Shown: one piece after another, positions 1 through 64,000 of the stretch
How the letters are laid out: every line of letters begins with the position of its first letter
How positions within the stretch are numbered: the stretch's first letter is position 1
NCBI RefSeq assembly: GCF_014863545.1
Contig: NZ_CP062260.1
Span: forward strand, 6,749,001 to 6,813,000
DNA: 64,000 nucleotides
Source of the DNA: Paenibacillus sp. JNUCC32
GTDB lineage: Bacteria > Bacillota > Bacilli > Paenibacillales > Paenibacillaceae
Reading direction: 5' to 3'
Notes under the pieces: generated by a model
Databases searched by the model: none
Seen by the model: only the letters and a program-made list of their open reading frames with translations
Told to the model about the DNA's origin: nothing
Program-made: the position numbers and the translations under genes

Positions 1-1
1 T

Positions 2-1327
2 GAGGTTAATCTCTGGCCTGCGCCAGCAAGCCTTACAGCTGGGATACGGGCTACCGTAAAGGTCAATGTTGCAAGCACTGGAGCGCCAATGCTCAATATT
101 AATAGTTTGGGGGCAAAACCAGTGCTTAAAACAAGCGGTAGTTCAGCAAGTTTTAAACAGGATGGTGTGTACTCATTGGTTTATGATGGTCAGGCTTTTA
201 TCTTACAGGGTGAAGGGGGTGAGGTAGGGACTGCTACAGCTGGAGACGTGCTGTCTGGTAAGACGTTTTCTGGCGAGGAAGGGTTAATTGAAGGAACAAT
301 GCCAACGAAAGGGAACCAGTTTAAAGCTGGTCTATGGTCGAATCCAGATGGTGATGCATATGTTGATACCTATGTGGATGTAGATAGTGGGTATTACCCA
401 CCTAACACAAAGATAACAATTCAAGCGTACGACCCAGATCTCAAAACAGAGAATATTCGTTATGGTGCCGATATTTTTGGAGTTGCTGGAAGTCCTGCAG
501 TTGTAAATACATCAGATGCGCATTTAGATTCACAGTATTTATTAACAGGATATTCAGGTTATGATGATGGTATTTTAAAACGCGGAACAATGCAGCACCT
601 TACTGGAATTCGAACTGCTACCGGGGCATCTAAATGGGCTAATGGTGACTTAGCTGTATATCCTGAAAGAGGTTATCAAAAGGGAGGGGCAGGAGATGGC
701 GAGATTAAGGTAACACAGACGCAACTAAGGCAAGCTGAGCCTGCTCTAGTTTCAGAAAATATAAAGCAAGGTGCATCAGTTTTTGGAGTTATTGGGAATT
801 TCAAAACATTGCCAAGTCTATTTGAAGTCAACGAGTCGTTAACTTATTATAATAACAATAATCCAATTATTATGACTAAAAACCTTTTTACACTTCCTAG
901 TTTAGACTCGCTCTCATTTATTTCTTTCCGTAGTTCAAGAACATCTTGCTCTGAAACTTATAGTCCTCCAATCCCAATTGTGTGTTATTTAGAAGTACTG
1001 GATTCAACTGGTATCACATATCCATTTATTACTTTATCGTTCGGTTATAGTAACTATTATAATTTTCGTTCTTCTGGTTTTTTTATTGATTTAAAGAACA
1101 ATTTTATGGGGCTATCAACCTATAGCAATATACCGAACTCTAGTTCAAATGATAACGGAGTTATTGAGCATTTGAGTTATAATAGAAATTTTACGGAATG
1201 GCGGACCCATAGGATTGCAAAAAATGAGCCTTTAACACTTCGGATCCGTATGGTATGCAGTCAGGGGAACTATCATGTAGAACGAAGTGCTGAGTTTTAC
1301 GTTAGTGGTATGTTTCATTATATGTAA
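2..1327 (+). CDS. Phage fibre-like structural protein, 5' end outside window
   Basis: The reading frame is open from the left window edge, so the first ATG at 89 is probably internal and the gene starts upstream. The visible protein (about 440 residues) has glycine-rich, beta-type sequence with two related motifs (ENIRYGADIFGVAG and ENIKQGASVFGVIG) of a kind common in Firmicute phage fibre and tail proteins. The last 170 residues are Ser/Thr/Asn/Tyr-rich and unlike the rest, possibly a receptor-binding domain (inference). The DNA is clearly AT-richer than the tail genes that follow, suggesting a separately acquired module. Its place before the tail terminator, where the head-tail boundary normally lies, is unusual for a tail fibre; a head fibre is possible. 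Family recognition is by pattern only. Confidence 0.6.
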   Translation, partial: EVNLWPAPASLTAGIRATVKVNVASTGAPMLNINSLGAKPVLKTSGSSASFKQDGVYSLVYDGQAFILQGEGGEVGTATAGDVLSGKTFSGEEGLIEGTMPTKGNQFKAGLWSNPDGDAYVDTYVDVDSGYYPPNTKITIQAYDPDLKTENIRYGADIFGVAGSPAVVNTSDAHLDSQYLLTGYSGYDDGILKRGTMQHLTGIRTATGASKWANGDLAVYPERGYQKGGAGDGEIKVTQTQLRQAEPALVSENIKQGASVFGVIGNFKTLPSLFEVNESLTYYNNNNPIIMTKNLFTLPSLDSLSFISFRSSRTSCSETYSPPIPIVCYLEVLDSTGITYPFITLSFGYSNYYNFRSSGFFIDLKNNFMGLSTYSNIPNSSSNDNGVIEHLSYNRNFTEWRTHRIAKNEPLTLRIRMVCSQGNYHVERSAEFYVSGMFHYM

Positions 1328-1387
1328 AAAATGAAACTAATAAATTTACACTTAATCAACCAGTTTGCTTACGAAAGGAGCACCATC

Positions 1388-1825
1388 ATGCTCACCCAAC
1401 ACATACGTAACGCCCTAGCATCCCAACTATCCAGCTCCTTCCCCGACATCCCCCTCATCACCAAAGAGGATGCCGACCTATTACCTCCAGCTCCATACTT
1501 CCAAACCGAGCTAACCCTAGCCGAGTTCGAGCCGATATCGACAAGTCGATATGCGGCTCGTTTTCGTTTCCGCATCTCTTACGTACCAGTGGAAGGGAAG
1601 TCGGTGGCAACGATCATGGACGAGATGCTGGAATGCCTGACATCCCTTGATGTCGAAGGCCGTCCTTGCCGCGCCTCATCAGTGGCGTGGGAGCGACCAA
1701 CGGGGAATGATGGGACATCAGGGGAAGGATTTTTTCGCGCAGAGTATGTCATTCAGCTCACGACCGATCAGGTCGAAACGGAAAGCAAGATGCAAACATT
1801 GAAACAGGGAGGCGGATTGAAATGA
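1388..1825 (+). CDS. Phage tail terminator-like protein (YqbJ/XkdJ position)
   Basis: A 145-residue protein directly ahead of the sheath gene, where PBSX/skin-type elements carry a small tail-completion protein. The ATG at 1388 is chosen over the in-frame ATG at 1331 because an AGGAG ribosome site lies at 1376-1380. The sequence starts MLTQHIRNALAS and has the alpha/beta make-up of tail terminator proteins, which cap the tail tube and join it to the head or end the bacteriocin tail. Its stop overlaps the next start as ATGA. The function is inferred from position and general resemblance. Confidence 0.6.
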   Translation: MLTQHIRNALASQLSSSFPDIPLITKEDADLLPPAPYFQTELTLAEFEPISTSRYAARFRFRISYVPVEGKSVATIMDEMLECLTSLDVEGRPCRASSVAWERPTGNDGTSGEGFFRAEYVIQLTTDQVETESKMQTLKQGGGLK

Positions 1826-1995
1826 GTAAAAAAGACACAGCGCCGACATTCAACAAACACCAGCTGGCACGATCCAATCAATTCACTAATCGCGAGAAGG
1901 ATGTGCTGAGCGCCATTCTCGAAGAGGGCAAAACGTACACCGTTCAGCAAGCGAAAGAGCAACTTACTACATTTTTGAAAAAGGAGGTCATCTAA
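1822..1995 (+). CDS. Small conserved-looking tail-region protein, 57 aa
   Basis: A 57-residue frame starting at an ATGA overlap with the gene before it and ending one base before the sheath ATG, so coupling is tight on both sides. The protein is basic at its N-terminus (MSKKDTAPTFNKHQLA), with a helical middle (FTNREKDVLSAILEEGKTYT) and a Lys-rich end. Small proteins like this recur directly ahead of sheath genes in Bacilli and Clostridia. Its function is unknown to me. The spacing, overlap and clean codon use support a real gene. Confidence 0.7.
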   Translation: MSKKDTAPTFNKHQLARSNQFTNREKDVLSAILEEGKTYTVQQAKEQLTTFLKKEVI

Positions 1996-3315
1996 ATGGC
2001 CGGAGGAACATGGACAACACCCAACAAAGTAAGACCAGGCGTTTACACCCAAATCTCATCGCAGGAGCAGCCGATCGGGCGCGTAGGTGAAAGGGGGATT
2101 GCCGCACTGGGCTTGTCCCTTCCATGGGGAGAACCGCAAAAGATTCTGACAATCAAACCAGGTACCAATCTGGTTGAGGTGCTGGGTTATGATATCACGG
2201 CACCGCAGCTGCTTTCGGTAAAAGAAACCCTCAAGCGTGCTGGCACACTTCTGTTGTACCGCTTGAACAGTGGCGTACAGGCGGCCGGATCTGTGGCCGG
2301 ACTGAAAGCAACCGCTCTTTACGGCGGAGAGCGTGGGAATGACATCCAAATCGTTGTTGAGAACGCGGTGGATGATCCCGGCAAGTTTGTGGTCAGCACG
2401 CTGCTGAGCGGCAAAGTTGTGGACAAGCAGCTAGTAGCGAGTGCGGCAGAACTGCAGCCGAACCTGTACGTAACCTTCGCACCGGATACCGGCGATTTGG
2501 CGGCTACAGCAGGATTTGCTCTGACTGGCGGCGCTAACGGCACCGTGACGAACCAGGAGCATGTGGACTTCCTTGCCGCGCTTGAGGTCCAAGACTTCCA
2601 GACCGTTGGCCTGTTGTCTGCGGACCCCACGCTCAAGTCCTTGTATACCGCTTTCGTCAAGCGGCTTCGCGAGCAGGAAGGCAAGAAGGTCCAAGCTGTA
2701 TTGTCCGACTATCCAACTGCGGATTATGAAGGAATCATCTCCGTGAAAAATGGCGTTGTTCTCACCGACGGCACCATAGTAGACAAGGTGAAGGCGGTGG
2801 CTTGGGTCACAGGAGCCACTGCTGCGGCAGCGGTTAACGAATCCTTGACGTATGCGGCTTACGATGAAGCGGTGGATACCGATGTTCGCTTGAGCCATAC
2901 GGAGATTGAAGAAGCGCTGACGAAGGGCGAGTTCCTGTTCAGCTACAGCGGCGGCAAGGCCGTGGTCGAGCAGGATATTAACAGCTTTACATCGATTGAG
3001 CCGGCCAAAGCGCGCCATTTTTCCAAAAACCGTGTGGTCCGTGTGCTGGATGGCATTGCGAATGATTTGAAGCTGATTTTTGAGAAGTCCTATATCGGGA
3101 AGGTAGACAACAATGTGGATGGCCGGACGCTGTTTTGGGCGGAATGCGCGGCGTATTTTGCGTCTTTGCAGAATATCGGGGCTATCCAGAATTTCGATGC
3201 GAACGAAGATATTGTGGTGACGCCGGGCACGGAAGGCGATGTGTTGTTTGTGGATATCAAGGTACAGCCGGTGGATGCGATTGAAAAAGTATACATGAAA
3301 GTGAAGGTGGTCTAA
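1996..3315 (+). CDS. xkdK: Contractile tail sheath protein
   Basis: This 439-residue protein is the tail sheath, which polymerises around the tube and contracts on target contact. The N-terminus MAGGTWTTPNKVRPGVYTQI is typical of the Firmicute sheath family, with the PGVY motif. The C-terminal third (VVRVLDGIANDLKLIFEKSYIG onward, given here only in part) matches the family's conserved sheath domain. The AAGGAGG at 1981-1987, inside the end of the preceding gene, gives a good ribosome site. The tube gene follows after one base, and the xkdK-xkdM order is that of PBSX. The protein is full length for the family. Confidence 0.93.
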   Translation: MAGGTWTTPNKVRPGVYTQISSQEQPIGRVGERGIAALGLSLPWGEPQKILTIKPGTNLVEVLGYDITAPQLLSVKETLKRAGTLLLYRLNSGVQAAGSVAGLKATALYGGERGNDIQIVVENAVDDPGKFVVSTLLSGKVVDKQLVASAAELQPNLYVTFAPDTGDLAATAGFALTGGANGTVTNQEHVDFLAALEVQDFQTVGLLSADPTLKSLYTAFVKRLREQEGKKVQAVLSDYPTADYEGIISVKNGVVLTDGTIVDKVKAVAWVTGATAAAAVNESLTYAAYDEAVDTDVRLSHTEIEEALTKGEFLFSYSGGKAVVEQDINSFTSIEPAKARHFSKNRVVRVLDGIANDLKLIFEKSYIGKVDNNVDGRTLFWAECAAYFASLQNIGAIQNFDANEDIVVTPGTEGDVLFVDIKVQPVDAIEKVYMKVKVV

Positions 3316-3316
3316 G

Positions 3317-3775
3317 ATGGCATTTTTGCGGGCAAGCGACACGATTTCGGGGCAAGAGGGTAAGGCATTCGTCAAAATTGGCGATCGTATGGAGGAAATG
3401 TTCTACATTAAAACACTGGAAGCTACGGTGGAGAAGGAAAAAGCCGAGCTGAAAACGATGGGCCAACGTGCCGTACAGCATAAAGCCATTGGCTGGAAGG
3501 GCAGCGGCACGATGACCATTTATTATGTGACCACGCTGTTCCGCGAGCTGATGATGGAATACATCCAAACCGGCAAAGACGCCTACTTAATGATCGAAGT
3601 GCGCAATGAGGATCCGGGATCGACCACGGGACGTCAGACGGTGATTTTGGAAGGGGTCAACCTGGACAGCGTGATTATGGCATCGCTCGACACTGAAGCG
3701 GAGGCGCTGGAGGAAGAAGTGGCCTTCACGTTTGAGAATGTGCGGATTGAGACGCCGTTTAACCCATTGGCCTAA
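3317..3775 (+). CDS. xkdM: Phage tail tube protein
   Basis: A 152-residue tail tube protein of the XkdM/YqbM family, forming the inner tube within the sheath. It begins MAFLRASDTISGQEGKAF, and its length and position straight after the sheath are diagnostic. The C-terminal part (VAFTFENVRIETPFNPL) is typical of this family. The start lies one base after the sheath stop, with a GGTGG ribosome site inside the sheath's last codons, so translation is probably coupled. High expression would be expected, since tube and sheath are made in near-equal amounts. Confidence 0.93.
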   Translation: MAFLRASDTISGQEGKAFVKIGDRMEEMFYIKTLEATVEKEKAELKTMGQRAVQHKAIGWKGSGTMTIYYVTTLFRELMMEYIQTGKDAYLMIEVRNEDPGSTTGRQTVILEGVNLDSVIMASLDTEAEALEEEVAFTFENVRIETPFNPLA

Positions 3776-3803
3776 TATTTAACATAATTGAGGAGGAAGG
3801 AAT

Positions 3804-4226
3804 ATGAGCGATTTTAGCATGTTTTTTGCTGGGCAGTCGTCTGCGGAGATCACGGAGGATTTCGTGGTCTCTGTTCGTTTTAAGAACGCGGAAGGGAGCC
3901 CCGTGCCTTGGAAGCTGCGCAGCATCACGGAGGAAGAGAACCAGGAGTGCCGCAAAGCGGCTACGCGTAAGGTCAAGGGCAAGAACGGCGTCTTCACGCC
4001 GGAAATCGACCCGAATGACTATATGGCGAAGCTGATGGTATCGAGTGTCATTTACCCGGATTTGAAAAACAGCGAGCTGCAAAAATCCTACGGCGTGCTC
4101 GGTGCAGAATCCCTGCTCCGCAAAATGCTGCTGCCCGGCGAGTTCGCTGCGCTTGGCGAGCGGGTGCAAGCCCTGAATGGTTTTGACCGCGATATGAACG
4201 ATCTGGTGGATGACGTAAAAAACTAA
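3804..4226 (+). CDS. xkdN: Tail assembly chaperone, short form (XkdN-like)
   Basis: A 140-residue protein between tube and tape measure genes, the place of the gpG-like tail assembly chaperone. It begins MSDFSMFFAGQ and is rich in charged helices. A GAGGAGG ribosome site precedes the ATG by about 7 bases. The zero-frame stop TAA (4224-4226) follows directly on an A-AAA-AAC heptamer, so a fraction of ribosomes should slip to -1 and make a longer fusion (separate entry). Chaperones of this type coat the tape measure during tail assembly and are not in the finished tail. Confidence 0.88.
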   Translation: MSDFSMFFAGQSSAEITEDFVVSVRFKNAEGSPVPWKLRSITEEENQECRKAATRKVKGKNGVFTPEIDPNDYMAKLMVSSVIYPDLKNSELQKSYGVLGAESLLRKMLLPGEFAALGERVQALNGFDRDMNDLVDDVKN

Positions 4227-4396
4227 TCAAAGAGGGCGACGGTGACGCGAACTATGCGTACTACGCCCTCCACGAATTGCACATCCTTCCTCACCAGCTC
4301 ATGGCGATGTCGGTCCGGGAACGGGCCGCCATCTATGCCATGATCTCGATGCGGGTGGAGAAAGAGAAGCTCGAGCGAGTCCGGAAGCGGAGATAG
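3804..4396 (+). CDS. Tail assembly chaperone, long -1 frameshift product
   Basis: The predicted fusion has about 197 residues. Ribosomes read the xkdN frame to the slippery heptamer at 4217-4223, shift back one base and continue through CTA ATC AAA to TAG at 4394-4396, adding 57 residues. The extension (beginning LIKEGDGDANYAYYALHELH, ending in a basic helix) has coding-like sequence but no own start or ribosome site in its frame, which argues for frameshifting and against a separate gene. It corresponds to the gpGT product of lambda and to the small gene after xkdN in PBSX-like elements. Confidence 0.75.
4217..4223 (+). promoter_or_regulatory. -1 ribosomal frameshift heptamer A-AAA-AAC
   Basis: The zero-frame codons are GTA AAA AAC followed at once by TAA. 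The last A of GTA plus AAA AAC forms a perfect X-XXY-YYZ slippery heptamer, with the stop codon directly behind as a pausing element. The -1 frame is open for 57 codons past it. This is the arrangement known for tail assembly chaperone pairs across tailed phages. A pseudoknot was not modelled. Confidence 0.8.
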
Positions 4397-4420
4397 GTTG
4401 TAGAAGAAGGGGGTGAAGGA

Positions 4421-6403
4421 ATGGCGAGTGTAAAGGATGCGTTGTCGTACTTTAACAACATGGCCAATGATGTGTTGGTTGGTCAATGGCTGCAGTTTGA
4501 AAAGGGATACGAACAGGTTGTCAAACAGATCACTAAGGCGAAGGAAGAGCAAGAAAAATTAACGCGTACAACGGCAAAATCTGTCTCGTATAAAGAAAAA
4601 ATGCTTCAAATGACCGAAAAAGTCGTGGATGGCATCGAACAAATGAATCAAAAAATGGGGGAAGGCGAAAAGAAAGCGAGTGCCCTCAGCAAAGCCTTCA
4701 AATTTGCCAAATCGGCATATAAAGCGGGAGAAATTGTCGTCAAGACGACTATCGCTCCTGCTGCTCAGGAACAGAAACTTGAAGATCTATTTAAAGTAAA
4801 AGCAGGTAATGCGGAAGTGGGCACTGCGATGTTTCAGACATTCAAGAATAATGCGCTGAAAACGGGAACGGATGTAAATCAATCTCTAGAAAACGCACTC
4901 TCGTTTATGTCTATAACCAAAAATTCGGATCAACTCACGCAGCTTACTGGCTTTGCCGATCGAATGAGCATGATGTCGTCAGGAAACAAGAGTTCTAAAG
5001 ATGCAACAGAGGCAATTATGAGTGCAATGCGCGGAGATACTAGTTCTTTAGCGAAAAATTTTAATATTCCTGATGCCCAAATCAAAAGCTTCAATGCGGA
5101 AATTATCTCATCTAAGGGCAATTTTACTGCGTTTCTCTCATCCATGGATAAGCTGCTTCAAAAATCCGGCATGACGCAAGAATCATTAGCCTCAATGATG
5201 GATTCTCCCGTTAACAAGTGGCAGAAGCTGCTAGGACTAGTGGATAACTCGTTTGTTCAGATTGGAACTGGAGCTTTGGCAGCCATTATTCCGTTAATGG
5301 AAATGATAAGTGTAGCATTGGAGTCGGGAGCTTTTCAGCCATTCATTGATGCTTTAACCATTGGGTTATCTGTATTGGTCCAAGTGTTTATGTGGATTGC
5401 TGAGCTGGTACCACCGGCATGGGAATTTATTAAAGGTGCGATCTCTGGCGTTGGAGTGGCAATCTGGAATGTTATCAGCATATTTATGGGGTTATTGCCT
5501 ATCATTACGTTTGCAGCTGTATTACTAGGAATTCTCAATATTGGACTAATTACTAGCAGAATCGTTGCTTTAGGCTATGGAGCCGCTCAACTAGTTGCAG
5601 CTATGAAGACAAATCTATTAACGGCAGCAACCAGCATCCAAGCCGGAGCGATGAGAATTCTTAATATGATTATTAACGCGAATCCACTTATGTTCTTAAT
5701 TGCCTTAATTATCGCCGTGATTTCAGCATTCGGTGTTTGGAGTGTAGTTACACAAGGACTAAAAAAGGTCTTTAGCAACGTATTCGGCTTCATCGTCGAT
5801 CTGGCGCAAAACACGGTCAACACCGTCATTTCCGTCATTAACGGGATCATTAAAGGTGTGAACGCGGTAGCGGGATTTTTTGGCAAAGTCCTTGGCGTGG
5901 ACACTAAGCAGATTGCAGAGATCGAGTATAAAGCAGACTTTACGAATTTTAAGGATACGGGACAGAAAGCGATAGAAGATTTTTCAATGGATACCTTCAA
6001 GGATAAATTCATGCCGGATAAGAGCTTGGGCAAGAACAACGAGGATCTTTTAAAACAATACAACACCGGCAAAACCGGATACGATGTTACCGTTCCGAAA
6101 ACCACCCCAACCCCGTCCATGCCCGCCATGCCAACGGCGCCAATCCCGGTAGCCCCTGCGGGCGGCAGCATCGATTCCATTGGTAAAGTGGATAACTCGG
6201 TTGACGTGGCAAGCGAGGATCTAAAAGTGATGCGCGATCTGGCCGAAGTGAATGCGATCAGCAATATGATTACCTTGACGCCGACCGTGCAGATGACGAC
6301 GGGAGATATTAATTCCGGGGCCGATCTGGATACGATCATGTCGAGAATTAACCGGACGCTGGAGGAGCAGTTTGTGTCCAGTGCCGAGGGGGTGTACTTG
6401 TAG
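4421..6403 (+). CDS. xkdO: Tail tape measure protein, short
   Basis: A 660-residue tape measure protein, which fixes tail length and helps pass through the target envelope. The first 150 residues are Lys/Glu-rich and helical. A middle section (about residues 285-450) holds several hydrophobic segments (such as LMFLIALIIAVISAFGVWSV) typical of tape measures. The end is Pro-rich, then helical. The ATG is preceded by AAGGGGGTGAAGGA. It is about half the length of PBSX XkdO as I recall it, predicting a clearly shorter tail. The gene lies between the chaperones and the LysM protein, as expected. Confidence 0.88.
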   Translation: MASVKDALSYFNNMANDVLVGQWLQFEKGYEQVVKQITKAKEEQEKLTRTTAKSVSYKEKMLQMTEKVVDGIEQMNQKMGEGEKKASALSKAFKFAKSAYKAGEIVVKTTIAPAAQEQKLEDLFKVKAGNAEVGTAMFQTFKNNALKTGTDVNQSLENALSFMSITKNSDQLTQLTGFADRMSMMSSGNKSSKDATEAIMSAMRGDTSSLAKNFNIPDAQIKSFNAEIISSKGNFTAFLSSMDKLLQKSGMTQESLASMMDSPVNKWQKLLGLVDNSFVQIGTGALAAIIPLMEMISVALESGAFQPFIDALTIGLSVLVQVFMWIAELVPPAWEFIKGAISGVGVAIWNVISIFMGLLPIITFAAVLLGILNIGLITSRIVALGYGAAQLVAAMKTNLLTAATSIQAGAMRILNMIINANPLMFLIALIIAVISAFGVWSVVTQGLKKVFSNVFGFIVDLAQNTVNTVISVINGIIKGVNAVAGFFGKVLGVDTKQIAEIEYKADFTNFKDTGQKAIEDFSMDTFKDKFMPDKSLGKNNEDLLKQYNTGKTGYDVTVPKTTPTPSMPAMPTAPIPVAPAGGSIDSIGKVDNSVDVASEDLKVMRDLAEVNAISNMITLTPTVQMTTGDINSGADLDTIMSRINRTLEEQFVSSAEGVYL

Positions 6404-6404
6404 C

Positions 6405-7124
6405 ATGAGCGATTACGGATTTTTTCTGAGCTTCAATAACCAGGAGGAGGTTTTTCGATTTCCGGTGAATCCTGAGCGGATTGACGTCAAGGATAGCGGT
6501 GAAGGCAAATCCTATACGGTCGCGGGACTTGGCGAAGTGAATGCGATTCTGTACCCGAAGCTGACGGAGATCTCGTTTGAAAGCTTTTTTCCGGGGAGGG
6601 CATATCCCTTTGTCCATCTAGGGTCTGACCAGAAGCTGAAGCTTCCGATTGAATACGTAAATACCATTAAAGGCTGGATGGAGTCACGCCGACCTGTTCG
6701 CTTTGTTATGACTGGGCTTGTTCCCGATCCGCTGAGCGGTACGGATGGCAAGAATGTGGTGCGGGCGATGAAGTCTTTTGGCATCAACATGGCGGCCTCC
6801 ATCGAAAGTTTCAACTGGAATACGATGTCCGGATCGCCGGAAGATATCGAGTTCTCGATCACGCTTAAGCGTTATGTGTTCTATGGGGCACGCAAGGTTA
6901 TGCCGGTTAAGGACAAAAAGGCCGCTGCGGTGAAAACCAAAGACAGGCCGGATGACCGCAAAAAACCAACCTCCTATACGGTTGCCAAAGGCGACACCCT
7001 GTGGAGCATTGCCCAAAAGCTGCTTGGCAGCGGTTCCCGTCATGCGGACATCCAAAATCTGAACGGAATCAAGGACCATGAGGTCCGGAAGCTGGCCGTC
7101 GGCCGGGTTCTGAAGATTCCCTAA
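6405..7124 (+). CDS. xkdP: LysM baseplate/tail protein (XkdP-like)
   Basis: This 239-residue protein joins an N-terminal XkdP/YqbP-type domain (starting MSDYGFFLSFNNQEEVFRFP) to one C-terminal LysM repeat (SYTVAKGDTLWSIAQKLLGS, about residues 186-239) that would bind peptidoglycan. The ATG at 6405, one base after the tape measure stop, is preferred to the in-frame ATG at 6372, which lies inside the tape measure gene; GAGGGGGTG upstream serves as ribosome site. In PBSX-like tails this protein sits at the tube end, near the hub. Confidence 0.88.
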   Translation: MSDYGFFLSFNNQEEVFRFPVNPERIDVKDSGEGKSYTVAGLGEVNAILYPKLTEISFESFFPGRAYPFVHLGSDQKLKLPIEYVNTIKGWMESRRPVRFVMTGLVPDPLSGTDGKNVVRAMKSFGINMAASIESFNWNTMSGSPEDIEFSITLKRYVFYGARKVMPVKDKKAAAVKTKDRPDDRKKPTSYTVAKGDTLWSIAQKLLGSGSRHADIQNLNGIKDHEVRKLAVGRVLKIP

Positions 7125-7136
7125 AGAGGTGGCATC

Positions 7137-8102
7137 GTGATCGAACTGATGATTGACCGCAAGAACGGAAGCGTGTGGGATTTGGGACAGATCGTAACCG
7201 ACATCACATGGAAAACAAGCCGTCAGGCGAAGCCGGCAAGTCTGGATATCAACTATGTGAACGATGGCCTGGCGCAGAGCAAGGCATTCGAAGTGGAGAA
7301 CGGCGACATTGTGCGCTTCCGCAAGGATAACAAGGATCTGTTTTATGGGTATGTTTTTTCCAAAGAGTGGGGCATGGACGCCCAGGTCAAGGTGATGGCT
7401 TACGATCAGCTGCGCTACCTGTCCAGCAACGACACCTACCGGTTCACGAATGCCAAGGTGGAGGATATCATCCGGAAGATCGCCAAGGATTTCAATCTGA
7501 AGACAGGAACGCTGGCCGATACGGGCCATACGATCCCTGCCATGCTGGAAGCGGACAAGAAATTGATCGATATCATCTGTAAGGCCCTGGATTCCACGTT
7601 GATCGCGACCAAGCAGTACTATATGTTTTACGACCGGTATGGCGAACTGACGTTGACCAACATCAACGACATGCTGCTCATGCTTGCAGTGGGAGAAGAC
7701 AGCCTCATGACGGATTTTTCATATAAAAAAAGCATCGACAACGAGACGTACAACCGCATCAAAGTCGTGCGGGACAACAAGCAGACGGGCAAGCGGGACG
7801 TTTACCTATATCAGCATGGACAAAACATTGCCCAGTGGGGCCTGCTCCAGTTATACGAGGTTGCTGACGAGAACATGAATCCCGCTCAGTTGAAGCAGTT
7901 AGCGCAAAATTTGCTGGAGCTGAAGAACAGGGAGCAGCAGACGCTGTCCATCGAGGCTATCGGGGATTTACGGGTCCGTGCCGGAAACACGATCTATGTG
8001 AATCTGCCGGAAGAAGGCTTGAAGCCGTATCTCATCGATGAGTGTACGCATAAATTCTCGGACGGTACGCACACGATGTCGCTGAATATGAAGGTGGTGT
8101 AA
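7137..8102 (+). CDS. xkdQ: Tail hub protein XkdQ-like (gpD family)
   Basis: A 321-residue protein of the XkdQ/YqbQ hub family, equivalent to gp27/gpD of other contractile tails, forming the ring between tube and spike. It begins at GTG 7137 after AAAGAGGTGG. The sequence MIELMIDRKNGSVWDLGQIV and the later GDIVRFRKDNKDLFYGYVFS match the beta-barrel domain that opens these proteins. It is full length, in the order seen in PBSX, and followed within 6 bases by xkdR. Confidence 0.87.
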   Translation: MIELMIDRKNGSVWDLGQIVTDITWKTSRQAKPASLDINYVNDGLAQSKAFEVENGDIVRFRKDNKDLFYGYVFSKEWGMDAQVKVMAYDQLRYLSSNDTYRFTNAKVEDIIRKIAKDFNLKTGTLADTGHTIPAMLEADKKLIDIICKALDSTLIATKQYYMFYDRYGELTLTNINDMLLMLAVGEDSLMTDFSYKKSIDNETYNRIKVVRDNKQTGKRDVYLYQHGQNIAQWGLLQLYEVADENMNPAQLKQLAQNLLELKNREQQTLSIEAIGDLRVRAGNTIYVNLPEEGLKPYLIDECTHKFSDGTHTMSLNMKVV

Positions 8103-8108
8103 GCAGGG

Positions 8109-8405
8109 ATGCTGGATATTATCAAAAAAGCCAGTCTTAGCGCCGTGGGTAGCACAAACCCGATGGCGGTGCTGTATGGCACAGTCACATCAATCCATCC
8201 TCTGGAGGTGAACGTGGATCAGCGTTTCAGCCTGACGGAGGATTTTTTAGTTATCGGAGAGTCGATGACCGAGTACAAGCTGAACATTGGCGGCGCGGAA
8301 TATGTGATTCGAAAAGGGCTGGAAACGGGAGACACGGTGCTGCTCATTCGTTACCAGGGCGGGCAAACGTATCTCGTGCTGGATCGGTTGGTGAAGCCGT
8401 CATGA
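8109..8405 (+). CDS. xkdR: XkdR-like baseplate protein (DUF2577)
   Basis: A 98-residue protein in the xkdR position, probably of the DUF2577 family. The N-terminus MLDIIKKASLSAVGSTNPMA and the OB-like body (VLYGTVTSIHPLEVNVDQRF) fit this group, thought to supply the OB-fold part of the central spike complex. Its stop overlaps the xkdS start (TCATGA). The assignment rests on length, order and sequence pattern. Confidence 0.85.
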   Translation: MLDIIKKASLSAVGSTNPMAVLYGTVTSIHPLEVNVDQRFSLTEDFLVIGESMTEYKLNIGGAEYVIRKGLETGDTVLLIRYQGGQTYLVLDRLVKPS

Positions 8406-8815
8406 TTCCGCAGGGAGGAACGCTGCAACCGGGTAGCGAGATCATGGAAACACTGGAGCAGCCCAGCCTAACGTATAACTTGAACCTGGAGGAAGGTACG
8501 ATATCTGGTCACATTGACGGTCTTGAGGCCGTGAAACAGGCAGTCGTCAAAATCCTTCAGACGCGCCGTTTTGAACATTTGATCTACAGCAGCAATTATG
8601 GGCAGGAGTTGGACTCCGTCATTGGCCGTGACCCGCTGTGGGCCTATGCTGAAATCGAACGGCACATCAAGGAAGCGCTGCTGCAGGATGATCGCGTGTT
8701 GTCGGTGGATGACATGAATATTACGTTTACTGGCGAGTTGGCCATGGCAGAGTTTACGGTCCGAAGTGTGTATGGCACTTACAGTATGACCAAGGAGGTG
8801 AGGGAGGATGGTTGA
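8402..8815 (+). CDS. xkdS: XkdS-like baseplate wedge protein (DUF2634, gp25-like)
   Basis: A 137-residue protein of the DUF2634/gp25-like family, a wedge component of the baseplate that starts sheath assembly. The region VKQAVVKILQTRRFEHLIYS (about residues 46-65) followed by NYGQELDSVIG is the conserved core. The ATG at 8402 overlaps the previous stop; an ATG at 8444 is possible but would remove typical N-terminal residues. The next gene starts inside its last codons, so four genes from xkdR to xkdU are translationally coupled. Confidence 0.88.
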   Translation: MIPQGGTLQPGSEIMETLEQPSLTYNLNLEEGTISGHIDGLEAVKQAVVKILQTRRFEHLIYSSNYGQELDSVIGRDPLWAYAEIERHIKEALLQDDRVLSVDDMNITFTGELAMAEFTVRSVYGTYSMTKEVREDG

Positions 8816-9866
8816 GGAACAGACGTATGAAGCCATTCTGGAGCGGATGCTGGATCGCATCCCGGAGGGTATGGATAAAAGGGAAGGCAGCATCATCTAC
8901 GATGCGTTGGCGCCTTCCGCGGCTGAGCTTGCCCAGATGTACGTGGAATTGGAGTATTCCATGAACCTGAAATTTGCTGCTACGGCATCGGGCGAATTTT
9001 TGGATCGGAGCATTGCCTGGTCGGGACTGACCCGAAAGCAGGCTACAAAAGCACAACTGCTGGGGCAATTTTCGGGCAGTAACGGCGTCCCGGTGGATGT
9101 GCCTATAGGGAGCCGTTTTTCATTGGATCCGCTGAATTACAAAGTCATGACCCGGCTGGGTGCGGGGCAGTACGTGCTGGAATGCGAGACAAGCGGGAAG
9201 GAAGGCAACCGCCGATTCGGTTCGCTGCTTCCGCTGGAATACGTAGAAGGCTTGGTTAAGGCCGAACTGGTGGAGCTCTGGGTACCTGGCGAGGATACCG
9301 AATCGGATGAAGCGTTATATGACCGATACCGCGAAAAAATCTCCCGCCCCGTGACCAGTGCGAACCGGAATCAATATGAGTTATGGGCGAGGGAGAAAGC
9401 AGGAGTCGGGAAGGCCAAGGCTTTTCCGTTATGGGATGGACCCGGCACCGTCAAGGTGGTGCTGCTGGATAACGAGATGCGATCGCCTACGTCTTCCGTT
9501 GTGGAATCGGTGCAGCAGCATATCGATCCGACCATGGGTGGCATGGGAGAAGGGGCGGCTCCCGTCGGTTCGGTGGTCACCGTTGTGGGGGCGACTGAAG
9601 TGCCAATTCATATTGAAGTGCAGGTTACGCTGCTCGATGGGGCCGGCTTGGATGGTGTGCAGGAAGCGATTGAACAAGGCGTACGCCAGTATCTGAAAGA
9701 CCTCGCCATGTCCGACCCGTTGGTCCGGTATAACCGGATTGCCAACGTGATTTTGGATATTCCGTCTGTCATCGACTACGAGGTATTGACCGTGAACGGA
9801 GGAACAGACAGCATTCCGATCGAACCGGAGGCGGTAGCTGTCCTGGGGACGGTGACGGTCCGATGA
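8808..9866 (+). CDS. xkdT: Baseplate J-like protein (gp47/XkdT)
   Basis: A 352-residue baseplate J family wedge protein. Typical features are the opening (YEAILERMLDRIPEGMDKREG), the conserved GEFLDRSIAWSGLTRKQATK section (about residues 64-83) and the central DEALYDRYREKISRP, followed by NQYELWAREKAGVGKAKAFP. An AAGGAGGTGAGGGAGG run before the ATG at 8808 gives a very strong ribosome site. It is full length and in PBSX order. Confidence 0.93.
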   Translation: MVEEQTYEAILERMLDRIPEGMDKREGSIIYDALAPSAAELAQMYVELEYSMNLKFAATASGEFLDRSIAWSGLTRKQATKAQLLGQFSGSNGVPVDVPIGSRFSLDPLNYKVMTRLGAGQYVLECETSGKEGNRRFGSLLPLEYVEGLVKAELVELWVPGEDTESDEALYDRYREKISRPVTSANRNQYELWAREKAGVGKAKAFPLWDGPGTVKVVLLDNEMRSPTSSVVESVQQHIDPTMGGMGEGAAPVGSVVTVVGATEVPIHIEVQVTLLDGAGLDGVQEAIEQGVRQYLKDLAMSDPLVRYNRIANVILDIPSVIDYEVLTVNGGTDSIPIEPEAVAVLGTVTVR

Positions 9867-10408
9867 GTAAAGCCGAAGCCTGGCTGGGTTACTTGCCGTC
9901 CTTTTACCATGATGTCCGGGAAATGAAAGCCATTGCCGGAGCCGAAGGGGCTGAGTTGGACAAGCTGGCGCAAGAACTGGAGGATCAGTTGGACCAGTAT
10001 TATCCCGAAACCGCCACCTGGGCGCTATCCAGGTATGAGCAGGACCTGAACATCCCGGTCAACTTATCCAAGCCGATTGAACAGCGGCGGTCGGTGATTA
10101 TCTCGAAGATGCGTGGGAGCGGGAAGGTGTCTGCCAGCATGCTCAAAAATGTGGCACAAGCCTATGAGCGGGGCAGCATCGAGGTATCCGTCCAGCCGGC
10201 GGAGTATAAAGTGACGATTCATTTTCGAGATACGCTGGGCATTCCGCCCAATTTAAGTGACTTGAAATCGGCCATTGAGGAGATCAAACCCGCCCATATG
10301 GCGGTCGATTACGCCCTGCGTTATCTCACTATCGCCGAGGTGGAGGGCATGACGTTTGAGGAAATATCAGCAACGACACAAGACAGATTGTTGGGAGGAG
10401 GAGCCTAA
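9863..10408 (+). CDS. xkdU: XkdU-like tail protein (DUF2313/YmfQ)
   Basis: A 181-residue protein of the DUF2313 (YmfQ) family, which links the wedge to tail fibres. The start overlaps the xkdT stop (ATGA). The sequence WLGYLPSFYHDVREMKAI at the N-terminus and the RRSVIISKMRGSGKVS motif about 75 residues in are characteristic. The tail fibre gene follows without a gap, its ATG at 10409 coming directly after the TAA, with a GGAGGAGG ribosome site inside the last codons. Confidence 0.9.
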   Translation: MSKAEAWLGYLPSFYHDVREMKAIAGAEGAELDKLAQELEDQLDQYYPETATWALSRYEQDLNIPVNLSKPIEQRRSVIISKMRGSGKVSASMLKNVAQAYERGSIEVSVQPAEYKVTIHFRDTLGIPPNLSDLKSAIEEIKPAHMAVDYALRYLTIAEVEGMTFEEISATTQDRLLGGGA

Positions 10409-13018
10409 ATGACGAATCCGGTTACGCCGAATATCGGGTTGAACAAAATCGATCGAACCTCGCCGTCCACGACGTATTTTGATTTGGAGAAGTATATTGA
10501 TCAAAATGCGGATGCCGTAGATCGGTTCGCGGGTGAAAGCGGTGAGGCCATCGGCGCTTTAGAAAAGCGACTGGACACGGAAGAGCATAGGGAAGTCGTA
10601 CTGCAGCCAGGGCTTCAGATCGTGAATGCGGAGCGAAGCGCGCCTTTTAAGTTGAGTGGGATTAAGGGGCGGACATTGGTGAATTTGTTGGGGCGAGTGG
10701 GTAATTGTGAGGATGTTAGCCCATGGAGTGATAGCGGGAGCACTCATGCTCTGGATAATGTGAATAAAACAACTGGAAACAATGGATTCAAAATCACCAT
10801 TACAGCGAGCAGTGGTAACACTGGTAATATTTTTCGTAGGATCAACAATATCGATAAAACGAAGCACTATGTTTTGCTAGCAGACCTTAAGAACGGTAAT
10901 GCAACCAGAATCGTATTACAGAAACAGAATGTAGGTATTGGTGGATCAGCTCCATTTATGGAAGTAACGGATAATACAAAGTTTTCAACAGTAGCGGTAA
11001 AAATACAACCAGCTTATTTCAGTGGTGATGATACTATTGCGGTTTTAGTTTATGGCGCTCTAGGTCAATATGGGTATGCTGATGCAATTCGACTATACGA
11101 AATTAGCGAGGCCGAATACGCTGCCCTAGACGATATGACACCTGAACAAGTCGCCGCCAAGTATCCTTACGTCGATAGTGTTCAACCTGTACGAAATCCT
11201 TATGCGATTCAGTATGGAGAGAATTTGTTGCCGCCGTTTTATGAAGCGTTTTTTGCGGGTTCGCTGGCTGGTTCTCCGTATATTGTCTCTCCTTATGAAG
11301 GTATAGTTAACGCTTCTGGTGTGAATGTTGGATTTCAATACTGGATTCCGTGTGTACCGAATACTGAGTATACCTTTGCGGTAGAAAATGACGGTGTTAT
11401 AGCTTTGCAGGATATGGACAAAGATAAAGTCCTCATTAACAATAATGGCGGATTTCTGAATGCTCAGCGGGCTTCAATTATAACCGCAAATAACGCAGCA
11501 TATTTGCATATCTTAATGTCTTCCGGTCCAAAAGGTGCTGGGACCTATACCTTTAAAAATCCTATGCTTAGGATAGGGACAGAATCTAAACGGTTCAAGC
11601 CAAAAGAAGCCTCCATGCTCGCATTGCAAACAGACTTATACGCTGATCCAGTATCAGGTGCGAATGCTGACGAAGTGTTTGAAAAAGACGGACAGTATTT
11701 CAGGTTGGCGAAGTGGGTGAAAGCTACTTTAACCGACAAATTTAACTATGTTGGTATTGGTGGGAAGGGAGCCGGATGGAAACAGACTTTCTTTGATTTA
11801 CCTAGTAACACATCTGGACCGTATTCTGAAACTGTCATAAAATATGACGGCAAAAAACTCCAATCGAATCAGATAACCAGTAGCCCAGACATTAGTGCAA
11901 TTGATTCAGGAAACGCAAAGCGTTGTTATATTTCAATAGCCAATACAGACAGCGGCTGGGGCGACAACTATTCACCTACAGCTGACGAGATTAAGGCGTA
12001 TTTTATGGGATGGATGATGTACGACGGATCAGGAAGTAACGCAACGCCTGATAATCCGGTTAATAACTTTTACAACGGAACAGGGGTAAAGGCGTGGGCT
12101 TATCGGGCGGACGGTGTGACTAGATCGTGGTTAGGCTGGACAGATAAACTTCCAACAACTCAAGCTCCTAATTGGACGCCTTACCAACTCTTGTACCGTC
12201 TAGCTAAAGAATCTATCGAACCTATCGTTTCCGAAGGTATGTTGACGCTTAACGAGGGAGATAATCAGATCGAGGTTGGAACAGGGATTGTGGTTCGGGA
12301 GAGAGCAGTTTTCGCTGCTGAGACGCCAACTAGCGGGTACTCATACAATGCTGCTGTTCCGGGAGCCGGACAAGCGAAATACAAAGTAAAGGACTTCCTT
12401 GGCGTATATGAGTCCGGTCGCCCGATAAGTGGCTACACAAAGGTGCTAAGAACAACTCACAATGGAGCCGCGATCAACGTGCCGAGAGACTTGTTTAATA
12501 CTTCCGCTGCCTATTCTGTCTCATATTTGAGGTTGGATACGTCCCCTAACGTCCCATTCACCGGATCGTACGCTGCTTATGAAAAGGCAATGCTTCGAGA
12601 GCTGACCGATTCCGTGCGGCAGAATACGACCGCTGTATCCGTATTGATGAACAAGAAAGTGGACAAGGATCAACCGGGATGGATTTCGCCGACAATAATG
12701 AATAGTTGGACTAAACAGGATGACTTTGGATATGTAAGACTTAGTAATGGAATAATCCTTTTTCGAGGGAGTTTGAAAGATGGCATACTTTCTAGCACTG
12801 ACTCCGCTCCTATTATGTTGCTCCCCGATGGGTATAGACCTAAGGAGGTACTATATTTTCCTATTGGTGGACGGAATGGGTATTCAGTTTTAACAGGATA
12901 CGGTACTTTAAGACTTTTAATTACCCCTGAAGGTTTAGTGACTTTGAGAGGGCAAAACGACATGAATATGGCTACTATTGCATGGTTTAACAATGTCTCA
13001 TTCCTAGCCGAACAATAA
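10409..13018 (+). CDS. Large tail fibre / receptor-binding protein
   Basis: An 869-residue protein in the xkdV position. The first 60 residues (beginning MTNPVTPNIGLNKIDRTSPS) are the attachment part that keeps the composition of the tail genes. From about residue 70 on, the DNA becomes AT-richer and the protein Asn/Ser/Tyr/Gly-rich, with beta-sandwich-like segments resembling carbohydrate-binding modules, then a C-terminal beta-rich tip (about residues 755-869). This is the expected make-up of an exchangeable specificity determinant. No endopeptidase chaperone motif was noticed. The exact receptor cannot be read from the sequence. Confidence 0.82.
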   Translation: MTNPVTPNIGLNKIDRTSPSTTYFDLEKYIDQNADAVDRFAGESGEAIGALEKRLDTEEHREVVLQPGLQIVNAERSAPFKLSGIKGRTLVNLLGRVGNCEDVSPWSDSGSTHALDNVNKTTGNNGFKITITASSGNTGNIFRRINNIDKTKHYVLLADLKNGNATRIVLQKQNVGIGGSAPFMEVTDNTKFSTVAVKIQPAYFSGDDTIAVLVYGALGQYGYADAIRLYEISEAEYAALDDMTPEQVAAKYPYVDSVQPVRNPYAIQYGENLLPPFYEAFFAGSLAGSPYIVSPYEGIVNASGVNVGFQYWIPCVPNTEYTFAVENDGVIALQDMDKDKVLINNNGGFLNAQRASIITANNAAYLHILMSSGPKGAGTYTFKNPMLRIGTESKRFKPKEASMLALQTDLYADPVSGANADEVFEKDGQYFRLAKWVKATLTDKFNYVGIGGKGAGWKQTFFDLPSNTSGPYSETVIKYDGKKLQSNQITSSPDISAIDSGNAKRCYISIANTDSGWGDNYSPTADEIKAYFMGWMMYDGSGSNATPDNPVNNFYNGTGVKAWAYRADGVTRSWLGWTDKLPTTQAPNWTPYQLLYRLAKESIEPIVSEGMLTLNEGDNQIEVGTGIVVRERAVFAAETPTSGYSYNAAVPGAGQAKYKVKDFLGVYESGRPISGYTKVLRTTHNGAAINVPRDLFNTSAAYSVSYLRLDTSPNVPFTGSYAAYEKAMLRELTDSVRQNTTAVSVLMNKKVDKDQPGWISPTIMNSWTKQDDFGYVRLSNGIILFRGSLKDGILSSTDSAPIMLLPDGYRPKEVLYFPIGGRNGYSVLTGYGTLRLLITPEGLVTLRGQNDMNMATIAWFNNVSFLAEQ

Positions 13019-13030
13019 AGGAGGCACCAC

Positions 13031-13600
13031 ATGAAAGCCGTACCTAAAGTAAATACAAACGGTCTCTATTTAGAGGACACCTTAGTGGACGATACCTTTT
13101 CTGGTGTCGTCCCTTTTTATTCCGACATGGAACCAATACCAAATATTCTAAACGAAACAACAGAACCAAAAAATGAGCCACCCAACGAACCAGAAACCAA
13201 TATCTCCGGCTACATCATCGGCATCCCGGTAACCCCCGGCTTGTTCCGCCCGCGCATTGACCTCGAAGCATGGAATGCATACGAGTCTGCCGTAAGCGCA
13301 GCACAAGATTCATTCCAACAAGCCTTGTCTAAGTGGCACGCACTCCCGGAAGAGCAGCGCGACGACATACCGGTTCTGGAGTCTCCGACTCAGCCGATAC
13401 TTTGGGTAGAAGGGTTAACCCCAGAGGAAATCGAGGAGCTAACTAGACCTCAACCAGTAGAGCCTAATGAAATGGATCGCTTAGGTAGCGAGATGGTAAC
13501 GCGGGAACTGGAGGCCTTGGAGCTGCGTCAGCAGAACGAGGCACAGGGCGCTCAAATCGTGGGACTTGAATTGCGGTTGCTGTCACTTGAAAATAGCTGA
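13031..13600 (+). CDS. Tail fibre accessory protein (XkdW position)
   Basis: A 189-residue protein between the fibre and XkdX, where PBSX carries XkdW. It starts after AAAGGAGG (spacing 7). The N-terminal 60 residues are acidic and Pro-rich. The middle (IDLEAWNAYESAVSAAQDSF) is helical and the last 40 residues (ELEALELRQQNEAQGAQIVG) form a predicted coiled coil. It may be a fibre assembly protein, but this is inferred from its place; I do not recognise the family securely. Confidence 0.65.
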   Translation: MKAVPKVNTNGLYLEDTLVDDTFSGVVPFYSDMEPIPNILNETTEPKNEPPNEPETNISGYIIGIPVTPGLFRPRIDLEAWNAYESAVSAAQDSFQQALSKWHALPEEQRDDIPVLESPTQPILWVEGLTPEEIEELTRPQPVEPNEMDRLGSEMVTRELEALELRQQNEAQGAQIVGLELRLLSLENS

Positions 13601-13619
13601 TCGAAAGGAGCGGGAGACG

Positions 13620-13757
13620 ATGTTCGAGAACGATTTTGAACGCTTGAAGTATTACTATGAAAAAAAGTGGGCGCAGAAGTCTCAATTGAGACAGTATGTT
13701 GCGTTTGGCGTGATCACCTCGGATGAATATGAAGTCATCACTGGCGAGGCATATTAA
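13620..13757 (+). CDS. xkdX: XkdX family protein, 45 aa
   Basis: A 45-residue protein starting at ATG 13620 (ribosome site GAAAGGAG at 13603-13610), preferred to an in-frame ATG at 13566 inside the previous gene. The sequence RLKYYYEKKWAQKSQLRQYV followed by VITSDEYEVITGEAY fits the XkdX family pattern (a Y/W-rich helix, then GxIT-x-EYxxITGxxY). It is a small tail-associated protein of unknown precise role. Confidence 0.85.
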   Translation: MFENDFERLKYYYEKKWAQKSQLRQYVAFGVITSDEYEVITGEAY

Positions 13758-13774
13758 ACGCTGCTTTGAAAGGC

Positions 13775-13940
13775 CTAGCATGAAGGGCTTCAACGGAGAA
13801 GGCGGAATCATGCTGGAGAAGCGGAGCGGTCGCCTTTGTCCACGGATTTTAACCCTATCCATAAAGTTATAGAAAATCTGGGGGCAACAGCGATCGGAAG
13901 CATGATCCGCATGCGAAGTGATGTACTGCTTAAAAGGTGT
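13775..13940 (+). other. Structured non-coding element in intergenic gap
   Basis: The 290-base gap after xkdX holds a stretch with repeated inverted matches. CCACGGATTTT (about 13838-13848) can pair with AAAATCTGGGG (about 13873-13883), including one G-U pair, and shorter complementary blocks flank it. I have an unverified impression of meeting near-identical stretches (GGAGCGGTCGCCTTTGTCC) elsewhere in Paenibacillus DNA, which would make it a dispersed repeat or small RNA. A 30-codon frame is present but has no ribosome site. No second copy is in this window. Confidence 0.35.
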
Positions 13941-13983
13941 ATCCGTGTATTTCTGTTAAAGCAACTATGAATAACTTCAATCT

Positions 13984-14013
13984 AAGCCCTCGGCTCCCCC
14001 GAGGGCTTTTTCA
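13984..14013 (+). terminator. Rho-independent terminator after xkdX
   Basis: AGCCCTCGG and CCGAGGGCT form a perfect 9-bp stem around a CTCCC loop, followed by TTTTTC. It would end the structural transcript ahead of the lysis genes, or reduce read-through into them. Confidence 0.85.
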
Positions 14014-14046
14014 CACCTTCAAAACCATATAAAAGGAGGAAGAATT

Positions 14047-14499
14047 ATGTATGAGCACATCGGTCAGTTTTTTAAGATGCTGGTGGCGGGGACGGGGGCC
14101 GTGACAGGTTACGTCTGGGGCGGATGGTCGCTGCCGCTGCATCTGCTGTTGTGGTTCGTGGTGATCGATTGGTTGACCGGGTGGGGCGCGGCCTGGATGA
14201 ACGGCCAGCTGCGCAGCCGTATGGGTTATACTGGAATTGCACGCAAAATGACCATTTTTCTCATCATCGCCCTGATGCATCTGGTGGACCGGGTACTGGG
14301 GGAGATGAATTATTTTCAGAATACGGTGATTTTCTTCTATCTCGCGAATGAGCTGCTGTCTATTATTGAGAACGTGGGAAGAATGGGGGTACCGATCCCC
14401 CAGTCCCTGCGTAATGTGGTACAGGTATTCCAGATCAAATCCGAAGAAGGGGATAAGCCAACCGCACGAGAGGAGGAGAAAAAGGATGAAGCCCTCTGA
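14047..14499 (+). CDS. Phage holin family protein
   Basis: This 150-residue holin of the TcdE/phage_holin_4 type starts after AAAAGGAGGAAG. Hydrophobic helices lie at about residues 14-45 (with WSLPLHLLLWFVVIDWLTGW), 66-85 and 95-115. The DWLTG motif and the following charged loop with RKM are typical. The C-terminal 25 residues are strongly charged. It would form the membrane lesion that lets the endolysin out. The lysin start lies 14 bases inside its end, so the two are coupled. Confidence 0.88.
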   Translation: MYEHIGQFFKMLVAGTGAVTGYVWGGWSLPLHLLLWFVVIDWLTGWGAAWMNGQLRSRMGYTGIARKMTIFLIIALMHLVDRVLGEMNYFQNTVIFFYLANELLSIIENVGRMGVPIPQSLRNVVQVFQIKSEEGDKPTAREEEKKDEAL

Positions 14500-15271
14500 A
14501 TTTATAGCCAAGCTGGCACCCATAGCTGCTCAGGACATGCGTCAGTACGGGGTACCCGCTTCGCTTACGCTTGCCCAGGCAATCCTGGAATCCAACTGGG
14601 GAACGAGCGGCCTGACGCAAAAGGCGAACAATCTGTTCGGCATTAAAGGAACCGGCCCAGCGGGCAGCGTGACCATGCAGACAACGGAATACCGGGGACT
14701 GACACCCTATACGACCCAAGCTTCATTTCGAAAATACAACCATTGGCATGAATCGGTTGCCGATCATACCCGGCTGATCCTGAACGGTACGCGTGACAAG
14801 CCGCAGCGCTACCATGGCGTGTTATGGGCGAATTATAAAACGGCGGCAACGGAGATTTGGAGAGGTGGCTATGCCACAGACCCCAACTATCCCAAAAAGC
14901 TTATTTCCATCATAGAGCAGCATTCGCTCCATCAATATGATGTGCCTAGTCCGGAGGAGGAGGAACGCATGAAAATCGAACAATTAACGGCAGAACTGCA
15001 AAAAACGCAGGACCAAGTTCGGCAGCTTAACGAGCAGTATGCTTCGGCAATGAAACTGCTAACCGAGCAGGACCATGCCATCAAGCAGATGAATGCCAGG
15101 CTTAAGGCGGCGGAGACGGAGAAGCCTGCGAAGGTTCCGTCTTGGGCGGAACCGGCGGTACAAGCTGCAAAACAGGCAGGAGTACTTCATGACCCTGAGG
15201 GAAGCTTCGATTTTTACCGGATCATGACCGTGCTTTATCGTCTGGGGATTATCCATAAAGAGAGTAAGTGA
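14486..15271 (+). CDS. Endolysin: glucosaminidase (GH73-like)
   Basis: A 261-residue protein starting at ATG 14486 after GAGAGGAGGAG; in-frame ATGs upstream lie within the holin gene. The N-terminal 150 residues are a mannosyl-glycoprotein endo-beta-N-acetylglucosaminidase domain (LAQAILESNWGTSGLTQKAN, with the catalytic Glu in the ILES segment, then NNLFGIKG and the Y-rich FRKYNHWHESVADH). A coiled-coil linker with several Gln/Glu heptads follows (about residues 160-210). The last 50 residues (PSWAEPAVQAAKQAGVL) form a small helical domain seen at the end of Paenibacillus phage lysins. It cuts host peptidoglycan for lysis. Confidence 0.9.
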   Translation: MKPSEFIAKLAPIAAQDMRQYGVPASLTLAQAILESNWGTSGLTQKANNLFGIKGTGPAGSVTMQTTEYRGLTPYTTQASFRKYNHWHESVADHTRLILNGTRDKPQRYHGVLWANYKTAATEIWRGGYATDPNYPKKLISIIEQHSLHQYDVPSPEEEERMKIEQLTAELQKTQDQVRQLNEQYASAMKLLTEQDHAIKQMNARLKAAETEKPAKVPSWAEPAVQAAKQAGVLHDPEGSFDFYRIMTVLYRLGIIHKESK

Positions 15272-15391
15272 AATTTGAGTTTTCTGTAAGAGACGGTTCA
15301 TCTAATTAACATGGCAGGGGTTTATTCTTTTGAATGACTTTGGATACAACTTGAACTTGAAGTATAAGGAAAACAAAATAAGAAACCGCTT

Positions 15392-15417
15392 GGTCGCCAA
15401 TAGGCGGCCTTTTTATT
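15392..15417 (+). terminator. Rho-independent terminator after lysis genes
   Basis: GGTCGCC and GGCGGCC (one G-U pair) around an AATA loop, followed by TTTTTATTT. It lies 120 bases past the lysin stop and marks the end of the late transcript. Confidence 0.75.
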
Positions 15418-15473
15418 TGGCACGGGTTTTACAGGGAAAATCCCTGATTATATAAACCAGAAGGAGAACAATC

Positions 15474-15740
15474 ATGATGGCAAAGTATCTGTTAACGCAT
15501 GTAGAAGGGGAAAAGGCTTATCCGGGTGTGGAGGAATTCGATGGGGATATTCATGCTTACATGGAATCAAAGGCATTGTATATCCGTACCATTCCCTTGA
15601 CTAGCGGTGTGAACGGAAATTATGTCTACGCCGACGGTCAGAAGGACCGCTTCGGTGATTCCGTCACGCTGGGACTGCTGACTTTTGTGCAGAATACGAT
15701 CCCCGCCCGGCATATTCGCTGGATTATTGCCCCGTTGTAG
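15474..15740 (+). CDS. Small orphan protein, 88 aa
   Basis: An 88-residue frame (or 87 from the ATG at 15477) preceded by AGAAGGAGAA. The protein has no signal peptide or membrane segment; it starts MMAKYLLTHVEGEKAYPGVE and has an alpha/beta look. It lies between the lysis terminator and the host-side genes, so it may be the last gene of the phage element or a moron. I do not recognise the family. Confidence 0.6.
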   Translation: MMAKYLLTHVEGEKAYPGVEEFDGDIHAYMESKALYIRTIPLTSGVNGNYVYADGQKDRFGDSVTLGLLTFVQNTIPARHIRWIIAPL

Positions 15741-15790
15741 AAGGAGCTGGCGCATTGGTGGTAGGCGCGGTATAAATTACCGCTTATATA

Positions 15791-15949
15791 TAATATTTAT
15801 CGGACTATATGTTTAACCAAGCATGAATAGCCTGAAAAAAGAAAAGTCGCCTAGCGGCGACTAAAATAAAGCAGCGATGCAGTTTTCGATGATTTTTCTA
15901 CTCCGGGTTGCCATAATGTAATATTTATCAGTCAATATGTTTAACCAAC
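15791..15949 (+). repeat. 31-bp imperfect direct repeat pair
   Basis: Copies at 15791-15821 and 15919-15949 share TAATATTTATC at the left end and ATATGTTTAACCAA at the right end, differing only at four or five places between, 128 bp apart. Between them lies a strong hairpin (separate entry). The pair sits exactly at the phage/host boundary and could be an attachment-site duplication or binding sites; neither is shown. Confidence 0.6.
15833..15862 (-). terminator. Terminator for the leftward carbohydrate genes
   Basis: AGTCGCC-TAGC-GGCGACT forms a 7-bp stem. Read on the minus strand it is followed by TTTTCTTTTTTC, so it terminates leftward transcription, 170 bases after the stop of the multidomain secreted protein. 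The plus-strand side has no T run. Confidence 0.75.
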
Positions 15950-16029
15950 TGGGAAACCAACTAATTTCTCGACATGAAAGGCAGATTAACGTGCCTCCCC
16001 ATTACGTTTTTCACGTATTATACCTTACC

Positions 16030-19000
16030 TCACTTCACCCTCACCGTCCTCACCGCATCTGCTTGATTCCCCGCATGATCCGTAACGGTATAGGTCACCG
16101 TGTAGATTCGGCTTTGACCGCGTGCCGATTTCTCCGCTCGCAGCCGGAAATGAGTGTCATGGGTACCGAATTCGGCATCCTGAACATCCGGTCCTTGATC
16201 ACCTCCCTTGCCTTTGCTTTCGCTGTTACTCGCGTCCTTATCTTTCTCAATGGAAATCCCCTGGATATCCCGGCTATCCCCCTTGCCGCCTGCACTCTCA
16301 ATGGTGATGGAGGTTAGCACGATGGACGCAACGCCCGAGCCTTCATCGCTGGATTCGAGGCTAGCGCGAATATCGACCATTTTGCGATTCGGCGCCTTCA
16401 GTACGGAAGGCGAGAGCGTAACCTTAAGAACCGGGGCGATTTTATCGATGTTCGACACGGTTGCCGTTAAGGTGCCTTCGTTGCCGTCCTCATCCGCATA
16501 TTCGAAGGTAAACGAACCGTTCTCCGTAAACCTGTAAGTTGGAGATCCGCCGTTATTCGTAACGGTAATCGGACTCTCCGAGACCAAGGCTGCTACAACG
16601 TCCCCATTCGTTGGGGCCGTCGTGCTGTACTCCAGGCCCACGGTGAGATCGGTATACGTGACGTCAGGTGCCGCCGTGAAGTTCTCCCCGATATTATCCA
16701 GCGTATTCCCGCTTAGCTTGATATTCTTGCCTGCCTGGAGCTGAATTCCGTTGCTGTTGCCGGTGATGACGTTGTCCAGAATCTGCACGTTCTCCGGGTC
16801 TCCGGCTCCGATGCCGCCCGCGTTGGTGTCCCCGTTGTCGTGCTCGAGCAGGATGCCCCAATAATGCTCGGCGGTGTTCTGACGGATTGTGTTGCCTTTG
16901 ATGATCGTGCCCGGCCCGTTCAAAATATTGATGCCTGCCGCGTTAGGAATATCGACGGTATTCTCGATCCGGTTGTTCTCGATGATGGTATCCGGCGAGC
17001 CCATCGATACGACGATGCCTTCCCGGGCATTGCGGATCGTGTTGTCGTGGATATAGTTTTGCGGGCCGGATTTGCTGTGATTGGTCGGGGCGGTCCCCCC
17101 GGTATTCCCGATGCCGATGCCGCCGCCATACGGCATGTCGGTGATCAGGTTATCGTGGATCTCGTTAAAATACTCCAGCTCCCCATGCAGATCAATCGCA
17201 TCCAGCCGGACCTGGTGGAATTCGCTGTGCCGGATCACATTGTTATGGGCCACATATTGAATGAGTGCGCCGTGTCGCAGGTAAGGCCCCTCGAAGGAGG
17301 AGTCTTCGACCAGATTCCACCTGGTATCGTTGGAAAACCCGTTGCGGTCGACCTTCGGCACGCCCTGAATGGATACGCCGTACCCGGCACCGCCCGGACC
17401 AAGGTCCGTGGCATTTCGGAACGTCGTGTTGCGGACGACGATGTCATGGCTGTTCTCGATGCGGACGCCCATGCGGCTGAATTTCTCGATCGTCACGCCG
17501 TCGATCGTGATGTTGTACGATGGCGCCTCGCCATAATTGGCGGCAATGACCATCATGTCGGGGCCGCCGGCATCCGGGTTGTTGATTCTGTGATCCGTCG
17601 TGTACTGGCCATCCCAGGCAGATGTCAGCGTCAGGTTGGAGATGGTCAGATCATGCTGTTTGGCGGATCTCAGCATCGTGCTGTTGCGGACCTTGTTCAG
17701 CGAGGTCTTTAGAATCGCGCCGTTCTGGCTTTCCCCGCGTAAATTGACCTCGGATTTCAGCATCAGATTGGTCAGTCCATCGGGCGTGCTGTTTAAGTTG
17801 TAAACCCCATTCGGGAAAAACACCTCGTCGCCCGGGAGCGCTTCATCCATCGCTCGTTGGATCGCCGGTCGATCGTCCGTTGCATTGTCTGCAGGATCAG
17901 CCCCGTAATCGACCACGTTCAGCGTCCTTCCGGTAGCGGCAAAAGCCTGATGCACCGGATGGTCGCTGCCGTCCGCATTCTTCATGCCTGGGACGGTAAA
18001 AGGAACGGTACCCTCCGGCGGCTGCGGCACAAAATCCGGAATGATCGCCACGGGCGTATCCCCGCTAGCGAAGGGCGGATAGATATGAACTTCCGTTAGG
18101 CTCGTATAGGCACTGCCGTCCGAATTTCCGCGCCCGGTCAGCCTCACGTAGCGGGCGTTCGTATCCGGAACGTCAAAAGCCTGCATTGCGGTGGTGGTTC
18201 CGCTGCTCGAACCGTTGAAGAGGGAAGACCAGGTCACGCCGTCATCGGAGGCTTCGATATCGATCTTCGTCGCGCGAACGTCCCCTTTATAGAAGGCGAT
18301 ACCCAGATAACCGATGTCCCGGGCCTCGCCGAGATCGTACATGATCCACGGACCGTCGCCGGCTGCAGACCAGCGAGTATATAGATTCTGGTCCAGGGTA
18401 TTATCCTCGATATTGCCGTCGCTGCCGCTTGCCGTGACCGAGGCCACAGGCCAAGGGGCTAAGGGAGCGCTAAGCGTCGTAACCTGGAGCGTCAGCGGAA
18501 CCGGACTGACGTTTTCGGCCGCATCCACGGCCTCGACCTTATAGCTGTACTCCGTGTGCGGTGATAGTCCCTCCGCTTCATGGCGGGTGATGTCGGAGCC
18601 CAGCTCCATGACTTTGACGCCGTTTTGATAAACGTTGTACTTCGCGACGATCTTGTTGTCTTCCGCCGTCGGCCATGACAAATGCACATAATCTTCGCCA
18701 ATGCTGCCGATGGACAGGCGGCTTCCGTCCGGCCAGGACGGCGGCGTTGTATCCTGACTGGAATCCACCCATTCGCTTACGACCATGGCAGGTCTCGGAT
18801 TGCTGGAGCCGTTGGCTTCCTTGGTATAGATATTGACGCTGACACCGGTATGGGTCGCATCCGCCAGAAGAAACGATACGCTGCCATCTGTTAGGTGACT
18901 GCGGACATAGTCCGTCACATCGACGCTGTACACCTCCGGCCGGCCGCCATTCTCGGCCTGTACGGTAAACGATCCGATATAAGCATTTGGATCGAGAACG

Positions 19001-20994
19001 TTCACGGGTGCATTGTTCCAAGTCAGTTGGCTTTCGCTCCAGGCTATATCCTCGATCCCGTAGAGGGAGAGCTCAAGATCCGTGTTGCTGGTGCCTTTTT
19101 TCGCGGCGACCTGGAATTCGTACCGGTAATCGGGATCGCTCAGGGTGGAAGCATCGAATTTGAAATAGACATACCTTTTGTTGGTTGTACCGGATGAAAC
19201 GCTAAACAAACCGACGCTTGTGCCTGTAGCGGAATTGATATTGGCGTCCGGTTTGGAGCTGTCGATCAACGCATCGTCCGAGGGCTCCAAACGGCCAACC
19301 TCAACGGGGATGCCCGTTGAAGGATCAGTCGGGTCGGTGGGATCGGTCGGATCCGTCGGATCAGGAGGCGTGTAGCCGTCTTTGTAGAGAATCGGCGTCG
19401 TGACCTCCAGATTCTTCACGTGCTGCTCCATGAAGGCCCAAGCCTCCGCATCCGCGGTTGTTTTGGCTTCTCCGGTAAAGCCGTGGCCTTGGCCGGGAAC
19501 GATTTCGAAATCGACCACAGGAACGCCGGCTGCCGTCAATTGATTGGCGAAGGTGACGCTGTCGGTATAAGGGATGGTGGCGTCCGCGTCTCCATGCCGA
19601 ATCCAGAACGGCGGATCATCGGGAGTGGCGTACGTTCCGGGCATGGCAAGCCGTGCTTCAATCGGGACGGACAGGGCGTTATGCCCGCCGAGCAGCTTCG
19701 TGACCGAACTGTACCGGTCGGCAAAATCGGTCGTGAAATCGGCAGGTCCGTACCAGTCCACCACGGCCTGCACCTTGGTGGAGTATTCCGGCCAGCCTCC
19801 GGTCCCTTCGATATCAGGCAGATGTACCGTATCCCCGGTATCCAGCGTGACCGTGTCCTCCAGGGTCAGGTCTCCCGTCGTTCCGAGCAGGGAAGCGAGA
19901 TGCCCTCCCGCCGAAGTGCCCCAGACGCCGATTCGGCTCGGATCGATGTGGTATTGCTCGGCGTGGGCCCGCAAATAACGGATGGCCAGCTTCACGTCTT
20001 GAATTTGGGCCGGGTAAGGCGCTTCGGGAGTTAGACGGTAGCTTAAGGAAACGCCGATATACCCGCGTTTAAGGACATAGTTGCAGATGCTGCCCAATGC
20101 GTTTTTGCGGTCGCCCTTGTTCCAGCCTCCGCCGTGAATGTAGATCATGACCGGCATGGGCTCGGCCGGGGGAGTGCTCGGAACGGCGATGGACGTATAG
20201 AGGTCCCGGTCGCCGGCTTTGCCGATCAAAACGTCCTCATAGAGGGTTACGCCTTCCGGAGCAGGGTATGGGCCGGTTTCGGCCGGCGGGGGTTCAGGCA
20301 CGGGATCGATCGCAGGCGGAATGCCCGGGATGGCCTGACCGGACAGCGAGACGCTGTCGATATACATATTGGCGTTCATCGGATCACCTACCCGGAACTG
20401 GATTCGCACGTTCGGATTGCTGTTCGCTTCCGGCGGCAGCGTCCAGGTTTTTAACGTGTTGGATTCGCTGCGCGGCGCTTCAGGAGTTCCCGGGGCCAGC
20501 TTGAAATCCTCCAGCAGGCTCCAGGTCGCGCCTTCGTCGCCGGACCACTCTGCCACGATGCTTCCGCTGACATAAGAAGAGGCTCTCGTATAATAACTCA
20601 GCTTGATGTTGCCGTAACCCGTCGTATTGACGGGCAGATAGACGGAATCGGTCACGTCGATTTTCATGAGGTTCGGCATGGACGGCGCGCTGCCGGATAC
20701 GGAGGTCTTGGCTCTGCTTCCGCCTTCCCCGGTTTGAACCCAGGGCAGGGGAACAACGACTCCTCCGGTGGTGCCGTATCGCTCGGAATCGAAGTTATCG
20801 GAGAAGAATAGAACATCCGGACCTTCTGGCTCCGGTAGGGGATCGGAAGCTGAGGCAACAGATTCTGCCGCAAGATCGAATTCTGCAACAGATTGTGCAG
20901 ATATAACAGGAAGCTGCCCTGGGGATGCCATGACGCTCATGGTTATGAGCAGGCAGAGGACTAGGCATGAGAACCGGTAAAGTTTCTTCTTCAA
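16030..20994 (-). CDS. Secreted multidomain esterase / beta-helix polysaccharide enzyme
   Basis: About 1654 residues. The TTG start at 20994 has GAGGGA seven bases upstream and leads into a signal peptide (LKKKLYRFSCLVLCLLITMS); the in-frame ATG at 21075 lacks a ribosome site. Visible domains: jelly-roll-like (45-225); alpha/beta hydrolase (245-545) with HGGG oxyanion segment, GTSAGG nucleophile near 360, then HGDAD and GHGF; a DPT-repeat linker near 548; DNRLRE/CBM96-like (570-740); Fn3 (745-835); F5/8-type CBM32 (845-975); pectate-lyase-superfamily beta-helix beginning NVVDYGADP near 1020 and running to about 1480; a C-terminal bacterial Ig-like region. The fusion suggests deacetylation plus cleavage or epimerisation of one polysaccharide. 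With an alginate lyase next door, alginate (a PL31-like helix?) is the best guess; the substrate is inference. Confidence 0.85.
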   Translation of the reverse strand: MKKKLYRFSCLVLCLLITMSVMASPGQLPVISAQSVAEFDLAAESVASASDPLPEPEGPDVLFFSDNFDSERYGTTGGVVVPLPWVQTGEGGSRAKTSVSGSAPSMPNLMKIDVTDSVYLPVNTTGYGNIKLSYYTRASSYVSGSIVAEWSGDEGATWSLLEDFKLAPGTPEAPRSESNTLKTWTLPPEANSNPNVRIQFRVGDPMNANMYIDSVSLSGQAIPGIPPAIDPVPEPPPAETGPYPAPEGVTLYEDVLIGKAGDRDLYTSIAVPSTPPAEPMPVMIYIHGGGWNKGDRKNALGSICNYVLKRGYIGVSLSYRLTPEAPYPAQIQDVKLAIRYLRAHAEQYHIDPSRIGVWGTSAGGHLASLLGTTGDLTLEDTVTLDTGDTVHLPDIEGTGGWPEYSTKVQAVVDWYGPADFTTDFADRYSSVTKLLGGHNALSVPIEARLAMPGTYATPDDPPFWIRHGDADATIPYTDSVTFANQLTAAGVPVVDFEIVPGQGHGFTGEAKTTADAEAWAFMEQHVKNLEVTTPILYKDGYTPPDPTDPTDPTDPTDPSTGIPVEVGRLEPSDDALIDSSKPDANINSATGTSVGLFSVSSGTTNKRYVYFKFDASTLSDPDYRYEFQVAAKKGTSNTDLELSLYGIEDIAWSESQLTWNNAPVNVLDPNAYIGSFTVQAENGGRPEVYSVDVTDYVRSHLTDGSVSFLLADATHTGVSVNIYTKEANGSSNPRPAMVVSEWVDSSQDTTPPSWPDGSRLSIGSIGEDYVHLSWPTAEDNKIVAKYNVYQNGVKVMELGSDITRHEAEGLSPHTEYSYKVEAVDAAENVSPVPLTLQVTTLSAPLAPWPVASVTASGSDGNIEDNTLDQNLYTRWSAAGDGPWIMYDLGEARDIGYLGIAFYKGDVRATKIDIEASDDGVTWSSLFNGSSSGTTTAMQAFDVPDTNARYVRLTGRGNSDGSAYTSLTEVHIYPPFASGDTPVAIIPDFVPQPPEGTVPFTVPGMKNADGSDHPVHQAFAATGRTLNVVDYGADPADNATDDRPAIQRAMDEALPGDEVFFPNGVYNLNSTPDGLTNLMLKSEVNLRGESQNGAILKTSLNKVRNSTMLRSAKQHDLTISNLTLTSAWDGQYTTDHRINNPDAGGPDMMVIAANYGEAPSYNITIDGVTIEKFSRMGVRIENSHDIVVRNTTFRNATDLGPGGAGYGVSIQGVPKVDRNGFSNDTRWNLVEDSSFEGPYLRHGALIQYVAHNNVIRHSEFHQVRLDAIDLHGELEYFNEIHDNLITDMPYGGGIGIGNTGGTAPTNHSKSGPQNYIHDNTIRNAREGIVVSMGSPDTIIENNRIENTVDIPNAAGINILNGPGTIIKGNTIRQNTAEHYWGILLEHDNGDTNAGGIGAGDPENVQILDNVITGNSNGIQLQAGKNIKLSGNTLDNIGENFTAAPDVTYTDLTVGLEYSTTAPTNGDVVAALVSESPITVTNNGGSPTYRFTENGSFTFEYADEDGNEGTLTATVSNIDKIAPVLKVTLSPSVLKAPNRKMVDIRASLESSDEGSGVASIVLTSITIESAGGKGDSRDIQGISIEKDKDASNSESKGKGGDQGPDVQDAEFGTHDTHFRLRAEKSARGQSRIYTVTYTVTDHAGNQADAVRTVRVK
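19322..19370 (-). repeat. Short tandem repeat encoding a DPT linker
   Basis: About five 9-base units of the form GAYCCNACN on the minus strand encode (Asp-Pro-Thr)n between the esterase and DNRLRE domains. Such in-frame repeats make flexible, O-glycosylatable linkers in secreted Paenibacillus enzymes and can change length by slippage. Confidence 0.8.
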
Positions 20995-21093
20995 CGTTTC
21001 ATCCCTCGCTTTTCGATTGGTAGTTGAAGCGTGTTTAAGAACGCCCGGAAGCAGGCGCTGGACTGTCCCGGGCATCGGATGGACAAGTGGAAG

Positions 21094-22413
21094 CTACGGA
21101 TGCATGTGCGTTAGTGAGAAGAAGGTGGCTTTGACATGGTCGGATTGATCGGAGGTGGTATCGGATTTGTTCTGGTTATAGACGCCTGCTTTGAAGTAAA
21201 GATATTTATCGTTGTAACCGCTTGGGAGGGTATGGTTCACGGTGGTGGCCGATCCGCCCTCCGGGATTACTTTTACCGTCATGAGCAGTCCGGTCACCTT
21301 GATTTCATAGCTCCATGTCTGGCCGAGGGCAATGCCGTTTACAGGGTTAAGCTGGTTCGGTCCGCCGAGTATGTTCACCCAGGTGTTGTTGTTGTCCAGA
21401 TCATCGGTCCCAAAATAAACCGCACCTCTGCTGTCCGAAGGACGCTTGTGGTAATAAAGCCGTATCGGCTCGGTGCTGGGGCCATGGATTTGCCCGACCA
21501 CGACGCGGCCGATTTTATCGGCTTCGTTACCGCTGACGGATACACGATCCACGCGTAAGGTAGCCTTCATCGTTCCATCCACGCCGCCGGCCTGCGACTT
21601 TATGGATGGGGAGGAGGTAGAGGTTACCCAATTATTGGCCCATGAGGAGGCGCTGTTCGTCGACGGATTCAGCATTTCCCGAAGCTCGGAGCGGGTGTAG
21701 GTACTGTTCGTGGTGGTCTCGCCGATATTAGGGGATGTGAATACCATGCCGCCGGTGACGGGATCGGTATAGAACCAATCCGGATGCTCATAGCCGCCGG
21801 CGAGTGCGCTAGCTGGAATCTCGGACGCGTCAGGCAGGGTGATTTTCCACTTGGTTAGGTCAAAATTGCCCGAAGGGGGTTTAGCCGGGTCAAGGTTTCC
21901 GCTTCCTCCATCCGTAGTACCTCCCCAAATTTCGACCTCTGTGTAACTGTTCCAGTCATTTGAGGTGTTGCCGTAGCCCACAATGCGTACATACCGGGCT
22001 TCAGCGACGGGGATGGAGAAGGATTGCAGCTGGTTGTTTTGAGCGCTAGTGACAGCGTTCCGTGCTTGAAGCCAGTTGGAGCCATCCGATGAGGTTTGAA
22101 TATCGAAGGTGAATGTGCGCGTGTCTCCGTTGTAAAACGCGATCTTGACCAGTGAAACCGGTTGGGCGGACCCAAGATCCAGCCTCAGCCAAGTGCCGTC
22201 GCCTTCGCCGGACCAGCGTGTGCTAAGACTGCCGTCCACCGCTTTCGATGCATCGCAAGCACAGCGGGTGTCGTAGCTGCTGGCCGATGCGGAAGCCGGG
22301 TACTTGCTCTCATTAGCTGCGACACTCTGTCCTTCAAATAGACCAGCAAGCAGCATGGCTGCACTGATCAGGCAGAAAGTCATTTTTTTGGATAAAGCAA
22401 ACCTTCGTTTCAC
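21094..22413 (-). CDS. Alginate lyase PL7 with CBM32, secreted
   Basis: A 439-residue secreted protein: signal peptide (MKRRFALSKKMTFCLISAAM, then LLAGLFEGQSVAA), CBM32/F5-8 type module (about 35-165), short linker, and PL7 alginate lyase domain (about 185-439). The three family-defining motifs are present: RSEL near 243, QIH near 305 and YFKAGVYNQ near 407, which carry the catalytic Arg, His/Gln and Tyr. In PL7 the QIH form is linked to guluronate-containing blocks. It lies upstream of the multidomain gene in the same direction with about 100 bases between, and a cre-like site precedes it. Confidence 0.92.
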   Translation of the reverse strand: MKRRFALSKKMTFCLISAAMLLAGLFEGQSVAANESKYPASASASSYDTRCACDASKAVDGSLSTRWSGEGDGTWLRLDLGSAQPVSLVKIAFYNGDTRTFTFDIQTSSDGSNWLQARNAVTSAQNNQLQSFSIPVAEARYVRIVGYGNTSNDWNSYTEVEIWGGTTDGGSGNLDPAKPPSGNFDLTKWKITLPDASEIPASALAGGYEHPDWFYTDPVTGGMVFTSPNIGETTTNSTYTRSELREMLNPSTNSASSWANNWVTSTSSPSIKSQAGGVDGTMKATLRVDRVSVSGNEADKIGRVVVGQIHGPSTEPIRLYYHKRPSDSRGAVYFGTDDLDNNNTWVNILGGPNQLNPVNGIALGQTWSYEIKVTGLLMTVKVIPEGGSATTVNHTLPSGYNDKYLYFKAGVYNQNKSDTTSDQSDHVKATFFSLTHMHP

Positions 22414-22490
22414 GGCGATCCCTCCCGTAGGTTGATGTAATCGTTAATAAATATCATTTCCCTCCTTTCTGCGGTGCGCTTCAGACTGGC

Positions 22491-22504
22491 ATGACAGCGC
22501 TTAC
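22491..22504 (-). promoter_or_regulatory. Catabolite-responsive (cre-like) site before the alginate lyase
   Basis: On the minus strand GGTAAGCGCTGTCA matches the B. subtilis cre consensus TGWAANCGNTNWCA at 13 of 14 positions (first base differs). It lies 78 bases before the lyase ATG, a usual distance for CcpA repression of secreted carbohydrate genes. Confidence 0.6.
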
Positions 22505-22830
22505 CTAAAACGTAGCAAGAATGTGCGCACAGGTCTTGTGTTAATCCTATAAGTACTTGGTATTTTTGCATAATGGGAGGATTTATTGCGCCTTCTGCCC
22601 TCCCGCAGCTTTCCTGGATGATGAAGCATCGTGTATTTGGATATCGTCACACCTGACTCGGACAGGAAATATCTTGTTTCGCGATAACGGATAGGATGAG
22701 CCGGGTATACAATGAGGGAACAGGCGGAAAGGGAATAACATTTTTCTTCGGATGCCGTATGGCATATAATCTAAAGAACGAACGATTCCGAATCGACCTT
22801 AAATAGATAAAAAAAACAGGAGTGGGACAA
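22505..22830 (+). other. Intergenic region before dgt
   Basis: The 417-base gap between the divergent lyase and dGTPase genes holds the cre-like site at its left end. A TATAAT at 22765-22770 could be the dgt -10 box, but no good -35 is seen. No open frame with a ribosome site and no stable hairpin with a T run was found. Confidence 0.4.
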
Positions 22831-24246
22831 ATGACACTGAAGGAGCTTAGAGAGCATCGCCAATATCCGGAGCAAACGAAGTCGGATGCTTCGCGCGCGG
22901 TATACGAGCGGGATTATTCGCGCCTGATCCATTCGCCGACGTTCCGCAGGCTGCAAGGAAAATCGCAGGTATTCGGCGCCGGCACCGGCGATTACTACCG
23001 GACGCGCTTAACGCATTCGCTTGAGGTGGCGCAGATTGCGAGAGAAGCGGCACGGAGCCTGACGCGTCTTTATCCCGAAGTGCTGCCGGAGCAGGCCGAG
23101 AACGCAGGGCTGATGATTGATCCCGAGGTGGTGGAATGCGCGGCGATCGCCCATGATTTCGGGCATCCTCCGTTCGGCCATAAGGGCGAAGAGGTGCTGC
23201 AGGGCATTCTGGAGAAGCTCATTGACCGCAGGACCGAGAAGGAGCTGACGCGCCAGCCCGGTACGCCGACACCGGAGCAGGCGGCCGAGGTGCAGCAGGC
23301 CATGCGGCGCAAATATGAGCATTTTGAAGGGAACGCGCACAATTTCCGGCTGATCATGTTTTTGGAGAAAAGAGAGAACGTAAACGGCCTCAACCTGTCG
23401 GATGCGGTGCTGCTTGGCATCAACAAATATCCGTTCTCCGGCCTGGATAATCCCAAGGGGATGTACCGGCATGAATGGGAATACATCTCCCATATCCGGA
23501 ATGAGTGGCAAATACCCGGAACGCACAGAACGCTGGAAGCGCAGCTTATGGATCTGTGCGATGACATCGCGTATTCCGCGCACGATCTGGAGGATGGCAT
23601 CAAAGCCGGGAAGATTGAGGTGCACGAGCACTTTTTGCGGGACAGCCATCTCAACAAGTTGATCGTGCAGAAGATCATGACGCTGGAAGACGAGGTGTGG
23701 AAGGGATGGACCAAGGAGCAGATCCAGCCGAAGGTGGATTTGGTGCTGGACGAGTTTTTGAAAATATGGAACGAAAAAATGCCGACCTGCGAGAATGATT
23801 ATTCACGCACCCGGCGCGAGGTCAAGGCCTACTGGGTCAGCCTGTTTGTGGGCAGCCTTGGCGTGATCGCGAACGGGGATTGGAAAAAGGTCACGTTTGT
23901 CAAAGACGGCGTGGAAGACGAGGATATGCTGCGAACGGTCAGCGTCCTGAAAAGTTTCGCCTGGGTGACCATGATTCGCGACCTGCGGGTTCAGCGCCTG
24001 CAGAAGCGCAGCGAATGGATCATCAAGCGCTTGTGGGATGCCTTTCTGGATCCTGTCGCTTCAACGGCGATCATTCCATCCGACTGGCTCCAGCGATACG
24101 AAGCGGACCAGAAGCGGGCGAATCCGATCTGGACGTGGGAGCATATGGTGATTGATTATATCGCAGGGATGACGGACGCTTTTGCCGAGAAAATCTATAA
24201 CGAGTTGTACGGACTCAAGGTAGGTTCGATCTATGATTTGGATTAG
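22831..24246 (+). CDS. dgt: Deoxyguanosinetriphosphate triphosphohydrolase (dGTPase)
   Basis: A 471-residue HD-domain dNTP triphosphohydrolase that splits dGTP into deoxyguanosine and triphosphate. The ATG at 22831 follows CAGGAGTGGG; the in-frame GTG at 22822 is too close to that site. The N-terminal FRRLQGKSQVFGAGTGDYYR leads into THSLEVAQIAREAAR (His near 62) and AHDFGHPPFGHKGE (HD pair near 107-108), the metal ligands of the dGTPase type-1 family. It is full length. The oxidoreductase gene follows after 24 bases, probably in one transcript. Confidence 0.95.
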   Translation: MTLKELREHRQYPEQTKSDASRAVYERDYSRLIHSPTFRRLQGKSQVFGAGTGDYYRTRLTHSLEVAQIAREAARSLTRLYPEVLPEQAENAGLMIDPEVVECAAIAHDFGHPPFGHKGEEVLQGILEKLIDRRTEKELTRQPGTPTPEQAAEVQQAMRRKYEHFEGNAHNFRLIMFLEKRENVNGLNLSDAVLLGINKYPFSGLDNPKGMYRHEWEYISHIRNEWQIPGTHRTLEAQLMDLCDDIAYSAHDLEDGIKAGKIEVHEHFLRDSHLNKLIVQKIMTLEDEVWKGWTKEQIQPKVDLVLDEFLKIWNEKMPTCENDYSRTRREVKAYWVSLFVGSLGVIANGDWKKVTFVKDGVEDEDMLRTVSVLKSFAWVTMIRDLRVQRLQKRSEWIIKRLWDAFLDPVASTAIIPSDWLQRYEADQKRANPIWTWEHMVIDYIAGMTDAFAEKIYNELYGLKVGSIYDLD

Positions 24247-24270
24247 TAACGGCGATACAAGGGGGATTGC

Positions 24271-25212
24271 ATGAATAGCCAATTGAAACTGAGCGTGCTT
24301 GATCTGGTTCCGCGATGGGGAGAGAGCTCGTTCGAAGAAGCCTTGCAGCAAGCGGTGATACTGGCGCAGTCTGCGGAACAATGGGGCTACGGGCGATACT
24401 GGGCAGCGGAGCATCATGATCTGGAGCACCTGTCCTGTGCGTCGCCCGAGATCCTGCTGTCCCATATCGGCGCCCGAACAACGCGCATCCGGCTTGGTTC
24501 CGGGGCCGTGCTGCTGCCCCATTACAGCCCGCTGAAGGTGGCGGAGAATTTTCGCATGCTGGCGGCGCTGTATCCCGGTCGCATCGATCTCGGGATCGGG
24601 CGGGCGCCGGGAGGTTCGGCCCATACGAGCATGGCGCTTAGCGGGAATTTCCTGGGGCATGTGGCGGATTTGCCGCAGCGAATTCGGGCTTTGACCGAAC
24701 TGCTGGAGGACCGGTATCGCTACGACGATGTGCCGGTGGCAGCCAAACCGGTACCTGCGGCGCAGCCGGTGATGTGGATGCTGGGCACGAATACGAAAGG
24801 TGCCGGGTATGCAGCCGAATTCGGGACGGGCTATGTATTCGGACAGTTTATGAGCGATACGGACGGGGCGGAGATTCTCCGTTCTTACAGGGAAGGCTTT
24901 CAGCCAAGCGCTGATCTGAGAGAACCGCGTGCGATGGTGGCGGTGAGCGTGATTTGCGCGGAGACGGAGGAGCAAGCAAGAAAGCTGGCCGCGTTAATTC
25001 CACGGCCTGGGGAGAGCGACCTTCCTTCGGAACCGACGGATTCCGATTCTTCCGGTCCATCCCGGAGGCTAATCATCGGCGCGCCTGCAAGCGTGCGAGA
25101 TAAGCTGCAGATGATGGCGGAAAAATACCGGTGCGACGAGTTCCTGGTCGTTACCCCCGTGAGCGATTACGATGCGCGGCTGGAATCGTATCGGCTGTTA
25201 ATGGGGCAGTAG
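24271..25212 (+). CDS. Luciferase-like FMN-dependent oxidoreductase
   Basis: A 313-residue member of the bacterial luciferase-like (LLM) superfamily, group of small MsnO8-type proteins. Recognisable parts are YWAAEHHD (about 49-56), a conserved metal/flavin-side motif, RIRLGSGAVLLPHYSPLKVA (about 77-96) and YPGRIDLGIGRAPGG (about 106-120). The middle part WMLGTNTKGAGYAAEFGTGY contacts FMN in relatives. The substrate is unknown. The stop is followed by the methyltransferase gene after 49 bases. Confidence 0.88.
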   Translation: MNSQLKLSVLDLVPRWGESSFEEALQQAVILAQSAEQWGYGRYWAAEHHDLEHLSCASPEILLSHIGARTTRIRLGSGAVLLPHYSPLKVAENFRMLAALYPGRIDLGIGRAPGGSAHTSMALSGNFLGHVADLPQRIRALTELLEDRYRYDDVPVAAKPVPAAQPVMWMLGTNTKGAGYAAEFGTGYVFGQFMSDTDGAEILRSYREGFQPSADLREPRAMVAVSVICAETEEQARKLAALIPRPGESDLPSEPTDSDSSGPSRRLIIGAPASVRDKLQMMAEKYRCDEFLVVTPVSDYDARLESYRLLMGQ

Positions 25213-25261
25213 CGACTGCTGCACACTGCTGCACATATATAATAGAAGAGAGACGAAATAC

Positions 25262-26242
25262 ATGAAGAATACGAACGACTATGACATGACCTTCGGTCCG
25301 TCCTCCATGAGCGATAAATCATCTTATCTGTATACGTATGCCTGTCATGAAACCGAGCGGGCGCTATGCTTGATGGAGCTGACGGAGCTGTTCGGTCAGG
25401 GGCCTGACGGTGCGGACTGGCTGGAAAGCGAGCGGCGGGTCGATCCGGATCGCAGCCCGTTCCTATCGGCCAGCCTTGACGTCAAGATGACTGGAGATTC
25501 CATCGAAAGCATCGCCGAGCAAGCAGGCCGCATTCGACTTAACCAAACGACCTTCAAAGTCGTCTGCCTTAAGGCGGGCGATCGTTTCAGCTATGATCAA
25601 TTGCGCGGTTTCGAACGGATGGTAGGTGGCCGAATCGAAGGAACGGCGCAGATGAAATCTCCGGATGTCACGCTCGGCCTGATATCCCTAAACGGAATCT
25701 GGCGATTGGGGGTATTGCACGAGCCTGAACGTGCCTGGCTGGAGCATAAGCGGAAGCCGCAAAATTATTCGACAGGGCTCAGCTCGAGGGTAGCCAGGGC
25801 GCTGGTCAATCTGGCCGTGCCTCGGATAAACGGTGCCACGCTCATGGATCCCTGCTGCGGAATGGGAAATGTATTGATCGAGGCATTCTCGATGGGAATC
25901 CCGGCCGAGGGCCGTGACATCAATCCGCTCGCGGTTCGGGGAGCGAGGGTGAATCTCCGGCACTACGGTTATGATGACAATAAAGTTGCCGTCCAGGACA
26001 TGAACACGCTGCATGGACATTATGATGCCGCTGTACTGGATTTGCCGTATAATCTGTGCTCCGTCTTTCCAGAGGATGAGCAGTTGCGGATGCTGAAAAG
26101 CTTACGCTGCTTGTCAGATCGTGCTGTCATCGTAAGTACGGAGCCGCTAAGAGAGCAGCTGACGGACACGGGGTGGAAGGTGCTTTCTCATTGCACGACC
26201 CGCAAGGGGAGCTTTGTAAGGGATATTTGGCTGTGCGAATAA
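25262..26242 (+). CDS. SAM-dependent RNA methyltransferase-like protein (TRM11/RlmL type)
   Basis: A 326-residue protein with an N-terminal THUMP-like region and a C-terminal Rossmann methyltransferase. Motif I is DPCCGMGNVLIEAF (about 197-210), the acidic loop is GRDINPLAVRGARVNL, and the catalytic motif IV is DLPYN, a variant of (D/N)PPY as in N2-guanine or N6-adenine RNA methyltransferases. RNA as substrate follows from the architecture; the target base is not known. The gene ends 13 bases before the convergent alkyltransferase-like gene. Confidence 0.82.
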   Translation: MKNTNDYDMTFGPSSMSDKSSYLYTYACHETERALCLMELTELFGQGPDGADWLESERRVDPDRSPFLSASLDVKMTGDSIESIAEQAGRIRLNQTTFKVVCLKAGDRFSYDQLRGFERMVGGRIEGTAQMKSPDVTLGLISLNGIWRLGVLHEPERAWLEHKRKPQNYSTGLSSRVARALVNLAVPRINGATLMDPCCGMGNVLIEAFSMGIPAEGRDINPLAVRGARVNLRHYGYDDNKVAVQDMNTLHGHYDAAVLDLPYNLCSVFPEDEQLRMLKSLRCLSDRAVIVSTEPLREQLTDTGWKVLSHCTTRKGSFVRDIWLCE

Positions 26243-26255
26243 ACGGCTCCCCGAT

Positions 26256-26567
26256 TTATTCGGCAGGATCATATCGATACTTCTCCAAATCAATGATGCC
26301 TTTGTGATTGACGGCAACACCTTCGTCCTGCAGATACAGCTCCTGCATGAGCCTGGACTCATCGTCTTGGATCGCGATTTCTCCTTTGGCGTTGATGACC
26401 CGATGCCACGGCAGCTTGTGAATATGACTGAGGGTGTGAAGTATTCTGACGACCTGCCGGGCGCCCCTGGGGCTGCCGGCCAGTCTGGCCACCTGTCCAT
26501 AAGTCATCACGTATCCTTCCGGAATGCTCTGAATCACTTCAATGACGCGTTTTGTAAACGGCTGCAT
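26256..26567 (-). CDS. Alkyltransferase-like protein (ATL), Cys-less MGMT relative
   Basis: A 103-residue protein with the DNA-binding fold of O6-methylguanine-DNA methyltransferase: IPEGYVMTYGQVARLAGSPR holds the winged-helix and the Arg finger. The active-site PCHR of true methyltransferases is PWHRVIN here, with Trp in place of the acceptor Cys. Proteins of this kind bind O6-alkylguanine and hand it to nucleotide excision repair without removing the alkyl group. Full length for an ATL. Confidence 0.92.
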   Translation of the reverse strand: MQPFTKRVIEVIQSIPEGYVMTYGQVARLAGSPRGARQVVRILHTLSHIHKLPWHRVINAKGEIAIQDDESRLMQELYLQDEGVAVNHKGIIDLEKYRYDPAE

Positions 26568-26603
26568 TTATGTGTGCTCACTCCATTTTCCATATAAATA
26601 AAA

Positions 26604-26648
26604 AGGGCGTCCCGACAGGCATGGAAAACCTCGGGACGTTCCTTTTTT
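26604..26648 (-). terminator. Bidirectional terminator
   Basis: CGTCCCGA (26608-26615) pairs with TCGGGACG (26631-26638). On the minus strand it is followed by CCCTTTTTATTT, ending the dehydrogenase transcript; on the plus strand TTCCTTTTTTT follows, so it may also stop read-through from the left. Confidence 0.85.
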
Positions 26649-26716
26649 TGACAAGCTCCTTAAACCAAGGCGTGGATCTAGATACGAAACGGTGCTTCAC
26701 GACTTGTTGCCTGGTC

Positions 26717-27670
26717 TTAGTACGACTTGCTGTAATCGATCACATTGCGGGATAACGGCTCTCCGTTTACGTAGTGCTTTAAATTCTCCAGGAAAATATC
26801 CACGGCACGCTCGCCGTATCGATCCGTATCGCCTGCCATGTGAGGCGTCATGATGACGTTGTCCAGGTTCCACAGCGGATGGTCCGCAGGAAGAGGCTCT
26901 TCCTCGAAGACATCCAGACCCGCGCCTGCCAAAGCTCCGGATTGCAGCGCTTGGACCATGTCGTCCGTGACCACGGTCTGGCCGCGGCCTACGTTCACGA
27001 AGAAGGCGGAGTCCTTCATCGCCGAGAATCTTGCCGTATTGAACAATCCGCGGGTTTCATCGGTCAGCGGCAGGATATTGACGATGTAATCGCCTTGCGC
27101 CAGTGCTTCATCGAGCTGATCGACCTTATACATCGATTCCACGTTAGGATCGGACTTGCCGGAGTTGCGGACCCCGACGGTCCGCATGCCGAACGCCTGG
27201 GCCATCCGTGCCGTATGGCTGCCGATTTGGCCGACGCCGACGATGACGATGGTTTTGCCGGCCAATTCCGTGAACGTGCCGGATGTATCCCACTTGTTGT
27301 TCGACTGCTGACGGATCGCGAGATGAAGGTTGCGGTTGAAGGCCAGGATCATCGCAAAAATATGCTCCGTGATCGGAACGCTATGTACGCCGCTGGCGTT
27401 GGTCAACTGAATGCCTTTTTCCTCTAGTTCCCGGAGCGGCATTTTATCCACCCCGGCCGACCAGGCTTGAATCCATTTGAGCTTACTGTCGGCGGACAAT
27501 ACCTCGTCCTGCATGGAGCGTGACCAGCCGATCATGATCTCGGCATTCCGAACGATGCTTCCCGTCAGCTCTTTCGCTTTTGTGACCAACAGGTCATAGT
27601 CGGGGGCAATCTCCTTGATTTTTTGCTGCTGCTCGGCGGTTAAGTCGTGTATGGCCACGATGTTCGGCAT
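26717..27670 (-). CDS. D-2-hydroxyacid dehydrogenase (NAD(P)-dependent)
   Basis: A 317-residue D-isomer 2-hydroxyacid dehydrogenase. The Rossmann motif is VGVGQIGSHTARMAQAFGMR (near 143-162). Family features further on are the FVNVGRGQTVVTDDMVQAL section carrying the substrate-site Arg region, and the His-bearing PLWNLDNVIMTPHMAG (near 268-283). An AGGAGGTAGT ribosome site lies just before the ATG. The natural 2-oxoacid is not deducible. Transcribed alone, ending at a clear terminator. Confidence 0.9.
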   Translation of the reverse strand: MPNIVAIHDLTAEQQQKIKEIAPDYDLLVTKAKELTGSIVRNAEIMIGWSRSMQDEVLSADSKLKWIQAWSAGVDKMPLRELEEKGIQLTNASGVHSVPITEHIFAMILAFNRNLHLAIRQQSNNKWDTSGTFTELAGKTIVIVGVGQIGSHTARMAQAFGMRTVGVRNSGKSDPNVESMYKVDQLDEALAQGDYIVNILPLTDETRGLFNTARFSAMKDSAFFVNVGRGQTVVTDDMVQALQSGALAGAGLDVFEEEPLPADHPLWNLDNVIMTPHMAGDTDRYGERAVDIFLENLKHYVNGEPLSRNVIDYSKSY

Positions 27671-27992
27671 GGTACTACCTCCTAAGGAATATGATGTTCA
27701 ACCAGAATCATAGCGAAAATCTCTTAGGGAACATATTATCAGAAATCATCGCTTTGCGCATGAACGAACGGACGCGATTGGTAAATTTGTACATGAATTA
27801 TTGTCCGATTTATGGTAAATTGAAGCTTCATCATATTTTTAGGCGAATTTGATGTACCCCTCATACTATTTTCAGATATTCTTGCTCAAACTATAAACGA
27901 ACCAGGAAAACATGGTGGCAGTGCTTAGACTGCTAGCGATAAAAGATGATTGGAAGGAAGTGTCGTAGTTGAGCCATTCGGCTGAGGGAGCT
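27671..27992 (+). other. Intergenic region before thpR
   Basis: The 322-base AT-rich gap between divergent genes contains a possible sigma-A promoter for thpR: TTTTCA (27869-27874), 17 bases, TATAAA (27892-27897). The -35 match is weak. Nothing else was recognised. Confidence 0.35.
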
Positions 27993-28550
27993 ATGGATCG
28001 TTTGTTTGTTGCCGTGCGTCTGCCTTCGGAGGTCTCCTCCCGGATACAGGATTGGACGGAAACATTGAGGAAGCAAGCCAATTTCAAAAAATGGGTTCAT
28101 CCGCAGGATTATCACATTACCTTACAGTTTCTGGGCGATACGCCCTCTCATCGCATAGCGGAGCTCACCGAAGCGCTCCAGGAGGTAGCCAAGGAACGCA
28201 AGCCCTTCAAGCTCAGTCTTTATGATGCCGGCGTGTTCGGGGCAAGCGGCTCCCCAAGGATTCTATGGGCTGGGGTCGGCGGGGATCTGAATGCGCTCGC
28301 TGAGCTGCAGCAATCGGTCGTGTCGCGGATGGAATCTTTCGGATTCGTACCGGAGGAGCGTCCCTTTCGACCGCATATTACGGTTGGCCGGAAATTTCAA
28401 GGAAATCAAACATTTTCTTTGGATGTTATCGGAAAAGGACCCGAACCTATCCAGTGGGACGTGCTAGAAATGGTTCTTTTTCGAACAAATTTACAGGCGA
28501 GCCCGATGTACGAAACCGTAGGTGTGGCGCGGCTTTCGACCATTTTTTGA
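27993..28550 (+). CDS. thpR: RNA 2',3'-cyclic phosphodiesterase (ThpR/LigT)
   Basis: A 185-residue 2H phosphoesterase that opens 2',3'-cyclic phosphate ends of RNA. The two HxTx motifs are HITLQFLGDT (near 41-50) and HITVGR (near 130-135), both intact. I chose ATG 27993 after GAGGGAG; a TTG at 27969 with GGAAGGAAG upstream would add eight residues and cannot be excluded. Full length for the family. Confidence 0.92.
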   Translation: MDRLFVAVRLPSEVSSRIQDWTETLRKQANFKKWVHPQDYHITLQFLGDTPSHRIAELTEALQEVAKERKPFKLSLYDAGVFGASGSPRILWAGVGGDLNALAELQQSVVSRMESFGFVPEERPFRPHITVGRKFQGNQTFSLDVIGKGPEPIQWDVLEMVLFRTNLQASPMYETVGVARLSTIF

Positions 28551-28647
28551 AATTGAAAATAGAATGTTCATAAAATTACCATGTTTTCAACGCCTAAAAA
28601 TGTGGTTACATAGTGTAGAAATGTGCCGACATCATAGGAGGAAAAAT

Positions 28648-29544
28648 ATGGTTATGAAAGTGCTACGGCAAAATCGCTGGGTTGCGCTGCTCATCGGAGC
28701 GCTCTTTGTGAGTTTGTCTCTTATAAGTTTGCTTGGAATGCAATCGAAAACGACGGAAGGGAAAGAGCCACAGCAGGACATGCCCAAATTTGTAACGGCT
28801 GCTCCGGTTCCGGAAGGCGACCCTGATCACTACGTTAAAGCTGAGAGTAGGCAGCAGGATAGGGAACCTGTCAACATTTTGTCTTCAATTGTTTTCCAAG
28901 AGTGGAATAAGCCGGGGAGCAAGGTTCATGCTTTTTCAAACGCAAAAGGCATTGGTTTAGCCTCCGGGAAGATCGACTCGAAAGCATCATTGAAGACTGC
29001 AGATGAGAAGAAGAAAGCAACCAAATCTCAGGCTGCGGACGGGAAACCGGCAAAACAAAAGGGGACTCATGTCGTCAAATCCAAGGCGGAAAGCCTATCA
29101 CCCCCCACAACTTTATTCTTCACAAGAACAAATACGTTAACCCAGGACCAAAAAGACAAAGCGACCTGGACCTATGATTTGTCAGCTGAAGAACTGCTTC
29201 TGCTCCAGAAGATTGTCATGGCAGAGGCGGAAGGCGAACCGTACGAAGGCAAGGTGGCAGTTGCCAACGTTGTCTTAAACCGGCTGCGGTCAGCCAATTT
29301 TCCCGATACGATTACCGATGTCATCTATCAAAAGCATCAATTTAGTCCTGTAGCGAACGGGCGTCTTAAACGTGTCCAGCCGAACGAAGAGACGATTAAG
29401 TCCGTGAATGCGGCGCTTCATGGCCAAAAAGAGGTGAAGGACGATACGTACTTCTTCCTGTCTTTGAAGCTGGCTCAGGATCTCACGGTGCATCATTCCA
29501 GGACTTTTGTTAAAAAAATAGGAAATCACTCTTTTTACAAGTAG
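28648..29544 (+). CDS. SleB-like cell wall hydrolase with membrane anchor
   Basis: A 298-residue protein from ATG 28648 (AGGAGG seven bases upstream); earlier in-frame ATGs lack ribosome sites. An N-terminal hydrophobic segment (WVALLIGALFVSLSLISLLG) is a signal anchor. A low-complexity Lys/Ser/Ala-rich spacer follows to about residue 170. The C-terminal Hydrolase_2 domain has LLQKIVMAEAEGEPYEGKVA with the catalytic Glu, then VANVVLNRL and FSPVANGR, as in SleB/CwlJ cortex lytic enzymes. It may act in spore germination or vegetative wall turnover. Confidence 0.9.
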   Translation: MVMKVLRQNRWVALLIGALFVSLSLISLLGMQSKTTEGKEPQQDMPKFVTAAPVPEGDPDHYVKAESRQQDREPVNILSSIVFQEWNKPGSKVHAFSNAKGIGLASGKIDSKASLKTADEKKKATKSQAADGKPAKQKGTHVVKSKAESLSPPTTLFFTRTNTLTQDQKDKATWTYDLSAEELLLLQKIVMAEAEGEPYEGKVAVANVVLNRLRSANFPDTITDVIYQKHQFSPVANGRLKRVQPNEETIKSVNAALHGQKEVKDDTYFFLSLKLAQDLTVHHSRTFVKKIGNHSFYK

Positions 29545-29586
29545 TGCCCATAAGGGTAAACTAGGATGTAGGAGGTGTGTTTAACC

Positions 29587-30270
29587 ATGAATATTACGTA
29601 TTATGGCCATTCCAGCATATTGGTGGAGGAAGGCGGCGTTCGTGTCATCATCGACCCGTTGCTGTCCGGTAATCCCGGTTCCGGCATCGAACCCAGTGAC
29701 GTGAAAGTGGATGCAGTGGTTCTGACGCATGGGCACTCCGACCACTTTGGCGACTGCATCGAAATCGCGAAACAGAATGATTGTCCGATTATCGCCGTGT
29801 ATGAACTCGCCGTGTATTGCGGCCAGCAGGGAGCCAAATCCCATGGAATGAATATCGGCGGAAGCGCGCAGTTCGACGGTTTTAAGGTGAAGTTTACCCC
29901 GGCCTTCCATTCTTCCTCCATCTCGGTGGGGGATACCTGGATCTATGCGGGGCAGCCTGGAGGCGTCATTCTGACCATGGGCGGAAAAACGTTCTATCAT
30001 GCTGGCGACACAAGTTTGTTTGGCGATATGCGCCTGATCGGAGAGATGAACAACATCGATGCAGCCGCGCTGCCGATCGGGGATATGTTGACGATGGGCC
30101 CGCAGGACGCCCTGCTGGCCGCACAGTGGATTCGTGCGAAGCATGTCATCCCGGTGCACTATGACACGTTCCCGGGCATTAAACAGGATGCAAGGGCCTT
30201 CTGCGACGAACTGGCCCAAACGGGCATTCAGGGTCATCCGTTGAAAGCGGGAGAAACGCTGGAAATATAG
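29587..30270 (+). CDS. UPF0173 metal-dependent hydrolase
   Basis: A 227-residue metallo-beta-lactamase fold protein. The ATG at 29587 (AGGAGG at 29570-29575) is preferred to 29575, which overlaps the ribosome site. The metal motif is LTHGHSDHFGD (about 49-59) and the end holds HVIPVHYDTFPG. This is the conserved UPF0173 (YtkL) family; its substrate is unknown. A strong terminator follows. Confidence 0.93.
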   Translation: MNITYYGHSSILVEEGGVRVIIDPLLSGNPGSGIEPSDVKVDAVVLTHGHSDHFGDCIEIAKQNDCPIIAVYELAVYCGQQGAKSHGMNIGGSAQFDGFKVKFTPAFHSSSISVGDTWIYAGQPGGVILTMGGKTFYHAGDTSLFGDMRLIGEMNNIDAAALPIGDMLTMGPQDALLAAQWIRAKHVIPVHYDTFPGIKQDARAFCDELAQTGIQGHPLKAGETLEI

Positions 30271-30284
30271 ATCGATTTATACTT

Positions 30285-30323
30285 AAAAAAGCTTCCCTGT
30301 CACATAGGACAGGGAAGCTTTTT
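30285..30323 (+). terminator. Strong terminator
   Basis: GCTTCCCTGTC pairs with GACAGGGAAGC around a six-base loop, with A6 before and T5 after, so it can act in both directions: for the UPF0173 gene rightward and for the glycosyltransferase gene leftward. Confidence 0.93.
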
Positions 30324-30368
30324 GGTAGAGGATAAGTGCATAAGCGCGTTCTGGGAACAGGATGCATA

Positions 30369-31544
30369 TTAGGGCTGGTCCGCCAATATTTTGACGGCAT
30401 CTTCGGGATAAACGGGTATGCGTCCTTCGGTCAGCAATCCCATCACCTGGCCGGCGCAGTGGTCGGGCTCCAGATGAGGCGTGCGCTGCCGGACCGCTCC
30501 GTTACGCTTCTTCTCCACCTGGTCATAATGATCGGACAGCAGGTTCAGCCACTTGTCGATCACGGCAGGGGAGTCGAGAATTTCCCCGTAGCCTTCGCTG
30601 ACAAAGAAGTGGGAATTCACTTCTTCCTGTCCCGGGATAGGCTCATAGAACAGCATCGGAATTCCCTTGGCTGCTCCTTCCGTGCATGTCATCCCGCCGG
30701 GCTTCGTAATGAGAAGATCGGACACGTCCATCAATTTATGTATATCGTCCCGATAACCGAGAACATGAATGTTGGGATGCTGGAAGATCGGATCTTCGCG
30801 CATGCTGGCAACCAGCTTATCGTTCTGTCCCATACAGAAGACCAGCTGGATATCATCGGCCCTGCCGGCCAGCTTGCTGAGCAGCTCCTTGTTGAATACG
30901 AGGCCCCATCCGCCCCCCATGATCAGCACGGTGGGCATGTTCTTTAATTCAAGCTCGGCCTGCAGCGCAACCCGGCTGCCTCTTTCCCAGAACTTCGGAT
31001 GCACCGGAATGCCGGTCACATGGATGAATTCCGGCTCAATCTCCCGCAGCATGAGCATCTTTTTCACATGAGGCGTCGATACGAGATATTCATCAACCTC
31101 CGGATTGACCCAGGTGCCGTGCGCATCATAGTCGGTAATCAGCGTATAGAGCGGAACATCAAGCCCCTGGCGCTTCAGGCGGGAGACCACGGCGTTGGGA
31201 AACGGGTGGGTGCATATGATCAGATCCGGTTTCAGCTCCTCGATGACGCGCTGGGCCTGCGCATAGAAAATCCGATGCAGCGCGAGCCGCGTCAGACGGT
31301 TTAACGATTTCTTATATTGCGAACGGTACAGCATGCCGACAAGGCGCGGCCGGGTGCTGACGGTTTTTCGATAAGCGGACAAAATCAACGGCCCCACGGT
31401 GGGATTCAAAAAATTGCCAAGTTCAATGACGCGGCAGTGGATGCGGGGATTCATCCGCTGTATACCTTCAGCCAGCGCATACGCCGCTTGCGTATGTCCT
31501 GTGCCGAAACCCTCTGAGAAGAGGAGCACTCTTGTATATCGCAT
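30369..31544 (-). CDS. MGDG-synthase/UgtP-like glycosyltransferase
   Basis: A 391-residue GT28-type enzyme with an N-terminal MGDG synthase domain (FSEGFGTGHTQAAYALAEGI, about 9-28) and a C-terminal UDP-sugar binding half (VLIMGGGWGLVFNKELLSKL, then ITKPGGMTCTEGAAKGIPML). The family transfers glucose or galactose to diacylglycerol, making membrane glycolipid and, in Bacilli, the lipoteichoic acid anchor. Full length, AGGTG ribosome site. It is monocistronic and ends at the shared terminator. Confidence 0.88.
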   Translation of the reverse strand: MRYTRVLLFSEGFGTGHTQAAYALAEGIQRMNPRIHCRVIELGNFLNPTVGPLILSAYRKTVSTRPRLVGMLYRSQYKKSLNRLTRLALHRIFYAQAQRVIEELKPDLIICTHPFPNAVVSRLKRQGLDVPLYTLITDYDAHGTWVNPEVDEYLVSTPHVKKMLMLREIEPEFIHVTGIPVHPKFWERGSRVALQAELELKNMPTVLIMGGGWGLVFNKELLSKLAGRADDIQLVFCMGQNDKLVASMREDPIFQHPNIHVLGYRDDIHKLMDVSDLLITKPGGMTCTEGAAKGIPMLFYEPIPGQEEVNSHFFVSEGYGEILDSPAVIDKWLNLLSDHYDQVEKKRNGAVRQRTPHLEPDHCAGQVMGLLTEGRIPVYPEDAVKILADQP

Positions 31545-31754
31545 GGTTTCACCTACTTCTTTCTCCCTCTATCTTACAAAACAGGAATCATTTTTTGAAG
31601 AGCGGCGCGAAAAAAAAGAGTATGCATCCTAAGTATACGCGCAAAAGGGAAAAGCATTTCAATTTATTTTACCGGCGGACTTTTTCTTTCATTAGACGTT
31701 ATGATAAGATTTGAACCCTGCATCCGCATTTTCAAAAAAATTTAACGAAAGATA

Positions 31755-31820
31755 TTGCAACGCATCCGATAATCTGGTAAAGTGATTTTTGACCGAATGA
31801 CCAGAATTGTATTTTGGTCA
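31755..31820 (+). promoter_or_regulatory. tetR promoter with operator-like inverted repeat
   Basis: TTGCAA (31755-31760), a 17-base spacer and TAAAGT (31778-31783) form a sigma-A promoter. Straight after it, TGACCGAATGACCAG (31790-31804) and TTGGTCA (31814-31820) form an inverted repeat over the likely start point. The 11-base TGACCGAATGA recurs exactly before the YhgE gene, suggesting autoregulation by the TetR protein. Confidence 0.65.
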
Positions 31821-31871
31821 GTTTCGAAAGAAAAGGCCAATCAAAAGAAGATCGTAGAAGGAGGGGTAAGC

Positions 31872-32453
31872 ATGCCAGCTGTGGACCGACGGAAGCAGGT
31901 GCTAGATGCTGCCTCCAAGTCGTTTGCTTTGTTCGGATACAAAGCGACGACGATGGAACAGGTGGCGAAGATTGCAAATGTTGGGAAAGGCACGATCTAC
32001 ACGTTTTTCACGAATAAGGATGAGCTGTTCGACGAGATCCTGCTATCGGCCATCATGGAGATGAAACGTCTGGCCGAACGGGAGATACGGAAGGACAGGG
32101 ATTTCTTTGACAATCTCTACCGGGTGCTGGATGCGCTGCTTGAATTCCGAAGCGAGCATGAGCTGTTCATCAAGCTGTCGCAGGAAGTTCGGGACATCGG
32201 CACGCCTAAGGCGCATGAGGGATTGACGAAAGTGGAGAACGGAATCGTCGGGTATCTCAAGGGAATCGTGGAGAATGCCATTTCGATCGGTGAGATCAAG
32301 CCGCTGGATGCTCAGGTGGTATCCTTTGTGATGCTGAAGCTGTACGTTGCGCTCACGACCGACTTCAATCAGCTTCACAAGCCGCTCAGCAAGGAACAGA
32401 TCAAGGAATATATGATGGTGTTCTTGGCTGACGGGCTCAAAGCCTCCTCGTAA
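31872..32453 (+). CDS. TetR-family regulator
   Basis: A 193-residue TetR protein from ATG 31872 (GAAGGAGG upstream); a longer frame from 31782 would run across the operator. The helix-turn-helix lies in ATTMEQVAKIANVGKGTIYT (about 24-43), followed by FFTNKDELFDEIL, the classical TetR signature. The C-terminal ligand domain is helical. It most likely represses itself and the YhgE-type gene downstream, as the paired operators suggest. Confidence 0.93.
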   Translation: MPAVDRRKQVLDAASKSFALFGYKATTMEQVAKIANVGKGTIYTFFTNKDELFDEILLSAIMEMKRLAEREIRKDRDFFDNLYRVLDALLEFRSEHELFIKLSQEVRDIGTPKAHEGLTKVENGIVGYLKGIVENAISIGEIKPLDAQVVSFVMLKLYVALTTDFNQLHKPLSKEQIKEYMMVFLADGLKASS

Positions 32454-32480
32454 GAGGAAGATGCAATCTCCTTCGTGATG

Positions 32481-32541
32481 AGGAAGGCGGACTCTCTTGG
32501 CTTGAGGGATCGCCTTCCTTGCCAGGGATCGTTTTTTTTTG
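32481..32541 (+). terminator. Probable terminator after tetR
   Basis: AGGAAGGCG (32481-32489) pairs with CGCCTTCCT (32511-32519). The T run (T10 at 32532-32540) comes 12 bases later, so termination may be partial, and the T run also serves the next promoter's -35 region. Confidence 0.5.
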
Positions 32542-32572
32542 GTCTAAACTGACCGAATGAGCATATTGGTCA
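32539..32572 (+). promoter_or_regulatory. YhgE-gene promoter with TetR operator-like site
   Basis: TTGGTC (32539-32544), a 17-base spacer and CATATT (32562-32567) make a weak sigma-A promoter. It is overlapped by an inverted repeat: TGACC at 32550-32554 against GGTCA at 32568-32572. The left arm TGACCGAATGA is identical to that in the tetR promoter. Confidence 0.6.
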
Positions 32573-32667
32573 TTGTGTACTGGAATGAAGATGTGATTTG
32601 CCGTAAGAGCAGATTCATGTCGGCTGGTAAACTGCTGTATCTATAGAAAAAAAAGGAGAGAGACTGG

Positions 32668-34935
32668 ATGAAGTCATTATCTGTGTTTGCCAAAGATCTT
32701 GGTGCCGCCGTTCGGAATAAAAAAATATTGATTCCGATCATCGCGGTGCTGTTCATACCGGTCATGTACAGCGGTATGTTCCTCGGGGCCTTCTGGGACC
32801 CGTACGGAAAGATGGAGGATTTGCCCGTAGCGGTCGTCAATAACGACCAGGGCGCTGTTTTTGAAGGAAAGACGCTTCACGCCGGCGAGGATTTGGTGGC
32901 CGAGCTGAAGAAGGGAAAAGATTTTAATTGGCAGTTCGTTAACCGGAGCGAAGCTGAACAGGGCATGCAGGATAACAAATACTACATGACCATCAGCATT
33001 CCGGAAAATTTCTCGCAGCAGGCGACAACGTTAATGGATGAACATCCGCAGCCTGCGCAAATCGTCTTCGAGCCGAACGAAGGCTACAACTTTCTTGCGG
33101 CACAGATCGGCGGATCTGCCGTGAAGCAGATTCAGTCCAAGGTGTCGGCGAAAGTGACTGAAGCCTACACGGAAACCCTGTTCGACCAAGTGGCCAAAGT
33201 ATCTGACGGCCTAAGCGAAGCGGGGGACGGCGCCACGAAGCTGTCCGAAGGTGCCGTGAAGCTGGACGACGGCGCGGTGAAGCTCAAAGAGAACTTGGCT
33301 AAACTCGTCAGCGGCACGCAGGAGCTGCAAGACGGCATCGCGCCATTGACGCAGGGCGTGCAGGAGCTGAATAACGGTGCCGGCAAGCTGAATACGGGAG
33401 CGGGCTCCCTCGCCTCCGGCCTGGATCAGCTTAAGGCGGCTCACAGCCAGCTGCAAGCAGGGGCAGAAGAGGCCGGCAAGGGCGGTGCCAAGCTGCAGGC
33501 GGGCATTGAATCGGCCGCAGTCGGCAGCACGGCCTTGAATGAAGGCCTGCAAGCCAACCAGGCAGGGGCAGCCCAGCTTGCCGCGGGAGCGAAGAGCGCT
33601 CATGATGGCAGCGGCAGCCTGAAGGCCGGCCTGAATCAATCGCTGGAAGCCACGGCTGCGCTGGAGCAAGGCGCAAAGGCCGTTGCGGACGGCCTGAAGC
33701 AGCTGGCTGAAGGCAATCCGGAGCTGGCGCAAAGTCCGGAGGTGCAGCAGCTGCTGGCCGCGAGCCAGTCCGTCGCCTCCGGCACGAGTGAGCTGAATGC
33801 CGGTCAGAAGCAGCTGGCGCAAGGCGCAGCGGAGCTGAATCAAGGCACGCAGCAGCTGCAGGAAGGCGCAGGCAAGCTGAGCGCCGGCGCGAACCAGCTC
33901 GCTGACGGCGGCAAACAGCTCGCCGCGGGCGGCCAAGAGCTGCTGGCCGGCGCCAAACAGCTGAACGCCGGCCAAAACCAATTGGCCGACGGCATGAAGC
34001 TGTTCGGCACGAAGCTGAGCGAAGCGGCAGCCGGCGGCAAGGAGCTTGCCAGCGGCGCGGCCGCCCTGTCGCAGGGCACGCAGCAGCTGGCAGGCGGAGC
34101 CGGCAAGCTGGGAAGCGGCGTAACGACCCTCGCCGACGGCTCGAAACAGCTGGATTCCGGGGCTGGCGAGCTGGTCAACGGAATGAACGAATTGAAGGAA
34201 GGCAGCGGGGAGCTTGCAGGCAAGCTGAACGAGGCTGCCGACAAGACTGGCGGTATCCAAACCACCGACGAAACGGTCACGATGTTTGCCGGACCGGTTC
34301 AGGTAGATGAGCATAAAGTGAACGAAGTACCGAACTACGGTACCGGATTCGCGCCATACTTCCTGTCGCTCGGCTTGTTTGTCGGAGCCTTGCTCTGCAC
34401 GATTATTCTGCCGATCCGCGAGGCATCGGTACCGAACGCATCGGGCTGGAACCGGTTTGTCAGCCGTACGCTGTCCTTTGCCGGCATGGGATTGATTCAA
34501 GCGCTGCTGGCTTCGGTTGTCATGCTGTACGGATTGAAGCTAGAGGTTCAGAGCGTTCCGCTCTTCTATCTCTTCTCCATCATTACCAGCTTGTCGTTCA
34601 TGTTCCTGGTGCAAATGTTCGTCACATGGCTGGATCAGCCTGGACGCTTCGTCGTCATCGTAATCCTGATCCTTCAATTGACAACGAGCGCGGGCACGTT
34701 CCCGGTAGAGCTGATTCCGAACTGGATGAAGGCTTTGAATCCGCTGCTGCCGATGACCTACAGCGTAAAAGGCTACAAAGACGTCATTTCCACGGGAAGC
34801 TTCGACGGCATGTGGGCCAACGTGGGCGTACTGGCCGGATTCGGTCTGGTGTTCCTAGTGTTGACCGCGGTGTACTTCCTGGCAATCCGAAACAACAAGC
34901 AAGCAGCAGACGCCGATACAGCGGTGACTGCATAA
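32668..34935 (+). CDS. YhgE/Pip-family membrane protein
   Basis: A 755-residue protein of the YhgE/Pip family. One membrane segment near residues 19-38 (ILIPIIAVLFIPVMYSGMFL) is followed by a long extracellular part. From about 170 to 530 it is made of degenerate 7-residue-step repeats of the form G-x-x-x-L-x-x-G, predicted as an extended coiled rod. Five or so membrane segments follow near 560-745, related to ABC-2 permeases. Relatives are phage receptors or part of envelope export. Linkage to TetR suggests inducible export or envelope defence. The ribosome site is AAAGGAGAGAG. Confidence 0.9.
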   Translation: MKSLSVFAKDLGAAVRNKKILIPIIAVLFIPVMYSGMFLGAFWDPYGKMEDLPVAVVNNDQGAVFEGKTLHAGEDLVAELKKGKDFNWQFVNRSEAEQGMQDNKYYMTISIPENFSQQATTLMDEHPQPAQIVFEPNEGYNFLAAQIGGSAVKQIQSKVSAKVTEAYTETLFDQVAKVSDGLSEAGDGATKLSEGAVKLDDGAVKLKENLAKLVSGTQELQDGIAPLTQGVQELNNGAGKLNTGAGSLASGLDQLKAAHSQLQAGAEEAGKGGAKLQAGIESAAVGSTALNEGLQANQAGAAQLAAGAKSAHDGSGSLKAGLNQSLEATAALEQGAKAVADGLKQLAEGNPELAQSPEVQQLLAASQSVASGTSELNAGQKQLAQGAAELNQGTQQLQEGAGKLSAGANQLADGGKQLAAGGQELLAGAKQLNAGQNQLADGMKLFGTKLSEAAAGGKELASGAAALSQGTQQLAGGAGKLGSGVTTLADGSKQLDSGAGELVNGMNELKEGSGELAGKLNEAADKTGGIQTTDETVTMFAGPVQVDEHKVNEVPNYGTGFAPYFLSLGLFVGALLCTIILPIREASVPNASGWNRFVSRTLSFAGMGLIQALLASVVMLYGLKLEVQSVPLFYLFSIITSLSFMFLVQMFVTWLDQPGRFVVIVILILQLTTSAGTFPVELIPNWMKALNPLLPMTYSVKGYKDVISTGSFDGMWANVGVLAGFGLVFLVLTAVYFLAIRNNKQAADADTAVTA

Positions 34936-34963
34936 GAAGAGCTTCTATATAATATGTAAGGAA

Positions 34964-35012
34964 AAGGACTTCCCCGGGGGATCGAACAGATCCAGGGGAG
35001 GTCCTTTTTTTT
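34964..35012 (+). terminator. Terminator after the YhgE gene
   Basis: GGACTTCCCC (34967-34976) pairs with GGGGAGGTCC (34995-35004), with one or two G-U positions, followed by T8. Confidence 0.88.
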
Positions 35013-35361
35013 GATGAGCCGATATAACGTGGCGATCATCGACGCGATACCGGGTATGGTTGCGTCAAGGTTCATCGGCCCCCCTCAACCTGCTGCTGGA
35101 AATACTCCCGAGAACCGATCATGAAGGGGCTTCATTTTATATAGGATGGATGGTCAGGATGATCACGGCTTCACTGCTGGAGAGAGGAGTGAGCGGCCAA
35201 AGCGGAGCGATATGATAACGAATTACGAAAAAAGTGATGAAAACCGCTTGTTCGGAATGTTCTATTTGCATGTTTTTTTGCACTATTCTACATAATATTT
35301 AACTAACTTTTGTGATTACTCTCACAAAAACAATTCTTATCAAATTCATAAAAACTTTGAA
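35013..35361 (+). other. Intergenic region upstream of gltB promoter
   Basis: The 630-base gap before gltB has no credible frame. Its last 350 bases are AT-rich. I looked for a T-box (no AGGGTGGNACCGCG-like core) and a riboswitch and saw neither. A LysR-type regulator site may be here but was not recognised. Confidence 0.4.
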
Positions 35362-35390
35362 TTGCCTGCATTGTATGACGGTGATAAAAT
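35362..35390 (+). promoter_or_regulatory. Candidate gltB promoter
   Basis: TTGCCT (35362-35367), 17 bases, TAAAAT (35385-35390). This gives a leader of about 170 bases before the ATG, long enough for leader-based control. Confidence 0.5.
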
Positions 35391-35566
35391 ATATAGAACT
35401 AATTAATCTTACGTGTTAGGTAAATGTTAACCCTTGTCGCTTTTGCACAATACTGCATCGCCTCAAGACAGTGTGTCCACTGCAGGAGAGGATTGATGTC
35501 CAACCTTTACGTTTTTCTGTTATTGATCAGCAGCATTTTATTCTATAAAAAGAAAGGTTGCATCTT

Positions 35567-38500
35567 ATGAAACATACTGATTTTCCCCAGAAACAGGGCC
35601 TCTATGATCCGCAGTTCGAAAAAGATGCTTGCGGTATGGGTTTCGTTGCTCATATCAAGGGTAAGCCATCCCATGAAATCGTCAGCAGCGCGCTGACCAT
35701 GCTTGCGAATATGGAGCATCGCGGCGGTCAGGGCAGCGAGCCGAACTCCGGCGACGGTGCGGGGATCATGTTGCAGATTCCTCATTCCTTCTTTGCTGCC
35801 GAAGCGGCGAAACTGGGCTTTGAGCTTCCCGAAGCCGGGCATTACGGTGCAGGCATGCTGTTCCTTTCCCATGATCCTGCCGTCCGTTCGGCGCATGAGG
35901 AGCAATTGGCTTCGATTATTGCCGAAGAAGGCCAGACCCTGCTTGGCTTCCGCGATGTGCCTACCCATGATGAAATGCTGGGCAAGTCCGCAAAAGCGGC
36001 AAAGCCGTATGTCCGCCAAGTGTTCATCGGCCGCAGCGCCGACATTCAGGATGATCTCTCGTTCGAGCGCAAGCTGTATGTCATCCGCCGCCGCGCCGAG
36101 CTGGCGATCCGTTACAGCGGCAAGCCCGAAGGCGACAGCTTCTACGTATCCAGCCTCTCCTGCCGAAAAATCGTATATAAAGGCATGTTGACGACGGAGC
36201 AGGTGGGGGAATTTTACCTGGACCTGCAGGATGAGGGCTTGGAATCGGCGATAGCGCTCATTCACTCCCGTTTCAGCACGAATACGTTCCCGAGCTGGGA
36301 ACGTGCGCATCCGTACCGTTTCATGATTCACAACGGCGAAATCAATACGCTGCGCGGAAATGTGAACTGGATGCACGCGCGCCAGTCCATGTTCGAGCAT
36401 GAGCTGTTCGGAAGCGATTTGGAGAAGGTGAAACCTGTCATCAACCCGGACGGATCCGATACCGGGATGTTCGATAATACATTTGAATTCCTGTACCTCA
36501 GCGGTCGTTCCCTGCCGCACGTGGCCATGATGATGGTTCCCGAGCCGTGGAGCAACCATGAGAGCATGGATAAGACCAAAAAAGCATTCTACGAATACCA
36601 CAGCACGCTGATGGAGCCATGGGACGGACCAGCGGCGATGGCATTCACGGACGGCGTTCAGATCGGCGCCACCCTGGACCGGAACGGGCTGCGCCCATCC
36701 CGTTATTACGTGACGAAGGATGATCTGATCATCCTGTCCTCCGAAGCGGGCGTTCTGGACGTTGCGCCGGAAAATGTGCTGTACAAGGATCGCTTGCGTC
36801 CTGGACGCATGCTGCTTGTCGACACGAAGGAAGGCCGCATCATTTCCGACGAGGAAGTCAAAGCCAGCATCGCGGCGGAGCTTCCATATTCCGAATGGCT
36901 GGATGAGCATCTGGTAGAGCTGCATGATCTTCCCGATGCGCCGGAACTCCCGGATCCGAAGCATGAGAATGTGCGTCAGCTCCAACAAGCGTTCGGCTAC
37001 ACGTACGAGGAACTGCGCAAAGTGATCGAGCCGATGGCGATCACGGGCGCGGAAGCGATCGCTTCCATGGGATATGACGCACCGCTTGCGGTGCTGTCCG
37101 ACCGCCCGCAGCGGTTGTTCAACTACTTCAAGCAGATGTTCGCCCAAGTGACGAATCCGCCGATCGATGCGATCCGCGAGGAGCTGGTCACTTCGACGGC
37201 GACGACGATCGGCCCGGAGCGCAATCTGCTGAAGCCTGAACCGGAAAGCTGCCGCCACATCCGCCTGGATTCGCCGGTGCTGTCCAACGAAGAGTTTGCG
37301 AAGCTGCGCCATGTCCGCCGTCCGGGCTTCAAGTCCATGACGATTCCGATTTTCTTCCCGGCGGCCGAAGGTGCCGAAGGGCTTCGCAAGGCGATCGACA
37401 CCCTCTGCGAAGCCGCGGACCGAGTCATCGCCAAGGGGCATAACATCTTGATCCTGTCCGACCGCGGCGTGGATAAGGACAATGCGGCGATTCCTTCGCT
37501 GCTAGCCGTTTCGTCGCTCCATCATCACCTGATTCGTCAGGGAACCCGGACCAAGGTGGCGATCCTGCTGGAATCCGGCGAGCCTCGCGAAGTGCATCAT
37601 TACGCCCTGCTGCTCGGTTACGGCGTGAGCGCGGTCAACCCGTATCTTGCGTTCGAAACGCTGGACGACATGATTCAGGAAGGCATGCTTCGCGGCATCT
37701 CGCATGAGAAGGCTGTGAAAAATTACATTAAAGCGGCAAGCAAAAGCGTCGTGAAAGTGCTGTCGAAGATGGGGATCTCTACGATTCAGTCCTATCGCGG
37801 CGCACAAATCTTTGAAGCCGTCGGCCTGAAGGAAGATTTCGTGGAGAGCTACTTCACGCGGACGCCGTCCCGCATCGGCGGCATCGGCCTGGAGGAAGTG
37901 GCCAGGGAAACGCTGGCCCATCACGAGCGTGCTTTTACCGACAAGGACGGCAACGATAAAGCGCTGGATTCAGCCGGCGAATACCAATGGAGAGCGGACG
38001 GGGAAGAGCATTTGTTCAATCCGAGAACCATCCATTTGCTGCAGCAGGCCGTCCGGACCAATGACTACGCAACTTACAAGAAATACGCCGAGCTCGTGCA
38101 GGGTGAGAATGAGCAGCATCTGACGCTTCGCGCACTGCTCAAAATCAAGCCGGCCGGCAAACCGGTGCCGCTCGATGAGGTTGAATCCGCGGAGTCCATC
38201 ATGCGCCGATTCAAAACGGGCGCGATGTCCTTCGGCTCCATCAGCAAGGAAGCGCATGAAAGCCTCGCGATCGGGATGAACCGCATCGGCGGCAAGAGCA
38301 ATACGGGTGAAGGCGGAGAGGATCCGGCCCGCTTCATTCCGGATGCCAACGGCGATTCCCGCCGAAGTGCCATCAAGCAGGTGGCGTCGGGACGTTTCGG
38401 CGTCACTTCCAATTACCTGGTGAACGCGGACGAAATCCAGATCAAGATGGCGCAGGGAGCGAAGCCGGGTGAAGGCGGACAGCTGCCGGGCCGCAAGGTA

Positions 38501-40162
38501 TACCCTTGGGTGGCCGAGGTCCGCGGTTCGACGCCGGGCGTAGGGCTGATCTCGCCGCCGCCGCATCATGATATTTACTCCATCGAGGATTTGGCGGAGC
38601 TGATCTATGACCTGAAAAATTCCAATCCACGTGCGGATATCAACGTGAAGCTCGTATCCGAAGTGGGCGTAGGCACGATTGCCGCAGGCGTTGCGAAGGG
38701 CCGCGCGGACATCATCCTGATCAGCGGTTACGATGGCGGCACGGGTGCTTCGCCGCAAGGCTCCATCCGTCATGCCGGCATGCCTTGGGAGCTTGGGCTT
38801 GCCGAGACCCATCAAACCCTCATCATGAACAATCTGCGTGACCGCGTGGTGCTGGAGACCGACGGCAAAATGCTGAACGGGCGCGATTTGGTGGTGGCGG
38901 CTCTGCTCGGAGCCGAAGAGTATGGATTCTCAACGGCACCATTGATTGCCGTCGGATGCATTATGATGCGCGTCTGCCAAATGGACACCTGTCCGGTCGG
39001 CGTGGCCACGCAGAATCCGGAGCTGCGCAAGAACTTTACGGGAGATCCGGAGCATGTCGCCAACTTTATGCGCTTTGTCGCTCAAGACATGCGCGAGCTG
39101 ATGGCTGAGCTTGGCTTCCGTACCATTAACGAGATGATTGGTCGTACGGATTGCCTGGATGCCGTCAAAGCGGAACATCATTGGAAGAAGAAAGGCGTGG
39201 ATATTTCGGCATTGCTGTATACGCCGGAGCTGCCGGAGGGCAGCACGCGCTACCGTACCCAAAGACAGAATCATGGTCTGGAACAGACGCTGGATATGCG
39301 TTCGCTGCTGGGCACCGCGGCGCCGGCATTGGAATCGGGAGCTGCGGTGAAGGGCACCTTCCCGATCACGAACGTGGACCGTGCCGTGGGAACCATCCTG
39401 GGAAGCGAAGTCACGCGCAAGTATGGTGCTGCCGGATTGCCGGAAGACACCATTCAATTCGACTTCGTGGGTTCCGCAGGGCAGAGCTTCGGCGCATTTG
39501 TGCCGAAAGGGATGACGCTGACGGTTGAAGGGGATGCCAACGACTATATCGGTAAAGGCCTTTCCGGCGGCAAGCTGATCGTGAAACCTTCACCTAAAGC
39601 AACCTTCAAAGCCGAGGAGAACATTATTGCGGGGAATACCGCATTCTATGGGGCTACAGGCGGAGAAGCCTATGTAAGAGGCATTGCCGGTGAGCGTTTT
39701 GCCGTACGTAATTCGGGCGCGAACATCGTCGTCGAAGGCGTCGGCGATCATGGTTGCGAATACATGACCGGCGGCCGGGTGGTCGTTCTCGGGGAAACCG
39801 GACGTAACTTCGCGGCCGGGATGTCCGGCGGCATAGCCTACGTCTATGATCCTGAGGGAACCTTCGTGGATCGCTGCAATCTGGAGATGGTGCTTCTGGA
39901 ACGCGTCGAGGATGGAACGGAAGCGGAAGCCCTCCACCGTCTTGTCCGGCAGCATGAGCAGTATACCGGCAGTGTGCCGGCACAGCAAATTCTGGGAGAC
40001 TGGGATCAATCGCTAAGCCGCTTTGTCCGTATCATTCCGAAGGATTACAAACGCATGCTGCTGCATATCGAGAAGGTACAGGATCAAGGCCTGACGGGGG
40101 AAGCAGCGCTCCTCGCCGCCTTCGAGGCGAATATGAAAGAGCTGGCACGTACAGGGAACTAG
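35567..40162 (+). CDS. gltB: Glutamate synthase large subunit
   Basis: A 1531-residue large (alpha) subunit of NADPH glutamate synthase, making two glutamates from glutamine and 2-oxoglutarate. ATG 35567 follows AGAAAGG. A 21-residue propeptide precedes the catalytic Cys22 of the Ntn amidotransferase ([12 protein letters not shown]). The FMN/2-oxoglutarate domain includes [20 protein letters not shown], and the 3Fe-4S ligands are in [19 protein letters not shown] near 1130-1142. The C-terminal beta-helix (GXXGG repeats) is complete. No small subunit gene follows in the window. Confidence 0.97.
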
Positions 40163-40182
40163 AATCCAAAACGTATGACGGG

Positions 40183-40225
40183 AAACCACATTGTATTCTT
40201 TAATGAATGCAATGTGGTTTTTCTT
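40183..40225 (+). terminator. gltB terminator
   Basis: AAACCACATTG (40183-40193) pairs with CAATGTGGTTT (40210-40220), followed by TTTCTT. It lies 20 bases past the gltB stop. Confidence 0.88.
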
Positions 40226-40465
40226 CATATATAAATAAATTACAAGGGTTTAAGAATCTTCTATGATGATGACAGGATTCACCAAAAGAAAATTCGACAA
40301 AATTAGAACCGGAAGCATAGGACAAAGGCTCCACAAGACGACAGCATCATGTGATTTCATTCGTTATAATATTGGTAAGTAAGTTGTTGGGAAGATATGC
40401 GTTGTCATCGTGTTCATGCAGCAGGGATGGAGATGAAACTATAGATAAGCGAGGTAGTTGAAGAA

Positions 40466-40612
40466 ATGAGTGTGGACAAGGAGAGAGGCTCCGGAAGCAC
40501 CGAGCAGCGGCTTGACCAGCAGAAGACGAACATCGACATCAATAAGCTCATGACTCAATTGGGAATCCATCCTGATAAATGGCTGCAAATGGAGGAAGCT
40601 CATAACGATTAA
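40466..40612 (+). CDS. Small protein, 48 aa, near XRE regulator
   Basis: A 48-residue frame ATG 40466 to TAA 40612, hydrophilic, with sequence MSVDKERGSGSTEQRLDQQK at the start and a helix-loop-helix-like end (INKLMTQLGIHPDKWLQMEE). A GAGG lies 13 bases upstream and a TATAAT at 40365-40370 could serve as its -10. It converges on the XRE gene, 97 bases away. Small partners (SinI-like antirepressors) often sit beside regulators of this type, but no specific similarity to SinI was seen. Function unknown. Confidence 0.5.
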   Translation: MSVDKERGSGSTEQRLDQQKTNIDINKLMTQLGIHPDKWLQMEEAHND

Positions 40613-40648
40613 TACATTTGTCATTGCTAAACATGACTCTAGTGAAAA

Positions 40649-40692
40649 TCCCCGATACCGCTATGTTGGACATAGTGAGTAACGGGGATTTC
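40649..40692 (-). terminator. Hairpin between convergent small ORF and XRE gene
   Basis: AATCCCCG and CGGGGATT form a stem around a long loop that itself contains CTATGT/ACATAG. Flanking T runs are short, so it is a weak terminator at best, possibly for both genes. Confidence 0.4.
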
Positions 40693-40709
40693 CATCTTCA
40701 TGATCTGCA

Positions 40710-41078
40710 TTATTTCATGGAGCGTTCCATGCGAACAAAAGCAATAAATCTTTTGGCTTCCTCTTCGGTTAACTTGCGGCCATCCACTGTGAGATTGAAC
40801 CGCTCCAGCAAATCCTGGTCCGAAAGCTCAAGTCCGTCCACAAATGAGCGAACCTCCGGATCAAGCACCGATTTCTCCAATGTTGTTCTCCCGATCAGAT
40901 AGTCTATGGATACGTCAAAGAGGTCTGCCAGGCGGGTCAATGTTTCAAAATCCGGCTTGCGCCGGTTTTTTTCGTAATGGGATAGTGCAGCACGAGTAAT
41001 GCCGACAGAGGTTGCGAGTTCTTCTTGAGTCCACCCGCGCTGTTCACGTAGTTCTGCAATTCGTTCTCCGTAGTTCAT
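40710..41078 (-). CDS. XRE-family transcriptional regulator
   Basis: A 122-residue protein with an N-terminal Cro/cI helix-turn-helix (ERIAELREQRGWTQEELATS, then VGITRAALSHYEKNRRKP) over residues 5-60, and a C-terminal helical part (LSDQDLLERFNLTVDGRKLT) that probably dimerises. It is transcribed away from the EPS/RiPP locus; the 328-base divergent region holds two copies of the GATAC-N5-GTATC palindrome. It is the best candidate to bind this palindrome at all three locus promoters (inference). Its layout recalls SinR control of EPS genes in B. subtilis. Confidence 0.92.
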   Translation of the reverse strand: MNYGERIAELREQRGWTQEELATSVGITRAALSHYEKNRRKPDFETLTRLADLFDVSIDYLIGRTTLEKSVLDPEVRSFVDGLELSDQDLLERFNLTVDGRKLTEEEAKRFIAFVRMERSMK

Positions 41079-41253
41079 GCTTTGATCCCCCTTTCAATTG
41101 CTTGGCATACCTGATGGTGTGATTAGAAAAATGCGTCGATTTTATATAAAGCAGCTTAATGTACGTAAAGTCACGGTTTGGTGATGAGAGGGTCGTAAAA
41201 ATACGTAACATCCTAAATTTACACACGGAAGGTAGAAAATGACGATTTTTCTA

Positions 41254-41310
41254 TTGACTCGATACGATATGTATCGTAAAATTGGAAAATAAAACGATAC
41301 AATTTGTATC
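41254..41310 (+). promoter_or_regulatory. Promoter P1 with two palindromic operators
   Basis: TTGACT (41254-41259), a 17-base spacer and TAAAAT (41277-41282) form a sigma-A promoter. The spacer is filled by the palindrome GATACGATATGTATC (41261-41275). A second copy, GATACAATTTGTATC (41296-41310), lies exactly 35 bp downstream, just after the likely start point. A bound dimer would block polymerase at both. It drives the PilZ-like gene and probably the kinase and nucleotidyltransferase genes. Confidence 0.85.
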
Positions 41311-41406
41311 TGTTATCATTTTTTGAGTGACACTTAGTATCATTTTATCCATCGATAAAATGTCCCATACCAGAATTTATAGAAATAAAGGAGAATTAAA
41401 ATCCTG

Positions 41407-41817
41407 ATGTCAAGCGAAACGAAGCATCTTATTAAGGTAGGGATTAGAGTCATGGAGATTGGTCCCCTGAGCCTGCACGGCAGAAGCCACGATGTGACGC
41501 CGATCGAGCTGGGTCCGGAGAAGCTTGTTTTCCTGTGTCCCTGGGATATCCCCATGAGTCCCAAGATAAAGCTGCGTTATGAAATCGATGACATGTTTGA
41601 TCATATTCAGGTTTATGGGAGGATACAGACTCAAGAGCCATTGCATGATTATCGGTTGTATCAGGTTCAAATATGTACGGATCGTGATCAAAAAGCACGG
41701 ATAACGGGCATGCTTAACCGGATGATAAGCAGTCATGTGGCGTTTAGCCATGCCGTTTATCAAAATTACATATATCGTTCGCCAGGCCAATATAATAAAA
41801 AGCTAATCATACAGTAA
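41407..41817 (+). CDS. PilZ-like small protein at head of EPS/RiPP locus
   Basis: A 136-residue cytoplasmic protein, ATG 41407 after AAAGGAGA. A beta-rich middle (GPLSLHGRSHDVTPIELGPE followed by LVFLCPWDIPMSPKIKLRYE) resembles the PilZ barrel; HDVTPIEL may be a degenerate form of the D-x-S-x-x-G motif, but the usual N-terminal RxxxR is not clear. If PilZ-like it could sense cyclic-di-GMP and act on EPS assembly. This assignment is tentative. It is the first gene behind promoter P1. Confidence 0.6.
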   Translation: MSSETKHLIKVGIRVMEIGPLSLHGRSHDVTPIELGPEKLVFLCPWDIPMSPKIKLRYEIDDMFDHIQVYGRIQTQEPLHDYRLYQVQICTDRDQKARITGMLNRMISSHVAFSHAVYQNYIYRSPGQYNKKLIIQ

Positions 41818-41933
41818 CAAACTAGATACAGACATTTTACTATATTTAAGATGCTTGGTCATTAGTTCTTTTACCTTAAATCCGCTCACTCTTTTCACAG
41901 GGATCGGACTATTTTAATAGGCAGGTGAGTTAA

Positions 41934-42623
41934 ATGGCGAGAAAATACAAAAATCCTCTGGTTACCGTCATTAACCCGAAATCTCCGGCAGCGGAATCGT
42001 ATCGGGGGCTAAGGACGAACATTCAATTTTCCGTTCATGACAAACAGGTTAGGGTGATCATGGTTGGCTCGGCTCAAATGAACGAAGGCAAAACAACCAC
42101 AGTTAGCAACTTGGCCGTCGCCTATGCGCATGAAGGCAAAAATGTGCTGTTGATTGAAGCGGATTTGCGCAAACCCTCACTGCATCACGTATTCGGCGTT
42201 TCGAACGATACCGGATTGACCAATGTCTTGGCCCAGCAGGTAGACGTTGAAGACGTCATTCGGCCGACGGCGGTTACGAATCTCTCCGTCATAACTTCCG
42301 GCTCCATTCCATACAACCCTTCCGAAATGCTAGGTTCCCACAACATGCAAATGTTAGTTCACGATCTTAAGCAACGCTACGACATGATTTTGTTTGATAC
42401 CCCTCCCATATTGGCAGTGAGCGATGCGCTCATTGTCAGTGCTTTATGCGATGGCGTCGTTTTGGTTGTACTGGGTGGGAAGGTGAAGAAATCCCAAGTG
42501 AGAAAAGCCAAAACTCAACTTGAGCATGTTAAGGCCCATCTTCTTGGGGTAGTGCTTAACAATATAACGATCAGAGAAAATGAAGCAGAGCAGCTTTATT
42601 ACGGTAGTAAGTGGTTGAAATGA
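41934..42623 (+). CDS. CpsD/CapB-type BY-kinase (tyrosine autokinase)
   Basis: A 229-residue bacterial tyrosine kinase that cycles EPS polymerisation with a Wzz-type activator. Walker A is in SAQMNEGKTTTVSNLAVAYA (about 44-63), Walker A' in LLIEADLRKP, and Walker B in MILFDTPPILAVSDAL. The C-terminal Tyr cluster is small (QLYYGSKWLK). The ribosome site is GGTGAG. It is unusual that the Wzz partner is not adjacent: the nearest is 5.9 kb away, beyond the RiPP-like genes. The next gene's ATG overlaps this stop. Confidence 0.93.
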   Translation: MARKYKNPLVTVINPKSPAAESYRGLRTNIQFSVHDKQVRVIMVGSAQMNEGKTTTVSNLAVAYAHEGKNVLLIEADLRKPSLHHVFGVSNDTGLTNVLAQQVDVEDVIRPTAVTNLSVITSGSIPYNPSEMLGSHNMQMLVHDLKQRYDMILFDTPPILAVSDALIVSALCDGVVLVVLGGKVKKSQVRKAKTQLEHVKAHLLGVVLNNITIRENEAEQLYYGSKWLK

Positions 42624-43672
42624 AGAACCGCGACATTCTGGTTATGTTTCTGGATGAGTTGTACCAGGGGAGGCTTCCTTCCCTGAGTGAATCTCAATAT
42701 GACAAACTGATGGAAGATGTCGAATTGTTTGATATCGGGCCCCAGGTTTTCTCAGAGCTTCAGCGAAAACACCTTCTTCTTCAAATCCCGGAAAAATTCC
42801 GGCGCAAATTAAGCTCTGATGCAAATACCGTACTCTTACAGAACCTTTTTATAAAAATCGAGCTCAAAAAGATCCTGCAGACCTTCGAAGCGTCCTGTAT
42901 AGAAGCGATCCCTCTCAAGGGAACGCTGCTTGCAGAACGCTATTTTGGCGGTCTCGCAGCGCGCGGCACGACAGATATCGACCTGCTTGTGGGCAAGGAG
43001 GACTTGCATCGAGCCGCCACGCTGTTGACGAATGCTGGATTTGTTAAAGCTGCGGGCGATGCTACACATTTTCATGAAGAGTACGTCAAATCATTGGATA
43101 ACGATAATTTTCCCTCGCTAACCATTGAATTGCATTGGAATATCAGCAGAGAGGATTTTACGGCTACGGATGTGTCACGTTTGTGGGACGAAGCTTGCGT
43201 GATGAGCGATTTTAATTACATTTACGAGCTAAGCCCGTTGCACACCTTTTACCATATTTGTCTGCACGGCATGAACCATCACATGATGTCGATGAAATAC
43301 TTTGTTGACATTGCAACGCTTATACATTCCCTTGATACAAGGCTGGATTACGCGAAACTGTTGGATATGGCCGCTGCGGATCGAAATCTCTCGAAGGTAT
43401 GGATCGCTTTGAATCTGGTTTACAGCATGTTCCCGCATCTTCAGGCACGATGGCCGCTGCCGCTGCTTTCATACAAGTTTAAATATCCAGGATGGAACCT
43501 TGAAAAGGCGCGTAAAGTTATGCAGGGTCGCAAGGGCTTTAGTTACTCATGGTTTAGGATGATGACCGCCTTCACGGTCCATGATACTTGGAGGCAGCGC
43601 TGGTCCCAGGTAGGATTCCTTATCTGGAATTTGCCGCTGCTATGGATAAGAAAACGTGAAATTTTCAGATAG
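42620..43672 (+). CDS. Nucleotidyltransferase-family protein (NTP_transf_5 type)
   Basis: A 350-residue protein with an N-terminal helical part and a nucleotidyltransferase core: IPLKGTLLAERYFGGLAARG then TTDIDLLVGKEDL (about 97-130), with the paired Asp of DxD. The ATG at 42620 overlaps the kinase stop (ATGA). Proteins of this family occur in lasso-peptide clusters of Bacilli; for pseudomycoidin one is reported to add sugar to a phosphorylated peptide (from memory). Here, next to an HPr-kinase-like gene and a RiPP precursor, it may modify the peptide in a similar way. The chemistry is inference. Confidence 0.85.
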   Translation: MKNRDILVMFLDELYQGRLPSLSESQYDKLMEDVELFDIGPQVFSELQRKHLLLQIPEKFRRKLSSDANTVLLQNLFIKIELKKILQTFEASCIEAIPLKGTLLAERYFGGLAARGTTDIDLLVGKEDLHRAATLLTNAGFVKAAGDATHFHEEYVKSLDNDNFPSLTIELHWNISREDFTATDVSRLWDEACVMSDFNYIYELSPLHTFYHICLHGMNHHMMSMKYFVDIATLIHSLDTRLDYAKLLDMAAADRNLSKVWIALNLVYSMFPHLQARWPLPLLSYKFKYPGWNLEKARKVMQGRKGFSYSWFRMMTAFTVHDTWRQRWSQVGFLIWNLPLLWIRKREIFR

Positions 43673-43716
43673 GATATTTTTACTATTTATTGGTTGCGAT
43701 ATGTAGCATTATCTAG

Positions 43717-43745
43717 TTGACATGATACAAATTGTATCATAAACT
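43717..43745 (+). promoter_or_regulatory. Promoter P2 of the precursor peptide, operator in spacer
   Basis: TTGACA (43717-43722), 17 bases, TAAACT (43740-43745). The palindrome GATACAAATTGTATC (43724-43738) occupies the spacer, flanked by T and A that extend the symmetry to 17 bp. The peptide gene starts 25 bases past the -10, so it has its own promoter under the same control as P1 and P3. Confidence 0.88.
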
Positions 43746-43770
43746 AATGCTCAAGAAGGAGGTGTTAAGT

Positions 43771-43875
43771 ATGAAAAAGACCTACGAGGCTCCAAAAATT
43801 TTGGCACAGGGCAAAGTGGAGTTTGGCACGACTCGTCCCAGCAACCCGGGCGGCGGCGGAAACCCTATTTGGTAG
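43771..43875 (+). CDS. RiPP precursor peptide with lasso-type leader, 34 aa
   Basis: ATG 43771 to TAG 43873-43875, after an AAGAAGGAGGTG ribosome site. The leader (MKKTYEAPKILAQGKVEFGT) fits the lasso-leader pattern Y-x-x-P-x-L-x-x-x-G-x5-T: Tyr5, Pro8, Ile10, Gly14, Thr20. Cutting two residues after that Thr, as in lasso peptides, leaves RPSNPGGGGNPIW. This core has no Asp or Glu at positions 7-9 and starts with Arg, so it cannot form the usual macrolactam. Modifiable residues are Ser24, Thr20/21 and the C-terminal Trp. Gene neighbours supply recognition, kinase, transferase, peptidase and exporter functions. No published match is known to me. Confidence 0.85.
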   Translation: MKKTYEAPKILAQGKVEFGTTRPSNPGGGGNPIW

Positions 43876-43958
43876 TATTTATACATTCCTTTGTTCATCG
43901 TTCCATAAAGCGCTTCGCTGGAATTGAATTATTATAGGTGGAAGTCGAGGTTGATCAT

Positions 43959-44750
43959 ATGTATGTAGCAACGGCAATAGTCGGAAAGTCCCGGGTGTCC
44001 TTTAAAACCGAATCGAAACGGATAGCCGAATTTGTCGCCAAGCGATTTAGGGTATCCGCCATTTCCGGTCAGGATCCTCAGGCTGATTTGTATGTTCGTA
44101 TTCGAGGTGGGTACGGAGAGCCATTTGATGATGGACCTGTCCAGATTTCTGTATCCGAACATCTAATTAACTTCAAACGCTGTGATTATCATATGATTTC
44201 ATCCCGGGATTACAGTTCGGCGGAAATCCATGTCTATGACGAGTTTGCCCTGAAGCATGCATTAATTAATTTGTACAGCTCATGGCTAATCCATGGAGAG
44301 CGCGGACTGCTGATCCATTCCTCTTGTGTGGTTCAAGACGGCAAAGCGTGGATGTTCGCAGGCCAATCCGGTGCAGGTAAGTCGACTGTCGCTGAGCTGT
44401 CGCGTCCCCGTCCGATTTTATCTGATGAAGCTACGTTTCTGTACATAGAAGAAAACGGACGTGTAACCGTGTTCGATTCTCCATTTCGCAGCGAGATGGA
44501 GAATCCCTGTGAACTTGAGGAAGCCGAATTATCCGGCATCCATTACATTATTCAATCCCCTGAAGTGGAGCGTGTGTCCATAACGCCGTTAGACGGATTC
44601 GCGCTAATGCTGGATAAGGTGTTTTATTGGCGTCATGATCCTGAGGAAACAAGAAATATGATTGCTTTATGCAAGAAGGTAGTGCAGCAAGTACCTTCCT
44701 ATCAGCTCTATTTTCAGAAAAATGATACGTTTTGGGAGAGGATTTCATGA
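43959..44750 (+). CDS. HPr-kinase-like peptide kinase
   Basis: A 263-residue HprK-related protein. ATG 43959 (GAGG upstream) is preferred to the GTG at 43938. The P-loop GQSGAGKST is at about 135-143, preceded by LLIHSSCVVQDGKAWMFAG, the characteristic beta-strand pattern of HPr kinase, and followed by LSDEATFLYIEENGRV. Related kinases in paeninodin-type clusters phosphorylate a Ser of the precursor, and related genes accompany PqqD-like genes in some EPS/exosortase loci. Here the only Ser of the precursor is Ser24. The stop overlaps the PqqD-like start (ATGA). Confidence 0.9.
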   Translation: MYVATAIVGKSRVSFKTESKRIAEFVAKRFRVSAISGQDPQADLYVRIRGGYGEPFDDGPVQISVSEHLINFKRCDYHMISSRDYSSAEIHVYDEFALKHALINLYSSWLIHGERGLLIHSSCVVQDGKAWMFAGQSGAGKSTVAELSRPRPILSDEATFLYIEENGRVTVFDSPFRSEMENPCELEEAELSGIHYIIQSPEVERVSITPLDGFALMLDKVFYWRHDPEETRNMIALCKKVVQQVPSYQLYFQKNDTFWERIS

Positions 44751-45028
44751 GCCAAACACAAACGAGGCTGCTGATAAGAAACGAGCACGTTGAAAGCGAA
44801 ATGATCGGAAACGAATGGATACTGCTGAACATGAAGGAGCATGTGGCAACCAAGCTGAATGAACTCGGGGGGTATATCTGGAGCATCATCCCGGAATATG
44901 GGCACATGGAAGGAATCATTGAAAAAATTGCGGAGGAGTATGACATTGACCGTCATACTGCTGAGCAGGACGTAAAACCATTTATTGAAGAACTGTTGGG
45001 CAGCGGCCTTCTGACGTATGCTGGATGA
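44747..45028 (+). CDS. PqqD-like RiPP recognition protein (B1-type)
   Basis: A 93-residue PqqD-family protein, the RRE fold that binds RiPP leader peptides. The sequence shows the family pattern: LLNMKEHVATKLNELGGYIW (about 26-45), then IIEKIAEEYDIDRHTAEQDV and a closing helix FIEELLGSGLL. The partner would be the Tyr-Pro-Leu-Gly leader motif of the 34-residue peptide. The ATG at 44747 has GGGAGAGG upstream. The next start lies within its last codons. Confidence 0.93.
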   Translation: MSQTQTRLLIRNEHVESEMIGNEWILLNMKEHVATKLNELGGYIWSIIPEYGHMEGIIEKIAEEYDIDRHTAEQDVKPFIEELLGSGLLTYAG

Positions 45029-45455
45029 GGCCAGAATCGCCAACGAATGGATGGAAAGACGCGGGGGGATCCAACTTCCCTCCTTGGGGCGCAGCATGTA
45101 CCCCTTCATGGTGGAGGGGGAGCTAAGTTCTTTTGAAAAGCTCAATCATGAGGAAGCCAGAATCGGTGAAGTCTATCTCTTTGTTACAGGAGCGGGAAGC
45201 CTCGTCTGTCATCGGCTTCATGACATTCATGGCGAAGGCAGCCTGAAACGATACATATTTAAAGGGGACACCAACATTGTCCCGGATGAGCCGGTACGGA
45301 AAGAACAAATCTTGGGACGGTTTACCGGAACTTATAAAAGGAAGGGTTGGATTCCTGCCGATCATTGGAAATTGTCGATTCTAACCTGGATAACGCTCAA
45401 CATACCGCTGTGGCCAAAGATGGTAAGGCGGTATTTGTCGTTAAGAAGGCTTTAA
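45018..45455 (+). CDS. S26 signal-peptidase-like protein (SipW/ER type, Ser-His)
   Basis: A 145-residue protein with the S26/S24 core: LPSLGRSMYPFMVEGE carries nucleophile Ser26, VCHRLHDI puts His65 where SipW/ER-type enzymes have the general base (bacterial LepB uses Lys), and FKGDTNIVPD matches the KGD-N-x-x-D box. There is no N-terminal membrane segment; a hydrophobic stretch near the C-terminus (LTWITLNIPLW) may tether it. In this cluster it stands where lasso clusters have the transglutaminase-like leader protease, so it probably cuts the precursor (inference). Confidence 0.85.
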   Translation: MLDEARIANEWMERRGGIQLPSLGRSMYPFMVEGELSSFEKLNHEEARIGEVYLFVTGAGSLVCHRLHDIHGEGSLKRYIFKGDTNIVPDEPVRKEQILGRFTGTYKRKGWIPADHWKLSILTWITLNIPLWPKMVRRYLSLRRL

Positions 45456-45473
45456 ATAGAAAGATGTGATGAT

Positions 45474-47714
45474 ATGAGGATATTACGAAAACGAGGATCG
45501 AGGATTTCGGAACGATCGGAAGAGCATGGCAAAGAGACGCCCTGGCTAATATTGCACGGAGACTTGAATCGTGATGTGCGTTTTGAACCGTTGCAGCTTG
45601 TGTTTACAGCTTCCAGGCTGCAGGCGCTGGATCGGGAAGGAAGGGAATTGCTGGATATTCCCAAGCGTAAAATGATGAACATCGACCTGGTTGAGGTCAT
45701 CGGCGGTGGTTGTCTTGTCGCTGGCACTTCGGACGGCCCGGTTGAAATTTTACGATTCACGGAACCGTACCTTGAGTCCTGTCGCAAGGCTCTGCCGCAA
45801 GTCGAACAGTGGATAACGGATTCATCGCCGCATCGTATGGACCAACGCGGCGATTTGGATGAAAAGAAGGGGAAATGTGACCGCTGCGGCCGCGCAAAAC
45901 GGACAGCTTCCGCTTTCTGCATGCGCTGCAATCCGAAATGGAGTACGGTGTCCCATCTTCTTCAGCGGAGCAGAGCCTATAGATCTTCTATCATGATGAT
46001 GGGGATCATCGTAACCGTTACCGTTCTTGTATCCCTGGCACCACCCTACGTAATCAAATGGATCATTGATGAAATATCATCGCCTACTCGCTCAGACGGG
46101 GATTCCGCGTCATTGATATGGTTGGCCGCAATGCTCGCCGGTTTGTATATTCTGCAGGCATTGCTTCAGATGATCGAAGGTTATACGGCCATTAGGATCA
46201 GTGGACGCTTCCTTGGGGAGATTCGCAGAGATATGTTTCATGCCCTGATGAAACAATCGATGCGTTTTTTTGATAATCGGCAGGTATCTCAATATATCGG
46301 ACGCATTAATCAGGATACGGATGCGCTCAAAAATTTTATGTCGCAAGGGATTGTTCACCTGACCTCTCAATTTTTATCCGCTATTTTTATTATGGGAATG
46401 CTGTTCTATTTGGATTGGCGCTTGACCCTGATGATCCTTCTGCCGCTGCCGCCGCTTGGAATCCTTGTGATGCGTCTGTGGCCGAAAGTCCGGGACATGT
46501 GGTATGCCCAGTGGCAGTCGTCCATTCACGTTCAAAATATGGTTGGGGAGGCTCTTCAGGGAATACGAATCATAAAAGCCTTCTCCAAGGAACATGCCGA
46601 GAAAGCACGTTTTGATCAGGTCAATCAAAAATATGTTCATCGCATGATTTCAATTCAGAACTTATGGATGTTCATGACGCCGGTACTCACGTTATTCATT
46701 TCACTGTTTGCAGCCCTCGTATGGTTTGCCGGAGGACGGAGCGTGCTGGAAGGCAGCATGACTGTCGGAACATTAAGCGCATATGCATCGTATTTGATCA
46801 TGTTCTTCGGTCCTGTCAAATGGCTGGCGCAATCCGCCAGCTGGATCAATGAGGTGCTGGGATCGGCCGAACGAATCTTTGAGGTGATTCAAACGCCTGC
46901 TGAAGTGAAGGATGACGAGAAAGCTCCGAGCTTTAACAACGTTCAAGGCGAAATCGTCTATGATCAGGTGGCTTTCGGCTATACGCAAGATCGACGAATT
47001 CTCCAAGGGATCAACCTACGAATAGCACCTGGCGAGATGATAGGCATCATCGGTCCGTCAGGAGCGGGGAAGTCGACCTTGATCCATCTGTTGTGCCGAT
47101 TTTATGATCCGGACGAGGGGGACATCTATGTGGACGGACGAAGGCTTACCAGCATTAAGCAAGAGGAATTAAGGAGAAACATTGGGGTAGTGTTTCAGGA
47201 AACCTTCCTCTTCGATGGGACCATAGCGCAGAATATCGCTTATGGATGCCCCGAAGCCAGTACAGAGGACATTATTCAAGCGGCAAGGACCGCAAATGCG
47301 CATGACTTTATATGCCGCCTCCCTGACGGCTATGAAACAAAGGTAGGAGAAAGAGGGCATCGGTTGTCCGGAGGAGAGAGGCAGCGTATAGCGATTGCCA
47401 GAGCCGTGCTGCTCGATCCCCCGATTCTGATCTTGGATGAGGCGACCTCCTCGGTCGATGTGGAGACCGAAGCTGTCATTCAGGAGGCGCTGGATACGGT
47501 GGTTCAAGGCAGAACGACCCTTGTCATTGCTCATCGGCTGTCGACTCTTCGGCGAGCGGATCGGCTTCTGGTTCTTGAAGGAGGGAGGCTGGTCGAGAGT
47601 GGAAGCCATGAAGAGCTTCTGAGACGCCAAGGGGTATATCATCGTTTGCTTCATGCAGCGCAGGCGAAAGCCCCGAAAGACGAATGGATACCGATGCAGG
47701 AGGTTGCTACATGA
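45474..47714 (+). CDS. ABC exporter with N-terminal PH-like domain and zinc ribbon
   Basis: A 746-residue fused TMD-NBD exporter. The unusual front part (1-125) looks like a PH-type beta domain (LHGDLNRDVRFEPLQLVFTA, DLVEVIGGGCLVAGTSDGP), followed by a zinc ribbon CDRCGRAKRTASAFCMRC near 139-156 (two CxxC pairs). Six membrane helices follow (about 180-470), then the NBD with Walker A GPSGAGKST, signature LSGGERQRIAIARA, Walker B LILDEATSSVD and the H-loop. It probably exports the peptide or a precursor of the EPS. Directly followed by, and overlapping, the DUF1854 gene. Confidence 0.92.
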   Translation: MRILRKRGSRISERSEEHGKETPWLILHGDLNRDVRFEPLQLVFTASRLQALDREGRELLDIPKRKMMNIDLVEVIGGGCLVAGTSDGPVEILRFTEPYLESCRKALPQVEQWITDSSPHRMDQRGDLDEKKGKCDRCGRAKRTASAFCMRCNPKWSTVSHLLQRSRAYRSSIMMMGIIVTVTVLVSLAPPYVIKWIIDEISSPTRSDGDSASLIWLAAMLAGLYILQALLQMIEGYTAIRISGRFLGEIRRDMFHALMKQSMRFFDNRQVSQYIGRINQDTDALKNFMSQGIVHLTSQFLSAIFIMGMLFYLDWRLTLMILLPLPPLGILVMRLWPKVRDMWYAQWQSSIHVQNMVGEALQGIRIIKAFSKEHAEKARFDQVNQKYVHRMISIQNLWMFMTPVLTLFISLFAALVWFAGGRSVLEGSMTVGTLSAYASYLIMFFGPVKWLAQSASWINEVLGSAERIFEVIQTPAEVKDDEKAPSFNNVQGEIVYDQVAFGYTQDRRILQGINLRIAPGEMIGIIGPSGAGKSTLIHLLCRFYDPDEGDIYVDGRRLTSIKQEELRRNIGVVFQETFLFDGTIAQNIAYGCPEASTEDIIQAARTANAHDFICRLPDGYETKVGERGHRLSGGERQRIAIARAVLLDPPILILDEATSSVDVETEAVIQEALDTVVQGRTTLVIAHRLSTLRRADRLLVLEGGRLVESGSHEELLRRQGVYHRLLHAAQAKAPKDEWIPMQEVAT

Positions 47715-48208
47715 TGGTAGCGAGAAGGGAAGTATGGGCTCAGGACCAAAGTCTTCGACTCTATCGTAACGGGATAGGTGAACTAGAGGCGGAAAAAAAC
47801 CGAGAGACAATCGGTAAAGTGCGCCTTGTTCTGACATTTCCGGTCACGAAGCCGGAGGGGTACATTTCTGTGCGCTCTGCATTGGATCAAGAGGTTCATT
47901 TTATTCTTTCGCTGGATGAACTGGATAAGAAAAGCCAGTCGGCTGCCAGGGAAGAACTGCAGCGAAGCTATTTGATACCCGAGATATTGAAAATTATGGG
48001 AATCAAGCGCCGGGGCAGGAATTGGCTATGGGAAGTGGAGACGACATATGGCAGGATCTCATTTCGCATAGACCAGCCGCAAGAGAGCATCGATTTCCTC
48101 TCGGAGAATGATTATACAATCAAGGATACGGAGGGCAGACGATACGCCCTCCGCGATATTACACGTCTCGACAAACAGAGCAAGCTCTATTGGAATAAGA
48201 TCAATTAG
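47711..48208 (+). CDS. DUF1854 protein, exporter partner
   Basis: A 165-residue protein from ATG 47711 (GCAGGAGG upstream, overlap ATGATG with the exporter stop); the in-frame ATG at 47684 lies inside the exporter. It shows the DUF1854 pattern: VLTFPVTKPEGYISVRSALD, LDELDKKSQSAAREELQRSY, ENDYTIKDTEGRRYALRDIT. As far as I recall, DUF1854 genes often adjoin ABC exporters with such N-terminal parts, so the pair may act as one complex. Role unknown. Confidence 0.88.
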   Translation: MMVARREVWAQDQSLRLYRNGIGELEAEKNRETIGKVRLVLTFPVTKPEGYISVRSALDQEVHFILSLDELDKKSQSAAREELQRSYLIPEILKIMGIKRRGRNWLWEVETTYGRISFRIDQPQESIDFLSENDYTIKDTEGRRYALRDITRLDKQSKLYWNKIN

Positions 48209-48251
48209 TTATAACGACTCACAAATGAGAGAATAGAGTACCAAAAAATGT

Positions 48252-48286
48252 AAACGTCTGCCGAATGGGGGCGTTTTTCTTTTTTG
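48252..48286 (+). terminator. Terminator of the RiPP-like operon
   Basis: AAACGTCTGCC-GAAT-GGGGGCGTTT makes a stem with G-U pairs and one mismatch, followed by TTCTTTTTT. It lies 45 bases past the DUF1854 stop and separates the peptide genes from the EPS operon. Confidence 0.7.
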
Positions 48287-48366
48287 TTTCAGCTATGCAT
48301 TTATATTTGTGTACGCTTACATGCCTAGAAATCATGTTGAAAGATCTGAATTAGCTTTCTGATTGT

Positions 48367-48467
48367 GTAACAAAATGTATCGTTTGTAGGTAAATAAGAC
48401 CAAATCAGTATTGACACGATACGAATTGTATCGTAAATTGAAGATGCTAAATGATACAAAATGTATC
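48367..48467 (+). promoter_or_regulatory. Promoter P3 of the EPS operon with two or three operators
   Basis: TTGACA (48411-48416), 17 bases, TAAATT (48434-48439), with the palindrome GATACGAATTGTATC (48418-48432) in the spacer. A second, GATACAAAATGTATC (48453-48467), lies 35 bp downstream, the same offset as at P1. A degenerate third copy (GTAACAAAATGTATC, 13 of 15) is at 48367-48381. The identical geometry supports one repressor for all three promoters. Confidence 0.87.
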
Positions 48468-48504
48468 TACGGAAGCACATTTGCTTATGGACGGAGGAAA
48501 TTCA

Positions 48505-49266
48505 GTGGAACTTGAAATTAAAGAGTATGCAACCGTGTTGAAGAAAAGGCTGTGGTTAATTCTCCTCGTGGTTGCCGTAGTCTGCGTACTCGTTGGATTT
48601 TACAGTTATCGAATGGTTGAACCCCAGTACGAAGCAAGCAACAAGATGATCGTGACCAATAAGACCGAAGAAAAAAAGTCTGTCCTTAGTTCAGATGATA
48701 TGGATATGGGGATGCGTCTGGTTTATACATACAAAGAAATTATCGGAACTAGCGTGATTCTGGAAAAAGTGGTGGAACAGCACCCGGAATTGAAGCTGAC
48801 CGTGAAAGACCTGATGGATATGATGGTGGTCGATACCGTACAGGATACACCTGTCATGACGATATCCGTCAGGGATTATAGTTACGATGGCGCGCTCAAA
48901 GTAGCGACGGCCGTTGCCGACGTATTCAAATCCGAAATATCCTCTATCATTCCCGGCGGGAACATCACCATCCTCTACGAGAATAACGCCGATCCCAGAC
49001 CGGTCACTCCAAGTCCTTTGCTGTATGTCGTGATTGCTTTCGTTGTGTCGCTGATGCTGTCGATAGGTTTCTGTTTCTTGCTCGAATATTTGGATGATTC
49101 CATCCGCACCGACAAAGAGGTTGAACTGGTTCTCGGACTTCCGACACTTGCCGTCATACAGCACTTCAAGTCAAGTGACTTCAAAGCGAGAGGCAGCTCC
49201 GTGTCAAGACGCAGTCCGGTTGAACCGCCCGGTTCCGGAAAGGCCATCGTTAACGCGTCCGAATAA
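48505..49266 (+). CDS. Wzz/CapA-type polysaccharide co-polymerase
   Basis: A 253-residue chain-length regulator. The GTG at 48505 (GGAGG at 48493-48497) is the proper start; the ATG at 48451 lies inside the operator. It opens VELEIKEYATVLKKRLWLIL with a membrane segment, has an extracellular helical domain, and a second membrane segment near 188-210 (LLYVVIAFVVSLMLSIGFCF) preceded by the Pro-rich DPRPVTPSP. It is the activator partner of the BY-kinase located 5.9 kb upstream. Confidence 0.92.
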   Translation: MELEIKEYATVLKKRLWLILLVVAVVCVLVGFYSYRMVEPQYEASNKMIVTNKTEEKKSVLSSDDMDMGMRLVYTYKEIIGTSVILEKVVEQHPELKLTVKDLMDMMVVDTVQDTPVMTISVRDYSYDGALKVATAVADVFKSEISSIIPGGNITILYENNADPRPVTPSPLLYVVIAFVVSLMLSIGFCFLLEYLDDSIRTDKEVELVLGLPTLAVIQHFKSSDFKARGSSVSRRSPVEPPGSGKAIVNASE

Positions 49267-49491
49267 ACGTTGTTACTTAAAGCATACATCAGGTAATGCC
49301 TACTGAACCTCTACCACCGTAGGCACTCGATTATGCTGTGGGCATCCGTCAAACAGGATGGCTTAGACGTTCATCGTCGATGGCGTAAAGTGAGGAAGGG
49401 TTAGATGCCCTCTCTTGTTTACATAGAGCTTCACATGGAATACCCAATTTTCCGGTAAAACGAACGAATTAGGATAGAGGAGGAACAGACA

Positions 49492-50385
49492 ATGGCAACC
49501 ATTAAAAAGGCTATCATTCCTGCTGCCGGACTGGGTACTCGATTCTTGCCAGCTACAAAAGCAATGCCCAAAGAGATGCTTCCGATCGTGGATAAGCCTA
49601 CGATCCAGTACATTGTGGAAGAAGCGATTGAGTCCGGTATCGAGGACATCATTATCGTTACAGGCAAAGGCAAGCGGGCGATTGAGGACCATTTCGACCA
49701 TGCATTTGAACTGGAGCATAAGCTTAGGCAGACCAAGAAGCTTGAATTGCTTCATGAGGTGCAGCGGCCCTCTCGCATGGCGGACATTCATTATATTCGC
49801 CAGAAAGAACCCAAAGGGCTGGGGCATGCCGTATGGTGCGCACGAAAATTCATAGGCAACGAACCGTTTGCCGTCCTGCTCGGGGATGATATTGTTCGTG
49901 CGGAGAAACCGTGCATCAAGCAGTTAATCGAACAGTATGAACAGACCCGGAGTTCCGTGATTGGCGTTAAGTACGTATCTCCTGAGGAAGTACACCGATA
50001 TGGAATCATTGATCCGTATCCGGTGCCCACCATCGGAGGGCTGTCCAGAGTGCAAGGAATGGTAGAAAAACCGAAAGCCGAGGACGCACCTTCCAATCTG
50101 GCGATCATGGGACGTTATATTCTGACCCCCGCGATTTTCTCTTACCTGGAGCAGATGGAGGAAGGAATCGGCGGGGAGATCCAACTAACGGATGCCATTC
50201 AGCGAATGACTGAAATCGAGGAAGTGTATGCCTACCAATATGAAGGTACGCGCTATGATGTCGGGGAAAAGCTCGGGTTCATTCTTACATCGGTTGAATT
50301 CGCGTTGATGAAAGAGGAGCTGCGGCTCCCCCTTTTGCACGGACTTGAGCAAATGATACATAAGAACCGAACGTTGGCTAGATAG
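49492..50385 (+). CDS. gtaB: UTP-glucose-1-phosphate uridylyltransferase
   Basis: A 297-residue enzyme making UDP-glucose. The nucleotide-binding start is [20 protein letters not shown] (about 8-27), with the following [18 protein letters not shown], and a later [15 protein letters not shown]; all as in GtaB/GalU. GAGGAGG ribosome site. It supplies glucose (or, by further steps, galactose) for the polymer made by this operon. Confidence 0.95.
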
Positions 50386-50401
50386 GAGATTGAATCAAGC
50401 C

Positions 50402-51106
50402 ATGAATATCGAAACGATTGAAACAAGAACGTTGGAAACCGCTGCAGCCGAAGAATTTCCCGTGATGACAGGTGCGAGCTCTTATCCGGTGAAGCCCCGT
50501 TCAGGGTACTTCCGGTTGAAACGGGCGACGGATGCCGTGCTATCCGCTGTTGGCCTTATTCTTCTTCTGCCTTTGTTTATGATCATCTTCGTGTGCATGA
50601 AGGTGGAAAGCCCCCGAGGACCGATGCTGTTCTCGCAGATTCGGGTAGGCAAGAACGGAAAAACGTTCAAAATGTATAAAATTCGCTCCATGGTCGTTAA
50701 TGCGGAACAGCTTCAACAGAAGCTGGTTCACCTAAATGAGGTTGAAGGTGCCATGTTTAAAATGAAGAACGACCCACGGATCACGAAGGTGGGACGCATT
50801 CTTCGAAAAACGAGCCTGGATGAACTCCCGCAGCTGTGGAACGTACTGAGAGGCGAGATGAGCCTGGTCGGACCGCGGCCCCCACTGCCTGCGGAAGTAG
50901 AAGCCTACACCCCTTACGACATGCAGCGGCTGAGCGTGGTTCCGGGCTGTACCGGCTTGTGGCAGGTAAGCGGCAGAAACGCCCTGGGGTTCCGCGAAAT
51001 GGTGGAGCTGGATTTAAGGTATATCCGTGAACAATCCACGACCCAGGACATTCGGATCCTGTTCAAGACGGTCCGGGTGTTCATGGGGTCCAAAGATGCT
51101 TTTTGA
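50402..51106 (+). CDS. Initiating sugar-phosphate transferase (WbaP/EpsL type)
   Basis: A 234-residue polyprenyl-phosphate sugar phosphotransferase of the short, single-membrane-helix type. ATG 50402 is preferred to TTG 50390, which touches the AGGAG. The helix is [20 protein letters not shown] (about 42-61); the catalytic domain shows [43 protein letters not shown] and VGPRPPLP. It puts the first sugar phosphate on undecaprenyl phosphate. Confidence 0.93.
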
Positions 51107-51133
51107 ACAACCTCTTAAAAGGAGATGGCGGTA

Positions 51134-54541
<3,408 letters not shown>

Positions 54542-54545
<4 letters not shown>

Positions 54546-55342
54546 TACGGACTCAATGGGTAGAAGACAGATCTGAAGTTTTTCTCTCCGTAGTCACGGT
54601 CTGCAGAAATAATCTACAGGGTCTGATCAAAACGTGGCAAAGCGTGAAGTCGCAATCCTGCTCGCTCGAATGGATCGTCGTTGACGGCAACTCGGATGAC
54701 GGCACGCTGGCTTTTCTTCAGAATATTGAAGATGAACGAGTGTCCTTTGTCAGTGAACCGGATCAAGGGATATATGATGCGATGAATAAAGGGCTGGAAT
54801 GTTGCAATGGTCAGTATGTGGTCTTCATGAATTCCGGCGATCGATTTTATGATGATACGATAGGCGAACGGCTTCGTATGCAAGCTATCCAGCATCATCT
54901 CCCGGATTTGCTGTACGGCGATGCGCTTGAAGAAGCGCGGTCGGGTGAACTGTTGTATAAGACGGCACGCAGTCATAAGCGCATGTGGTACGGCATGTTT
55001 ACGCATCACCAATCCATGGCTTTCAGGCGGGAGAGTTTGAGCAGCATCAGATATCGTCTGGAATACCCGATCGGAGCGGATTATGCCCTGACAGCGGAAC
55101 TCTTGTTGCAGGGCGGGACCGCAGCGTACCTCCGTAAACCCATATGCATTTTTGAGCAGGGCGGTATCTCCCAAACCCAGCATAAACAAGGCCAACGGGA
55201 CCAGTGGTTTATCCGTAAAACCATTCTCGGGATGCCAATCGTCCTCCGCGCTTCGATCGCGCTGCTGCAATGGGGCGTTCGTTTGGTTAAACATAGCTTT
55301 CCTAAAATCTATAAGAGGGTGCGCTTTTCCTATGAAAAATAA
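54542..55342 (+). CDS. Glycosyltransferase family 2 (WcaA-like)
   Basis: A 266-residue GT2 enzyme: LSVVTVCRNNLQGLIKTWQS (about 14-33) opens the GT-A fold, and IVVDGNSDDGT and SEPDQGIYDAMNKGL carry the nucleotide-binding and metal sites. This type is common in colanic-acid-like loci, adding glucose, galactose or fucose. The next gene overlaps its last 11 bases. Confidence 0.9.
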
Positions 55343-56180
55343 AATCCCGGTGTCCGTCATTATCATGACGAAGAACGAGGAAAAAAACATAGCCAAGTGC
55401 TTGGCTTCGGTATCCGCTTTTGACGAGGTGTTCGTCGTGGATTCCAACAGCACGGATCGAACATGTGCCATTGCACGGGAAATGGGTGCACATGTCATCA
55501 ATTTTACATGGAATGGCCAATATCCGAAGAAAAAGCAATGGTGCCTTGAGGAGCTGCCGTTCCGCAATGACTACGTGTTTTACGTGGATGCGGATGAAGA
55601 AGCCACACCCCGGCTGGTCGCCGAGATGGAGGGGTTGTTTCAAGAAAAGCGGGATTTGGCGGCAGGCTATTTCGTGGCGTATGACTATGTATTCATGAAC
55701 AAGGTGCTGAAGCACGGTCACAGGATGTATAAGCTGGTATTGTTCCACCGCCGGTTAGGCAGATTTCTGGACCATGACGATCTGTCGGCGTCGAACATGT
55801 GGGAAGTGGAAGGGCATTATCAGCCTCAGATTGATGGAAGTACCGGGGTGCTCAGCAGCTGTATGGTTCACTATGATCATGATTCCCTGTTTGATTATTT
55901 CGCGAAGCATAACCGTTATTCGGATTGGGAGGCGGTTGTGCGCACCAATGGCGGTTTTCGAAACCTGAACGAATCCCAAATTTTCATCCGAAGCCTCCAG
56001 AAGAAGCTGTTCGACCGGATGCCTTTGAAGTGGGCGGTTGCATTTATACACTCTTATATCATTAAGCTTGGGTTTCTCGATGGTTCCGCCGGCTTCCACT
56101 ATGCTTTCGCACGTTCGGTTTATTACTGGCAGATCGGAATCAAGATGTCGGAGCTCCGGAAAGTAAGCCAGGGGACATGA
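55332..56180 (+). CDS. Glycosyltransferase family 2 (WaaE/KdtX-like)
   Basis: A 282-residue GT2 protein from ATG 55332; the longer frame from 55152 lies inside the previous gene. It begins with VSVIIMTKNEEKNIAKCLAS, followed by DEVFVVDSNSTDRT and FYVDADEEATPRLVAEM (the D-x-D motif). The C-terminal GFHYAFARSVYYWQIGIKMS region is as in WaaE-type transferases. Acceptor unknown. Confidence 0.9.
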   Translation: MKNKIPVSVIIMTKNEEKNIAKCLASVSAFDEVFVVDSNSTDRTCAIAREMGAHVINFTWNGQYPKKKQWCLEELPFRNDYVFYVDADEEATPRLVAEMEGLFQEKRDLAAGYFVAYDYVFMNKVLKHGHRMYKLVLFHRRLGRFLDHDDLSASNMWEVEGHYQPQIDGSTGVLSSCMVHYDHDSLFDYFAKHNRYSDWEAVVRTNGGFRNLNESQIFIRSLQKKLFDRMPLKWAVAFIHSYIIKLGFLDGSAGFHYAFARSVYYWQIGIKMSELRKVSQGT

Positions 56181-57421
56181 ACAGCCGTACTGCTATCGGT
56201 AATCAGTTGTCCCCGGTCCCGACTGGAGGAGGAATTATGGGGGGGCTTGCCTTTATTCTGGCCCTCTTGATTTACGCTATCTTCAGCGCGCCCTTTCCAG
56301 CCAATCCCGGCATGACGGAAGTGTTGATCGCGGCGTTGCTGGTATTGTTTGTTTCGCTTCCGACAGGAATTCTGGTCATGAGCGGCGGTTTTACGCTGTA
56401 TCGCAGATATGACACCGTCCCCATGCCGCTGCATTTGGGCTTTTTTGTGCTGCTGTGGCTGGGGCTGCTGAATGGAGGCGTCATATATCGTTGGGATTCA
56501 ACGGATATACTGCGTGATCTTATTCCATGCGTATATTTGTTTGTCCCTTTATTGCTGCTTCCCGCAATGAATCGTTCCAAATTCAAATGGCTGTCTATTC
56601 TTCCGTGGCTCATCGCGGTAATGGGCGTTATTTTATCCATCAGATTCTATATGGAAGTTCGCATTTCGCCGCTGGATATCGGAAAAATGTATTATTTTGA
56701 TAATTTTCTGTATTTGCCTTATGACCCGAGCGTTTCGTTTGCCGGCGTCTTCCTGACGATTATGGCCGTGCATACGTGGAAAAGCACGAATCCGCTCCGC
56801 TGGCTAAGCAGCCTGGCCATGCTGATCGGCGGTTTTTTGGCGTTAGGTTCGCTCATGGCCGTAGCGCAGCGGGCTCCTCTGGGGTTGGCTGCCCTATGCT
56901 TTGCGGTGTATTTCGGCGTAAGTTCCGGAAGGTCTGTACGGAAGTTGATCGTCATTATCGTGATCTTGATAGGAGCCGGGATTCTGGCCCAGGAGCAGAT
57001 CACGAGCTCGTTTGATTTGCTGTTATCCAAGCAGGTGAACTACGGAGCGAACGGGAAGACGGATGAATTGGCGGCCGTGCTTCAGGAAACGTCCAAGTCG
57101 GTGTATACGCTGCTGCTTGGTATAGGCTGGGGGGGACTGTTTTTTGATCCGACCTACATGTCCGAGGTCTCGTTTACTCATTCGGCGTTTACCTTCTTCC
57201 TGTTAAAGGGAGGGGTTATCGGCATTACTGTCTTTTTGGCTTATCTGAGCTGGATTATATGGAAGTGCTTAAAGCGCGTAAACATGCAGAATCTCCCGTA
57301 CATGCTTGGGGCCGGGGTTCCGATCATGATCGGATTGTTGTTCCAGCCCAGTTTCAAGACGCTCTCCTACGGAATGCTCCTCACCGTTCTGATCTTAAAA
57401 GATAAGGAGTCAATCCCATGA
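56177..57421 (+). CDS. O-antigen ligase/Wzy-like polymerase, copy 1
   Basis: A 414-residue membrane protein with about ten helices and a long outer loop (VNYGANGKTDELAAVLQETS, about 290-310), the Wzy/ligase layout. The start overlaps the previous stop. It is closely related to the gene directly downstream along nearly the whole length (for example DPSVSFAGVFL, LALGSLMAVAQRAPL, shared in both). It would join repeat units outside the membrane. Confidence 0.85.
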   Translation: MNSRTAIGNQLSPVPTGGGIMGGLAFILALLIYAIFSAPFPANPGMTEVLIAALLVLFVSLPTGILVMSGGFTLYRRYDTVPMPLHLGFFVLLWLGLLNGGVIYRWDSTDILRDLIPCVYLFVPLLLLPAMNRSKFKWLSILPWLIAVMGVILSIRFYMEVRISPLDIGKMYYFDNFLYLPYDPSVSFAGVFLTIMAVHTWKSTNPLRWLSSLAMLIGGFLALGSLMAVAQRAPLGLAALCFAVYFGVSSGRSVRKLIVIIVILIGAGILAQEQITSSFDLLLSKQVNYGANGKTDELAAVLQETSKSVYTLLLGIGWGGLFFDPTYMSEVSFTHSAFTFFLLKGGVIGITVFLAYLSWIIWKCLKRVNMQNLPYMLGAGVPIMIGLLFQPSFKTLSYGMLLTVLILKDKESIP

Positions 57422-58707
57422 ATCACAATCTGAGTTTCCCTGCGGATACATTGCATAATCGGGGCAGAAGCTCAGTGGCCAACTTGGGGGGATTCGGATT
57501 TATAGCAGCGTTGCTGTTATATGCCTTGTTCAGTTCCCCTTTTCCAGCAGAGCCCGGGATCGCGGAAGCTTTGATTGCTGTTCTTCTGATCTTGTTTGTA
57601 TCGATCCCGACCGGAATCATTGTTATGGGCGGCGGTTTCTCGTTATATCGCCATTACGGTACCGTGCCTGTCGTTATTCATGCCGGCTTCTTCTTTTTGC
57701 TGTGGATTGGGCTTCTGAACGGCGGTGTCGTTTATGGGTGGGATATGACGGATATTATTCGCGATTTGATTCCGTGCGTGTATCTGTTCGTTCCGCTCCT
57801 GCTCTTGCCGGCAATGAAACGCTCAACGCTCAACTGGCTTGCGATATTGCCTTGGATCATCTCCGTAATGGGCGTTATTTTATCCATCAGATTCTACGTG
57901 GTTGTACAGATTTCCCCTCTGGAAGTAGGCAGAATGTATTACTTTGATAATTTTCTGTATCTTCCGTATGATCCCAGCGTTTCGTTTGCCGGCGTATTTC
58001 TTCCCATCATGGCGGTTCATACGTGGAAAAGCTCCAGCCCGTTTCGCTGGCTGGGGAGCCTCGTGATGCTGACTGGCGGTTTCCTGGCCCTCGGGTCTCT
58101 CATGGCCGTTGCGCAGCGCGCGCCGCTTGCGCTTGCTATGCTGTGCTTTGCCGTTTACTTCATCGTGAGCTCGCGCAAATCGATGAATAAGCTGATCATC
58201 GGTCTGATCATTCTTGTCGCCGCAGGGATGCTTGCCCAGGAGCAAATATCCAACTCATTTGAATTGTTGGTATCCAAACAGGAGGATTTCGGCGCAAACG
58301 GAAAAACGGATGAGCTCGCCGCCGTACTGGCTGAAACGTCCGCCTCTCCGTATTCCATGCTGCTGGGAGTAGGGTGGGGAGGCCTGTTTCACGATCCGGC
58401 GGTAAACAACATTCTTGTTTCCTACACTCATTCGGCGGTTAGCTTTTTCCTGCTCAAGGGAGGGCTGATCGGGATTGCAGTGTTGATGACTTATCTGATC
58501 TGGATCCTGTATAGGGCTCTTCAGCGGTTTACGATCACCATGCTCCCCTACATGCTGGCAGCCTTTGTACCTGTCATTATCGGCTTGTTGTTTCAGGTCA
58601 GCTATAAAACCTTGTCGTACGGAATGATCCTTACCATGATCTGTTTGATACATAAGGATCCCGGTAGCGTTCATTCAGGCGGCGAAAAGAACATTCCAAG
58701 ACAGTAA
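57418..58707 (+). CDS. O-antigen ligase/Wzy-like polymerase, copy 2
   Basis: A 429-residue paralogue of the preceding gene, starting at an ATGA overlap. By eye, about 70 percent of residues agree, including the loop ending in FGANGKTDELAAVLAETS, and short DNA stretches are identical (around 56620-56648 and 57868-57896), implying recent duplication or gene conversion. The extra length is mainly a different N-terminus and a hydrophilic tail. One copy may polymerise and the other ligate. Confidence 0.85.
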   Translation: MNHNLSFPADTLHNRGRSSVANLGGFGFIAALLLYALFSSPFPAEPGIAEALIAVLLILFVSIPTGIIVMGGGFSLYRHYGTVPVVIHAGFFFLLWIGLLNGGVVYGWDMTDIIRDLIPCVYLFVPLLLLPAMKRSTLNWLAILPWIISVMGVILSIRFYVVVQISPLEVGRMYYFDNFLYLPYDPSVSFAGVFLPIMAVHTWKSSSPFRWLGSLVMLTGGFLALGSLMAVAQRAPLALAMLCFAVYFIVSSRKSMNKLIIGLIILVAAGMLAQEQISNSFELLVSKQEDFGANGKTDELAAVLAETSASPYSMLLGVGWGGLFHDPAVNNILVSYTHSAVSFFLLKGGLIGIAVLMTYLIWILYRALQRFTITMLPYMLAAFVPVIIGLLFQVSYKTLSYGMILTMICLIHKDPGSVHSGGEKNIPRQ

Positions 58708-58718
58708 GGGGACATGAA

Positions 58719-59951
58719 ATGAAAAAAGAAATCGTGTTTGTGGCCAATTATTTTCATCCGGATTATGCTTCGTCCGGGCAGCTGCTAACTGAACTTTGTT
58801 TGGAGCTCCAGCATGATTTTGATGTGACAGTTATCGCCGTTCAGCCGGAAAACGCAAACCACGTCCAGAAGAAAAGAATGTTTGAATACGATCAACTGGA
58901 ACGTATACGGATTATCCGTCTTCGTACTCCTCAAGTGAATAAGCGAAGCAAATTCAGCCGCATCCTGTTTATTCTCTCCTATTTTCTATTGGCTGTTATC
59001 GCATTGCTTCGCATTAAGAAAGTGGATGTCATCTATACGATATCTTCTCCTCCGATTATCGGCGGATTGATTGGCGCCATCGGCAAGGTGTTAAAACGCG
59101 GAAAACTCGTCTATAACATCATGGATTTTAATCCGGAGCAAGCCGAAGCTATCAGTTACACGAATCGAAAATGGCTGTTTCGTCTGGCCAAGAGAATGGA
59201 TAATTTGAGCTGCCGCATAGCCGACCATATCATCACGGTTGGACAGGACATGCAAGAGACGCTGAACAGCCGCTTTCGTGGACGCAAGGTACCGAGCAAC
59301 AGCGTAATTAATAACTGGACTGACGAGCAGGATATCACGCCGCTGCCCCGCAGCGATGCTAACGTGTCGAAGTTTTTGAAAGATCATGATCTGCAGGGAA
59401 AATTTATCGTGATGTACTCGGGGAATCTCGGTCTTTATTACGATCTGGAGAACATTATACGGGTCGCTTCGGATTTTAAGGATCATCCGGATATCCTGTT
59501 CGTTTTTATCGGCGATGGCGCCATGAAGCCTGAGATGCAGCGATATGTGGAAGAGAAGGGACTGGGGAATGTTCGGTTCCTTCCGTTTCAGCCTAAAGAA
59601 AACATCAAATACTCTCTATGCGCTGCGGATGTCCATTTGGTCGTCAATCAGAAAGGGATCAAGGGCGTCTCGGTTCCAAGCAAAATCTACGGCGTCATGG
59701 CCGCCGGAAAGCCGATACTCGGCGTTCTTGAGCAAGGAAGCGAAGCCGCCGTCCTTATTAAGGAAAGCGGATGCGGAGTCGTTGTGGAACCGCAACAATA
59801 CCGCGAAATCTCCCAGCACATAGCGAATATGTATGCATGCGGTACGGAAACGTTGGAATTGACCGGACGTGGCGGAAGATTGTATTTGGAACGGTATCTT
59901 GCCAAGGCTCAGTCAATCGACAAATACCGGACGCTCCTGCAGTCCATATAG
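58719..59951 (+). CDS. Glycosyltransferase family 4 (WcaI/WbuB-like)
   Basis: A 410-residue GT4 enzyme. The N-terminus IVFVANYFHPDYASSGQLLT is typical of WcaI/WbuB-type proteins. A hydrophobic patch (ILFILSYFLLAVIALLRIKK, about 88-107) suggests membrane association. The donor half has YSGNLGLYYDLENIIRVASD and VPSKIYGVMAAGKPILGVLE, with the E-x7-E-like region. It may transfer fucose or an aminosugar; the donor is not proven. Confidence 0.9.
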   Translation: MKKEIVFVANYFHPDYASSGQLLTELCLELQHDFDVTVIAVQPENANHVQKKRMFEYDQLERIRIIRLRTPQVNKRSKFSRILFILSYFLLAVIALLRIKKVDVIYTISSPPIIGGLIGAIGKVLKRGKLVYNIMDFNPEQAEAISYTNRKWLFRLAKRMDNLSCRIADHIITVGQDMQETLNSRFRGRKVPSNSVINNWTDEQDITPLPRSDANVSKFLKDHDLQGKFIVMYSGNLGLYYDLENIIRVASDFKDHPDILFVFIGDGAMKPEMQRYVEEKGLGNVRFLPFQPKENIKYSLCAADVHLVVNQKGIKGVSVPSKIYGVMAAGKPILGVLEQGSEAAVLIKESGCGVVVEPQQYREISQHIANMYACGTETLELTGRGGRLYLERYLAKAQSIDKYRTLLQSI

Positions 59952-59985
59952 ATGCTGTGATAAAAGGATGGAGGGAAGTAGTAAG

Positions 59986-61350
59986 ATGAAGATTATTTTA
60001 TTGTCCGGCGGTTCGGGTAAGCGTCTGTGGCCTCTCTCCAACGAGCTTCGCTCCAAACAGTTCCTTAAGGTGCTCCCTGGAGAAGAAGGAGAATCCGAGT
60101 CCATGGTGCAGCGCGTTTGGAAGCAATTGCAGAGGAGCAACTTGTCGGATTCATCCTTTATAGCCGCAGGCATTTCGCAGATTGAAATTATTCGAAATCA
60201 GCTTCCCGGCAGGGTGCCGATCATCGTAGAGCCGCAGCGCAGAGATACGTTCCCTGCGATCGCGCTAGCCGCCGTGTATCTGTATTCCATAGCCAACGTC
60301 AATTTACAGGAAACAGTTACCGTACTGCCGGTAGATCCTTTTGTGGAGGAGCCGTTCTTTCATACAATGTCTTCTTTGGATCGCGTTTTGGAAGAGTCCG
60401 GAGCGGATATAGCGCTTATGGGGGTCAAGCCAACCTATCCTTCGGAGAAGTACGGTTATATTCTCCCTGAACAGACGGAGGATGCCTCGTGTGGTTACCG
60501 CAACGTAAAAAGCTTTAAAGAAAAACCAAGCGAAGAGCAGGCTTCGCAATACATCGCACAATCCGCTTATTGGAACTGCGGCGTGTTCTCTTTTAAGCTG
60601 GACTATCTGATCCAGCTTCTGATCGATAAGGGACTGCCGATTCAATATGAGGAAATGTCCAAACAGTATGCAAGGCTCTCGAAGATTAGCTTCGATTATG
60701 AGGTGATCGAGAAGGCTCGGCGCGTCGTGGTGGTTCCTTATGAAGGGAGCTGGAAGGATCTGGGCACTTGGAACACGCTTACAGAGGAGATTCCATCGCC
60801 GATCAACGGGAAAGGGACCATCAGCGACGATTGCTACAACACCCATTTGATTAATGAACTGGATATTCCGGTAGCGGTGCTGGGACTCTCCAATGTCGTG
60901 GTAGCCACTGGCGCAGACGGCATCCTGGTTACGGAGAAATCATCCAGCCCGCGGTTGAAGGAATTTATTTCTCATATCGAACAACGGCCCATGTATGAGG
61001 AACGCCGCTGGGGATGGTACCGTGTACTCGATCTGCAAAAGCATAAGAACGGACATGAGGTTCTTACCAAGCGGATTCGGATTGATGCAGGAAAGAACTC
61101 CAGCTATCATTATCATCTGCATCGCGAAGAATACTGGACGATCACCAGCGGTACAGGTGAAGTCTGCATTCAAGACCAGGTAAAGTCCGTTCAGGCTGGG
61201 GATGTGCTCAAAATACCCGCAGGCACCTTGCATGGAATTCGCGCGCTTGAAGATCTTGAATTCATTGAGGTTCAATCCGGTACCGAAGTATCAGAGGAGG
61301 ATACGATCCGGTTAACCTTTCAATGGGAAGAGATGACCCAGTTCGTCTAA
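59986..61350 (+). CDS. manC: Mannose-1-phosphate guanylyltransferase (ManC, with cupin)
   Basis: A 454-residue protein from ATG 59986 (GGAGGGAAG upstream). The pyrophosphorylase motif LSGGSGKRLWPLSNELRSKQ is at 5-24, the FKEKPS motif near 176-181, and a C-terminal cupin domain (YHYHLHREEYWTITSGTGEV, about 371-390) marks the bifunctional ManC type with phosphomannose isomerase part. It makes GDP-mannose for Gmd/Fcl. No phosphomannomutase gene is in the window. Confidence 0.94.
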   Translation: MKIILLSGGSGKRLWPLSNELRSKQFLKVLPGEEGESESMVQRVWKQLQRSNLSDSSFIAAGISQIEIIRNQLPGRVPIIVEPQRRDTFPAIALAAVYLYSIANVNLQETVTVLPVDPFVEEPFFHTMSSLDRVLEESGADIALMGVKPTYPSEKYGYILPEQTEDASCGYRNVKSFKEKPSEEQASQYIAQSAYWNCGVFSFKLDYLIQLLIDKGLPIQYEEMSKQYARLSKISFDYEVIEKARRVVVVPYEGSWKDLGTWNTLTEEIPSPINGKGTISDDCYNTHLINELDIPVAVLGLSNVVVATGADGILVTEKSSSPRLKEFISHIEQRPMYEERRWGWYRVLDLQKHKNGHEVLTKRIRIDAGKNSSYHYHLHREEYWTITSGTGEVCIQDQVKSVQAGDVLKIPAGTLHGIRALEDLEFIEVQSGTEVSEEDTIRLTFQWEEMTQFV

Positions 61351-61366
61351 GGACAAAGGTAATTTC

Positions 61367-61933
61367 ATGACGGGGGAGAATGCCGTGGGCAGAAACAGAA
61401 GCAGCTACAGGAGCAGGAGGCTCCTGTTTATCATCGTCATCGTTTTCGTTTGGATGAGCATCATTTTTTTCTTCTCCTCCCAGTCGTACCAGCAGCAGGA
61501 TCTAAGGCCGTGGCTTCAGGAGCACTTGCCAGAGGCGGCGATTGAACACTGGTTTTCATGGGTTTCGTTTACTTATGCCGGAGAGATCGTTAGCATCGAT
61601 GCCAAGGGTGTGCCCGGTTTCGTTGAATTTTTTATCCGAAAGGCAGCCCACATCGGGGAATACTTCGTCCTTGGTGGCTTGTTGCTGCTGCTGTTGACGA
61701 ATTTGCTGCGGATCAGGGCTAGCATAGTCATACCTGTGTCATGGTGCTTGTGCGCGTTGTATGCCGTTAGCGACGAGCTGCATCAAAGCACATCGGGGTA
61801 CCGCATCTTTAAGGCACAGGATGTTGTCCTGGATTCGATTGCCGCATTGGTCGGAATAACGCTGGTCAGTGCATATACATATTGGAGGTCTATGAAATCG
61901 AGGCCGAGGGAAGTGTTAGATCGGAAAGGATGA
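61367..61933 (+). CDS. VanZ-family membrane protein
   Basis: A 188-residue protein with four hydrophobic segments, the first being LLFIIVIVFVWMSIIFFFSS. The VanZ pattern is seen in RKAAHIGEYFVLGGLLLLLL and SDELHQSTSGYRIFKAQDVV. Relatives occur in many Gram-positive EPS and teicoplanin-resistance loci; a role in lipid-linked sugar metabolism or surface attachment is not established. It lies 16 bases after manC and 6 before the LCP gene. Confidence 0.9.
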   Translation: MTGENAVGRNRSSYRSRRLLFIIVIVFVWMSIIFFFSSQSYQQQDLRPWLQEHLPEAAIEHWFSWVSFTYAGEIVSIDAKGVPGFVEFFIRKAAHIGEYFVLGGLLLLLLTNLLRIRASIVIPVSWCLCALYAVSDELHQSTSGYRIFKAQDVVLDSIAALVGITLVSAYTYWRSMKSRPREVLDRKG

Positions 61934-61939
61934 CGAGGC

Positions 61940-62875
61940 ATGAAAAAATGGCTGAAGATTACGGCGGGAGCGCTCGTGAGTCTGACCGTGTTGGCAGGCG
62001 GTTATGGTGTGTATGTGTACCAGTCCGTCAAAGCGACGGCTGAACAAATTTATGAGCAGCGGGAACCCTCATCGCCTCCCGCTTTTATAACAGCCGATCC
62101 CATCCTGCAGGAAATCCAGACGGCGGATATTGATCGGCGCGAGCCCTTTACGGTGCTTGTGCTGGGAGTAGACGAACGCCCGAATGACCGGGGAAGGTCG
62201 GACGCGATGATTATGCTGTCCGTCAATCCGTCGAAACAGTCGATCCTGATGTTTAACATTCCTCGAGACACTCGTACAGTCATCGCGGACCGCGGCACGG
62301 AGGATAAAATCAATCATGCCTACGCGTTCGGAGGCATCCAAATGTCCGTACGGACCGTTGAGGAATGGCTCCGATTTCCGGTGAATTATTACGTTAAAGT
62401 CAACATGGAGGGTTTTGCGAACATCATAGACGCGCTTGGCGGAGTCGATATTGATAACGCGTTGGCATTTGATTATGAGGGCCATCATTTTGCCAAGGGA
62501 CGGCTGCATTTGAACGGCCGGGAAGCATTGGCTTTTTCCCGGATGCGTTATGAGGATCCCCGCGGCGATTTAGGCAGGAATTCCAGGCAGCGTCAAATCG
62601 TGAAAGAAGTGTTGAACAGCGCGCTTGACGTATCAACGGTCTTCAAGCTTGAAGCTTTGCTTAAGGAGGTCGGGTCAAGCGTAAAGACAGACGTCCGATT
62701 TGATGAAATGAAGACGTTTGTAACCGACTATCGCCAGGATATGAAAACCATCAAACAGATCGAAATTCAGGGAGGCGGGCAGAAGATCGGCGGTGTCTGG
62801 TATTATCAAGTGAGCGAGAAGGAACGTCAGCGTATCCATCAACTGCTTAAAGAGCATATGGATCGAAACGAATGA
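61940..62875 (+). CDS. LCP-family (LytR-CpsA-Psr) phosphotransferase
   Basis: A 311-residue LCP protein with one N-terminal membrane helix (ITAGALVSLTVLAGGYGVYV) and the catalytic domain outside. Landmarks are VLGVDERPNDRGRSDAMIML (about 72-91), FNIPRDTRTVI with the phosphate-binding Arg residues, and the later FSRMRYEDPRGDLGR. Such enzymes move undecaprenyl-linked polymers onto peptidoglycan, so at least part of the EPS may be wall-bound. It is the last gene of the operon. Confidence 0.95.
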   Translation: MKKWLKITAGALVSLTVLAGGYGVYVYQSVKATAEQIYEQREPSSPPAFITADPILQEIQTADIDRREPFTVLVLGVDERPNDRGRSDAMIMLSVNPSKQSILMFNIPRDTRTVIADRGTEDKINHAYAFGGIQMSVRTVEEWLRFPVNYYVKVNMEGFANIIDALGGVDIDNALAFDYEGHHFAKGRLHLNGREALAFSRMRYEDPRGDLGRNSRQRQIVKEVLNSALDVSTVFKLEALLKEVGSSVKTDVRFDEMKTFVTDYRQDMKTIKQIEIQGGGQKIGGVWYYQVSEKERQRIHQLLKEHMDRNE

Positions 62876-62930
62876 GACGATGAGTGCATGGATGCTTAAT
62901 GGCTCTGACAATGAAACAGTTGGCATGAAA

Positions 62931-62961
62931 AGAGGGGGAAGACGTTAAGTCTTCACCCTCT
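62931..62961 (+). terminator. Hairpin at the end of the EPS operon
   Basis: AGAGGGGGAAGAC pairs with GTCTTCACCCTCT around GTTAA, with one mismatch. It is strong but the following T run is poor. It lies between convergent genes and probably serves both. Confidence 0.65.
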
Positions 62962-62994
62962 CCGTGTTGTATTGCATCATGATCATCGCATCGA

Positions 62995-64000
62995 TTATCC
63001 TAACTTGATCCAGGAATGGACGCCTTTTGAACGCTGTTTGCAAATATACAGCGAATCTACCCCGTTACTGTCCTCAACCATGATGATTCGGCCGCGGTGG
63101 GCAGCAGAAGCAGCCGGTATCGCAGGCAACGGACTGAGGATCATGCTGCTGGAGCGAATCAATTCGGTAAAGACAGCCGAACTCGCGATCGTTTCCTCCC
63201 CGTAAGGAATGTTATTTACCAGGTTCGGCAGCACGAATATCGAATGGACTTGGAGATTAAGCGGCTCGTATACCACGAGGTCGACGATGTCCGTGTAGTA
63301 TTTCTTGAACGTTTTCGTAATGGTAAAGCGTTCGGAGCCGGAAGGAAGAATAAGAGTCAGATCGTTGGTGTCCCCGCCGATATCAATAAATAGCGGTGTT
63401 GATTTCCCCGACAGGTTCGTGCCAGACAGCACGAAGGTGTAATATTCATGCTTATGCAGACGTTCAACGGTTCTCATACGGAGCTTGGTCTTTGAGCCGG
63501 TTGAACTTTGGGTGACGATACAGCCGGATGGAGCCGCTTGTTTAAAGGCAAAGCCCGGGTCAGGTTCGATGGAGTATGGGACATCATTCGTAAACATGGC
63601 GCTGAGAGACGGGTTTCGAAGCAGGTTATGGCCAGAGGAGCCGATATAAGGTACGGTACGTCGTTCCGTTAAATAGAATGCATCCCGAAATGATGTCCGG
63701 TCCGCGATATTCTCGACAACTACGCAGCCGACAGGGTCCTTGATAAGCGTACCGTGTGTCGTATTGGGATGATTGGCTTGAATCCGGTAGTTACGCGGTC
63801 CGAGGATGATATCCTGCGATGCCGTAGAACCCGGATCTACGGTGACGATGTATCCTTTATTGTGATTGTAATCCGTGATCGCGTAGTGATCCAGACGGCA
63901 TCCGTCAATCCACACGCCTGACGTATGTCCGTAAATTCCCACAAAGCTCTCATAGGTCGCTTCCGCATGGCATTCTTCGATCGAAACGGCACGGGCATTA
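62995..64000 (-). CDS. Right-handed beta-helix protein, 5' end outside window
   Basis: The minus-strand frame runs from the right window edge to the stop at 62995 (335 residues visible); the GTG at 63942 is internal, since the frame stays open upstream. The visible N-terminal part (GIYGHTSGVWIDGCRLDHYA) shows parallel beta-helix coils as in pectate-lyase-like or phage-spike proteins. From about 130 onward it is beta-sandwich-like (LLRNPSLSAMFTNDVPYSIE). It converges on the EPS operon and might act on its polymer. Family not secure. Confidence 0.65.
   Translation of the reverse strand, partial: NARAVSIEECHAEATYESFVGIYGHTSGVWIDGCRLDHYAITDYNHNKGYIVTVDPGSTASQDIILGPRNYRIQANHPNTTHGTLIKDPVGCVVVENIADRTSFRDAFYLTERRTVPYIGSSGHNLLRNPSLSAMFTNDVPYSIEPDPGFAFKQAAPSGCIVTQSSTGSKTKLRMRTVERLHKHEYYTFVLSGTNLSGKSTPLFIDIGGDTNDLTLILPSGSERFTITKTFKKYYTDIVDLVVYEPLNLQVHSIFVLPNLVNNIPYGEETIASSAVFTELIRSSSMILSPLPAIPAASAAHRGRIIMVEDSNGVDSLYICKQRSKGVHSWIKLG

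Follow-up and report, generated by a model that had tools for sequence, protein, structure and literature searches.

A probable linear polyphosphorylated peptide cluster of a DUF1854-containing sub-type in an exopolysaccharide locus of Paenibacillus sp. JNUCC32

The RiPP-type gene set at 42620-48208 of the window (the whole stretch of 64,000 nucleotides that was analysed, NZ_CP062260.1 positions 6,749,001 to 6,813,000) is very probably (about 0.9) a Linear Polyphosphorylated Peptide (LPP) cluster, of a sub-type that contains a DUF1854 protein. ORF reading together with NCBIfam and Pfam profiles places it within an EPS locus of the 7.0-Mb genome; LPP clusters, described by Popov et al. 2026 (PMC13381572), were originally noticed within capsular polysaccharide loci. 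The LPP core set is complete in the window (precursor, HprK kinase, discrete RRE, SpI peptidase, exporter and NTP transferase), and the apparent fit rests on features that sequence can test, the leader deviating slightly. The observed basis consists of the genes, their catalytic residues, the selection on the precursor, a shared operator sequence and sub-type correlations. The original prediction had called this a cyclase-free RiPP-type system in an EPS locus, in which lasso-type leader recognition serves a different chemistry, and this we judge to be right; its further proposal of a separate, undescribed class does not hold, since the locus fits the family of PMC13381572. The seven genes that it had read at 42620-48208, with overlapping or near-adjacent starts, are confirmed by ORF reading and by Pfam and NCBIfam.

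Between 41 and 50 kb, a divergent XRE regulator is followed by an unassigned 136-aa ORF, a BY-kinase-like gene, a PF14907 nucleotidyltransferase (NTase), the 34-aa ORF and an HprK-like gene, then by a PqqD-type RRE, an archaeal/SipW-type signal peptidase, an ABC exporter, the DUF1854 protein and a Wzz-like gene. Downstream of the latter lie a GalU-like gene (named by eye), a sugar transferase, GDP-sugar genes, a flippase, glycosyltransferases, VanZ and LCP. Four junctions overlap by 4-11 nt (BY-kinase/NTase 4, HprK/PqqD 4, PqqD/S26 11 and ABC/DUF1854 4, this last only with the first ATG of DUF1854 as start). The features are:

40710..41078, minus strand: divergent XRE-type HTH regulator (HTH_3, 72 bits), putative candidate for the shared operator
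41261-41275 and 41296-41310, no strand: two operator palindromes before the unit running into BY-kinase and NTase
41934..42623, plus strand: BY-kinase-like (CpsD/YwqD-type) EPS gene, named by eye, overlapping lppN
42620..43672, plus strand: lppN-like nucleotidyltransferase (PF14907, 136 bits; DxD at D119/D121), its start overlapping the BY-kinase stop
43718..43746, plus strand: lppA promoter, TTGACA, 17-nt spacer with palindrome GATACAAATTGTATC (43724-43738), TAAACT
43771..43875, plus strand: lppA precursor, 34 aa, predicted leader 1-20 ending in FGT, predicted core 21-34
43831-43872, plus strand: predicted lppA core TRPSNPGGGGNPIW, cut site by homology to PMC13381572
43840-43842, plus strand: predicted phospho-Ser24 codon of lppA, phosphosite by homology to PMC13381572
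43959..44750, plus strand: lppK-like HprK-family kinase (H120, P-loop K141, D156, E157; kinase tree)
44747..45028, plus strand: lppB-like discrete RRE (PqqD; PF05402, 56 bits), N38/D75 aligning with LppB N33/D70
45018..45455, plus strand: lppS-like archaeal/SipW-type signal peptidase, predicted leader peptidase (TIGR02228, 53.4 bits, cut-off 51.85; S26, H65, D84, D90)
45474..47714, plus strand: lppD-like ABC exporter, N-terminal PH/PTB-like domain at about residues 25-115, Cys-rich ribbon before the membrane domain
47711 or 47714..48208, plus strand: DUF1854 protein (PF08909, 104 bits), sub-type marker and predicted exporter partner
48418-48432 and 48453-48467, no strand: two operator palindromes before the wzz/EPS unit
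61367-61933, plus strand: VanZ-like gene at the far end of the EPS locus
61940-62875, plus strand: LytR-CpsA-Psr (LCP) gene, directly after the VanZ-like gene and paired with it

In the published LPP system (PMC13381572), a core Ser is (poly)phosphorylated, the HprK-type kinase LppK placing up to four phosphates on S3, and the leader is removed by RRE-dependent cleavage after T-1; the remaining parts are the RRE LppB, the SipW-type peptidase LppS, the exporter LppD and the NTP transferase LppN. Its leader motif is YxxPxVLxHQxIxFETxxS, reduced to a working motif Px9Fx[T/A] (PMC13381572). The window leader YEAPKILAQGKVEFGTTRPS fits the working motif exactly as Px9FxT. Against the full motif, it keeps Y, P, Q, F, T and S and carries two conservative changes (V to I and I to V), with deviations at H, at E-2 and in the Ser spacing. 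The LppA that was tested carries S3 and an E-2 whose replacement lowered cleavage (PMC13381572), whereas the window precursor has Gly at -2 and Ser at core position 4.

The 34-aa precursor is a real gene under strong purifying selection, because the 14 codons (stop included) that differ from its nearest relative in this comparison, the L062 precursor, are all synonymous, with no amino-acid change. A six-frame search with a leader regex gave 51 hits in 54 sources (the window, 46 relative loci and 7 named loci) and none when the sequence was reversed; by eye, three of the hits look spurious. Fourteen sources yielded nothing, and four further precursors with other residues after FE were read by eye from translations. 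The ORF is conserved beside these genes, and neither this check nor the genome-wide search for lasso enzymes refutes the original prediction of a cyclase-free system. In L074-L078, two or three tandem precursors per locus share an NNFFYxWCxxxxFxPFICxLFYG-like core with two Cys.

The best PDB match of the RRE is the LPP RRE 9x8z (E 6.6e-15, 58.6 bits), ahead of 5v1u (38.7) and the paeninodin-type 9x90 (29.5), and alignment to 9x8z identifies N38 and D75 with the discriminating LPP residues N33/D70, which serve YxxP recognition in LppB (PMC13381572). The peptidase ORF has no Pfam match, and its S26, H65 and D90 correspond to the catalytic S29/H68/D93 of LppS (PMC13381572) with identical spacings of 39 and 25. 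The HprK-like protein falls below every Pfam cut-off and its best NCBIfam scores lie far under theirs (ScmC, 29.1 against 125 bits; HprK_rel_A, TIGR04352, 23.2 against 200). Across aligned sequences, window included, the peptidase S/H/D/D is invariant (42/42), as are the NTase DxD (40/40) and the kinase D and E (47/47); kinase H and K are kept in 46/47, and the RRE N and D in 43/46 and 45/46. The 46 relative loci yielded PqqD in 45, S26 in 41, NTase in 39 and ABC in 44 (two of them weak), locus searches missing S26 in five and NTase in seven. In L064 (6809-8067), the precursor lacks the leader Tyr and Phe, the RRE has Asn at the D70 position, and no S26 gene was found in the locus or in the genome, which is 88% complete. 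These joint losses, from a single incomplete genome, would fit the published contacts, in which LppB D70 holds the leader Tyr and LppS the leader Phe (PMC13381572), and L064 could be either a cleavage-free LPP or a decaying cluster.

Kinase relatives (E 1e-12 or better) were found in 46 of 394 family genomes, 6 of them among 100 genus genomes, where the further matches were short P-loop matches. An alignment search of 392 order genomes, an even sample overlapping the family set, gave 77, and a scan of named genomes gave at least 586 candidate stretches, a relative being encoded in at least 16 among the matches listed. DUF1854 is present in 24 of the 46 relative loci; this sub-type appears to be new and, in our sample, was seen only in the window's family. 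A search of a literature collection for DUF1854 found no paper, and the main text of PMC13381572 makes no mention of it.

All 24 DUF1854 loci carry an exporter ORF of 727-817 aa, against 592-651 aa in the 22 loci without DUF1854, with five exceptions (725 aa in L103, where the start runs back over the S26 gene; weak short matches only in L088 and L107; none in L089 and L094). Exporter length alone is no clean marker, because lengths where found ranged over 222-711 aa in 54 later loci without DUF1854. Exporter residues 21-110 are modelled as a PH/PTB-like domain with mean pLDDT 95-98 (Foldseek probability 1.00, best E 5e-4, TM-score by query at most 0.48 among the matches listed). On the kinase tree, the window falls in a 19-row clade made up entirely of DUF1854 loci (100/100), apart from two lasso-type kinases; a second, weakly supported clade (99/38) joins six DUF1854 rows with L107, a locus without DUF1854. 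The DUF1854 label changes 3 times on this tree vs 18.2 in shuffles.

Phosphosite spacing follows the same division. In the first clade, all 24 precursors (17 loci, window included) have a leader ending in FGT and Ser at core position 4, while all 22 precursors from loci without DUF1854 (21 loci) have FET and Ser at position 3; the second clade's six precursors show FE[GTRH], and their conserved Ser stands at position 5, except in one where it stands at position 4. Two DUF1854 loci stand outside these counts, L064 with its degenerate precursor and L079, where none was found. A test set not used for finding the rule (the 54 loci from other families of the order) gave 43 precursor hits in 40 loci with a looser regex, against 3 in the reversed control; L162, on the same contig as L113, is not an independent member of these 40. 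All 43 have FET and 42 have Ser at position 3, and DUF1854 was found in none of the 54 loci, so the test checks only one side of the FGT/FET rule. In the exception, L154, Cys replaces the conserved phospho-acceptor Ser (FETAQCWN). This indicates that the spacing of the phosphosite varies along with the type of exporter, and suggests that DUF1854 may be a partner of the exporter. LCP genes are also found more often in DUF1854 loci (11/24 vs 2/22), as is VanZ (8/24 vs 0/22); in several relatives these genes lie between NTase and precursor, and in the window the pair stands at the end of the EPS locus.

The link to EPS comes from a shared palindrome. GATACRAWWTGTATC occurs five times in the whole 7.0-Mb genome, always at the EPS locus (41261, 41296, 43724, 48418 and 48453): two sites precede the BY-kinase/NTase unit, one lppA and two the wzz/EPS unit, and three of the five fill the 17-nt spacer of TTGACA-like/TAAA-like promoters. 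This promoter-operator form has 32 occurrences, spread over 25 of the 46 relative loci, vs none in reversed or shuffled sequence. It lies upstream of the precursor in 15 of the 24 DUF1854 loci and in 0 of the 22 others, at a distance to the precursor start codon or leader motif of 50-64 nt in 13 loci, 202 nt in L075 and 174 nt in L076, with a precursor-like ORF in between. L065-L071 and L079 lack it, and L063 has sites before other units only. In the test loci, it precedes the precursor in 2 of 54, though 35 sites are carried. The exact palindrome is present in 261 of the 394 family genomes and the kinase in 46, so the palindrome is not specific to LPP; it is probably a widespread operator in this family that XRE-type regulators perhaps bind. 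An XRE homologue was found in 7 of the 46 relative loci, and we infer both the identity of the regulator (XRE) and the direction of regulation. Our reading is that the peptide gene of the sub-type would have been brought under this common operator. Since the lppA promoter spacer holds the same operator as the adjoining EPS units, peptide and EPS are probably made together, a co-control that fits the synchronous rise of lppB and an EPS gene measured by RT-qPCR in another species, P. alginolyticus (PMC13381572).

By analogy with the published relative, the RRE would recognise the YxxPxI motif of the leader, the HprK-like kinase would put one or more phosphates on Ser24, and the SipW-type peptidase would cleave after FGT (residue 20) to release a linear 14-residue core; the NTase may attach a sugar or nucleotide to the phosphate, and the ABC exporter, presumably helped by DUF1854, would carry the peptide out. 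The likely product would therefore be a linear 14-residue peptide with phospho-Ser24, made along with EPS, and it might serve in EPS or biofilm. PMC13381572 reports no final product for an LPP cluster.

What such a peptide would do can be read in several ways. An antimicrobial or signalling phosphopeptide, incidental to its EPS-locus setting, is a somewhat unlikely reading to which the hypervariability of the cores, the occurrence of up to three precursors per locus and the patchy distribution (46/394 family and 77/392 order genomes) lend themselves, as does a second ABC ATPase match after DUF1854 in 11 of the 24 sub-type loci. In the three of these that were checked (L072:2135-3878, L076:12274-14026 and L098:11400-13206), it is followed by an ABC2_membrane_4 permease, a pairing that recalls bacteriocin self-protection transporters. 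In the window, however, wzz follows DUF1854 instead of an ATPase/permease pair and the lppA operator is common to the EPS units, and the joint up-regulation in P. alginolyticus (PMC13381572) also speaks against an incidental setting. Searches that used the window's own genes as queries moreover detected an EPS-type gene within reach in 27 of the 46 relative loci and none in 19; the 19 include L065-L071, seven close DUF1854 loci related to one another, which have neither promoter-operator nor EPS-type gene in reach.

It is unlikely that the phosphopeptide is structural, binding cations or polymer in the matrix free of sugar while the NTase acts on something else. Many cores are indeed rich in Gly, Pro, His or Asn (lengths in the sample are 10-61 aa, the window core being short at 14), and lppN deletion had no visible effect in a heterologous host (PMC13381572); yet the NTase is present in 39 of the 46 loci with its DxD intact, and its lasso relative PsmN has been linked to a hexose on phospho-Ser (PMC9266682). 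More speculative, and distinctly improbable, is that a phosphoserine glycosylated by the NTase acts as primer or anchor for the co-regulated polysaccharide, an LCP phosphotransferase making the phosphodiester link.

Lasso clusters encode an Asn-synthetase-like cyclase and a transglutaminase-like B2 protease, and the original prediction had noted that both are missing here. Whole-genome profile searches agree, with no plausible cyclase and no B2 over cut-off. The two PF00733 matches, a 616-aa ORF that is AsnB-like by size and score and a weaker 522-aa ORF that is GuaA-like by size and neighbour, both lie more than 2 Mb from the locus; PF13471 (B2) has a single match, sub-cut-off, in a 784-aa ORF, and the sole PF05402 (PqqD) match is the RRE of the 42620-48208 locus. 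Among the 46 family genomes with the kinase, PF13471 exceeds its cut-off somewhere in 28, with only two matches inside the fetched loci (G310 and G350); the match in G253, a 785-aa ORF, is probably not a B2. A decaying remnant of a paeninodin-type lasso cluster, with cyclase and B2 lost, is highly improbable: kinase, NTase and RRE are of the types found in paeninodin-like clusters (PMC9266682) and the leader matches the lasso model weakly (18.2 bits, cut-off 33), but the precursor is under strong purifying selection, catalytic residues are kept beside a separate peptidase, the RRE has the LPP N and D and not the paeninodin Gly (PMC13381572), the two lasso-type kinases branch far away from the window's kinase, and the window precursor has no Asp/Glu at core positions 7-9 for a lactam.

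As an LPP cluster, the window locus adds to this RiPP family, described in 2026, a DUF1854 sub-type with a predicted shift of the phosphorylation site, and suggests a job for DUF1854 as exporter partner. It offers a short core, a genome without detected lasso enzymes and a regulatory link to EPS that can be tested by deletion.

Gene sets with HprK-rel-A are associated with exosortase. The results bear weakly on the proposed relation to HprK/PqqD sets in other phyla, through the sub-cut-off TIGR04352 score and through distant HprK/PqqD/NTase-like neighbourhoods on a few metagenome contigs (L117-L119). Among the matches listed, HprK-like and PF14907-type NTase-like genes adjoin on two Omnitrophota contigs (L117:1232-5973 and L119:8614-13225), L117 having a PqqD-like gene as well; these are possible distant relatives outside Bacillota. 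The window exporter and DUF1854 protein are homologous to the cyanophycin-associated ABC transporter/DUF1854 pair (NF052233 and NF052234; 565 and 79.5 bits), but lie under the cut-offs (880 and 150) and in a RiPP operon. With phosphorylated lasso peptides of the paeninodin/pseudomycoidin type (PMC9266682), the cluster shares the types of kinase, NTase and RRE and a [Y/W]xxP leader; it differs in having no cyclase and no B2, and in a predicted kinase target near the core start rather than at a C-terminal Ser. The closest likeness is to LPP (PMC13381572). Both have an HprK-like kinase, a discrete RRE, a SipW-type leader peptidase, an MsbA-like exporter, an NTP transferase, a YxxP leader, a conserved Ser just past the cut site and an EPS/capsule setting, without a cyclase. 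What sets the window apart within this family are the DUF1854 protein and the PH-like N-terminal extension on the exporter, FGT with Ser at core +4 in place of FET with +3, the NTase upstream of the precursor, the EPS-shared operator at lppA and the 14-aa core.
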